Assembly: GCA_016874975.1 (NCBI GenBank)
Contig: VGSQ01000017.1
Span: 1-39,044 of the forward strand
From: Deltaproteobacteria bacterium
GTDB taxonomy: Bacteria > Desulfobacterota > Desulfobaccia > Desulfobaccales > 0-14-0-80-60-11
DNA length: 39,044 bases
Direction: 5' to 3'
Shown here: one piece after another, positions 1 through 39,044 of the stretch
Layout: each line of letters starts with the position of its first letter
Numbering within the stretch: the stretch's first letter is position 1
Position numbers and translations under genes: made by a program
The notes under the pieces: model-generated
The model's input: only the letters and a program-made list of their open reading frames with translations
Database searches by the model: none
Told to the model about the DNA's origin: nothing

Positions 1-1892
1 TCCCGGCTGCCGGGGCCCACCGCCATCCTCAGGCCGATTTCCCGGGTGCGCTCCGTCACCGACACTAGCATGATGTTCATGATGCCTACGCCGCCCACCA
101 CCAGGGAGATAAGGGCCACGGCCAGGAGCAGCCTGGTCATCATGTCCGCGGTGGAGGCCAGGGCCTTGGTCATTTCGGTCATGTCCCGGATGTTGAAGTC
201 CTCGGCTTCGTTCGGTCGGATGCGGTGCCGCTCCCGCAGCAGTTGGGTAATCTGCCGGATGGCGATGGGGATCTCCGCAGTGGACCGGGCCGCGGCCAGG
301 ATCTGGTCCACGTTGGCGAAGCGCACCGGCAGCGGCGTATTGGCCTGCTGGGCCGCCGACTGCTCCGGATACAGTTGCAGTTTGGTGCTGGGATAAAGCT
401 GATTGAGGGTGTTGACCTTCTGGGAGGTGTCGCTGCCGGACGCGGTCTGCTGGCTCTGGTTGCCGCTTGCCAGGGTGGTGCCGGCCACCCGGTACTTGAT
501 GGCGGTCCAGGGGGCCAGCAGCAGGTCGTCCTGGTCGACGCCCATCATGTTGGCGCCTTTGGGGCTGAGGACGCCGATGACCTTGAAGGCCACGTTGTTG
601 ACGCGCACTTCCTTGCCCAGGGGCGATTCTCCCTGGAAGAGCTCCCGCACCAGGCGCTGGCCCAGCAGGCAGACCTTGCTGCCGTTGCGCACGTCCTGCT
701 CGGTGAACACCTCCCCCTCGGCCAGGGGCCATTCCCGCACCTCCAGGTAGGCCGGGGTGCTGCCGTAGATGAAGATGGGCACCCAGTTCCTGTTGCCGTA
801 GATGACCTGGGTGCGGGCCCGCACCACCGGGGCCGCGGCCCGGACGGCCGGACATTCCTGGAGAATGGCGTCCGCGTCCTGGGGGGTGAGGGTCATGACG
901 CTGCCGGCCCCGAAGGTGACGCCGCCGCTGGCGGCCGTGCCCGGGAGGATGAGCAGGTTGTTGGCCCCCATGCTGGTGATGGTGTTCTGGATGGCCGAGG
1001 AGGAGCCCCGGCCGATCTCCATCATGGCGATGACCGCAGCCACGCCGATGATGATGCCCAGGGTGGTGAGGGCCGCCCGCAGGATGTTGCGGCGCAAGCC
1101 CTGGAGGGCGGTGCGCAGCGTCCAGCGGAGGCGGGCCCAGGACCAGAGCCGGCGGGGGCGGGGGGACGTCTCCGCCTCGTCGTCGGCCGCCGCAGCGGGG
1201 GCGCGCTCGGTAGTCTCGTCGGCCACCACCATGCCGTCGTGGATGCGCACGATGCGACGGGCATGCCGGGCCACCTCCTCGTCGTGGGTCACCAGAATGA
1301 TGGTGACGCCCTCCTCGTTGAGGCGGCGGAACAGGGCCAGCATCTCCTCGGTGGTCTTGGAGTCCAGATTGCCGGTGGGTTCGTCCGCGAAGAGGATGGA
1401 GGGCTGGTTCACCAGGGCCCGGGCGATGGCCACCCGCTGCTGCTGGCCGCCGGAAAGCTGGGAGGGCTCATGGTCCAGGCGGTCTCCCAGGCCCACCCGG
1501 CTCAGCAGGTCGGAAGCCTTTCGGCGCACGTCCTCATCCGACAGACTCGCCCCGTTATACGACATTGGAACGATGACATTCTCCAGCGCGCTGGTGCGGG
1601 GCAGCAGGTTGAAAATCTGGAAGACGAAGCCGAGCTTTTGATTGCGCAGTTGGGCCCGCTCTTCGGCGGACAGCTCGGTGACGTCCTGTCCCTCCAGGTG
1701 ATATTCGCCGGAACTGGGGCGGTCCAGGCAGCCGAGAATGTTCATCAGGGTGGTCTTGCCCGAACCCGAGGTGCCCATGAGGGCCACGAATTCCCCCCGG
1801 GAGATGCTCAGGGAGACGCCCCGGAGCACCGGCACGTCGATCTCACCCAGATGATAGGTCTTATGCATCTCCTTGAGTTCGATGAGCTTCAT
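1..1892 (-). CDS. macB: MacB-type ABC transporter, fused ATPase and permease (3' end outside window)
   Basis: Not in the ORF track because no stop lies inside the window; about 630 codons are readable from the ATG at 1892. The protein opens with an ABC ATPase: Walker A GTSGSGKTT (about residues 40-48), signature LSGGQQQ (146-152) and Walker B ILFADEP (166-172). An Ala/Asp-rich linker leads to a MacB/FtsX permease: a first membrane helix near residue 270-290, a large periplasmic loop, and a second helix that ends in a conserved segment (VGGVGIMNIMLVSVTERTRE) just before the edge. The family protein is about 650 aa, so roughly the last two helices are missing. It lies 42 nt downstream of macA and should form with it, and a TolC-like porin not seen here, a mechanotransmission efflux pump that exports periplasmic substrates such as lipopeptides, macrolides or toxins. 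The substrate cannot be inferred. Confidence 0.93.
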   Translation of the reverse strand, partial: MKLIELKEMHKTYHLGEIDVPVLRGVSLSISRGEFVALMGTSGSGKTTLMNILGCLDRPSSGEYHLEGQDVTELSAEERAQLRNQKLGFVFQIFNLLPRTSALENVIVPMSYNGASLSDEDVRRKASDLLSRVGLGDRLDHEPSQLSGGQQQRVAIARALVNQPSILFADEPTGNLDSKTTEEMLALFRRLNEEGVTIILVTHDEEVARHARRIVRIHDGMVVADETTERAPAAAADDEAETSPRPRRLWSWARLRWTLRTALQGLRRNILRAALTTLGIIIGVAAVIAMMEIGRGSSSAIQNTITSMGANNLLILPGTAASGGVTFGAGSVMTLTPQDADAILQECPAVRAAAPVVRARTQVIYGNRNWVPIFIYGSTPAYLEVREWPLAEGEVFTEQDVRNGSKVCLLGQRLVRELFQGESPLGKEVRVNNVAFKVIGVLSPKGANMMGVDQDDLLLAPWTAIKYRVAGTTLASGNQSQQTASGSDTSQKVNTLNQLYPSTKLQLYPEQSAAQQANTPLPVRFANVDQILAAARSTAEIPIAIRQITQLLRERHRIRPNEAEDFNIRDMTEMTKALASTADMMTRLLLAVALISLVVGGVGIMNIMLVSVTERTREIGLRMAVGPGSR

Positions 1893-1934
1893 GATATCGA
1901 CCCGGCAACCTCGGAGCCCTGGGCTTCGGCGGGG

Positions 1935-3296
1935 TTAATGGCGGGCGGGGGCGCTGCTCCCCCCCCGGAAAAATTGCGGCGTGAAGGGGCTGGCGGAGGA
2001 AGGGCCGCCCGTTGTCCTGACCTCATCGGAGACCACCACCGGCAGGCCTTCCTTTAGTCCCTCCCCCTGGACCTCTGTTTGGGCGCCATCGGTCAGGCCG
2101 GTGCGCACCGCCACGGGCTGGACGAAGGCCCCCCGGGGCGTCCAGAGGGTCCCCCGTCCGGTCTGCTCACCGGCGCCGGAACCGGAAGAAGCCGTCTCTC
2201 CGGCCGGAGGGCTGCCTTCCCGCGCTTTGGGCCGGCCCCGTAATTCGGGCGCCATCTGCTCGGGCCGAGCGATCCAACGCAGGGCGGCATTGGGGACCAG
2301 CAGGACATTTTTGCGCTCCGCCACCAGGAACTTGAGATTGGCGGTAAGGTAGGGGATGAGCCGACCGTCGGTATTATCCGTGTGAATCTCCACCACGTAG
2401 GTCACCACGTTCTGGGTCATGGTGGCGTTGAGGCGGATCTTGCCCACCTCCCCCTGAAAGACGGTCCCGCCGTGGGCGTCCACGGTGAAGGTCACGGGCT
2501 GGCCGGGGCGGATGACGCCGATGTCCGCTTCGTTCACCGAAGCCCAGACCTGCAGGCGTTTCAAGTCCTTGGCGATGAGAAAGAGGCTGGGGGCGTTGAG
2601 GCTGGCCACCACCGTCTGGCCGATGTTGACCCGGCGGTCGATGATGACGCCTTTGACCGGCGACTTGATGGTGCAGTAGTCCAGGTTCTGCTGGGCCCGC
2701 CGCAGCGCGGCCTGGGCCTGGGCCACCGCTTCTTTGGCCTGCAGGAGGGCCGCCTGGCCCACGTTCAGGTTGGCCCGAGCCACGTCGAAGGCGGAGCGGG
2801 CCGCGTCGAAGTCGCTCTGGGAGAGGGCGTCCGACGGCCCCAGCTTCTGGGCGCGGCGCCAATCCTGCTCCGCCTGGTAGAGCCTGGCCCGGAGCTGCCC
2901 CAGGTCCGCTTCGGCCCGCTTGACATTGGCCCGGCTTTGGGCCAGTTGGGCCTTGGCCGTGGCCACGTCCGCGGCGTAGAGGCTGTCGTCGATCTGGGCC
3001 AGGACGGTGCCGGCCTCCACTTCCGAGCCGTAGTCCACCGTCCTGCCGTGCTTGTCCTTGCCGAAGGCGACGATTTTCCCGGCCACCTGGGCGCCCACGT
3101 CCACCACTTCCTCGGGCTGCACCGTGCCCGTGGCGCTGATGCTGGCCACCAGGTCCCCCCGCTTCACCGGGACCGTATGGAAAGTGGCCACGCCGCCCTG
3201 GGCCCGCGTCCAATACCACCAGCCCCCCAGCGTCAACAGAACCAGGGGCAGGACGATGAACAACAGGCGTTTCCACATAAATTCCCTGAGATTCAT
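1935..3296 (-). CDS. macA: MacA/HlyD-family periplasmic adaptor subunit
   Basis: A 453-aa membrane-fusion protein. An N-terminal anchor (residues about 9-26) is followed by a biotinyl/lipoyl half-domain (ISATGTVQPEEVVDVGAQVAGKI), a long Ala/Gln-rich coiled-coil hairpin (about 105-200), the second lipoyl half (TIKSPVKGVIIDRRVNIGQTV) and the beta-barrel and membrane-proximal domains. A low-complexity insert (about residues 340-385, rich in Gly, Ser and Glu) makes it longer than the usual 370-400 aa. It links the MacB permease to an outer-membrane channel. ATG 3296 is used here; an internal ATG at 3278 (MWKRLLF) has a better AGGGAA ribosome site and is an equally good start. The gene is first of the macAB pair on the minus strand. 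Confidence 0.92.
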   Translation of the reverse strand: MNLREFMWKRLLFIVLPLVLLTLGGWWYWTRAQGGVATFHTVPVKRGDLVASISATGTVQPEEVVDVGAQVAGKIVAFGKDKHGRTVDYGSEVEAGTVLAQIDDSLYAADVATAKAQLAQSRANVKRAEADLGQLRARLYQAEQDWRRAQKLGPSDALSQSDFDAARSAFDVARANLNVGQAALLQAKEAVAQAQAALRRAQQNLDYCTIKSPVKGVIIDRRVNIGQTVVASLNAPSLFLIAKDLKRLQVWASVNEADIGVIRPGQPVTFTVDAHGGTVFQGEVGKIRLNATMTQNVVTYVVEIHTDNTDGRLIPYLTANLKFLVAERKNVLLVPNAALRWIARPEQMAPELRGRPKAREGSPPAGETASSGSGAGEQTGRGTLWTPRGAFVQPVAVRTGLTDGAQTEVQGEGLKEGLPVVVSDEVRTTGGPSSASPFTPQFFRGGSSAPARH

Positions 3297-3917
3297 GAGC
3301 GATTTTATCCCGGCAGGCGCATCCCCCGTCCCTTCGCCGACGGCGCCGTCGTCCCTGCCGCCGGGGCCCCCCAGGGCTTACCCCGGGACCGGCCGGGGGG
3401 ACGGCTGAGCCCGCTTCTTACCACTCCTCTTAACGTATAACCAGGAACAACCCGCCATCCGGCGAAAAAATTTTCTCTGCCGCGTTTTCGGGCGGCCGCC
3501 GCGCCTCCAGACGCCGGGAACCCTCTTCTATTCAGTATAACCGATTATGAAAGTCCTTGCCTCTTTGTGAGGAGGGAGCGGCCAGCGCCGGAACGGCCCC
3601 CGGCTCACCATGGCGGGCTGCCGAAGCTCCGGCGCCGGTCCCTTCCGGCCGGGATAACGGCGGCACGGACAGCCGAGCACCGCCAGGCCCCGGTGGTTTC
3701 CAGTCAAGAAGATATGATCCAAGGGTGGAGCATCCGGAAAGGTCGCTTCGCAGGGGAAAACAGGGGACCATCCTCACCGGTCGCCGCAGACCCGTTCAAC
3801 AAGGCGGCAAAGAAAACCGGCGGCGGTGTACATCAGGGTGGCGGTGAACCGGGGACGGACCGCTCTGAGCGCCTCCTTTTCATGGTGGTCCCGGAATGCC
3901 GGGGGTAAGCAATCATG
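3297..3917. other. Long gap without a convincing gene
   Basis: About 620 bp between the divergently read-out ends of macA (start) and the methyltransferase (stop). The listed small ORFs overlap one another in several frames, have no ribosome site and no recognisable motif. The stretch should hold the macAB promoter, which is read leftward; TATA-like words occur near 3437 and 3535, but no paired -35/-10 box is convincing. Confidence 0.4.
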
Positions 3918-5159
3918 TCAAGGAAGGCTCTCTTTCAGAAGAGCCGCGAATTTTCGGGCATATTTATGCGGTATGGAAATGTCGGCCGCAGCCAAGCCGG
4001 ATTTGATTAAATAACTATTCACAAAAATTTTATTTTTTGTGTAGACATAAGCGGACAGCCTATCGTGTTCATCAAGATTGTCCGGGTGTTTTATTATCAC
4101 CGACTTTCCCAGCAGGGACGATGTCAGATAGTCCATCGCCTCTTCCTTCTTTTGCACGATCACTCCCAGAAATTTCACCAGTCGGCCGCTCTCCAGACGG
4201 ATGGTGCTCTCATCCACGATCTGCACCACTTTTTGGAGATTTTTCGGCTTGAAATCCCGGTCTTTCGTTTCCGGCTGCGGCTTGGCGTCCTGGAGGCGGG
4301 GGGTGTAGTCCAGGGGGGGCAGCGCCAGCCTGCCGGCCTTTCGTGTGCTAATGTCTATGTCCCTGGCAAAGAGCAAGCCTTCCTGCAAGCCCAGCTTTTC
4401 CCTGATGGCCCCCAGAAAGGCTTCGTTGACTTCATAGCCCACTCCGTGCCGCCCCAGGTCCAGGGCCGCCTTCACCGTGGTGCCGCTCCCGAGAAAAGGG
4501 TCCAGCACCGTGTCGCCGGGGAAGGTGAACATGCGGATCAGACGCCGGGGCAGCTCTTCGGGGAACATGGCTTCGTGGCCCAACTGGCGGGCGCCGCCGA
4601 AGCGCCAGTGTCCGGCGAAATATTCCTTCCATTCCTCCTTGGTGAGGCGGGCGGCCTCCTTGAGCTCCCGGGCCACCTTTTTGGACTCTCCGGGCTTCTT
4701 GAAGATGAGGATGTGCTCGTAGTCGATCTCCACCAGGCCGTTGGGGGGAAAGGGATAGGAGCCCATGATGACGGCGCCGCCGGTGGTGTGCATGGTGGTC
4801 TTCTTCTGCCAGATGATGCTCCCCAGGAAATCCAGGCCCAGCTCCTCGCCCTGGCAGATGATCTCCGCGTGCAGCGGGATGATCTTGTAGCGCCCGTACA
4901 CCGCGGCCCGGGCGAATTGGTCGCCGATGTTGACGCACAGGCGCCCCCCGGGCCGGAGCACCCGGCGGCACTCCCGCCAGACCCGGTAGAGGTCGCAGAG
5001 ATAGTCATGCAGGCTCTGGCCGTAGCCGATCTGGCCGGGGACGCCATAGTCCTTGAGATGCCAGTAGGGCGGGGAGGTGACCACCAGGTCCACGGCGTCC
5101 GCCGCCACTTCGGGCATGAGGCGGCTGTCGCCGATGATGAGGCGGGCTGTAGCGCTCAT
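3918..5159 (-). CDS. Beta-class DNA methyltransferase fused to a degenerate SNase-like domain
   Basis: 413 aa. Residues 1 to about 265 are an amino-methyltransferase (N4-cytosine or N6-adenine) in the beta order: catalytic motif IV TSPPYW (28-33) comes before the AdoMet-binding motif DPFLGSGTT (220-228). After a charged linker (about 285-305), residues about 308-413 resemble the staphylococcal/thermonuclease fold: VVQIVDESTIRLESGRLVKFLGV, later HDRLSAYVYTKNKIFVNSYL and SGLAAADI. The usual nuclease catalytic segment (Asp in GIDTPE) is replaced by VIVQKKEE, and the first catalytic Arg is Lys, so this tail is probably a DNA-binding or inactive nuclease domain. The tail is encoded by visibly more AT-rich DNA than the methyltransferase part. 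No restriction-endonuclease gene lies next to it. The target site cannot be predicted. Confidence 0.85.
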   Translation of the reverse strand: MSATARLIIGDSRLMPEVAADAVDLVVTSPPYWHLKDYGVPGQIGYGQSLHDYLCDLYRVWRECRRVLRPGGRLCVNIGDQFARAAVYGRYKIIPLHAEIICQGEELGLDFLGSIIWQKKTTMHTTGGAVIMGSYPFPPNGLVEIDYEHILIFKKPGESKKVARELKEAARLTKEEWKEYFAGHWRFGGARQLGHEAMFPEELPRRLIRMFTFPGDTVLDPFLGSGTTVKAALDLGRHGVGYEVNEAFLGAIREKLGLQEGLLFARDIDISTRKAGRLALPPLDYTPRLQDAKPQPETKDRDFKPKNLQKVVQIVDESTIRLESGRLVKFLGVIVQKKEEAMDYLTSSLLGKSVIIKHPDNLDEHDRLSAYVYTKNKIFVNSYLIKSGLAAADISIPHKYARKFAALLKESLP

Positions 5160-5243
5160 GGGATATCCAATGATTGAAAGATTACGCGGGGGGAAGGCCG
5201 GGTGCTAGAGGCCCGACTACCCTGCCCCCTCCCCCCTCCCCCC

Positions 5244-5825
5244 TCATTTCGCCAACACTTGCAAACTCTGTCGCAATAACTCTTCCAACGTCCCGGCCCC
5301 CTGGGAGCGGGCCGCGTCCAGGGCCTTTTCTGCGGTGTTGCGGGGGTAGCCCAGGTTGAGCAGGGCGGACAGGGCGTCCTGCACCTGCTTCTGCGCCGGG
5401 GCCGGCAGGGCCCGTTTGGCGCCCGGGGCCAGCTTGTCCTTAAGCTCCACGATGATGCGCTCCGCGGATTTGCGCCCCACCCCGGGGATGGCGGACAGAC
5501 GCCTGAGGTCGCTCGCGAGGATGGCCTGCTGGAACTCCTCGGGGTCGATGCCGCTTAAAATGTTCAGGGCGGTCCTCGCCCCCACCCGGGGGATATTGAT
5601 GAGCTGCAGGAAGAGGTCTTTTTCCTCCTGGGTGACAAAGCCGTACAGGTTCAGGGCCTCTTCCTGGATGCGGGTGTGGATGCGCAGGGTCACCGGAGCC
5701 GGCGGCTCGGGCAGGGCATAGAAGGTGGTGAGCGAAATGAAGACCTGATAGCCCACGCCGCCCACCTGGACCAGCAGGAGGCCCGGGGCTTTTTCCAGCA
5801 GGAGGCCTTCCAGGGCGGCGATCAT
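5244..5825 (-). CDS. ruvA: Holliday junction branch migration protein RuvA
   Basis: 193 aa from the ATG at 5825 (MIAALEGLLLEKAPG); the track's longer start adds 13 residues inside ruvC and is not credible. Domain I is the OB fold. Domain II carries two helix-hairpin-helix motifs (LINIPRVGARTALNIL and LSAIPGVGRKSAERII) that bind the junction. Domain III, the RuvB-contacting three-helix unit, is at the C terminus (DALSALLNLGYPRNTAEKAL). The ATG overlaps the ruvC TGA (ATGA), giving translational coupling. RuvA tetramers hold the four-way junction while RuvB motors move it; ruvB is not adjacent here within the window. Confidence 0.97.
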   Translation of the reverse strand: MIAALEGLLLEKAPGLLLVQVGGVGYQVFISLTTFYALPEPPAPVTLRIHTRIQEEALNLYGFVTQEEKDLFLQLINIPRVGARTALNILSGIDPEEFQQAILASDLRRLSAIPGVGRKSAERIIVELKDKLAPGAKRALPAPAQKQVQDALSALLNLGYPRNTAEKALDAARSQGAGTLEELLRQSLQVLAK

Positions 5826-6310
5826 ACGACCTTCAGGTGCGCCGGGGAGTTGAACAGGTGGCACAGCCCCACGGCCAGGGCGTCCGCGGCGTGCTGGTTG
5901 GTCACCGTCAGGCCCAGGAGGCGCTCCACCATGAGCCGCACCTGCTCCTTGCTGGCCTGGCCGTAGCCCACCACCGCCTTCTTCACCACCAGGGCGGGAT
6001 AGAGATGGATGGGGAGCTCCGCCTGGGCCGCGGCCAGCAGCACCACGCCCCGCACCTGTCCCAGGGTGAGGGCGCTCTGCACGCTGGCGGCCAGGAAGAT
6101 GTCCTCCAGGGCCAGGCTGTGGGGCCGGTGCCGCCGGATGAGGTCGGCCAGGGCGTCATAAATCTGACGCAGGCGGTCCGGCAGGGAGGCGCGGCCGTTC
6201 GTGGCGATGCGGCCGTGGGCCAGATGCACCAGCCGGTCCCGCTCCCCCTGGACCACCCCGAAACCGGTGTTGCGGGAGCCCGGGTCCACCCCCAGGACCA
6301 CCTGCCTCAC
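5822..6310 (-). CDS. ruvC: Crossover junction endodeoxyribonuclease RuvC
   Basis: 162 aa from a GTG at 6310 (VRQVVLGVDPGSRNTGFG), which overlaps the yebC stop in the pattern GTGA. The track's start 90 residues upstream only reads through yebC. RNase H-like resolvase fold: first catalytic Asp in GVDPGSRNTG, Glu in LALEDIF, and the last acidic pair in HAADALAVGLCHL. It cuts Holliday junctions symmetrically in the RuvABC resolvasome. The KKAVVGYGQASKEQV segment, typical of the family, is intact. It is coupled at both ends, to yebC upstream and ruvA downstream. Confidence 0.97.
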   Translation of the reverse strand: MRQVVLGVDPGSRNTGFGVVQGERDRLVHLAHGRIATNGRASLPDRLRQIYDALADLIRRHRPHSLALEDIFLAASVQSALTLGQVRGVVLLAAAQAELPIHLYPALVVKKAVVGYGQASKEQVRLMVERLLGLTVTNQHAADALAVGLCHLFNSPAHLKVV

Positions 6311-7056
6311 ATCAAGGCCTCCAGCAGTTGGTCGGGAATGTCGAAATTGGCGAACACGCTGCTCACGTCGTCGTGGTCCTCCAGGCTCGTCACCAGTCTC
6401 AGCACCTGCTGGGCCGGGTGCTCCTCCGTGATTCTGACCGTGTTTTTCGGCCGCAGTTGCAGCTCCGCCAAGACCGGCGTAAAGCCCCGGTCCTCCAGGG
6501 CTTCCTTGACTTCCACAAAATCGGCCGGGTCTGTGAGGACCTCGAACTGGCTCTCCGAGCCCTGCAAATCCTCGGCGCCGCACTCCAGGGCGGCCTCCAT
6601 CAGGTCGTCCTCGCTGATGCCCTCCCGGTCGAAAACAATGACCCCTTTTTTCTCAAACATCCAGGCCACGCAGCCCGGTTCGCCCAGACTGCCGCCGTTC
6701 TTGGTGAAGATGTGGCGCACGTCCGCAATGGTGCGGTTTTTGTTGTCCGTCAGGATCTCCACCATCAGGGCCACCCCCGCCGGGCCGTAGCCCTCGTAAA
6801 CCGCCTCCTCCAGGTTGGTGCCGCCCCCATCCCCGGCGCCTTTGCGGATGGCCCGGGAGATGTTGTCCTTGGGCATATTCTCGGCCTTGGCGGCCAGGAT
6901 GGCGGCCCTGAGGCGGCTGTTGCCCGAGGGGTCGGGTCCTCCCAAACGGGCCGCGACTATGATTTCCTTGGCCAATTTCCCGAAGAGATTCCCCCGCTTG
7001 GCGTCCTGGGCCCCCTTCTTCCGTTTGATGGTGCTCCATTTGGAATGACCTGACAT
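6307..7056 (-). CDS. yebC: YebC/TACO1-family protein
   Basis: 249 aa, the normal family length, opening with the diagnostic MSGHSKWSTIKRKKGAQDAKRG. The body keeps the three-domain architecture (RAAILAAKAENMPKDNI, GYGPAGVALMVEILTDNKNRT, NGGSLGEPGCVAWMF). Members were long annotated as transcriptional regulators; recent work links them to relief of ribosome stalling. The neighbourhood yebC-ruvC-ruvA is very widespread. A strong GGAGGT ribosome site lies inside the end of rlmE. Confidence 0.96.
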   Translation of the reverse strand: MSGHSKWSTIKRKKGAQDAKRGNLFGKLAKEIIVAARLGGPDPSGNSRLRAAILAAKAENMPKDNISRAIRKGAGDGGGTNLEEAVYEGYGPAGVALMVEILTDNKNRTIADVRHIFTKNGGSLGEPGCVAWMFEKKGVIVFDREGISEDDLMEAALECGAEDLQGSESQFEVLTDPADFVEVKEALEDRGFTPVLAELQLRPKNTVRITEEHPAQQVLRLVTSLEDHDDVSSVFANFDIPDQLLEALM

Positions 7057-7062
7057 GTGTCC

Positions 7063-7731
7063 TCAACCTCCTTCTCCGCTGCCGCGGCTGCCGCTCCCAT
7101 CTGCTCCTTCCGCCCCCGGGCCTCCGGCGGCGGCCCCGGCCGGCGGGCGCCTCCCCAGGCCCAACAGATAAAGCTCCCAGCTCTCCCGGCGGGAACCGGG
7201 AGGCTTCACCCGGTGGAACGTTCCAAAAGCCTTTTTCAGCGGAATTTCCAGAGCCGCCACATCAGGTCCGGCAAACACCTTGACCAGAAAATGCCCCCCG
7301 ACCACGAGCACCGCCTGGGCGATCTCCCAGGCCCGGCGGGCCAGGTCCAGGGAGCGCTGCTGGTCCACCACCCGCACCCCTGTGGTCTTGGGCGCCAGGT
7401 CGCTCACCACCGCGTCGAAGGTGGAAGTATGGGTGCAGATTTCCGCCAAGTCTATACTTTGCACGTCGCCGGGCACAAAGTATAGGGGTGGAGCCAGGGC
7501 AAGCTTGGGTGTTGCCAGATCCACCCCCACCACCATGCCGTCTGAACCCACCCGGGAAGCCAGGTACTGCATCCAGGAGCCGGGATGGCAGCCCAGGTCC
7601 AGAACCCGTTGGCCCGGTCCAAAAAGACGGAATCGGGCGTCCATGGCCTGGAGCTTGAAGACCGCGCGGGAGACAAAACCTTCGGCCTGGGCCCGCCGGC
7701 GATATGCATCGGGAACCCCGGGACGGGGCAT
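7063..7731 (-). CDS. rlmE: 23S rRNA (uridine-2'-O-)-methyltransferase RlmE/FtsJ family
   Basis: 222 aa. Rossmann methyltransferase with the FtsJ K-D-K-E layout: Lys in SRAVFKLQAMD, AdoMet loop VLDLGCHPGSW (a variant of the usual DLGAAPGGW), Asp in VVSDLAPKTTG, Lys in HFLVKVFAG, Glu in RRESWELYLLG. It would methylate U2552 of 23S rRNA (E. coli numbering), a late step of 50S assembly. A Gly/Pro/Ala-rich C-terminal tail of about 25 residues is extra. First gene of the minus-strand rlmE-yebC-ruvC-ruvA unit, so the promoter must lie in 7732-7800, back-to-back with the flagellar promoter. Confidence 0.93.
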   Translation of the reverse strand: MPRPGVPDAYRRRAQAEGFVSRAVFKLQAMDARFRLFGPGQRVLDLGCHPGSWMQYLASRVGSDGMVVGVDLATPKLALAPPLYFVPGDVQSIDLAEICTHTSTFDAVVSDLAPKTTGVRVVDQQRSLDLARRAWEIAQAVLVVGGHFLVKVFAGPDVAALEIPLKKAFGTFHRVKPPGSRRESWELYLLGLGRRPPAGAAAGGPGAEGADGSGSRGSGEGG

Positions 7732-7815
7732 GACAAGACACCTATCCTGCGAAATTAATTGATTTTATTTATCATACCCGCAACGGCTTGGCAATGGAAA
7801 TCCCGCCCTCCCGCA

Positions 7816-7829
7816 GTCAAATATTTGAC
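7816..7829. promoter_or_regulatory. FleQ/FlrA-type palindrome upstream of the flagellar operon
   Basis: A perfect 14-bp palindrome, GTCAAATATTTGAC, about 95 bp upstream of the -24 box. It closely matches the known FleQ/FlrA half-site pattern GTCA-N6-TGAC. A position at about -100 suits an enhancer for a sigma-54 activator. Confidence 0.55.
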
Positions 7830-7922
7830 GCCCACCACCAACTTTGACGGAGCCGCTGAGCCAACGCGGATAAATTGCCAGTATCCCAGATACCATAGCC
7901 ATTCCGTCCCCTGCCGGCGGCC

Positions 7923-7938
7923 TGGCACAATGATTGCT
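7923..7938 (+). promoter_or_regulatory. Sigma-54 promoter of the flagellar operon
   Basis: TGGCACAATGATTGCT matches the -24/-12 consensus TGGCAC-N5-TTGCW exactly, with the GG and GC pairs correctly spaced. Transcription would begin near 7950, about 20 nt before the fliL start codon. Confidence 0.8.
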
Positions 7939-7970
7939 TCAGGGAAGGGAAAGCCTGCTCAGGAGTTCCC

Positions 7971-8459
7971 ATGGCTGCTGAAACTCAAGCCGTCACGGCG
8001 GAGGCGCCGGTCCAGAAAAAAAGAAAATGGGGCAAGATCATCCTGCTCTTTCTGGGAGTCTTCATCCTGGCCGGAGGCGGGGGCCTGGCCTATATCATCC
8101 TGTTTGACGACCCGCCGCCGCCGGGCAAGGGCAACCGGCCCCCCAAAGCCCAGGCCCCCCAGGCCCTGATGCCCCTGGACCCCTTCCTGGTCAACCTGGC
8201 CGACAAAGACGCCCGGCGTTATCTGAAGCTCAAGCTGGAGTTGGAGGTGGACAGCGAAAAGTCCATCAAAGAATTGGAAAAATCCCTGCCCCGGATACGG
8301 GATGCCCTGATCCTGCTGCTCAGCACCAAGACCTATGCGGAACTGGCCACCGCGGAAGGCAAGCTCCAGTTGAAGGGGGAGATTTTGCAGCGCCTGACCA
8401 AAATGCCCGGCGGCCAAAAGATCATCGGCGCCTATTTCACCGAATTCATCGCCCAATAG
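7971..8459 (+). CDS. fliL: Flagellar basal body-associated protein FliL
   Basis: 162 aa. A short basic cytoplasmic segment is followed by one membrane helix (about 24-46, IILLFLGVFILAGGGGLAYIIL), a Pro-rich linker and the periplasmic FliL domain (LDPFLVNLADKDARRYLKLKLELE, ending GGQKIIGAYFTEFIAQ). FliL forms rings around the stator units and supports torque. It is the first gene after the sigma-54 promoter, with AGGAG nine bases upstream, and lies just before fliM, as in many flagellar operons. Confidence 0.93.
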   Translation: MAAETQAVTAEAPVQKKRKWGKIILLFLGVFILAGGGGLAYIILFDDPPPPGKGNRPPKAQAPQALMPLDPFLVNLADKDARRYLKLKLELEVDSEKSIKELEKSLPRIRDALILLLSTKTYAELATAEGKLQLKGEILQRLTKMPGGQKIIGAYFTEFIAQ

Positions 8460-8469
8460 GAGCCCCGTC

Positions 8470-9450
8470 GTGACCAAAGTCCTGTCCCAGGAAGAGGTGG
8501 ACGCCCTCCTCAAAGGGCTCATCGACGGTGAGATCGAGACCGAGAAGGACCAGGGTCCCGTCGGCGATGGGGTCACCAATTACGACTTCACCTCCCAGGA
8601 GCGCATCATCCGGGGCCGCATGCCCACCATGGAGGTGGTCAACGAACACTTCGCCCGGGCCTTCCGCATCTCGCTGTCCATGATCCTGCGCCGCACCGTG
8701 GACATCCAGACCAGCTTCGTGCAGATGCTCAAGTTCGGGGAATTTTTGCGCGGCCTGCCGCTGCCCGCCAGCTTCCATATCTACAAGATGGAACCCCTGC
8801 GGGGCCAGTGTCTGCTGGTGGTGGACAGCAAACTGGTATTCACCCTGGTGGAATGCTTCCTGGGGGGCAACGCCCGGGTGCGCTTCAAGATCGAAGGACG
8901 GGACTTCACCAGCATCGAGCGGCGCCTCATTCAGAAGGTCGTGCTCATGGCCTTCCAGGACCTGGAAAAGGCCTGGGCGCCGGTCCAACCCGTGAAGATG
9001 CACATGGTGCGGGTGGAGATCAATCCCATGTTCGTGGGCATCGCCACCCCCAATGACATCATGGTGATCAGCAAATTTCAGGTGGAGATGGAACAGGCCG
9101 ACGGCTTCATCACCGTCGTTCTCCCCTACGCCACCATTGAGCCCATCAAGGGCAAGCTCTACTCGGGGTTCCAGAGCGAACAATTGGAGACCGACGGCCG
9201 TTGGGCCGCCCGCATCCAGGACCAGATCCGGGACATTGCCGTGAGCGTGGAGGTGGAGCTGGCCTCCACCACCATGACGGCCCGGCAGCTCATGCACCTG
9301 GGCCGGGGGGACCTCATCGTCTTTGCCAAAAAGGTGACGGAACCCCTGGTGGGCAAGGTGGAGGGCGTCCCCAAATTCACGGCCTTTGCCGGGCAACTCA
9401 ACCAGGCCAAGGCCGTGCAGATTGAGAGACTGTTCCATCCCCAGCCATGA
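8470..9450 (+). CDS. fliM: Flagellar motor switch protein FliM
   Basis: 326 aa from a GTG. The N-terminal CheY-binding peptide is present ([13 protein letters not shown]). The CheC-like middle domain follows ([20 protein letters not shown] through [16 protein letters not shown]). The C-terminal SpoA domain ([30 protein letters not shown]) builds the C-ring with FliN. The presence of the CheY peptide implies chemotactic switching. The stop overlaps an alternative fliN start by 4 nt. Confidence 0.96.
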
Positions 9451-9479
9451 ACGGCCCCGTCTCAAAGGAGAGGCAAGGC

Positions 9480-9887
9480 ATGGAAACCGGCCCCCAAGTT
9501 CAAAATGACCCGGATTTCGATTGGGAAGAGTCCACCCATCCACCGGCGTCCCCCTCTGTCGCCGACAAAGGCGCGGGGGATATCGCCGCCCCGGTGGCGC
9601 CCCCTCCTGAGGAAACGGCCGGGGCCTTCCAGAAGCTGGAACTGCTCCTGGACATCCCCCTGGAGATCACCGCGGAACTGGGACGCACCCGCATGATCAT
9701 CAATGACCTGCTCCAACTGGGCCAGGGCTCCGTCATCGAACTCAACAAGCTGGCGGGAGAGCCCCTGGAAATCCTGGTGAACCAGAAGCTCATCGCCCGG
9801 GGGGAAGTGGTTGTGGTCAATGAAAAATTCGGCATCCGCCTCACCGACATCATCAGTCCCATGGAGCGCATCAAACATCTGGGTTGA
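9480..9887 (+). CDS. fliN: Flagellar motor switch protein FliN
   Basis: 135 aa from ATG 9480, which has AAAGGAG about 12 nt upstream; the track start at 9447 overlaps the fliM stop and would add 11 residues. A variable acidic/Pro-rich N terminus (about 55 aa) leads into a clean SpoA domain: [40 protein letters not shown] and [15 protein letters not shown]. It forms the lower C-ring and docks the export ATPase complex. Confidence 0.96.
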
Positions 9888-9895
9888 GGGAACCT

Positions 9896-10312
9896 ATGCT
9901 CACCATCTGGATGGGAGTGCAGCAGGCCTGGGCCGGGGTGGGGGGCGCCGCCGCCGCACCCTCCGGGGCCCCCGACCTGCCGTTCTGGCCGCACCTGCTC
10001 AAGGTGCTGGCCGTGCTCACCGGCCTGGTGGGGGTCCTCCTCCTGGTCCAGTATTTCTGGAGACGGATCGCCCTCCCCATGAAAGGCGGGCAGCCCCTCA
10101 TCCAGGTGCTGGACACCCATTACCTGGCCCCCAAGCGTTCGCTGGTCCTGGTGCAGGTCTGGAAGCAGCGCTTCCTTCTGGCCCACACCGGGGAGGGATT
10201 GACGTTGCTGGCCTCCCTGCAGCCGCGGCCCGGAGATGACCCCGAGGCGGCGCCGCCCCCCTCTCCTGGAGCCCCCGGCCCGTCGGCGGAGAAAGGGGAG
10301 GAGGGCTCATGA
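9896..10312 (+). CDS. fliO: Flagellar biosynthesis protein FliO
   Basis: 138 aa from ATG 9896 with GAGGGAA just upstream; the track starts 12 nt earlier at a TTG inside the fliN stop. One membrane helix (about 30-52, LLKVLAVLTGLVGVLLLVQYF), then a small conserved cytoplasmic domain (LIQVLDTHYLAPKRSLVLVQVWKQRFLLAHT) typical of FliO, and a Pro-rich tail. FliO assists FliP ring assembly. The position between fliN and fliP confirms it. It ends in a 4-nt overlap with fliP. Confidence 0.88.
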   Translation: MLTIWMGVQQAWAGVGGAAAAPSGAPDLPFWPHLLKVLAVLTGLVGVLLLVQYFWRRIALPMKGGQPLIQVLDTHYLAPKRSLVLVQVWKQRFLLAHTGEGLTLLASLQPRPGDDPEAAPPPSPGAPGPSAEKGEEGS

Positions 10313-11043
10313 AACGCCGTCTGGCCCCGGCCCTCCTGATTGCCTTGCTGTTGGGCGGCCACCTGCCGGCCTGGGGGGCTTCCTCCTGGGGGCTGGAAAA
10401 CTTCTGGGCTCCGGAGCGTCTCAGTCTGTCGCTGCAGCTCGTCCTGGTCCTCACCGCCCTCTCCCTGGCGCCGGCCCTCATCATCATGGTCACCTCCTTC
10501 ACCCGGCTGGTGGTGGTGTTCTCCTTCCTGCGGCACGCCCTGGGCACCCAGCAGATGCCCCCCAACCAGATCCTCATCGCCCTCTCCCTCTTCCTCACCC
10601 TGTTTATCATGGCCCCCGTCTGGCAGGAGATCCAGGAGAAGGCGGTGACACCCTATGTGAACCGGCAAATCTCCGGGGAAGAGGCCGCCCAACGGGGCCT
10701 CAAGCCCCTGAAGGACTTCATGCTGCGGCAGACCCGGGAAAACGATCTGGCCCTGTTTGTCTCCATCAGCAAGACCCCCCGGCCCCGCACCGCCCAGGAC
10801 CTGCCCATCGCCACGGTGGTGCCCGCCTTCATGATCAGCGAGCTCCGCACCGCCTTTGAGATCGGCTTCCTGTTGTATCTGCCTTTCCTCATCATCGACA
10901 TGGTGGTGGCCTCGGTGCTCCTTTCCATGGGCATGATGATGCTGCCCCCGGTGATGATCTCCCTGGTGTTCAAGGTCTTGCTCTTTGTCCTGGTGGACGG
11001 CTGGAACCTGCTGGTTGGTTCGCTGGTCCGCGGTTTTCACTGA
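10309..11043 (+). CDS. fliP: Flagellar export gate protein FliP
   Basis: 244 aa. A cleavable signal peptide (residues about 1-24, ending AWGAS) precedes the four-helix export-gate fold with the family blocks SFTRLVVVFSFLRHALGTQQMPPNQIL and PAFMISELRTAFEIGFLLYLPFLIIDMVV. Five FliP subunits with FliQ and FliR form the membrane pore of the flagellar type III secretion system. The ATG overlaps the fliO stop. Confidence 0.97.
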   Translation: MKRRLAPALLIALLLGGHLPAWGASSWGLENFWAPERLSLSLQLVLVLTALSLAPALIIMVTSFTRLVVVFSFLRHALGTQQMPPNQILIALSLFLTLFIMAPVWQEIQEKAVTPYVNRQISGEEAAQRGLKPLKDFMLRQTRENDLALFVSISKTPRPRTAQDLPIATVVPAFMISELRTAFEIGFLLYLPFLIIDMVVASVLLSMGMMMLPPVMISLVFKVLLFVLVDGWNLLVGSLVRGFH

Positions 11044-11062
11044 ATCAACGGAGGTTGACGGC

Positions 11063-11332
11063 ATGACCCCGGAAATGGTGCTCGGCGTGGCCCGGCAAGC
11101 CTTTCAGGTGACGCTTCTCATCTCTCTGCCCATCCTGGGCATCGGCCTGTTGGTGGGGGTGGTGATCAGTCTGCTCCAGGCCGCCACCCAGATCCAGGAG
11201 ATGACCCTCACCTTTGTGCCCAAGATCATCAGCGTCTTCGTGGGACTGTTGCTGCTGCTGCCCTGGATCATGAACCAACTGATGAACTTCTCCATAGAGA
11301 TGATGAACACTATCAGCACCTTAACCAGGTGA
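11063..11332 (+). CDS. fliQ: Flagellar export gate protein FliQ
   Basis: 89 aa, the standard length, from ATG 11063 (MTPEMVLGVARQAF) with GGAGG upstream. The track's upstream start lies inside fliP. Two hydrophobic hairpin helices (LLISLPILGIGLLVGVVISLLQ and IISVFVGLLLLLPWIMNQL) around the conserved AATQIQEMTLTFVPK. It packs around FliP-FliR in the export gate. Confidence 0.96.
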   Translation: MTPEMVLGVARQAFQVTLLISLPILGIGLLVGVVISLLQAATQIQEMTLTFVPKIISVFVGLLLLLPWIMNQLMNFSIEMMNTISTLTR

Positions 11333-12120
11333 AGCCCATGCCGCTGGACCGGCTTGTGGAGCTCCTCCATCACTTTCTGCTGACGCTCATGAGAACCTCG
11401 AGCCTCATGATCTTCTGGCCGCTCTGGGACCACCGCGCCACGCCCCGTCCGGTCAAGGTCTTCTCCATGCTGGTGGTGGCCCTGGTCCTCACCCCGGTGG
11501 CGGCCCCCCATCTGCCCGCCTTTCCCGCCGACTGGCCCGCCCTGCTGAGCCTGGCTCTGCGGGAATTCCTCCTGGGTCTGGGAATCGGGCTCATCCTCCG
11601 GGTCATCTTCGCCGGGGTGCACATGGCCGGCAACCTGGCCGCCGTCTACATGGGGTTCGGCATGGTGACCCTGTATGACCCCCAGACCCAGGGGCAGGGG
11701 ACGGTGGTGGCCGACCTCATGGTGCTGGTGGCTCTCATGCTCTTCCTGTCGCTGGAGATCCACCACGCCCTTTTCCGTTTGCTGGCTCAGAGCTTTGTGG
11801 ACCTGCCCATGGGAGGCCTCCCCCGCCTGCCCCTCCAGGCGCTGCAATTCCTGGTCGGCCTGGGCGCCCTGGCCTTTAAGCTGGCCGTCCAATGTCTGGC
11901 CCCGGTCATTGCCGTGCTCTTCGTGACCCAGGTCACATTGGGGTACATGGCCCGGGCTGTGCCCCAGATTCAGGTGATGATCCTCTCCTTTCCCCTGACC
12001 ATCGCCCTGGGCCTGCTCTTTATCTCCTTCACCCTGATATTCACCGGCGGGCTCCTGCAGGAGCAGTTCGGCGCGCTGAAAAGACCGCTCACCACCTTCA
12101 TGCGGGCATGGCAGGGTTGA
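11329..12120 (+). CDS. fliR: Flagellar export gate protein FliR
   Basis: 263 aa with about six membrane segments. FliR landmarks are REFLLGLGIGLILRVIFAGVHMAGNLA, the YDPQTQGQGTVVADL stretch and the LFVTQVTLGYMARAVPQIQVM block. FliR supplies the last subunit of the FliP5-FliQ4-FliR1 pore and contacts FlhB. A GTG at 11329 overlaps the fliQ stop; ATG 11338 is a near-equal alternative. It stops 3 nt before flhB. Confidence 0.95.
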   Translation: MKPMPLDRLVELLHHFLLTLMRTSSLMIFWPLWDHRATPRPVKVFSMLVVALVLTPVAAPHLPAFPADWPALLSLALREFLLGLGIGLILRVIFAGVHMAGNLAAVYMGFGMVTLYDPQTQGQGTVVADLMVLVALMLFLSLEIHHALFRLLAQSFVDLPMGGLPRLPLQALQFLVGLGALAFKLAVQCLAPVIAVLFVTQVTLGYMARAVPQIQVMILSFPLTIALGLLFISFTLIFTGGLLQEQFGALKRPLTTFMRAWQG

Positions 12121-12123
12121 GAC

Positions 12124-13200
12124 ATGGCGGACGAGGCCTATCAGGACCGCACCGAACAACCCACCCCGAAACGGCGGGCCGAGGCCCGAAAGAAGGGGCA
12201 GGTGGCGCGCAGCCGCGATCTCAGCGGCGCCCTGGTCCTGCTGGCCGGCCTGGGGATTCTGGCCCTCTGGACGCCCTACCTGGGGGTCCGCCTGCTGCAC
12301 TTCTTCCAGGTCTGGCTGGGGGATTTGCAGCCCGGTCTGCTCAACGCAGCTTACCTGCCCCTGTTTTTTGCCAACATCACCCTGTTCGTGGCGGGCCTGC
12401 TGGCCCCGGTCCTGCTGGTCCTGGTCCTGGTCTCCCTGTTGGCCAACTATCTCCAGGGCGGGTGGATTCTCGCCCCTTCCCGCCTGGCGCCGGACTTTAC
12501 CCGTATCCAGTTATTTAAAGGTTTTCAGCGTCTCTTCTCCGGGCGCTCCCTGGTGGAGCTGGCCAAATCGCTGCTGAAGGTCGCCATCATCGGCCTGGTG
12601 GCCTGCTTTTTCCTCCAAGGGAAATTGGCCTCTTTCTTAAGCCTGGTGCGTCTGGAACCCATCCAGACGGTGCACCACCTGCAATCCGCAGCGTTCCAGG
12701 TTTCCAGCCGTATCCTCATGGTGCTGTTGGTCCTGGGCGCCCTGGATTACGCCTACCAGCGCTACCAGTTCGAAAAAAACCTGCGCATGACCAAACAGGA
12801 GGTCAAGGATGAAATGCGTCAGGTGGAGGGCGACCCCAAGGTCAAGGCCCGGATTCGCAGCCTGATGCGCCAGTTGACCAGTAAGCGGATGATGGCCGCG
12901 GTCCCCCGGGCGGACGTGATCGTCACCAACCCCAGCCATCTGGCCGTGGCCCTGAAATATGAGGCCGCCCATATGCTTGCCCCCCAGGTGGTGGCCAAGG
13001 GACAGGGGTTTGTCGCCCTCAAAATCATCGCCCTGGCCCAGGAGGCCGGCGTGCCTCGGGTGGAAAACCAACCCCTGGCTCAGGCCCTTTACCGCCAGGT
13101 GGAGGTGGGAGAGGCCATTCCCACCTCCCTCTATCGGGCCGTGGCCGAAGTCCTGGCCTACGTCTATAATCTGCGGGCCGCCGCCGGAGGACGCTCATGA
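12124..13200 (+). CDS. flhB: Flagellar export protein FlhB
   Basis: 358 aa. The N terminus (DRTEQPTPKRRAEARKKGQVARS) is the family signature, followed by four membrane helices and the cytoplasmic switch domain. The autocleavage loop reads N-P-S-H (about residues 269-272) instead of the commonest N-P-T-H; the key Asn-Pro is kept, so self-cleavage and the hook-to-filament specificity switch should work. The stop overlaps the flhA start (ATGA). Confidence 0.96.
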   Translation: MADEAYQDRTEQPTPKRRAEARKKGQVARSRDLSGALVLLAGLGILALWTPYLGVRLLHFFQVWLGDLQPGLLNAAYLPLFFANITLFVAGLLAPVLLVLVLVSLLANYLQGGWILAPSRLAPDFTRIQLFKGFQRLFSGRSLVELAKSLLKVAIIGLVACFFLQGKLASFLSLVRLEPIQTVHHLQSAAFQVSSRILMVLLVLGALDYAYQRYQFEKNLRMTKQEVKDEMRQVEGDPKVKARIRSLMRQLTSKRMMAAVPRADVIVTNPSHLAVALKYEAAHMLAPQVVAKGQGFVALKIIALAQEAGVPRVENQPLAQALYRQVEVGEAIPTSLYRAVAEVLAYVYNLRAAAGGRS

Positions 13201-15302
13201 GCTCCACCCTGCCCCTTGCGGACCGCTCCCCGGCCCGGGGATTCGCTCTCCACAAAGGCGAGCTCATCGTCGCCTGCGGGGTGATCCTCACCCTGCTGGT
13301 GATGATCTTTCCCCTGCCCCGGTTGTTGCTGGATCTGCTCTTAAGCTTCAACCTCACCTTTTCCCTGATGGTCCTCCTCCTCTCCCTTTACACCATCAAG
13401 CCCATTGAATTTTTCATTTTCCCCTCGCTCTTGCTGGTCACCACTCTGTTCCGCCTTTCCCTCAACGTCGCCTCCACCCGCCTCATCCTGCTGCACGGCT
13501 TTGAGGGTCTGGAAGCGGCCGGCCGGGTCATCCGCTCCTTCGGCAGCTTTGTGGTGGGCGGCAACTACGTGGTGGGCGGCATCATCTTCCTCATCCTCAT
13601 CATCATCAACTTCGTCGTCATCGTCAAAGGCTCGACGCGCATCGCCGAAGTGGCCGCCCGCTTCACCCTGGACGCCATGCCGGGCCGGCAGATGAGCATC
13701 GATGCCGACCTCAACGCCGGCTATATCGATGAGACGGAAGCCCGCCGCCGGCGCGCCACCCTGGCCCGGGAGGGGGAGTTTTACGGGGCCATGGACGGCG
13801 CCTCCAAGTTCGTCCGGGGGGAAGCCGTGGCCTGCCTGCTCATCGTGGCCATCAATATCGTGGGAGGGCTGGCCATCGGGGTCCTGCAGCATGACATGAA
13901 CCTGGCCGATGCGGCCCGGAACTTCACCCTGCTCACCATCGGCGAGGGTCTGGTAAACCAGATCCCCGCCCTCTTCGTCTCCACCGCCGCCGGTCTCATC
14001 GTCAGCAAAGCGGCCTCCGAAGCCAGCCTGGGGGAGGAATACGCCTCCCAATTCATCATGAAGCCCCAGGCCATGAGCGTGGCCGCCGGCATCATCTTCC
14101 TGGTGGGCCTGGTGCCCGGACTGCCCCATCTCCCCTTCCTCATCCTTTCGGTCCTGACCGGCGGCCTCTCCTTCTTCGCCTGGCGCGCCCGGGAGCGGAC
14201 CCTGGAGGAACAGGCCCAGGCCCGTAAAACCCCGGCCCGGCCCAAAGAGGCCGACCCCATCGACAGCCTCCCCCCCATGGACCTCCTGGAGATCGAGGTC
14301 GGCTACGGCCTCATTTCGCTGGTGGATGAAGCGCAGGACGGCGAACTCCTGGAACGCATTCGCGCCCTGCGCCGGCAGTTCGCCCAGGACCTAGGGGTGG
14401 TGATCCCCCCCATCCACATCCGGGATAACCTGCAGCTCAAACCGGGCGGCTACGTCCTCAAAATCAAGGGGGTGGAGGTGGCCCGGGGAGAGTTGCTGGC
14501 GGGATATTACCTGGCCCTCCATCCCGGCGAGCCCCTGCGGCCCCTGGACGGCATCCCCACCCGTGAGCCCACCTTCAACCTGCCGGCCCTCTGGATTCCC
14601 GCCTCCCGTAAAGAGGAAGCCCAGCATCTGGGTTATACCGTCGTCAATCTGGCCAGTGTGGTGGCCACCCACCTGGCGGAGCTTATCCGTTCCCATTGCC
14701 ATGAACTCCTGGGACGCCAGGACGTGCAGCGGCTCATCGACCGCCTGGCCAAGACCCATCCCAAGGTGGTGGAGGAACTGGTCCCCGCCACCCTCTCTCT
14801 GGGGGTGGTCCAAAAAGTCTTGCAGAATTTGCTGCAAGAGCGGGTTTCCATCAGGGACTTCCTCACCATCCTGGAATCCCTGGCCGATTACGGGGTCTAC
14901 ACCAAGGATCCGGACATCCTCACCGAATATGTGCGCCAGCGGCTGGGCCGGGCCCTGACCAGGCCGCTGGAGACGCCGGACCAGCGCCTCCTGGTCTTCA
15001 CCCTGGATCCCTTCATCGAAGACCTTCTCAAGGACGCCTTGCAGAAAACGGAATTCGGCGTCTATCTGGCCCTGGCCCCGGAAACGGCCGAAGAACTGAT
15101 CAAAGCCGTGCAGGCCGCGGGTGAACAGGCTTTGGCCCAAAACCTGCAACCCATCGTGGTGTGTTCCCCCGCGGTAAGGCGTCATCTGCGCCGCCTGGTG
15201 GAGCGCACCCTGCCCTCCTGTGTGGTGTTGTCTCACAATGAGCTGCTCACGGAGGCCAGAATCCAATCCCTGGGCATGGTGAGATTGGGCCATGAAACTT
15301 AA
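13197..15302 (+). CDS. flhA: Flagellar export protein FlhA
   Basis: 701 aa, normal length. The N-terminal membrane half contains the strongly conserved FHIPEP-type stretch (STRIAEVAARFTLDAMPGRQMSIDADLNAG and ETEARRRRATLAREGEFYGAMDGASKFVRG). The C-terminal cytoplasmic domain (from about residue 360) binds chaperone-substrate complexes. It forms the nonameric ring of the export apparatus and takes part in proton-driven export. Overlaps flhF by 11 nt. Confidence 0.97.
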   Translation: MSSTLPLADRSPARGFALHKGELIVACGVILTLLVMIFPLPRLLLDLLLSFNLTFSLMVLLLSLYTIKPIEFFIFPSLLLVTTLFRLSLNVASTRLILLHGFEGLEAAGRVIRSFGSFVVGGNYVVGGIIFLILIIINFVVIVKGSTRIAEVAARFTLDAMPGRQMSIDADLNAGYIDETEARRRRATLAREGEFYGAMDGASKFVRGEAVACLLIVAINIVGGLAIGVLQHDMNLADAARNFTLLTIGEGLVNQIPALFVSTAAGLIVSKAASEASLGEEYASQFIMKPQAMSVAAGIIFLVGLVPGLPHLPFLILSVLTGGLSFFAWRARERTLEEQAQARKTPARPKEADPIDSLPPMDLLEIEVGYGLISLVDEAQDGELLERIRALRRQFAQDLGVVIPPIHIRDNLQLKPGGYVLKIKGVEVARGELLAGYYLALHPGEPLRPLDGIPTREPTFNLPALWIPASRKEEAQHLGYTVVNLASVVATHLAELIRSHCHELLGRQDVQRLIDRLAKTHPKVVEELVPATLSLGVVQKVLQNLLQERVSIRDFLTILESLADYGVYTKDPDILTEYVRQRLGRALTRPLETPDQRLLVFTLDPFIEDLLKDALQKTEFGVYLALAPETAEELIKAVQAAGEQALAQNLQPIVVCSPAVRRHLRRLVERTLPSCVVLSHNELLTEARIQSLGMVRLGHET

Positions 15303-16428
15303 GACCTACGTGGCTCGGGACCTGAAAGAGGCTCTGGCTCAGGTCAAACGGGAGTTGGGCCCGGAGGCGGTGATTCTCTCCACCCAATCCTGTCGCCTGC
15401 CCGAGGCCAAAGGCGGCTGGGGGCGACGCGCCGGCGTGGAAGTAACCGCCGCCGTCGACGCCCCGCCCTTGGCAGCATCTACCGACAACGGGGAGGCCTC
15501 CGGGAACTATTTTCCCTTGCCGGGCGCTTCTCTCCGCCACATCCAGGAGGAACTGGAGGAGCTGAAAGGCATTTTCCGACAATGGCTCCGGCAGCACGGC
15601 CCCCCCGCCTGGCTCTATCAGCATCAGGAACTGGTGGCCCTTTTCCGGGCCTTGAGCAAGGCAGGGATCGCCGAGCCGGTCTTGCGGCGCTGGTTGGAAA
15701 AAGTGCAAACCCTCCTTGATCGGGTGGGATCGGAAGACTTTTCTCTGAAAGAGGAAGCCTTGCGCTGCCTGATGCATGCCTTTGCCGTAGTGGACCCCTG
15801 GAAGGTCCAAAAAGGGGGCCGGCGACTCTGGACCTTTGTGGGCCCCACCGGCGTGGGCAAGACCACCACCATTGCCAAACTGGCGGTCCGCTTCGCCCTC
15901 ATGAAAAAGCGCCGCGTGGGCCTCATTTCCCTGGACAGCCAGCGCCTGGGAGCCCCGGATCAACTGGCCGCCTACGGTCGCATCGCCGGCTTGCCCCTGC
16001 AGGTCGTGCATCGCCGGGAGGACCTGACGGCAGCCCTCGACAATATGGCCAACCTGGAACTGGTTCTCATCGATACTCCGGGGCGCAGTCCTCATTACCC
16101 GGCGTTGCAGATGGAACTCCACCAACTACTGGGGGACCTTCCCCATCTGGAGCACCATCTGGTGCTCAGCGCCGCCGCCCAGGAAGGCCACCTGGCGGAC
16201 GCCATCCGGAGTTTCGGCGTCCTGCCCCTGTCCTCCTGCATCATTACCAAGATCGATGAAAGCCGCGATTTTTCCCAGGTGTTCAACCAGTTCTGCCAGC
16301 ATGGGCTGCCCTTGTCCTATCTCAGCATGGGGCAAAGGGTGCCCGAGGATCTGGACCTGGCCACCCGGCGCCTGGTGACCGAATTGTTTCTGCGGCCCTA
16401 CCATCAGCGGCTTTATCCAAAGAAATAA
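15292..16428 (+). CDS. flhF: Flagellar biosynthesis GTPase FlhF
   Basis: 378 aa SRP-family GTPase. N-terminal B domain (MKLKTYVARDLKEALAQVKR), helical N domain, then the G domain with P-loop GPTGVGKTTTIAKLAV, SLDSQRLGAPDQL, DTPGRSP and the TKIDES base-recognition motif. FlhF sets the number and pole of flagella, here together with flhG directly downstream, which suggests polar flagellation. The start lies inside flhA. Confidence 0.95.
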   Translation: MKLKTYVARDLKEALAQVKRELGPEAVILSTQSCRLPEAKGGWGRRAGVEVTAAVDAPPLAASTDNGEASGNYFPLPGASLRHIQEELEELKGIFRQWLRQHGPPAWLYQHQELVALFRALSKAGIAEPVLRRWLEKVQTLLDRVGSEDFSLKEEALRCLMHAFAVVDPWKVQKGGRRLWTFVGPTGVGKTTTIAKLAVRFALMKKRRVGLISLDSQRLGAPDQLAAYGRIAGLPLQVVHRREDLTAALDNMANLELVLIDTPGRSPHYPALQMELHQLLGDLPHLEHHLVLSAAAQEGHLADAIRSFGVLPLSSCIITKIDESRDFSQVFNQFCQHGLPLSYLSMGQRVPEDLDLATRRLVTELFLRPYHQRLYPKK

Positions 16429-16438
16429 TGGATCTGCC

Positions 16439-17326
16439 ATGAAACCTTCTCTTACCAGAAACACGGGAAAAGACCTCCCCCTGGGATTGGAAAACCACGG
16501 CCCCGACGTCCGCCACACCCTCCGGGTCATTGCCGTAACCTCGGGAAAGGGCGGAGTGGGCAAGTCGAATATCGTGGTGAATCTGGGGTTGGCCATGGCT
16601 CGCCAGGGGAAAAAGGTATTGCTGATTGACGCTGACCTGGGGCTGGCCAATCTCGACATTTTATTGGGGCTGACCCCCCAATTTACCATCTACGATTTGC
16701 TCTCTCTAAGAAAAACGCTGGCCGAAGTTTTGGTTGAAGGTCCGGATGGTTTAAAAATTCTCCCCGCTTCTTCAGGCATTCAGGAAATGACCGATCTGGA
16801 TGAACACCAAAAAATGTTTTTACTCAATGAAATGGACAACTATTTTGAAAATATGGACATTGTCTTCATCGATACGGGAGCAGGGATTTCCCGTAACGTA
16901 TTATTTTTTAATATGGCTGCCCAAGAGCGAATAGTGGTAGTAAATAACGAACCGACTTCCATCACTGATGCCTACGCACTCATAAAAGTTATGGCTACCA
17001 GATATGGCGAACGGCGATTCAGGCTTCTGGTGAACGGACTGTCCAGGCCAGAGGAAGGCGAAATGGTGTATCGCTCCATGATTAAGGTGACGGAACGTTT
17101 CCTGGGAAAGGATGTCTCCCTGGATTATCTGGGGGCCATTCCCTTCGATGAGGCGGTCCCCCGGGCGGTGCTGAAACAACAGGCGGCCGTTTCGTTGTAT
17201 CCCAGAGCAAGAGTGGCCAAAAGTTTTCAGGGGTTGGCCCAAAAATTGTGGGAATCGCCCCCGCCTGCCGAATTCGGCAGCAATGTCCGGTTCTTTTGGC
17301 GCCGGTTACTGCATTGTCAGGTCTGA
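16439..17326 (+). CDS. flhG: MinD-like ATPase FlhG (FleN/YlxH)
   Basis: 295 aa. Deviant Walker A VTSGKGGVGKSNIVVNLGLA (about residues 31-50), switch DADLGLANLDILLGL and IDTGAGISRNVLFF. It restrains FlhF and, in polar flagellates, FleQ-type activators, so it limits flagellar number. The DNA is less GC-rich in the middle (about 16,650-17,000) than its neighbours, without any frame damage. The last about 25 residues (ESPPPAEFGSNVRFFWRRLL) are variable. Confidence 0.94.
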   Translation: MKPSLTRNTGKDLPLGLENHGPDVRHTLRVIAVTSGKGGVGKSNIVVNLGLAMARQGKKVLLIDADLGLANLDILLGLTPQFTIYDLLSLRKTLAEVLVEGPDGLKILPASSGIQEMTDLDEHQKMFLLNEMDNYFENMDIVFIDTGAGISRNVLFFNMAAQERIVVVNNEPTSITDAYALIKVMATRYGERRFRLLVNGLSRPEEGEMVYRSMIKVTERFLGKDVSLDYLGAIPFDEAVPRAVLKQQAAVSLYPRARVAKSFQGLAQKLWESPPPAEFGSNVRFFWRRLLHCQV

Positions 17327-17340
17327 AAGGGCAAGAGAAC

Positions 17341-18141
17341 ATGAAAAAACACATGGCGGCCCAAGTTCAAGCCAATCTCACCACTGAGCAATGGCCGGCC
17401 CAGGTGGACGCCTCCTGGCAGGAGTATATGGTCGTCCGATATGCGCCGCTGATCAAATATATCGCCAGCCGCTTGGCTCTCCGGCTGCCGTCCCATATCT
17501 CTCTCGATGACCTCATCAGTTCCGGTATTCTGGGACTCATCGATGCCATTCAAAAATTTGACCCCGGCAAAAACATCAGTTTTAAGACCTACGCCGAATT
17601 CCGGATTAAGGGGGCCATCCTGGACGAATTGCGCAGTCTGGACTGGATTCCCCGGTCGGTGCGCAAAAAATCCCACCAGATTGAAAAAGCCTATGCCGAA
17701 TTGGAGCGCCACCTGGGACGCCCGGCCGAAGCCGAAGAGGTGTCGGAGGCTCTGGGGCTGGACCTGGAGGAATTCTACCAACTCCTGGATGAAACCAAGT
17801 CGGTGTCGCTGGTGGACCTGGAGGGAGTGTGGAAGTCTTTGCGCAGTGGCCCGGAATTGTCCGATTCCGATTTGCCGGAAATCCTCCTGGACGAGAATCA
17901 ACGGGACCCCTTTCTGGCCCTGCACTTCTCCGAACTCCAGGACCTCCTGGTCAGAGCCATCGAAACGCTGCCCGATAAAGAAAAGCTCTTGATATCGCTT
18001 TATTATTATGAGGAACTCACCATGAAGGAAGTCGGCCAGATCATGGGATACACGGAATCCCGCATCTCTCAGCTCCATACCCAGGCCATGCTGCGTCTCC
18101 GGGGTAGGCTCAGGGAGCATGTTAGGCTTGAAGCCCGCTGA
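17341..18141 (+). CDS. fliA: RNA polymerase sigma factor FliA (sigma-28 family)
   Basis: 266 aa from ATG 17341, 14 nt after flhG; the track start inside flhG is not used. Region 2: LPSHISLDDLISSGILGLIDAIQKFDP and KNISFKTYAEFRIKGAILDELRSLDW; region 3: VRKKSHQIEKAYAELERHLGRPAEAEEV; region 4: LTMKEVGQIMGYTESRISQLHTQAMLRLRG. It should transcribe late flagellar genes (filament, motor, chemotaxis) and be held by FlgM until the hook is complete. Encoding it at the end of the sigma-54 operon gives the usual early-to-late hierarchy. Confidence 0.95.
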   Translation: MKKHMAAQVQANLTTEQWPAQVDASWQEYMVVRYAPLIKYIASRLALRLPSHISLDDLISSGILGLIDAIQKFDPGKNISFKTYAEFRIKGAILDELRSLDWIPRSVRKKSHQIEKAYAELERHLGRPAEAEEVSEALGLDLEEFYQLLDETKSVSLVDLEGVWKSLRSGPELSDSDLPEILLDENQRDPFLALHFSELQDLLVRAIETLPDKEKLLISLYYYEELTMKEVGQIMGYTESRISQLHTQAMLRLRGRLREHVRLEAR

Positions 18142-18601
18142 TCGCCGGAACCGCTCAACCCTTGCGAGGCTGGTCCTCTGCCTGGCGGTGGCTGGGATCT
18201 TCGGGCCCGTTTGGGCGGAAGGGCGCCGGGCTTCTGCCCGGGGAGAAACTTCCCAGGAGGCCGGCGGGGTCTTCCCGGCCGAAATGACCGGAACAGGCAA
18301 AGCCCGGCCTCATCCTCAAGGGCAGCGGATTTACCTCGAACCTTTTTACCTCATTCGAAAATATCAGCAACGGGTGCAGGTGGAACGGGTCATTGTGACC
18401 CTGGACTGGGAAAATCCCGGCAACAGAAAAAACTTGGATGTGCGGGCAGAGGATGTGCGGGCTGGTCTCTATCAAATCTTTCAGCAGGAGATGAACGATG
18501 GAGAAACGGAAGCACAGGTCCTGGAATTGCTGCGCGCCAAAACCGGCCCCGGAAAGCTTCCGGCCGTGACCGTCAGACGCAGCCTCATGGTCCTGCATTG
18601 A
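18119..18601 (+). CDS. Exported FliL-like protein
   Basis: 160 aa, starting 23 nt inside fliA. A signal peptide or anchor (about residues 16-33, LARLVLCLAVAGIFGPVWA) is followed by a disordered linker and a C-terminal domain. That domain (YLEPFYLIRKYQQRVQVERVIVTLDWE, then RAEDVRAGLYQIFQQE) shows the same layout as the FliL periplasmic domain seen at 7971: hydrophobic-acidic-Pro-Phe, a long strand pair, then a helix with R..(V/I)R..L. I read it as a second, diverged FliL-type protein that might act at the stator ring. The family assignment is by eye only. Confidence 0.6.
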   Translation: MLGLKPADRRNRSTLARLVLCLAVAGIFGPVWAEGRRASARGETSQEAGGVFPAEMTGTGKARPHPQGQRIYLEPFYLIRKYQQRVQVERVIVTLDWENPGNRKNLDVRAEDVRAGLYQIFQQEMNDGETEAQVLELLRAKTGPGKLPAVTVRRSLMVLH

Positions 18602-18613
18602 GAGGAGAAACCC

Positions 18614-18817
18614 ATGGATATTATCGACGGACTTAAGAACATTGCCCCGGGCGCCCTGCCGGAGAAAACCCTGGTCAGCGAGAAGATTGAAACCAAACGG
18701 AATGGCTCCGGAGGCTTCAAGTACCTGCCACGACCGAAGCCTCCTGCCCCACCGGACACCGCCGCAGCGGACGAAGAGCAGACTGAGGAAAAGCACCACG
18801 TGGACATCGTCGTCTGA
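18614..18817 (+). CDS. Small uncharacterised protein of the flagellar operon
   Basis: 67 aa with a clear AGAGGAGAAA ribosome site 12 nt after the preceding gene. Start MDIIDGLKNIAPGALPEKTL, then a basic Gly/Pro patch and an acidic tail ending KHHVDIVV. There is no membrane segment or known motif. It is probably real because of its spacing and co-orientation in the operon, but I do not recognise it. Confidence 0.6.
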   Translation: MDIIDGLKNIAPGALPEKTLVSEKIETKRNGSGGFKYLPRPKPPAPPDTAAADEEQTEEKHHVDIVV

Positions 18818-18830
18818 GCCGGAGGAAGCC

Positions 18831-19283
18831 ATGCCCCTAAAACATTTGGAATATTGGATCCTGGCCCAAATCGTCCTGGAAGTCCTGATGATGGCGCTCA
18901 TTTTGGTGTTTCTTACCAAAATGAAGAGGCTGCGCCGGATGCTGGCTGCCTGCTCGACGGCCAGCGGACAGGGGAGCCGGGCCTCTATCTCTCCTGCGGC
19001 CGGAAGCAGGTCCACGGAGTCGGAAACGGCCTCCATGGATAACGTGCTGGCCCAACTGGCACAACGTTCAGCCAACTTGCAGCAGCACCTCCAACAATTG
19101 GAGTCCAAGGTGGCGGAAGTCGATGCAGTGCCAAGCCAGGAGCCGGAGGAGCCCTCCCTGCGTTATCGGGTGGAGCAGTTGTACCGGCGTGGCCTGCCGA
19201 TGGAGGAGATTGCTCGTCGACTTGATATGAACATGGCGGAGGTAAAAGTGGCCCTGGAGCTCTCCAGGGTGGCGGCCAGGTGA
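18831..19283 (+). CDS. Membrane-anchored DUF2802-like protein
   Basis: 150 aa from ATG 18831 with GGAGG upstream; the track's longer ORF reads through the previous gene. One N-terminal membrane helix (WILAQIVLEVLMMALILVFL), a Ser/Ala-rich linker, a coiled coil (LAQLAQRSANLQQHLQQLESKVAEV), and a helix-turn-helix-like end (YRVEQLYRRGLPMEEIARRLDMNMAEVKVALEL). This layout resembles DUF2802/DUF6115-type proteins found at the ends of flagellar and chemotaxis operons. Function unknown; likely inner membrane with a cytoplasmic C terminus. Confidence 0.65.
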   Translation: MPLKHLEYWILAQIVLEVLMMALILVFLTKMKRLRRMLAACSTASGQGSRASISPAAGSRSTESETASMDNVLAQLAQRSANLQQHLQQLESKVAEVDAVPSQEPEEPSLRYRVEQLYRRGLPMEEIARRLDMNMAEVKVALELSRVAAR

Positions 19284-19480
19284 CCAAGCCGGTGGTTGGT
19301 CCCCCCGCGGATCCCCGGAAGTCAGGGGACATCCGCCCGTTGTTGGCCATTCCCCTCCGGTCCTGTCTGTGGCGCCCCGTTAGGAGCCCGTCAAAGATTG
19401 CCGAAAATTGCGGACGGCGCGAAACTGGGCCTGCCGCAACTTGCAAAGGCTTCTAGACTGCGAAGAGGCGGGAGAGGGGC

Positions 19481-21199
19481 GTGGACTGGAAAAAAATTGC
19501 AGCATATCTGGAGGTTGCCCGGGGTGATCGGCCCGCCGACCTGGTCCTCAGCGGCGGCCGCGTGGCCAACCTTTACACAAAAGAGTGGCTGGCCCAGGAT
19601 GTGGCTATTGTAGACGGCGTCATTGCCGGCCTGGGCGATTACCCCGGTCCCCGGCTGGACCTGAACGGCGCCTACCTGCTGCCCGGCTTCATCGACGGCC
19701 ACCTCCACCTGGAAAGCAGCCTGTTGACCCCCGGGGAGCTGGCCCGGGCGCTCCTGGTGCGGGGCGCCACCACCGTGGTGGCCGATCCGCACGAAATCTG
19801 CAGCGTCTGGGGCGTCCAGGGGCTGGAATACATGTTCGCGGCCACGACAGGTCTGCCCGTGGACTTCTTTTTCCTCCTGCCATCGTGCGTGCCGGCCTCT
19901 CCCCTGGGCACCGCCGGGGCCACCCTGACCGCCGCCGACCTGGCGCCCTACCGCGACCATCCCCGGGTCCTGGGTCTGGCCGAGGTCATGAATTTCCCCG
20001 GGGTGGTGGCCGGGCAGGCCGACCTCCTGGAAAAAATCGGCATGTTCCGCCGGCGGGTGGTGGACGGCCATGCCCCGCTGTTGTCCGGGAAAGGTCTGAA
20101 CGCCTACCGCCTCACGGGCATCGGTTCCGACCACGAATGTACCCAAGCCTTGGAGGCGTTGGAAAAATTGCGCCTGGGCTTCTACCTCATGGTCCGGGAG
20201 GGCAGCCTGGCCAAAAACCTGGCCGAACTCCTGCCCGCCGTTCCCCCGGCCGGCCTGCGCCGCACCCTGCTGGTCTCCGATGACTGTCAGCCCCAGGACC
20301 TGCTGCAGCGGGGCCACCTGGACCATCTCCTGCGGCAGGCCGTGGGTCTGGGTCTCGATCCTTTGGAGGCCGTCGGCCTGGTCACCCTGAATCCGGCCGA
20401 ATATTTCCGTTTGCGGGACCGGGGTGCGCTGGCCCCGGGGATGCTCGCCGATCTGGTGGCGGTGCACGATCTGCGGGAAATGGTGGTGGACAGGGTGTGG
20501 AAGCGCGGCAGGCTCATGGTTCAGGAGGGGCGGCTGCTGGATGACCTGCACGCGCCCTCGCCCCCTCTCCCGGTTACATCCTGGGAGATTAGGGATCTGA
20601 CCCCTGAGGACCTTTCTCCACCGGCCGAGAGCGAAGTGGTGAAAGTCATCGGCCTGGTGCCCGGACAGCTGCTGACGGAAAAGCTGCTCCTGCCCACCCC
20701 TGTGCGCCACGGCCGGCTGGCCGCCGCTCCGGAGCGGGATCTGCTCAAAGCCATGGTGCTGGAGCGGCACCGGGGCACGGGCAATCTGGGCCTGGGGCTG
20801 GTCCGGGGTTTCGGCCTGCAAAAAGGCGCCATTGCCTCCACAGTGGCCCACGACTGTCACAATCTGGTGGTGGTGGGAGCCTCCGAGGCCGACATGCTGA
20901 CGGCTGCCTCCCACCTGGCAAACCTGGGTGGCGGACTGGCGGTGGTGGCCGAAGGCGAGGTCCTGGCGGATCTGCCTCTCCCCATCGCCGGCCTGCTCAG
21001 CCCTGCCCCCCTGGCTGAGGTGGCCGACGCCTGCCACAACCTCAATGCCGCCTACCAGAGTCTGGGGGGCGCCCTGACGGAGCCTTTCATGGCCCTTTCA
21101 TTCCTCCCCCTGGAGGTGATCCCGGCGCTCAAACTCACAGACCTGGGACTGGTGGATGTGGAGCGTTTCCAATCGGTCTCTCTCTTCGGTCCTTTTTGA
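19481..21199 (+). CDS. ade: Adenine deaminase
   Basis: 572 aa from GTG 19481 with GGGAGAGGG upstream. Amidohydrolase-superfamily purine deaminase of the AdeC type: metal site GFIDGHLHLESSLLTP, then TTVVADPHEICSVWG, the GLAEVMNFPGVV block, VDGHAPLLSGKGLNAY, SDHECTQALEALEKL, and SDDCQPQDLLQRGHLD. The C-terminal domain ends in the expected GLVRGFGLQKGAIASTVAHDCHNLVVVGAS and LSFLPLEVIPALKLTDLGLVD. It converts adenine to hypoxanthine and ammonia in purine salvage. It is separated by about 200 bp from the flagellar operon and is probably its own unit. Confidence 0.95.
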   Translation: MDWKKIAAYLEVARGDRPADLVLSGGRVANLYTKEWLAQDVAIVDGVIAGLGDYPGPRLDLNGAYLLPGFIDGHLHLESSLLTPGELARALLVRGATTVVADPHEICSVWGVQGLEYMFAATTGLPVDFFFLLPSCVPASPLGTAGATLTAADLAPYRDHPRVLGLAEVMNFPGVVAGQADLLEKIGMFRRRVVDGHAPLLSGKGLNAYRLTGIGSDHECTQALEALEKLRLGFYLMVREGSLAKNLAELLPAVPPAGLRRTLLVSDDCQPQDLLQRGHLDHLLRQAVGLGLDPLEAVGLVTLNPAEYFRLRDRGALAPGMLADLVAVHDLREMVVDRVWKRGRLMVQEGRLLDDLHAPSPPLPVTSWEIRDLTPEDLSPPAESEVVKVIGLVPGQLLTEKLLLPTPVRHGRLAAAPERDLLKAMVLERHRGTGNLGLGLVRGFGLQKGAIASTVAHDCHNLVVVGASEADMLTAASHLANLGGGLAVVAEGEVLADLPLPIAGLLSPAPLAEVADACHNLNAAYQSLGGALTEPFMALSFLPLEVIPALKLTDLGLVDVERFQSVSLFGPF

Positions 21200-21238
21200 C
21201 CCTCGGACCGCCCTTTGCGACGGAAGGCAAAAATCCCC

Positions 21239-21267
21239 TTGACAAGGCGGCAGAATTAACCAAAAAT
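21239..21267 (+). promoter_or_regulatory. Possible sigma-70 promoter of the tRNA pair
   Basis: TTGACA at 21239-21244 is a perfect -35. The matching -10 region (about 21262-21267, AAAAAT) is AT-rich but poor. Spacing places the start about 3 nt before tRNA-Gly, which is the main argument for it. Confidence 0.4.
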
Positions 21268-21276
21268 TAAAGGCGA

Positions 21277-21351
<75 letters not shown>

Positions 21352-21353
21352 GA

Positions 21354-21428
21354 GGCGGCATAGCCAAGAGGTAAGGCAGCGGTCTGCAAAACCGTTATTC
21401 ACCGGTTCGAATCCGGTTGCCGCCTCCA
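21354..21428 (+). tRNA. tRNA-Cys (anticodon GCA), integration target
   Basis: Complete cloverleaf: acceptor GGCGGCA with TGCCGCC, anticodon loop TCTGCAAAA with GCA, T-arm CCGGTTCGAATCCGG, encoded CCA. Its last 45 nt (21384-21428) recur exactly at 28682-28726, showing that a mobile element inserted at its 3' end and left the gene functional. Confidence 0.96.
21384..21428 (+). repeat. attL, 45-bp direct repeat copy 1
   Basis: Anticodon loop, variable and T-arm and acceptor 3' strand of tRNA-Cys, identical to 28682-28726. Confidence 0.93.
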
Positions 21429-21450
21429 TTTCCGGGCCTCCCTTCCTTTT

Positions 21451-21470
21451 GGTGTCCATATAGGTGTCCA
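21451..21470 (+). repeat. Putative integrase arm site, copy 1
   Basis: GGTGTCCATATAGGTGTCCA, a direct pair GGTGTC spaced by 6 bp, 23 bp inside attL. The same 18-mer recurs at 28543-28560 near the other end of the element. Confidence 0.6.
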
Positions 21471-21474
21471 TGCG

Positions 21475-22590
21475 TCAGATTTTCTCCCCCACCAGGGCCT
21501 TCAGTTCATCCTTGCTCACCGTGTTGTAGCGCCTGAAAATGTTCATGGTCTTGTGGCCGGACGCCGCCATGATTCTAAAGAAGTCATGGCCTTGGAGCCG
21601 CCAGTTGTTGATAGCAGTATGCCGCAGGTCATGAAAGGTGAAGTTCTCAATTCCCGCCCGCTTCCTGGCCGTCTCAAATGCCCTCTGAAACGTGCTCCCA
21701 AAGGCTTTCCCCTTGTAAGGGAATACCCGCAACGCCGGCAGCCCCCTGGGCATGGCCTTGAACATCTCCACCATCTCCCCGTTCAAGGGCACTAACCGCC
21801 CTTCGTTCGTCTTGGTATGCTCCGGGTTCAGGCGGATGAAGCCTTCCTTCAGGTCCACTTGCCCCCACGTCAGGTTCAGTATTTCCCCTTGCCTCATGGC
21901 GGTATGGTAGGCCAGCTTGATTATGGGTCTCAAATGCTCCGGGCAGGCGGCCAGCAGCCGGGCATACTCTTCAGGGCTCAACACCCGGTCCCGCTCATTG
22001 TTCTCCTTTAGCAGCTTCACTCCCTGGGCCGGGTTGCGCTCCGCCTTGCCGTTCCTCACGGCTTTGCTGAAGATGGTCTTGAGACAAGCCACTTCCCGGT
22101 TAACCGTGGCCGGGGCCGTCAAGGTTGAGGGGGTGCGCCCGGACGGTTCGGCAAGCCGCTTCTGCCGGTAGGCTTCCACCAGGGCCGGGGTTATGTCCTT
22201 CAAAAGCTTATCCCCAAAATGGGACAGCAGGTTAGCTATCAGTTCCTTGTCCCGTCCATAGCTCCGCTTGGCCTTCACTTCGGGCAGGGCCAGATACCAG
22301 GCGGCCAGGTCCTTGAAGAGGGTGCGGGCGTCAGGGCTCTTCTTGATATGCCGTCCCTCCGTCCGGGCGCTCAGCACCTCCCGCAGCCGTTGCTCCGCCG
22401 CGGCCTTATTGGGGCCGATGCGCTCCCGGAGACGCTGGCCATCCTGGTAATACTCAATCCACCATACCCGCCCTGAAAACTTCGCCAGGGAAAAGCCGCA
22501 GGGTGATCCGTCCGCCATCTTCCCCGTGCACATCTTGGCCTTGACGCTGTTCCGCTTCCTGCACTCCGGGCATTCAATCAGCAGTCCCAT
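21475..22590 (-). CDS. int: Tyrosine recombinase / phage-type integrase
   Basis: 371 aa. An N-terminal zinc ribbon (C-x2-C ... C-x8-C: CPECRKRN and MCTGKMADGSPCGF) is followed by an AP2-like arm-binding region, a core-binding SAM-like domain (about 90-190), and the catalytic domain. Catalytic residues: Arg in YHTAMRQGEIL, His-x2-Arg in FHDLRHTAINNW, His in ASGHKTMNI and Tyr in RRYNTVSKD. It would recombine at the tRNA-Cys 3' end. The stop lies 46 nt from the tRNA, the typical int-att geometry. Its GGAGGT ribosome site is inside the end of the upstream xre gene. Confidence 0.96.
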   Translation of the reverse strand: MGLLIECPECRKRNSVKAKMCTGKMADGSPCGFSLAKFSGRVWWIEYYQDGQRLRERIGPNKAAAEQRLREVLSARTEGRHIKKSPDARTLFKDLAAWYLALPEVKAKRSYGRDKELIANLLSHFGDKLLKDITPALVEAYRQKRLAEPSGRTPSTLTAPATVNREVACLKTIFSKAVRNGKAERNPAQGVKLLKENNERDRVLSPEEYARLLAACPEHLRPIIKLAYHTAMRQGEILNLTWGQVDLKEGFIRLNPEHTKTNEGRLVPLNGEMVEMFKAMPRGLPALRVFPYKGKAFGSTFQRAFETARKRAGIENFTFHDLRHTAINNWRLQGHDFFRIMAASGHKTMNIFRRYNTVSKDELKALVGEKI

Positions 22591-22591
22591 G

Positions 22592-22777
22592 TTAATTACC
22601 TCCCGCCTTCAGCCGGTTTTCCAGGGCTTCCAGGGCCAGGGGCAATAGAAAGGGTATGCCTCTCGTGCCCCGTTCCCATCGGTTAACCGTCACCGCATGG
22701 GTTCCCAACATCCGGGCCAGTTCCCTTTGCCGGACACCCCACTTCAAACGCCAATTTCTCAAGTCCGTCCCGGTCAT
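22592..22777 (-). CDS. XRE-family helix-turn-helix repressor
   Basis: 61 aa, essentially one Cro/CI-type DNA-binding domain: LRNWRLKWGVRQRELARMLGTHAVTVNRWERG. It sits 1 nt before int and must be co-transcribed with it, so it probably controls integration and excision as well as its own promoter. There is no Shine-Dalgarno sequence before the ATG, and the predicted transcription start falls on the ATG itself. Confidence 0.88.
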   Translation of the reverse strand: MTGTDLRNWRLKWGVRQRELARMLGTHAVTVNRWERGTRGIPFLLPLALEALENRLKAGGN

Positions 22778-22783
22778 GTTCTA

Positions 22784-22811
22784 ATAATAAGCCAATGGTT
22801 AACTTTGTCAA
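22784..22811 (-). promoter_or_regulatory. Sigma-70 promoter for xre-int, apparently leaderless
   Basis: On the minus strand, TTGACA (22811-22806), 16-bp spacer, TATTAT (22789-22784). Six to seven bases on, at 22777-22778, lies the xre start codon. A GTTAAC palindrome within the spacer is a candidate operator half. Confidence 0.65.
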
Positions 22812-22830
22812 GAAAAAAAATGTGCGTCTA

Positions 22831-22890
22831 TCAAAAAACCCGTCCGGCCAGGGCCTCAAGGCGCCTCAGCCTGTGCTCTATGCTCTTCAC
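22831..22890 (-). CDS. 19-codon mini-ORF resembling the N terminus of the upstream protein
   Basis: Too short for the track. A GTG overlaps the stop of the upstream gene (GTGA) and the frame reads MKSIEHRLRRLEALAGRVF before a TGA. This mirrors the start of the upstream protein (MKSFERRLRKLESARVCGV), so it is probably the remnant of a tandem duplication. It may be a translated leftover with no function. Confidence 0.4.
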   Translation of the reverse strand: MKSIEHRLRRLEALAGRVF

Positions 22891-23135
22891 CGCCGCCCCC
22901 CTTCCCCTGTCTCACCCCATAGGGCCTCCCCCCAGTTAACCTTAATCCCGGTGTCCTCTGGGGGATCGCCCCAGATGACGATATATATCAGCTTCCCCTG
23001 GGCGTCCTGGGGGCGCTCCGCCATGTGCCGGGCTATGGCCTCATCTTTACTTTCTCCCGGCTTCAGAAATACAATCGCCACACCGCACACCCGGGCCGAC
23101 TCCAATTTCCTCAGCCTGCGCTCAAAGCTCTTCAT
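22887..23135 (-). CDS. Small uncharacterised element protein
   Basis: 82 aa. The basic amphipathic N terminus (MKSFERRLRKLESARV) looks like a short coiled coil. A hydrophobic strand (GVAIVFLKPGES) and a second one (GKLIYIVIWGDPP) suggest a small alpha/beta fold. The ATG overlaps the stop of the DUF5681-type gene (ATGA), so the two are coupled. No family recognised; similar short genes accompany DUF5681 genes in other mobile elements. Confidence 0.6.
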   Translation of the reverse strand: MKSFERRLRKLESARVCGVAIVFLKPGESKDEAIARHMAERPQDAQGKLIYIVIWGDPPEDTGIKVNWGEALWGETGEGGRR

Positions 23136-23542
23136 GGCTTCCCCTGGGCCTCTTCCAGGGCCGTCAACCGGGCCTCAATGTCGGCCAGCTCAAGCCCCTT
23201 CCGCAGCGCCTCCACCAGGCCGGCCAGGTCCCGCCCCTCAGCCGGTGTCAGCTCCCCACAGGCCACAGCCTCAAGGACAGCTCCCAGGGCCGCGGGCAAG
23301 TCCCCCGCCCCTTCCACCTTGGGCAGGGCCAGGGTTACGGGCCTGTCCTTCCGGGGTGGGATCAGCCGCTCAAGACACAGCCTCAAGGCGATAGGGTGGC
23401 CGTCCAGGGCCAGCTCCACCGCCTTCCGGGTTAGGGCCTCCCCCTCCCCGTCAAGGATCGCCTGGGCCGCCAGGGTTGCCTTGTGGCGGGTCCCCGGTTT
23501 TTTTCCCGCCGGGTTGCCGGATTGTCCAGGTTTGAAGGGCAT
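23132..23542 (-). CDS. DUF5681-type protein
   Basis: 136 aa. The N-terminal signature FKPGQSGNPAGKKPGTRHK is the hallmark of this phage- and element-borne family, followed by an Ala/Leu-rich helical body (AILDGEGEALTRKAVELALDGHPIALRLCLERLIPPRKDRPV) and a C-terminal helix (LADIEARLTALEEAQ). The family often lies near terminase small subunits or in islands, and its function is unknown. It begins a two-gene coupled unit with the 82-aa protein downstream. Confidence 0.8.
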   Translation of the reverse strand: MPFKPGQSGNPAGKKPGTRHKATLAAQAILDGEGEALTRKAVELALDGHPIALRLCLERLIPPRKDRPVTLALPKVEGAGDLPAALGAVLEAVACGELTPAEGRDLAGLVEALRKGLELADIEARLTALEEAQGKP

Positions 23543-23890
23543 TGCATCACCTCTGCATTTTCAACGCACCTTCCCCACCAGTTCGCCGGTTTCCCAATGA
23601 AACCAGTAACCATCCTGCACCAAGTAGGCCGGAAAAGGGTATCTGCCCTCAATGTTATGTGGCCGGTTCCGGTCAATGAATTGAGGAAATTAAGCCTTCT
23701 ACTGGTGGGGTTTAACAGGCCCTTGGGGTGAGGCTCTAACACCAGCTCTCCTCTGCCTCATGGCTTAATATCCCTCATGCCTCCCTGCCAGGATGGGAGG
23801 TCTGTCCCCCATGCCCCCCAAGTCTGACTATGCGCCCACAGCCTGCTTGAGTTTATGGAGAGCTTCTTCTATTTGAGATTACGCACATAC
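23543..23890. other. Gap inside the element, no convincing gene
   Basis: About 350 bp between the DUF5681-type gene and the zinc-ribbon membrane protein. The 103-aa minus-strand ORF at 23431-23742 overlaps the DUF5681 start in another frame and has no motif. The stretch probably holds the promoter for the DUF5681 unit; composition shifts here from GC-rich to AT-rich. Confidence 0.35.
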
Positions 23891-24367
23891 TTAAAGGATT
23901 GTTGCTGCGGTGTATAGTAACCAATTTATAAGTCTTAAAACCATAAAAAGATATAATGCAATGGTTATCTGAACCAATACCCCATCATCTCTATTTATCT
24001 TTCTGGCTGTTGGCATAAATAGTAATGATAAGAAAAAAGTGAATAATAACCTAACTAACCCTACAGTTTCATTATACCAAATATTATTGTCATGCACCAA
24101 CAAAGAATCAAAATAATGATGACATAAAATCATAGAGGCTAAAAGAGGCCAACCTTTTATTTTTCCTTTAATATAATGCTGGTCAATATCTAATGTCCTA
24201 TAAATCACCCCAGTAATTTTATCAGATAAAGGTTTAGAAAGTATTGCCTCACCCTCTTCGACTAATTTATAAGGAACTTGAGCATTTTTCTCCAACCATT
24301 CACTACAATGCTTACATTTAATCGCCTCATCCTGAATCTCCTCAGCACAATAAGGACATTTTTTCAT
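23891..24367 (-). CDS. Zinc-ribbon membrane protein, AT-rich cargo gene
   Basis: 158 aa from ATG 24367 with an AAAGGGGG ribosome site; the track starts 17 codons earlier. An N-terminal zinc ribbon (KKCPYCAEEIQDEAIKCKHCSEWL, C-x2-C-x11-C-x2-C) is followed by a PH-like segment (EEGEAILSKPLSDKITGVIYRTL) and about three membrane helices (WPLLASMILCHHY, LVRLLFTFFLSLLFM, LVQITIALYLFMVLRLINWLL). The DNA is strikingly AT-rich compared with every neighbour, a sign of separate acquisition. Membrane-associated zinc-ribbon proteins of this shape sometimes act as abortive-infection or signalling effectors, but no function can be assigned. Confidence 0.75.
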   Translation of the reverse strand: MKKCPYCAEEIQDEAIKCKHCSEWLEKNAQVPYKLVEEGEAILSKPLSDKITGVIYRTLDIDQHYIKGKIKGWPLLASMILCHHYFDSLLVHDNNIWYNETVGLVRLLFTFFLSLLFMPTARKINRDDGVLVQITIALYLFMVLRLINWLLYTAATIL

Positions 24368-24503
24368 TATGCCCCCTTTAAAACAGGATAAACCTACCAG
24401 CGCCAGCCTGACGTACAATTATCTCACAATACAACAAGTTATTTTAGAAAATCAAGTGGTTTCCCCCACTATCAAATCCTCTCGCATATGGCCTCCCTAC
24501 CCC

Positions 24504-24890
24504 CTACCCATGAGCCAAACGGGCCGTGGTGGGCGTCTCCTGCATCCTGAAGCGGTCACAGGGCAGGGCGCAGCCGTAGCGGCCCTTCTTCCTGTCCAGG
24601 CACCGCCCCCAGGCTTGGGTGGGGTTAGGTGAGACAGCCGGGCGGAAGTGGCCGCAGTCATGGCAGGTCAACAGCCGCTCCGGGGGAGGGGCCGGGGCCG
24701 CCTCTCCCCCCGTCTGGCAGAGATAATGTCTCACCTCATCCCGATGCTCGCGCAGCAGGGCCAGCAGGGGAGCCACTTGGGCCGGGTCCGGGTCGCCGGG
24801 GCCGGTGTAGTGGTACCTCACCCGGTCGCCGGAGACTTCGAAGCGGTAGCCGATGCGCCGGAGTTCCTGCAAAACCTGTATGGCCTTCAT
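24504..24890 (-). CDS. TubC-like N-terminal and Cys-rich C-terminal protein
   Basis: 128 aa. Residues 1 to about 60 resemble the small TubC-type docking fold (LQELRRIGYRFEVSGDRVRYHYTG ... LLALLREHRDEVRHYL). A Pro/Ala linker leads to a Cys/His module (CHDCGHFRP ... RCLDRKKGRYGCALPCDRF) likely to bind zinc. Genes of this kind commonly flank primase-helicase modules in mobile elements. The ATG overlaps the helicase stop (ATGA), so it is coupled to replication gene expression. Confidence 0.65.
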   Translation of the reverse strand: MKAIQVLQELRRIGYRFEVSGDRVRYHYTGPGDPDPAQVAPLLALLREHRDEVRHYLCQTGGEAAPAPPPERLLTCHDCGHFRPAVSPNPTQAWGRCLDRKKGRYGCALPCDRFRMQETPTTARLAHG

Positions 24891-26518
24891 AGGTCGCCGG
24901 TCCTCGTGTCAAAAAGTGAGTGATTTTTTTTGCCCCCGCCCGCGGAAAAAACGTCCGTAATGTCCGTAATGTCCGTAACGTCCGGGGCCGGGGCCGTGGT
25001 TTCTTCGGACGTTTCGGACGTTTCGGACGTTTCGGACGTTTTTTCCAAACCGTACGAGCTAAAAATTTTCATAATTTTTTCTTCGTTCCAGATGAGCGCA
25101 GAAGCGCTATCGCCTGTCTGCCCTCTATCAAGCCCCAGGCCCCACAGTTTCCGCCCCATGCGCTGATAGCTTAGGTGGGCCTTTTCGGTCCTGTTCTCAT
25201 TGAAGGCTTCGGTGATTCGCTTAACGGGCAGGATGCCCCGCTCCACCTCACCGCGCAGGGAGTTCAGGGTTAGGAGGATTTGGGCTTCCAGGGAATCCAG
25301 CTTGTCAATCCCGCGTTGCCTTTCAAATTCCCGCACCAAGGTCCAGAAGGCTGCTTCCCGGTCGGGCTTCACCAGTCGGATGATTTGAAGTATTGGCTTA
25401 AGAATGTCCCCCAGGCGTCCCGCCGCAGGCTTCAGCATCTCCGGCAAGGCCGTCCCCAAGTGGTGCGCCCGCCAAGCAGTCAGGCGCTCCTTGAGGGGTC
25501 GGGCCGCTTCCGGGGTTACGTCGTCTTCAAACCGCCGGGAGGTCTGGGGCATATTCACCTGCAAGGCGCGGGTGTCAAGGATGTTGTGCACTTGAATGTT
25601 GGTAGCAATGATGGTGGGGCCGAAGACGTGATAGAAAACCGTGTCCTTGTGCGCTCCCTTTTCGGGGTAGAGCACTCGCGGCACGGCGATCCCCCTCTCA
25701 TATCGGCAAAGGACGATATCTTCACATCCCGCCCGCACAGCTTTTTCCCAAAAGTTCATGGTATCGAAAAAGATGGTAGCCTGATAGTGGTGGGCCAGCC
25801 GCACCAGGTATGCATCCCGCAGGGATTCCACATGGACGCCGCGCCGGGCCACGGTCACCATGCCCTTTCCGGTTCGAGTTTTTCCCCGTTCCGGCACGGC
25901 AAAGAGGCAAATTTCCGGGGAATACTGGCATGGCTCAAGCAGATAGGTGTGGAAATCCCAGGCGGCCAGAAGGTCATAATGGGCTTCCTGGGGGAGTTCG
26001 GAAATCCCTGCATGGTAGGCCACCAGGGCAGCATAGAGGGCGCTTGGGGCCTCAGCCCGTTCGTAATGGCGCAGCACCTCCCCTGCCCTGGGCAGGAGCC
26101 ACGGGATTTTATCGGGCGGAGGGGGTGCGTATGTCTCCACGTCCGTTTCCCAGGACGTGCACACCAGGAGTTCACCATCCGGTTGTTTCATAAGGAAGGC
26201 CGGCTCGCCTTCATGCTCCACCAGGTCCACCAGGCCGGGGAGCATGGCGCTGAGGGTGGGCTCGCCGTTGCCGCTCCTTCCCCCGGTGCGCGCCGCCTTC
26301 TTGCGGGCCTCCCTCACCTCATCCCGCAGAGCCTTGAACCATCCCTTCCCCAAAGAAGTTTGGGCCTGAAGGCCCTCGAACGCGTCTTCAATTTCCGTCG
26401 GGCTCAGGTCCACCAGCAGGGGGAGGGCATGGCGCAGCAAAGCCTTGGCCTGGTCCGGCGGGGTGTCCTTGGTGATCCCAGCCGTCGCCGCCTGCACCGC
26501 GTTCAGCTTATCCGACAT
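24887..26518 (-). CDS. Replicative helicase-like ATPase of the element
   Basis: 543 aa from ATG 26518 (MSDKLNAVQ) with a strong GGAGGT site; the track's start adds 12 residues. An N-terminal region is followed by an ATPase core: a P-loop-like VPERGKTRTGKGMV, Walker B-like TIFFDTMNFW, sensor-like GPTIIATNIQV and an Arg-rich MPQTSRRFED. These fit a divergent primase-associated P-loop or D5-like helicase rather than a DnaB. The C terminus (about 490-530) contains tandem T-S-E and T-D-I tripeptides encoded by 9-bp repeats. It is coupled to the Prim-Pol gene (11-nt overlap), so the pair is likely the element's primase-helicase. Confidence 0.7.
   Translation of the reverse strand: MSDKLNAVQAATAGITKDTPPDQAKALLRHALPLLVDLSPTEIEDAFEGLQAQTSLGKGWFKALRDEVREARKKAARTGGRSGNGEPTLSAMLPGLVDLVEHEGEPAFLMKQPDGELLVCTSWETDVETYAPPPPDKIPWLLPRAGEVLRHYERAEAPSALYAALVAYHAGISELPQEAHYDLLAAWDFHTYLLEPCQYSPEICLFAVPERGKTRTGKGMVTVARRGVHVESLRDAYLVRLAHHYQATIFFDTMNFWEKAVRAGCEDIVLCRYERGIAVPRVLYPEKGAHKDTVFYHVFGPTIIATNIQVHNILDTRALQVNMPQTSRRFEDDVTPEAARPLKERLTAWRAHHLGTALPEMLKPAAGRLGDILKPILQIIRLVKPDREAAFWTLVREFERQRGIDKLDSLEAQILLTLNSLRGEVERGILPVKRITEAFNENRTEKAHLSYQRMGRKLWGLGLDRGQTGDSASALIWNEEKIMKIFSSYGLEKTSETSETSETSEETTAPAPDVTDITDITDVFSAGGGKKNHSLFDTRTGDL
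24951..25039. repeat. Two mirrored 9-bp repeat arrays (iteron-like)
   Basis: Array 1 (24951-24986) has four units of A(C/T)GTCCGTA; array 2 (25004-25039) has four perfect units TTCGGACGT. The reverse complement of unit 2, ACGTCCGAA, differs from unit 1 by one base. The arrays therefore form a large inverted repeat around a 17-bp GC-rich spacer. An AT-rich tract (about 25,040-25,083) abuts array 2. All of this lies in the 3' end of the helicase gene. Confidence 0.85.
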
Positions 26519-27377
26519 GGGCCACCTCCTTTCCGGCGCGCAGGCCGGAAGCAATGGTGCGCTCCACCTCCCGCTCCCCTAGCCCGGTGTTGGCCGCCAC
26601 GATCGTCAGGAGTCCGAGCACGGTGCCTTCGGGCAGGTGTCCCGCCGCCGCCAGTTTGCCCAGGGCGAAGGCCGCACGGTTCAAGACGTTGTTCCGGTCG
26701 CCTTCCGGGGCCTGGGCCAGGCGGGCCAGTTCGTTCCGCAGGGCCGCCCGCCCGTACGGTGTCCCCAGGCTCCCGCCGTGCACCGCCGGGGGAGGGGCCG
26801 TGGGCCTCGGTTCGGGCCGTCGGGCCGCCTCAAAGAGCCAATCAGGACATGGGGCCAGGGGTTGAGTCAGGGGAGTCTGCCAGACGTACCGCCGCCCGGA
26901 GACGTGCAGGGAGGGCGGGGCCAAGACGTAGCCGCCGGCGGCCTTCAGGTCCGCACCAGGGCAGCCGGGAACCTTGGCCGGGAATCTCAGCCCGTCCCCT
27001 GGGTGGGCCAGGTAGTAGTGCCACCCCCCCCCGCCGGTCCGCACCGTGGGGGTTGTGGGCAGGGATCCGGGCAGCCGGTCCGGGTGGCCGCCGTTCCGCG
27101 GGTCCAGGTCTAGCACCACCAGGCCGGAGACGGGGCCGGTCGCAACCCCGATGTTTGCCAGGGGAGCCCGTCGCCACCAGTCCCGGATGACTTTCGGGTC
27201 GTTTGTGGCGCTGTTGACGCCATGCGGGGCCAGGCTCCCCAGGGGATGCTTGGCGGGATGCTGGCAATCCGCCTTGCCGCAGGCGCAGCGCCCGCCCACG
27301 GGCCACCACACGGGGAAGACAGCCCACCCACGGGCCGCGTAGCTCAGGGCCGCGTCCATGCGGGGGTTGCCGCTCAC
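26508..27377 (-). CDS. Bifunctional DNA primase/polymerase (Prim-Pol)
   Basis: 289 aa. Prim-Pol (PF09250-like) features: AALSYAARGWAVFPVWW, a Cys/His cluster (CACGKADCQHPAKHP) typical of the family, IGVATGPVSGLVVLDLDPRNGG with the catalytic D-x-D, and TGGGGWHYYLAHPG. The GYVLAPPSLHVSGRRYVW block completes the domain at about residue 175. A C-terminal PriCT-like helical part (EGDRNNVLNRAAFALGKLAAAGHLPEG) follows. It would make primers for the element's replication. The start overlaps the AlpA-type gene stop (ATGA). Confidence 0.9.
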   Translation of the reverse strand: MSGNPRMDAALSYAARGWAVFPVWWPVGGRCACGKADCQHPAKHPLGSLAPHGVNSATNDPKVIRDWWRRAPLANIGVATGPVSGLVVLDLDPRNGGHPDRLPGSLPTTPTVRTGGGGWHYYLAHPGDGLRFPAKVPGCPGADLKAAGGYVLAPPSLHVSGRRYVWQTPLTQPLAPCPDWLFEAARRPEPRPTAPPPAVHGGSLGTPYGRAALRNELARLAQAPEGDRNNVLNRAAFALGKLAAAGHLPEGTVLGLLTIVAANTGLGEREVERTIASGLRAGKEVAHVG

Positions 27378-27580
27378 CGGGAGCCCCCACGGCGGCGGTC
27401 GCCGTTTCGGGGCGGGATTGCGCTTCGGGCGATAAAAGCCTCAAGGTCGGAAAGTCGGAAGCGCACCGCCCTCCCCAGCTTGACAAAGGGGATTCTCTTG
27501 GCCCCGGTCCAGGTGCGGAGAGTTAAAGGCGAAAGGTTGAGGAATGCTGCGGCCTGCTTGATGTTGAGAAGTGTTTCCAA
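27374..27580 (-). CDS. AlpA/excisionase-type helix-turn-helix protein
   Basis: 68 aa. MerR-like winged helix (LLNIKQAAAFLNLSPLTLRTWTGAKRIPFVKLGRAVRFRLSDLEAFIA), the compact fold of AlpA regulators and excisionases (Xis). A basic C-terminal tail (RNGDRRRGGSR) could contact DNA. It is first of the coupled alpA-primpol-helicase-TubC-like set, so it may switch replication on, help excision, or both. Confidence 0.85.
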   Translation of the reverse strand: METLLNIKQAAAFLNLSPLTLRTWTGAKRIPFVKLGRAVRFRLSDLEAFIARSAIPPRNGDRRRGGSR

Positions 27581-27699
27581 GGGCTCACCTCCGTTTTTCT
27601 TATGAGGTTACGCCTTGATTTAGGTGGGTGATATTGACGAAAAGGGGGTGCCCCCAAAACGTCTTATTTTATTTCGGACGGGAATCTTGAAATTTTACT

Positions 27700-28362
27700 T
27701 CACAAGTCGCCGATGAGGGCCTTAACCCTTTCATGCCAGCGTTTGACTTGCTTTAGGCAGGCTTGGGTATCGAAGTCATAGGTGGGTTGTTTGCCCTCGG
27801 TTTCAGGGAATAGTCGCCAGGTTGCCTTTGTGAAGTTAAGGCCTTCATTCTCAATCAGGTCATAGGCTTCAAACATGCGGTCCATCTCGTCTTTATTCAG
27901 AATCCCCCCACCCCTGGGCGGAGTTTCGGGACGCTCCACCTTCAATCTCATGGTTTTTATAGCCTCTTCAAACTCAGCCATGAGGCGTTTTATGGGGAAA
28001 GTCAGGTCAACCGTCAGGTCCAGATACTTCCCGGCAAACAATTCGCTTCCATAGCTCACCGGGCCTTTCTGAAGCTCACCCAACCCCAGGGCTCCCATAA
28101 CTTGTTCACCCTCGTATGAGCCCACAAAGGCGGTTCGAAAGGCTTGCTCCAAGGCATGTTCAGGCGGCATATCAAGCCAGGCTTGCTCGTATATCTCCCT
28201 TTCGGGTTTCTCCGCATACTCTTGCAGCCGGGCTTCAAGCTCAGCCTGCACCTCTTCCCGGTTCGCCTCACAAAAATCTCGGAAAGCACGGGTGCGCCAC
28301 ATGGCTAACCACTTCTCGCGGTTCCTGATAGCGGTGATGGTGTGGGGGGGCCGGTCCGTCAT
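27700..28362 (-). CDS. Uncharacterised element protein
   Basis: 220 aa from ATG 28362 with AGGAGGTG upstream; the track's start 43 codons earlier has no ribosome site. Predicted mostly helical and soluble: REKWLAMWRTRAFRDFCEANREEVQAELEARLQEYAEK, then ILNKDEMDRMFEAYDLIENEGLNFTKATWRLFPE. Codon use is less GC-rich than in the primase genes. No family recognised. It lies alone, 120 bp upstream of alpA, nearest to attR. Confidence 0.7.
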   Translation of the reverse strand: MTDRPPHTITAIRNREKWLAMWRTRAFRDFCEANREEVQAELEARLQEYAEKPEREIYEQAWLDMPPEHALEQAFRTAFVGSYEGEQVMGALGLGELQKGPVSYGSELFAGKYLDLTVDLTFPIKRLMAEFEEAIKTMRLKVERPETPPRGGGILNKDEMDRMFEAYDLIENEGLNFTKATWRLFPETEGKQPTYDFDTQACLKQVKRWHERVKALIGDL

Positions 28363-28681
28363 AAGCCACCTCCTCTTGTGGCCTCTCAAGGTAGGAACCC
28401 CCCAAGGCGGGGAGGATGCCGCCCTGTCCCTGGGGTAGCTAATCCCAGGTGAGGGGGGAAAGGGGTTGTCAGCTTGCGGCCCTACGCACAAAAGTCCGAA
28501 ATACGCGATTGAGTAATTTCAATGACTTACAGACAAGCCCTTGGTGTCCATATAGGTGTCTAGACATCCCATTTTTAGGGCTATCTTGAGCATTCTTAAA
28601 CACAATAGCACATGACGTAAGTGCTTACAAGAGCTAAGATAAACTTACTTGGCATAACTCCCGCTGACGGCTTTGGTAGCA
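28363..28681. other. Right end of the element, non-coding
   Basis: About 320 bp between the last element gene and attR. It holds the second copy of the 18-mer arm site (28543-28560) and otherwise AT-rich sequence with no ORF. It is a plausible attachment arm where integrase and the AlpA-like protein would bind. Confidence 0.5.
28543..28560 (+). repeat. Putative integrase arm site, copy 2
   Basis: GGTGTCCATATAGGTGTC, identical to 21451-21468, about 120 bp inside attR. Confidence 0.6.
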
Positions 28682-28726
28682 CTGCAAAACCGTTATTCAC
28701 CGGTTCGAATCCGGTTGCCGCCTCCA
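28682..28726 (+). repeat. attR, 45-bp direct repeat copy 2
   Basis: Exact copy of the tRNA-Cys 3' half; no 5' half precedes it, so it is the displaced original tRNA end. Sequence after 28726 is the pre-insertion chromosome. Confidence 0.93.
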
Positions 28727-28822
28727 GTGACTATAGTAAGTTGCCCTCCTCTTTCTCCCTTTCAAAATCCCTTGGTGAATATCTAGGTGAAAATCGCGCC
28801 TTTTGCAAAACCCGCTTATCCT

Positions 28823-28893
28823 GTCACCCTGAGCGCAAGTGAAAGTTTTCATAAGTTTGAAAATACGAGAAATTTCGGTGCGCTCAGAATGAC
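28823..28893. repeat. MITE-like inverted repeat
   Basis: 71-bp unit with 14-bp terminal inverted repeats, GTCACCCTGAGCGC at the left and GCGCTCAGAATGAC at the right (two mismatches). The GTCA(T/C)(T/C)CTGAGCG end type is common among small dispersed bacterial repeats. No ORF inside. Confidence 0.65.
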
Positions 28894-29021
28894 GAAACCG
28901 GGCTATGCAATAATTTTGGTAGAGTAGAGCACTGATGAGAGAGAGCGTGACCACGAGCGCCTCGTGGCACGCCACTACTGCGGTCCAGGTCAGGCCAGGC
29001 CCTCATCCGCGCCCCCTCGTC

Positions 29022-29054
29022 AAACCGGACGTGCGGGTTTCCCGCATCCGGCTT
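29022..29054 (-). ncRNA. Group II intron domain V
   Basis: On the minus strand AAGCCGGATGCGGGAAA pairs with CCCGCACGTCCGGTTT, giving the two-part helix, GAAA-like loop and AGC triad of catalytic domain V. It lies 50 nt downstream of the maturase fragment; the following GC-rich sequence probably includes domain VI. Confidence 0.8.
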
Positions 29055-29105
29055 ACCGATGATCTCTCAGCCCCAGGCATTCGCAGGGAGTTGACGGCTG
29101 TGCCA

Positions 29106-29549
29106 TTACAGGTAGATCAGCCCCTGGGACCTCAGGGCCTGATACCGCGAAGGCCCCTCCAGTTGCCGACCACGTCGTCGGCTCCGCGTCCTCATAAAGC
29201 AACGCAGCCGGGTCTGCACGTACCAGTTCACCTTTTTGCAGGCCAGGCGGGGATATCCAAAGCTGAAGTAGTTCCTCCAGCCCCGCAGATACCGATTCAA
29301 CTTGCCGATTACTTCGGCAAGGGGCTGTTGCACCCGCCTCTGGGTCATCTCCCGCAGTCGGCGCCGCACTCGGTTCATGGCCTGGGTCGAGGGCACGATG
29401 TTGAGATACCTGCCGCCGCCCCGCCGATGGCGGTCAAACCGAAAGGTAAAGCCCAGAAAATCCAGGCTTGCACCCGCCTTATGCAGGTTAACGACGAAGA
29501 TCGGCTCAATCACCAACAGCAAGGCCATCCGGACCACTCGGTCCTTAAT
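29106..29549 (-). pseudogene. Group II intron reverse transcriptase/maturase, gutted remnant
   Basis: Readable on the minus strand as IKDRVVRMALLLVIEPIF, the start of the RT domain, joined directly and in frame to VVNLHKAGASLDFLGFTFRFDR, its far end. The palm with the catalytic YADD motif is missing. The maturase domain X (LNRYLRGWRNYFSFGYPRLACKKVNWYV) and C terminus (GPSRYQALRSQGLIYL) remain. The 5' side is cut exactly where the 120-bp direct repeat begins (29549). It cannot reverse-transcribe; domain V downstream survives. Confidence 0.85.
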
Positions 29550-29668
29550 CCTACTACGTGGAATTATTGATTAACCCTTAACAAATGCTGACAAATCCCC
29601 CCTGACCCCCCTTTAGCAAAGGGGGGAAAATGAAAGGACTTTTGGACTACTGAACGCAGTAGCATTAG
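29549..29668. repeat. 120-bp direct repeat, copy 1
   Basis: Begins TCCTACTACGTGGAATTATT and ends GCAGTAGCATTAG. It matches 30620-30738 with about three substitutions and one 1-bp gap. It contains the hairpin CCCCCCTTTAGCAAAGGGGGG and a second small hairpin CTACTGAACGCAGTAG. Confidence 0.9.
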
Positions 29669-29689
29669 TTTACATAATATCCTAAACAT

Positions 29690-29990
29690 CTTTTCATGTG
29701 TTATGGGTGGGCCGGCGGCCCATGAGGGACTGCTATGAAAAGTTCCTTATCCCCCTCTCCCCGCGGGGGAGAGGGCTGGGGTGAGGGGGAAAACTTTTCA
29801 TGCTTTGTGAGTGGGCCTCAGGCCCATGAGCAACTGTCTTGAAAAGTCTTGGTGGCGCCGGCATCTTGCCGGTGCGGCGCACAGGCTGAAAGCCTGTGCC
29901 CAAAGGCGGCGGGCAGAGACGCCCGCCCCACCGGCCTTTTCATGTGCTATGGGTGGGCCGGCGGCCCATGAGGGGCTGCTCAGAAGGGTG
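29690..29990. repeat. Cluster of different extragenic palindromes
   Basis: In 300 bp: three copies of a unit opening CTTTTCAT with core TGGGCC-N3-GGCCCA (29708-29722, 29812-29826, 29954-29968). Between them lie CCCTCTCCCC/GGGGAGAGGG (29753-29775), CCGGCA/TGCCGG (29858-29872), GCACAGGCT/AGCCTGTGC (29879-29899) and GGCGGGC/GCCCGCC (29908-29927). No coding potential. Confidence 0.85.
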
Positions 29991-30411
29991 CTGGAACAGA
30001 CCGAGCGCCGGGTGTTCCGCGGCGAGAAGGCGCCTGCGGGCGACGAGGTGGTCTCCTTCTTTGCTCACCCGGCAGGAGGCGATCTACGGCCGCCCGCCCC
30101 TGAAGACCGCGGCGGACGGCGGCTTTGCCTCCCGGGATAATCTGCGGCTGGCCAAGACCCGTGGCGTCAAGGACGTGATGTTCGCCAAGAAGCGGGGCCT
30201 GGGGGTGCTGGACATGGTCCGGAGCCTGTGGGTTTACCAAAAGCTGCGGAACTTTCGGGCCGGCATCGAGGCCAATATTTCCCGGCTGAAACGGGCCTTT
30301 GGTCTGGATCGCTGCACCTGGCAGGGCTGGCCCGGCTTCCGGCAATATGTCTGGAGCGCGGTGGTGTCCTACAATGTCCTGGTTCTGGGGATGTTGCTGC
30401 CGGCTCACTGA
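29975..30411 (+). pseudogene. Transposase remnant (ISNCY-like), frameshifted with the middle deleted
   Basis: Frame 1 reads LRRVLEQTERRVFRGEKAPAGDEVVSFFA. After a shift and loss of the central segment, frame 2 continues QEAIYGRPPLKTAADGGFASRDNLRLAKTRGVKDVMFAKKRGL, then FRAGIEANISRLKRAFGLDRCTW and YVWSAVVSYNVLVLG. This is the C-terminal third of a DDE transposase of the ISNCY-like type. The N-terminal half is absent and there are no terminal inverted repeats, so it is dead. Confidence 0.8.
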
Positions 30412-30814
30412 GGTGGCCCCACCCCGGGCGTCCTGACCAGGGGAGAAGTCTGCCCGGAATAAGGGAAAATCAGGCCTAAAGCCCCGGCTAACCGGCAAAT
30501 TCGCTTTCATAGACTTCGATTAACCAGAGCGCAGGCCAGAAATGGCCTGCCGACGCTAACACACCCACATGAAAGCACGACTTTCTGGATGAGAACTATC
30601 TAAAACCGCCAGAACTTAGTCCTACTACGTGGAATTATTGATTAACCCTTAACAAATACTGACAAATCCGCCCTGACCTCCCTTTAGCAAAGGGGGAAAA
30701 TGAAAGGACTTTTGGACTACTGAACGCAGTAGCATTAGCCTGGCGCACCAAGAGCCTCATATAATAAAGTTTGCCGTGGGAAGGGAGCCCGGGACCGGAG
30801 GCCCCAGCCACCCC
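30412..30814. other. Gap between transposase remnant and yggS
   Basis: Holds the second 119-bp direct repeat (30620-30738). The rest (30412-30619) has no ORF or recognisable motif and is probably the old IS flank. Confidence 0.5.
30620..30738. repeat. 119-bp direct repeat, copy 2
   Basis: Nearly identical to 29549-29668, same orientation, 951 bp further on. The two copies bracket the palindrome cluster and transposase remnant. Confidence 0.9.
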
Positions 30815-31507
30815 TCAGGGCTTCGGCGGCCGGGGGCCGAAGATGAGGGCGCCCAGGCGCACCAGGGTGGCCCCTTCCTCCACGGCCACTTCGAAGTCCC
30901 CGCTCATGCCCATGGAAAGCTCGGGCAGAGGGTCGGCGGTCAGGCCCTGTTCCGCCAGACGGTCCCGCAGCTCCCGCAAGGCCCGGAAGTAAGGGCGGAC
31001 CTCCTCGGCCTCCGGGAGCCAGGGGGGGATGGCCATCAGGCCGGACACCTTCAGGTGGGGCATGCCCACCAAGGCGGCCAACAGGTCGGGGACGTCCTTT
31101 GGGGCGGCCCCGGATTTGCTTTCCTCCCCGGCCAGGTTCACCTGGAGGAGAACCTCCTGCACCTTTCCCAGCCGGCCGGCGGCATCGTTGAGGGCCTGGG
31201 CCAGCCGGAGGCGGTCCACGCTGTGGATCATATGGAAGAGATCCACCGCGGCGCGGGCCTTGTTGGTCTGCAGGTGGCCGATAAAATGCCAGCAGACCTG
31301 GGGCCCCAGGGCGCGGATTTTCTCCCGGGCCTCCTGCAAATAATTTTCCCCCAGGAGAAGCTGTCCGGCGGCCACCGCCTGCCGCAGCCGGTCCTGGTCC
31401 ACGCCTTTGGTCACCGCCAGCAGCCGCACCCGGGCGGGGTCCCGGCCGGTGCGCCGGGCGGCGGCGGCGATGCGCTCCTGCACGGCACGCAGATTTTCGG
31501 CGATCAT
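30815..31507 (-). CDS. YggS/PLPBP-family pyridoxal phosphate homeostasis protein
   Basis: 230 aa from ATG 31507 (MIAENLRAV); the track's GTG at 31540 has no ribosome site. Fold-type III PLP-binding protein: Lys in RLLAVTKGVD carries the cofactor, with GENYLQEAREKI, WHFIGHLQTNKA, LLQVNLAGEESKSG, SGLMAIPP and LSMGMSGDFEVAVEEGATLVRLG. It has no catalytic activity of its own and buffers PLP. It is followed on the same strand by tatD upstream at 31596-32399, probably one unit. Confidence 0.93.
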   Translation of the reverse strand: MIAENLRAVQERIAAAARRTGRDPARVRLLAVTKGVDQDRLRQAVAAGQLLLGENYLQEAREKIRALGPQVCWHFIGHLQTNKARAAVDLFHMIHSVDRLRLAQALNDAAGRLGKVQEVLLQVNLAGEESKSGAAPKDVPDLLAALVGMPHLKVSGLMAIPPWLPEAEEVRPYFRALRELRDRLAEQGLTADPLPELSMGMSGDFEVAVEEGATLVRLGALIFGPRPPKP

Positions 31508-31595
31508 GGTAGTGCCTGACTGTTCGGTTGGGAGCGTCACCGGCGGGAGGTTGGCGGCGCCGTATCGCCCCCTCTGGTTTTTCCCCGGGCCGCCT

Positions 31596-32399
31596 TTATT
31601 TCTCCGACTCCGGCGGCAGTCTGCCGTTCAGTCCGAAAAGCGTGACCGTGTTGTTCCAGGTTCGCTCGGCCAACCGCGAGAGGGGCAGGTCGTGGAGCCG
31701 GGCCAGGGTTGCCGCAGTGGCGGGGAGATAGGCCGGTTCATTGCGTTTGCCCCGCCAGGGCTGGGGGGCCAGATACGGGCAGTCCGTTTCCACCAGCAGC
31801 CGGTCCAGGGGAAGCCGGGCGGCCACCCGGCGCAAGGGTTCGGCCGGCGGGTAGGTGAGCACGCCGGAGAAAGAGAGATACAGGCCCAGGTCCAGGAAGT
31901 CCCGGGCTTCCTCATAGCTTCCGGCGAAGCAATGCATGACGCCGCCCGGCAGCCGGCCGCGGAATTCCCGGAGAATTTTGAGCGTGGCCGCGGTGGCCTC
32001 ACGGGTATGCACCACCACGACCCGATTGAGGCCGCAGGCCCATTCCAGGAGCTCCCGGAACCAGAATTCCTGGACTGCTTCCGGCGAGCGGCGGCGGTAG
32101 AAATCCAGGCCGATTTCGCCCACCGCCACCACCTTGGGGTGGCGGACCAGGGGGGTCAGGGCGTCGATGGTCTCCGGCCGCAGGGCTTGGGCGCCGTGGG
32201 GATGAACCCCCACGGTGGCGAAGACCTGGGGAAAGCGCTGGGCGCTGTCCACCACCTGCCGGGAATTGGCCAGGCCGATGCCCACGTTGATGACCAGGTG
32301 CACCCCGGCCTGCCGGGCGCGATTAAGCACCTCATCTTTCATGGAGGCCATCTGGGGCTCATCCAGATGGGCATGGGAGTCTGCAAGCTTCACGTTCAT
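31596..32399 (-). CDS. tatD: TatD-family metal-dependent deoxyribonuclease
   Basis: 267 aa, typical length. TIM-barrel hydrolase metal ligands: DSHAHLDEP, VGEIGLDFYRR, VVVHTREA, HCFAGSYEEA and ETDCPYLAPQPWRGKRNEP, the last being the family's end signature. TatD-type nucleases act as 3'-5' exonucleases in DNA repair and turnover. It starts in the region shared with the divergent gene at 32475. Confidence 0.94.
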   Translation of the reverse strand: MNVKLADSHAHLDEPQMASMKDEVLNRARQAGVHLVINVGIGLANSRQVVDSAQRFPQVFATVGVHPHGAQALRPETIDALTPLVRHPKVVAVGEIGLDFYRRRSPEAVQEFWFRELLEWACGLNRVVVVHTREATAATLKILREFRGRLPGGVMHCFAGSYEEARDFLDLGLYLSFSGVLTYPPAEPLRRVAARLPLDRLLVETDCPYLAPQPWRGKRNEPAYLPATAATLARLHDLPLSRLAERTWNNTVTLFGLNGRLPPESEK

Positions 32400-32474
32400 A
32401 GGCAGATGCAGGTAGACGAGTTCAGGCTACCATGGTAAAATATCTCAAATTTTCGCAACCTGCAAGGAGCGGCC

Positions 32475-33308
32475 GTGATCTTACGAATTTTGGCCGTGAT
32501 GATGTGCTGGTGGATCTGCCTGGGCGCCCTCCCTGCAGCCGGAGAAGGCTGGCGCCACACGCCGCCCGCATGGAGGGAGTTGGGCCGGGGTTTAAGTTTT
32601 GCCGAAGTGAAGGTGCTCCTGGACGAGCGTGAGGTGGAAAGGCTGGCGGTGGTGAAGATCGACCCCGCCGCCAACGCCTTCCGGGTTTTTCACGGGAAGC
32701 CCCAAAGCCTCATCGATTGGCAGCAAGAAAGCCAGGCGCCGGTAGTCTTCAACGCGGGCTATTATGCGCCGGGGGGCAAACCGGTGGGACTCATTCTCAT
32801 GGACGGAAAGACGCTGGGGCCCCTCAGGAATCCCCGGATGCGGGGGATGTTCGTGGCCGAACCCAAAGGCATGTCGCCGGACCTGCCCCGGGCCACCATT
32901 CTGGATCTGGTGAACAGCCCCCTCACCCCCCAGAAATTGCCCTGGACCCAGGGGGTCCAATCCTTTCCCCTGCTGTTGGATTATAAAGGGCGCATCCGCG
33001 TGAGCCCGTCCGAAAAGGTCTCCCACCGCACCGTGGTGGCCACGGACCGCCAAGGCAATATCCTGGTTTTCAACACCGCCGACGCCTATTTCACGCTCTA
33101 TAACCTGGCGCAATTTCTCAAGGCCAGCGCTTTTGAAATCGACAGCGCCCTCAATCTGGACGGCGGCAGGGAGTCCCAGCTCTTCATCAAGACCAAGGAC
33201 TTCTCCTTCTTTTCCCCTTCGGACTGGGAAAGCCGCCTGGGCAGTCTCCTGGACCGGAAGCAATTCCTGTTGCCCACGGTGATCGGCGTTTTCCCGCGAC
33301 AGGAATAA
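32475..33308 (+). CDS. Exported phosphodiester glycosidase-family (NAGPA/DUF2233-like) protein
   Basis: 277 aa from GTG 32475 with AAGGAG upstream. Signal peptide (about residues 1-23, ending LPAAGEG). Core features: VVFNAGYYAPGGKPVGLILMDGK, LVNSPLTPQKLPWTQGVQSFPLLLDYKGRIRV, SHRTVVATDRQGNILVFNT, and NLDGGRESQLFIKT, which corresponds to the NLDGGGS-type motif of this fold. Members remove N-acetylglucosamine-1-phosphate-type caps or process exopolysaccharide and peptidoglycan sugars. The substrate is unknown. First gene of a three-gene plus-strand set. Confidence 0.88.
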   Translation: MILRILAVMMCWWICLGALPAAGEGWRHTPPAWRELGRGLSFAEVKVLLDEREVERLAVVKIDPAANAFRVFHGKPQSLIDWQQESQAPVVFNAGYYAPGGKPVGLILMDGKTLGPLRNPRMRGMFVAEPKGMSPDLPRATILDLVNSPLTPQKLPWTQGVQSFPLLLDYKGRIRVSPSEKVSHRTVVATDRQGNILVFNTADAYFTLYNLAQFLKASAFEIDSALNLDGGRESQLFIKTKDFSFFSPSDWESRLGSLLDRKQFLLPTVIGVFPRQE

Positions 33309-33313
33309 GCGCC

Positions 33314-33976
33314 GTGGCAGCTTATCTGGTTCTGGGAGCCGGCAAATTCGGCCGCCTGGCCCTGGAGCGCCTGAGCCGGATGGACCCGGAGGGGGTTTTC
33401 ACCCTGGTGGACCGCCGCCCTGCGGCCTTGGCGGCGGCGGCGGGCCTCCTCCGGGTGGAGCCGGTGGAGGGGGAGGCCTGCCGTTACCTGGCGGCCCACC
33501 TGCCCGGCCCGGCCCGCTGGGATTGGATTGTGCCCATGGTGCCGGAACACGTGGCCTGTTGCTGGCTTCGCCTGGGACCGCTGCGGGAGACGGCGTGGCA
33601 GACGACCCCGGTTCCGCCTGCCCTGGCCGCCTTGGCAGACGTGGCGCAGCGGGGGCGCGAGGGGGAGCTTTTTCTCAGCCGGGCGGCGCACCTCTGTCCC
33701 GACGACTGCCCGGAACCGCCGGAGGGATGTCCGGTCACCGGGGAGCCCCGAACACCGGCCCTGTTTGAGGTCCTGGCGGAACTGCAACTCCCGGGGTGGG
33801 ACCTGGTCGTGCTGCCCACCCAGCAGTTGGCCCCCGGAGTGGGGGGATACCGGCCGGCCGAACTCCTGGCGACGGCCTCCCGAATCCAGGCTGCCCGCCT
33901 GCCGGTGCTGCTGGCCACCGCCTGCCGGTGCCACGGAGTGGTGCACGGGCTGCGACGAAAGGGTGAGGCATGGTGA
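33314..33976 (+). CDS. Rossmann-like protein with a Cys cluster, function unknown
   Basis: 220 aa from a GTG 5 nt after the previous gene. The N terminus is a dinucleotide-binding motif ([18 protein letters not shown]-x-G-x2-G) with an acidic residue at the expected ribose position ([11 protein letters not shown]). The middle has a Cys cluster ([15 protein letters not shown]) and the end CRCHG, together enough to bind zinc or an Fe-S cluster. It resembles NAD-binding TrkA-N or saccharopine-reductase-like folds without the second domain. I do not recognise a specific family. It overlaps the sigma-54 activator by 7 nt. Confidence 0.65.
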
Positions 33977-34914
33977 ATTTCGTTTTTCCCGGGGTCATGG
34001 GAGTCTCGCCCCGCATGCAGGAGGTGCAGAGGCTCCTGGAGTTGGTGGCCCCGGCTGAGGCCACCGTGCTCTTGCTGGGCGAAACGGGCACCGGCAAGGA
34101 ACTGGCGGCCCAGGCCATTCACCTGAACAGCCCCCGGGGACAGGGGCCCTTCGTGCTGGTGAACTGCGCCGCCCTGCCGGAGACGCTCCTGGAGAGCGAA
34201 CTGTTCGGTCATGAAAAGGGGGCCTTCACCGGGGCCACCGCCCGCAAGCAGGGGCGTTTCCTGCTGGCTCACCAGGGCTCCCTCTTTCTGGATGAAATCG
34301 GGGAGCTGAAACCGGTCACCCAGGCCAAGATTTTGCGGGTGCTCCAATCCCGGGAATTCGAACCCCTGGGCTCCAACCGCACCGTCAAGGTGGACGTGCG
34401 CATCATCGCCGCCACCAACCGGGACCTGCAGGCCATGGTGCACGCGGGTAGCTTCCGGGACGACCTCTACTTCCGCCTCAACGTCTTTCCGGTGCACCTG
34501 CCCCCCCTGCGGGAGCGTCAGGAGGACCTGCCCCTCCTGGCGGACCATTTCCTGAGGCATTTTGCCGAGAAATACCGGCGGGAGGTGACGGCGATGGCCC
34601 CGGAGGCGCTTCTGGCCTTCCAGAACTACCCCTGGCCCGGCAATATCCGGGAACTGGCCAATGTCCTGGAGTGGAGCGTCATCGTCTGCCAGGGCCGCAC
34701 CCTCCATCTGCAGGACCTGCCCGGGCACCTGCAACGCTACGCCTGGGCGCCGGCGGCGGCCGAGGGCGAGCCCACCCTGGCCGAACTGGAGCGCCAGCTC
34801 ATCATCCGCACCCTGGAGAAGATGGGCCACGACCGGGGACAGGCGGCCGCCGTCCTGGGCATCCCCCTGGAAGAGCTCAACCTGAAAATGCGCACCTATG
34901 GGTTGGAAGGCTGA
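33970..34914 (+). CDS. Sigma-54-dependent transcriptional activator lacking a sensory domain
   Basis: 314 aa. AAA+ domain from residue about 10: GETGTGKE (37-44), the sigma-54 contact loop GAFTGA (84-89), Walker [11 protein letters not shown], sensor NRDLQAM, Arg finger [11 protein letters not shown] and [17 protein letters not shown]. The C terminus has a Fis-like helix-turn-helix ([36 protein letters not shown]). There is no receiver, GAF or PAS domain before the AAA+ domain, so activity must be set by level, by a partner, or by the AAA+ domain itself, as in PspF. The overlap with the Rossmann protein suggests that partner. Confidence 0.92.
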
Positions 34915-35007
34915 ATATTCCCCCTCACCACCACCCTCTTTCCCCCCATTGTCATGCACCGCCTCCTGCGGTTTGGGAGAAGCGGATTTGAACATGGCAG
35001 GCATCGC

Positions 35008-35048
35008 TTGACAAACCTCGCATTAATATATAAATAGATATTTATGAA
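35008..35048 (+). promoter_or_regulatory. Sigma-70 promoter with overlapping ArsR-type operator
   Basis: TTGACA at 35008-35013 and TAAATA at 35031-35036 (17-bp spacer) form a promoter. ATAAAT-AGAT-ATTTAT (about 35030-35045), inside a longer AT-rich dyad, is the kind of palindrome bound by ArsR/SmtB repressors. Its position over the -10 box gives direct steric repression. Confidence 0.65.
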
Positions 35049-35092
35049 TATTTCCAGCAGGGGTCCCCTTGGCCTTGACGCCTTGCCCCTGA

Positions 35093-35479
35093 GTGAAAGT
35101 GAGGCGCATCAACCGTCCTTCCTGCCCGGTTGCCTTTGCGGCGACCACGGAGTCAAAGAACACCGGACCTGACGTGGCTGAGTTAAACCTGGAATCACTC
35201 GCTTTTCTCTGCAAAAGCCTGGGGGACGGCAACCGGCTGCGCATCCTTCTGGCCTTGCGGAACGGCCGGAAATCCGTGTCCCGGATTGTGGAGGAGCTGA
35301 ACCTGTCGCAACCGCTGGTATCACACCATCTCAAGGAGTTGCGGCGGGCCTTGCTGGTGACGGTGGAGCGACGGGGGCCTTTCGTCTATTACGGCATGAG
35401 CGACGGGCGGATCCTGGATTTCATCAGAGACCTGGAGGGGCTGGCCCGGGATTTGCTGGCGGGGAGAAACACCTTTTGA
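35093..35479 (+). CDS. ArsR/SmtB-family metal(loid)-responsive repressor
   Basis: 128 aa from GTG 35093; a second GTG at 35174 (VAELNLESL) would remove 27 odd residues and is possible. Winged helix: LAFLCKSLGDGNRLRILLALRNGRKSVSRIVEELNLSQPLVSHHLKELRRALLVTVERRGPFVYYGM. The classical metal-site ELCVCDL is replaced by GRKSVSRIVEEL. Its only cysteines are one in the N-terminal tail (PSCPV) and one in LAFLCKSL, so the inducer may bind elsewhere or be sensed otherwise. Seventeen nt before the first selenoprotein-like gene, same strand, with a palindromic operator upstream: autoregulated and heading the operon. Confidence 0.9.
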   Translation: MKVRRINRPSCPVAFAATTESKNTGPDVAELNLESLAFLCKSLGDGNRLRILLALRNGRKSVSRIVEELNLSQPLVSHHLKELRRALLVTVERRGPFVYYGMSDGRILDFIRDLEGLARDLLAGRNTF

Positions 35480-35496
35480 GATGCGGGAATGAGCCG

Positions 35497-35952
35497 ATGC
35501 AGGAAAACGAGCTTCTGCGCCTGATCAACGCCATGGAGCCGGAAGAGGCCCTCCGGACCCTGGCCGGGTTGGTGAAACGCCTGCTGGCGTTGCTGGGCGA
35601 GGCGGGGTGGTTTGACTTCGTGCAGCAACTGGCCGGGGATGCGGCTACGGACAAGGTGGCCAGCATGGTGCACCTCTGACTGGCGGAATGTCTGGGCGAA
35701 GGTGTCGACCCTACGCAGATGTGCCGCTCTCTGGTGGACAAGGTGGCCCGCCGACGGGAGCTTCCGGGCGCGGTGGAGCCCGGCCTGCTGGTCCTCTTTG
35801 AAGACTGGCTGGAGGAACTGGAGGCGGAGGCGGCCTCCCTGGTGGCCCGGGGCGAAGCGAACGACGCCGGGGACCTGGCCCGAACCTTGGGGATATCTCC
35901 GGCCGGAGCGGATTTTCTGCTCGCCCGCCTGCGGCAGGAGGGCGGAGGGTGA
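35497..35952 (+). CDS. Putative selenoprotein of unknown family (in-frame TGA = Sec61)
   Basis: The track shows two ORFs (ending 35679 and starting 35719) that lie in one frame separated only by TGA 35677-35679. Read through, they give 151 aa. The N-terminal half is helical (LLRLINAMEPEEALRTLAGLVKRLLALLG, then GWFDFVQQLAGDAATDKVAS). The TGA falls in MVHL-U-LAECLGEG, giving U-x3-C, with another Cys in QMCRSLVDKV; the rest is acidic and helical (LLVLFEDWLEELEAEAASLVARGE). There is no signal peptide, so it is cytosolic. The residue after the TGA frame stays open for 90 codons with the same codon bias, which argues against a pseudogene. I do not recognise a family; it follows arsR by 17 nt and shares an operon with two other TGA-containing genes. 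Confidence 0.72.
35694..35711 (+). promoter_or_regulatory. SECIS-like hairpin of the 151-aa gene
   Basis: GGGCG pairs with CG-A-CCC (one bulged A) around the loop AAGGTGT. The loop begins 19 nt after the TGA, within the 16-37 nt window of bacterial SECIS elements. Confidence 0.5.
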
Positions 35953-35983
35953 CCGGCGGCATTGAGGAAGGAGGGCGTGAGTG

Positions 35984-37723
35984 ATGCCCCTGAAGCGATC
36001 CATCCTGCTTGCCCTGGCGGCGTTGCTGCTGGCGGGAGGCGCCCTGTGGGTGGCGCACCGTCCGGCGCCGCCCCCCCGACAAGCCACCCTGGAGGACGTG
36101 CGCCGGGAGGCGGAGGCGGGAGGCTACCGGCTCATCACCACCGCGGAGCTGGGCCAACGGTACCAACAGGAACCGGCCGGCCTGCTCCTGGTGGACACGC
36201 GCCAGGACTGGGAATACCGGGCCGGCCATATCAAGGGCGCGGTGTCCTTCCCCCTGGAGCCCTCCGCCTGGGGCCGCTGGCGGGCCAAGAAGCCGCTGGC
36301 GGCGCTGCTGGGGCCCGATAAAAACAGGCTGGTGGTCTTCTACTGAGCGGGTCTGGCCTGAGCCCGCAGCGACTCGGCGGCCCGGGTGGCCGTTCAACTG
36401 GGATATGAGAATGTGTACCGGGACCCGGTGGGATTCCCGGCCTGGAAAGAGCAGGGTCTGCCCGTGGCCGCCACCCCCTGGTGCCCCCCCGAGGGGGACG
36501 GGTCCGAGTCCTGCCCCGGCCCCACCTCCGGTCTGGCCCTGGTGTGGACCCTCCTGGGGGTCTTTGCGGGCGGGCTGGCGCTCAACCTGACCCCCTGCGT
36601 CTATCCCCTCATTCCCATCACCGTCTCCTATTTCGGCGGTCAGAGCCCGGGCAGCAAGGCCCGCCTGGCGGTGCACGGCCTGCTCTATCTGGTGGGGCTG
36701 GCCGTGACCAACTCCCTGCTGGGGGTGGCGGCGGCCCTCACCGGCGGCCTCATGGGCGCGGCGCTGCAACACCCCGTGGTGGTGGTGGGGGTGGCCCTGG
36801 TGCTGGTCATCTTTGCCTCCAGCCTCTTCGGTTTCTGGGAGCTGCGCCTTCCCGCAGGGCTGACCCGGGCGGCCTCCCGCTCCTACATGGGCTATTTCGG
36901 CGCCTTCTTCATGGGCCTCACCCTGGGGGTGGTGGCCGCGCCCTGCATCGGCCCCTTTGTCCTGGGTCTGCTCACCTGGGTGGCCGGCCAGGGCTCCGCG
37001 TGGCTGGGGTTCATCGTCTTTTTCACCCTGAGCCTGGGGTTGGGGACGCCCCTCTTTGTCCTGGCCCTGTTTTCCGGCAGCCTGGACAGACTGCCCCGTT
37101 CCGGCGAATGGCTCCTCTGGGTGCGCCGCCTCATGGGCTGGGTGCTCCTGGCCATGGCCGCGTATTTCCTGCGCCCGCTGCTGCCCCAGGCCTGGGGCGT
37201 GTTCCTCCTGGGGGCGGTGGCCTTGCTGGCGGGGCTCCACCTGGGGGTCCTGGACCGCACCGCGGCGGTGGGCCGCGCCCTGGCCGGGCTCAAAGGCGCG
37301 GCCTGGATGGCGGGGATTATCATCGCCACCCTGATGATCGGCTCCTGGGCCCTGCGCGGCCCCGGCGTGGCCTGGCAGCCCTATTCGGACTCCCTCCTGG
37401 CCCAGGCCCAGAAGCTGGGCAAGCCGGTGATCATCGATTTCGCCGCGGACTGGTGCGCCCCCTGCCGGGAGCTGGAGGACATCACCTTCCATCATCCCCA
37501 GGTGGTGGAGAAGGCGGCCAAGGCCTTTGTCATGATCAAGGTGGACCTCACCCGCAAAGGCAACCCGCAGAGCCAGGCGTTGTTGGTCCGCTACCAGGTC
37601 AAGGGGGTGCCCACGGTGTTGTTTCTGGATAAGAACGGCCAGGAGTGCAAAGACCTGCGCCTGGTGGACTTCCTGCCGCCGGAGCCCTTCCTGGCCCGCA
37701 TGGACGCGGCGGCCGGCAAATAA
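35984..37723 (+). CDS. Putative double-selenocysteine rhodanese-DsbD-thioredoxin fusion
   Basis: The track splits it at TGA 36344-36346 and TGA 36359-36361; all pieces share one frame (579 aa). Signal anchor (residues about 6-22), then a periplasmic rhodanese domain (LLLVDTRQDWEYRAGHIKGAVSFPLEP). Its active loop VVFY-U-AGLA-U-ARSDSAAR matches the CxGxxC/RSxxAA loop of PspE-type rhodaneses, with both Cys replaced (U121, U126); the end GYENVYRDPVGFPAWKEQGLPV is normal. Next comes a CcdA/DsbD membrane domain with LTPCVYPLIPIT (C205) and AAPCIGPFV (C321). Last is a thioredoxin domain, DFAADWCAPCRELE (C491, C494) with cis-Pro VPT. ATG 35984 has AAGGAGG upstream. By DsbD analogy it takes electrons from cytosolic thioredoxin across the membrane. 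The extra domain suggests delivery to, or reduction of, persulfide or selenide-like species. Confidence 0.82.
36376..36394 (+). promoter_or_regulatory. SECIS-like hairpin of the rhodanese-DsbD fusion
   Basis: GGCGGCC pairs with GGCCGTT around the 5-nt loop CGGGT, which has G at position 2. The loop starts 21 nt after the second TGA and 36 nt after the first, so one element could serve both. Confidence 0.6.
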
Positions 37724-37742
37724 CTTCAGATGGGAGAAAACC

Positions 37743-38060
37743 ATGCTGAAAGTCAGATTCTTCCTCAACGAGCCCAACGGCAAGCCGTGAAAGCATTTCC
37801 TGAAGATGATGCCCAGGTTGGGCCAAAAGTACGACATTGAGATCGAGACCTTCTCCCAGCCCATCGCCGCCTACCAGACGGACGAATATTTTGAGATGGA
37901 CCTGCCCACCGCGCCCGCGGTGATGGTGGGGGAGGAGATCGTGGTGGAAGGCGCCGACGTGGACGAGACGCAGTTGGAGGGGGTGATCTGCCGGCGCCTG
38001 GGCCTGCCTCCGCCAGAACCCCGCAAGACCGGGTTCTGGGCGAGGCTGTTCGGCCGGTAG
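37743..38060 (+). CDS. Putative thioredoxin-fold selenoprotein (Sec16)
   Basis: ATG 37743 with GGGAG upstream, 19 nt after the fusion gene. TGA 37788-37790 is in frame with the track's ORF at 37806. Read through: 105 aa, MLKVRFFLNEPNGKP-U-KHFLKMM, where U16 sits at the N terminus of helix 1, the site of a thioredoxin/glutaredoxin active thiol. The later strands (KYDIEIETFSQ, PAVMVGEEIVVEG), the cis-Pro turn (PTAP, P58) and the C-terminal helix complete a thioredoxin fold. No resolving Cys is near U16, so it would act as a one-selenol enzyme or carrier. No signal peptide, so it is cytosolic. A basic/aromatic C-terminal end (RKTGFWARLFGR) may touch the membrane. A natural cytosolic partner for the DsbD-type neighbour. 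Confidence 0.78.
37811..37823 (+). promoter_or_regulatory. SECIS-like hairpin of the thioredoxin-fold gene
   Basis: GCCC pairs with GGGC around AGGTT, a loop with G at position 2. It begins 24 nt after the TGA. The stem is short (4 bp) but GC-only. Confidence 0.5.
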
Positions 38061-38116
38061 CCGGCGCGCCCGGGTCTGGAGACACCATTAAATGATGAGA
38101 AGTTACTCATAGTTAT

Positions 38117-38315
38117 GGTGCGCGGTGCGCACCCTACACAAGGCTGGGGGGGGAGAGCGTTCAGGGGTTGGGGGAGGGGGCAGGGGTCTGTGGCACAGGC
38201 TTTCCAGCCTGTGGAAGCCCCTGGCCCCCTCCCCCGCCACAACCTTGCACGTCAGTTTTTTTCTGGTTCCCAAGCTCCTGCTTGGGAACCGGCTTGCCCG
38301 CCAAGCTCTGCTTGG
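38117..38315. repeat. Palindrome cluster upstream of the TVP38 gene
   Basis: Non-coding stretch with GGTGCGC/GCGCACC (38117-38133), CACAGGC/GCCTGTG (38194-38213), GGTTCCCAAGC/GCTTGGGAACC (38265-38290) and CCAAGC/GCTTGG (about 38301-38315). The last abuts the AGGAGGTG ribosome site of the next gene. The CACAGGCT hairpin is the same family as that at 29879-29899. Confidence 0.75.
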
Positions 38316-38330
38316 CAGGAGGTGCGCCGC

Positions 38331-39029
38331 ATGCAGCCGGGCAGGTTCCGAGGTGGGGCGGTGGTCAAGGCCGCCGTCCTTATCGTCTTCATTGTCGCCG
38401 CGGTGATCACGGTGCGCACGCCCGCGGTGCGGGAACTGCTCACCGCGGACAAAATGGGCGCCTGGCTGGACGCCGCGGGCTTCTGGGCGCCCCTGGCCTT
38501 CATCCTCATTTATGCCGCGGGGGTCTGCCTCTTCATCCCCGGAACGGTGCTCACCACCCTGGGGGCCGCCATTTTCGGGGCCTACTGGGGGTTTGTGTAC
38601 GTCTGGCTCGGCGCCATGCTGGGGGCGGCGGGGGGATTTCTCATCGGCCGCCACCTGGGCCGGGAATTCGCCGCCTCCCTCATCGGGGACCGACTGCGGA
38701 AATACGACGACGCCATCGAACGGAACGGCTTCGCCACCGTGCTCTACCTGCGCCTGGTCTATTTCCCTTTCACCCCCATGAACTTCGGCATGGGGCTGAC
38801 CAAGGTGACCTTCCGGGATTACCTCCGGGGCACCGCCCTGGGCATCCTGGCCGGCACCTTCATTTTCACCTTTTTCGTGGGCGCCTTGAAAGAGGTCTGG
38901 GTCAGCGGCGACTGGGGCGGGCTGCTCTCCTGGAAGATTTTTGTGGCGCTGGCGCTCTTCGTCTTTTCCCTGTTCATCCCTAAAATCATCAACCGGTTGA
39001 AAGTCTGGAAAAGGCTCAAGGTCTCGTGA
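38331..39029 (+). CDS. TVP38/TMEM64 family (VTT-domain) membrane protein
   Basis: 232 aa from ATG 38331 with AGGAGGTG six bases upstream; the track's longer start runs through repeats. Family core: LIYAAGVCLFIPGTVLTTLGAAIFGAYWGFVYVWLGAMLGAAGGFLIGRHLGREFAASL, then LRKYDDAIERNGFATVLYLRLVYFPFTPMNFGMGLTKVTFRDYLRGTALGILAGTFIFTFFVGAL. About five membrane helices and a re-entrant loop; the bacterial role is unclear, with suggested links to lipid scrambling and to selenite or metal handling. The family often lies beside mercuric reductase-like flavoproteins. It is last in the arsR-selenoprotein cluster, but 270 bp of repeats separate it, so co-transcription is likely yet unproven. A possible next start codon lies at 39042. 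Confidence 0.9.
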   Translation: MQPGRFRGGAVVKAAVLIVFIVAAVITVRTPAVRELLTADKMGAWLDAAGFWAPLAFILIYAAGVCLFIPGTVLTTLGAAIFGAYWGFVYVWLGAMLGAAGGFLIGRHLGREFAASLIGDRLRKYDDAIERNGFATVLYLRLVYFPFTPMNFGMGLTKVTFRDYLRGTALGILAGTFIFTFFVGALKEVWVSGDWGGLLSWKIFVALALFVFSLFIPKIINRLKVWKRLKVS

Positions 39030-39044
39030 GGCAACGGCGGGATG

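What the first reader, a model, noticed from the sequence alone, without database searches (positions are those of the whole stretch)
3918..5159. DNA methyltransferase fused to an SNase-like domain with lost catalytic residues
A methyltransferase with a nuclease-fold tail would be a self-contained restriction-modification protein, but the tail lacks the catalytic Asp segment. It may have become a DNA- or RNA-binding or reader module. The AT-rich coding of the tail suggests a recent fusion by horizontal capture.
Basis: partly seen in the sequence, partly recalled or inferred. Interest (0 to 1): 0.6.

Follow-up and report, generated by a model that had tools for sequence, protein, structure and literature searches.

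The report
CTAG DNA methylase with dead-nuclease tail
This gene encodes a DNA-marking enzyme, most likely an N4-cytosine methylase of the sequence CTAG, that carries a nuclease-shaped tail with no working active site; the fusion is old and widespread in bacteria and archaea, usually next to its cutting partner, and here the cutter has been lost while the marker was kept beside DNA-repair genes.

Summary
The ORF at 3918-5159(-) is a beta-class DNA methyltransferase (residues 1-285) followed by a domain (306-413) that matches staphylococcal nuclease by Pfam, AlphaFold2 and Foldseek; equivalents of the SNase catalytic residues are lost or not conserved, here and across 100 relatives. The fusion is not recent: about 100 full-length relatives share it across many bacterial and archaeal phyla. 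Nor is it a self-contained restriction enzyme: in 76 of 102 relatives the neighbouring gene is a separate MjaI-family restriction endonuclease. Characterised MjaI-family systems recognise CTAG, and CTAG is uniquely depleted in genomes carrying the pair (observed/expected 0.09, against 0.50 without). So this is the methylase of an MjaI-type Type II system with an extra tail that the characterised M.MthZI lacks. The window's genome has no such endonuclease; the gene follows rlmE-yebC-ruvC-ruvA, as in relatives, inside one well-supported endonuclease-less clade. Best read as a domesticated orphan m4C-CTAG methylase with a non-catalytic OB-fold tail, probably an accessory DNA-binding module (inferred). 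The tail's AT-richness is real but recurs in sister genomes and does not show recent capture.

The parts
3918..5159 (-). methyltransferase-SNase-like fusion gene, 413 aa (ATG start, TGA stop)
   Evidence: ORF list; Pfam; 80 relatives with the same architecture
4305..5159 (-). beta-class DNA methyltransferase domain, residues 1-285
   Evidence: PF01555 E 4.9e-43; closest solved structure TTHA0409 2zie, E 2.2e-55; Foldseek 2zif E 6e-23; 34% identity to M.MthZI, BLASTP E 7e-41
5061..5078 (-). motif IV TSPPYW (residues 28-33), catalytic
   Evidence: T28-Y32 invariant in A1; intact in all 11 orphan-clade members
4476..4502 (-). motif I DPFLGSGTT (residues 220-228), AdoMet binding; IV before I = beta class
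   Evidence: Nearly all residues invariant in A1; intact in the orphan clade
3921..4244 (-). SNase-like OB-fold tail, residues 306-413, catalytic residues replaced
   Evidence: PF00565; AF2 pLDDT 91; Foldseek SNase E 1e-6; residue table
4206..4208 (-). Ser318, at the position of SNase Asp21
   Evidence: Alignment and counts: E 20, G 14, N 13, D 12 of 100
4017..4034 (-). residues 376-381, part of the conserved Y-[LT]-K-N-K-x-F-x-N motif; N376 and N381 invariant
   Evidence: Invariant columns in A1 and A2
5244..5825 (-). ruvA, upstream and co-directional; 84-bp gap to the methylase gene
   Evidence: PF01330, PF07499; conserved synteny
5822..6301 (-). ruvC (start approximate)
   Evidence: PF02075 E 1.3e-45
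6307..7056 (-). yebC
   Evidence: PF01709, PF20772
7063..7731 (-). rlmE/FtsJ-like methyltransferase
   Evidence: PF01728 E 1.6e-44
3297..3917 (-). stretch downstream where relatives carry the MjaI endonuclease; no trace here
   Evidence: hmmsearch of the family endonuclease profile on all six frames of the window: no hit at E 10; PF09568 absent from the whole genome

Best explanation
The gene encodes an orphan N4-cytosine DNA methyltransferase of CTAG, derived from an MjaI-type Type II restriction-modification pair. The N-terminal beta-class domain binds AdoMet and methylates the cytosine of CTAG. [quoted passage not shown] An ancestor of this Desulfobacterota lineage lost the MjaI endonuclease and kept the methylase, in most sampled members behind ruvA, where it is inherited as a solitary gene. 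Shown here: domain make-up, loss of catalytic residues, ancient fusion, endonuclease partner in most relatives, absence here, synteny, single endonuclease-less clade. Inferred: CTAG specificity (from partner family, M.MthZI homology and CTAG depletion), m4C chemistry, tail function, and any regulatory role of the methylation.
For: Domains and fold. Catalytic residues lost across 100 relatives. Partner: PF09568 RE_MjaI (E 3e-51) encoded directly downstream, adjacent in 76 of 102 relatives. Specificity: plasmid pFZ1 encodes M.MthZI beside an 'MjaI family restriction endonuclease', the latter matching our endonuclease profile with 149 bits; M.MthZI is an experimentally characterised m4C CTAG methylase and M.MjaI a CTAG homologue (PMC5867850). 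CTAG observed/expected is 0.09 (39 against 412 expected) in genomes with the pair, 0.46 in orphan genomes, 0.50 in genomes with neither; it is the most depleted of 16 palindromic tetramers, p = 0.005 and 0.003. Orphan status: no PF09568 in the own genome nor in 6 further genomes of its family, of which 5 have the methylase. Eleven endonuclease-less rows including the window form one clade, SH-aLRT 96. Synteny rlmE-yebC-ruvC-ruvA-methylase in L003, L020, L028, L030, L052 and L140, and ruvA-methylase in L024 and L044. Methylase motifs intact in the clade; dN/dS 0.15-0.25 in the methylase part. Tail net charge averages +7.8 against +1.9 for the methylase part. CcrM precedent: PMC6787082.
Against: The characterised CTAG methylase M.MthZI is only 34% identical and has no such tail, so specificity is not transferred by close homology. 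TTHA0409, the closest solved structure, has unknown specificity. CTAG is also depleted in genomes without the system, and the comparison uses small samples and is not corrected for phylogeny. The tail's charge suggests DNA binding but does not prove it. Tail degeneration in some orphans could mean it matters only with the endonuclease.
Confidence: 0.7

Rival explanations
1. The tail is a coupling or control domain for the MjaI endonuclease (contacts it, or balances methylation against cutting), so in the window's orphan protein it is a fading relic.
For: The intact tail is present in 75 of 76 endonuclease-bearing relatives but in 18 of 26 without; all tail losses and C-terminal truncations are in the latter (the one exception, L056, is a frameshift).
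Against: Phylogenetically independent pairs do not reach significance. L125 is 99% identical to tail-bearing L108 but lacks tail and endonuclease, so single deletions spanning both could give the pattern. M.MthZI is paired with an MjaI-family endonuclease and has no tail. In the window the tail keeps the invariant N376 and N381.
Confidence: 0.2
2. A self-contained restriction-modification enzyme in which the tail still cuts.
For: SNase fold.
Against: Equivalents of D21, D40, E43 and R87 are not conserved in the family and mostly replaced; a dedicated endonuclease gene is next door in most relatives.
Confidence: 0.02
3. A recent fusion or horizontal capture of the tail in this lineage.
For: The tail is AT-rich: GC3 0.56 against 0.88.
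Against: Same fusion in about 100 relatives over many phyla; methylase and tail distances correlate, r 0.80; several sister genomes show the same skew. In the pair L028/L099 synonymous divergence is three times higher in the tail, consistent with weaker codon constraint.
Confidence: 0.03
4. A methylase of another motif than CTAG that only happens to sit beside MjaI-type endonucleases in relatives.
For: Only 34% identity to M.MthZI; closest structure TTHA0409 has unknown specificity.
Against: The partner family is CTAG-specific in two characterised systems, and CTAG is depleted about fivefold more in pair-bearing genomes. The MGS-PPN stretch near the presumed target-recognition region is shared with M.MthZI but not with the phage, plasmid and haloarchaeal homologues read.
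Confidence: 0.1

Closest known systems
MthZI restriction-modification system (plasmid pFZ1, Methanothermobacter), CTAG, m4C
   Same: Beta-class m4C methylase beside an MjaI-family endonuclease; methylase 34% identical over 292 columns; endonuclease matches the family profile
   Different: M.MthZI has no SNase-like tail; its endonuclease gene is convergent rather than co-directional; the window has no endonuclease
MjaI system of Methanocaldococcus jannaschii (CTAG)
   Same: Endonuclease family PF09568 found next to most relatives; control hit in M. jannaschii
   Different: M.MjaI lies within the 303-364 aa range given for the CTAG methylases (PMC5867850), too short for the 413-aa architecture; its sequence was not examined here
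Haloarchaeal orphan CTAG methylase (HVO_0794, Zim)
   Same: Orphan m4C CTAG methylase conserved in a lineage (PMC5867850, PMC6471742)
   Different: 364 aa by its gene size; different lineage; sequence not compared directly
TTHA0409 (PDB 2zie/2zif/2zig), Thermus thermophilus
   Same: Closest solved structure to the methylase domain
   Different: No SNase tail in the 297-residue chain; specificity unknown
CcrM (Caulobacter)
   Same: Beta-class methylase with a C-terminal accessory DNA-binding domain (PMC6787082)
   Different: CcrM is m6A GANTC, and its C-terminal domain is SAND/PWWP-like, not SNase-like
Staphylococcal nuclease / Tudor-SN SN-like domains
   Same: SNase fold; degenerate catalytic sites also occur in SN domains of Tudor-SN (own knowledge)
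   Different: Active-site residues gone; a different conserved motif, YLKNKxFxN; fused to a methylase

Membership tests
Beta-class N4/N6 DNA methyltransferase | PF01555 match, motif IV [TS]PPY before motif I DPFxGxGT | tested here: met
Beta-class N4/N6 DNA methyltransferase | Methylates cytosine N4 in vivo | not testable with these tools
   Needs a methylome
MjaI-type (CTAG) Type II restriction-modification system | Adjacent PF09568 endonuclease gene | tested here: not met
   Not in the window nor in the genome, although present in 76 of 102 relatives; so the window's gene is a derivative, not a complete system
MjaI-type (CTAG) Type II restriction-modification system | CTAG specificity | tested here: inconclusive
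   Indirect: CTAG observed/expected 0.09 in pair-bearing genomes, homology to M.MthZI
Orphan (solitary) DNA methyltransferase | No cognate endonuclease in the genome; conserved in the lineage | tested here: met
   the genome is 94% complete, so a missed contig is possible
Staphylococcal nuclease superfamily (fold) | SNase OB fold | tested here: met
Staphylococcal nuclease (active enzyme) | Catalytic Asp21, Arg35, Asp40, Glu43, Arg87 | tested here: not met
   S, K, I, K, R in the window; the set is not conserved in the family
Single-chain restriction-modification enzyme (Type IIG-like) | Functional nuclease domain in the same chain | tested here: not met

The most novel reading that the evidence does not exclude
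A widespread clade of CTAG methylases acquired a catalytically dead SNase domain early on as a new kind of DNA-engagement or partner-control module, and in one Desulfobacterota lineage such a methylase was recruited next to ruvC-ruvA to mark CTAG for recombination or repair, or as a heritable mark unrelated to restriction.
Probability: 0.12. Interest if true: 0.7.

Novelty: new variant of a known kind. Interest (0 to 1): 0.45.

Why it matters
It identifies a large, multi-phylum family of CTAG methylases, many from hot-habitat lineages, with a pseudo-nuclease tail that I found described in no paper of the searched library. It offers natural cases with and without endonuclease, and with and without tail, to test what dead SNase domains do on methylases. 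It also gives a case of a restriction methylase becoming a resident solitary gene, parallel to the haloarchaeal orphan CTAG methylase.

Tried and rejected
Searching the 113-aa tail by single sequence against PDB gave nothing; a profile was needed. Looking for an endonuclease remnant in 3297-3917 by profile gave no hit. The correlation of tail integrity with endonuclease presence looked strong (Fisher p 5e-5) but is not supported by the independent-pairs test and is partly explained by deletions spanning both. The recent-capture reading of the AT-rich tail was rejected. Phage, plasmid and viral contigs: no tail in the 80 best viral loci by tail profile; homologues in phage and plasmid records align mostly only to the methylase part. 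Literature searches for the SNase-methylase fusion returned no paper.

Full report
Observation. The window holds one open reading frame at 3918-5159 on the minus strand, 413 aa. Residues 23-250 match the N6_N4_Mtase family (E 4.9e-43), and 339-397 match SNase above Pfam's cut-off. AlphaFold2, using 62 natural tails, gives a confident OB-fold-like domain (pLDDT 91), and the best solved structures are all staphylococcal nuclease (E 1e-6). Even the full-length model retrieves SNase after the methylases. The SNase catalytic set is not kept: S, K, I, K, R stand at the positions of D21, R35, D40, E43 and R87 in the window, and the set is not conserved across 100 relatives. What is conserved is a different motif, YLKNKxFxN, with two invariant asparagines.

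Age of the fusion. A scan of one genome per species found 165 encoding stretches; the best 80 align at 54-75% identity, nearly all over the full length, in many bacterial phyla and in archaea such as Archaeoglobus, Geoglobus and Methanophagales. Methylase-part and tail distances correlate (r 0.80). The AT-rich tail is real in this gene and in several sister orphan genes, but not in GC-rich Chloroflexota copies. In the one close orphan pair measured, synonymous change is faster in the tail than in the methylase part (dS 0.98 against 0.33). I read it as weaker codon constraint or slow amelioration, not recent capture; the cause is not settled.

Partner gene. The most frequent neighbour of the relatives is a mostly co-directional gene directly downstream, about 160-260 aa. 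It belongs to the MjaI restriction endonuclease family PF09568 (E 3e-51). A profile made from it finds it beside 76 of 102 relatives. Plasmid pFZ1, home of the CTAG system MthZI, carries an MjaI-family endonuclease next to its methylase; that endonuclease matches the profile with 149 bits, while M.MthZI lacks the tail. That the pFZ1 methylase is M.MthZI is from my own knowledge of that plasmid plus the annotation. M.MthZI is an experimentally characterised m4C CTAG methylase, and M.MjaI and HVO_0794 are CTAG homologues of 303-364 aa (PMC5867850).

Independent support for CTAG. In sampled stretches of genomes of the same phylum, CTAG has observed/expected 0.09 where methylase and endonuclease occur together, 0.46 where the methylase is solitary, and 0.50 where no such methylase was found; it is the most depleted of all 16 palindromic tetramers. 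This is what restriction pressure at CTAG would give. The samples are small and not corrected for kinship.

The window's copy. No endonuclease trace lies in the window and none in its genome, nor in six other genomes of its family, of which five have the methylase. Eleven endonuclease-less sequences, the window among them, form one clade (SH-aLRT 96) inside a tree dominated by endonuclease-bearing members. In several of these genomes the gene follows rlmE-yebC-ruvC-ruvA, as in the window; ruvB lies on another contig. Relatives without it at that place keep the rlmE-yebC-ruvC-ruvA block. The methylase motifs are intact and dN/dS is 0.15-0.25, so the protein is probably active. A single loss of the endonuclease and retention of the methylase is the simplest account.

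Function of the tail. It cannot be a nuclease by its residues. It is more basic than the methylase part (mean net charge +7.8 against +1.9). CcrM, another beta-class methylase, carries an accessory C-terminal domain that holds the non-target strand (PMC6787082). I therefore favour a DNA-engagement module. The rival, coupling to the endonuclease, draws on the fact that all tail losses except one frameshift lie in endonuclease-less genes, but independent pairs do not support it, and adjacent deletion explains cases such as L125.

Verdict. New variant of a known kind: an MjaI-type CTAG methylase with a dead SNase tail, here an orphan. The fusion was not found in the papers searched, but REBASE and subscription papers were not available.

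Noticed in passing
window 21277-22590: tRNA-Gly(gcc) and tRNA-Cys(gca) followed by a tyrosine integrase gene (21475-22590, minus): probable integrated element at a tRNA.
   Followed up: no
window 28919-29056 (-): Rfam group II intron domain match (RF00029, 45.9 bits) near the presumed element.
   Followed up: no
window 23900-24420: AT-rich island (GC about 0.35) in a GC-rich window; the minus strand appears to encode a small protein with a zinc-ribbon-like start (MKKCPYCAEEIQDEAIKC), read by eye.
   Followed up: no
L056 (WOR-3 MAG), 144-1380: The fusion gene is frameshifted inside the tail while the endonuclease gene downstream is largely intact: decay or sequencing error.
   Followed up: partly
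L125 against L108: Nearly identical methylases (99%) from two genomes, one with tail and endonuclease, the other with both gone: a recent deletion.
   Followed up: partly
L020, L028, L032, L099: Orphan relatives whose tails end before the last helix.
   Followed up: partly
G000:C3:34900-35565 (L082): A second methylase of the own genome, 46% identical over residues 13-250 and without the tail.
   Followed up: no
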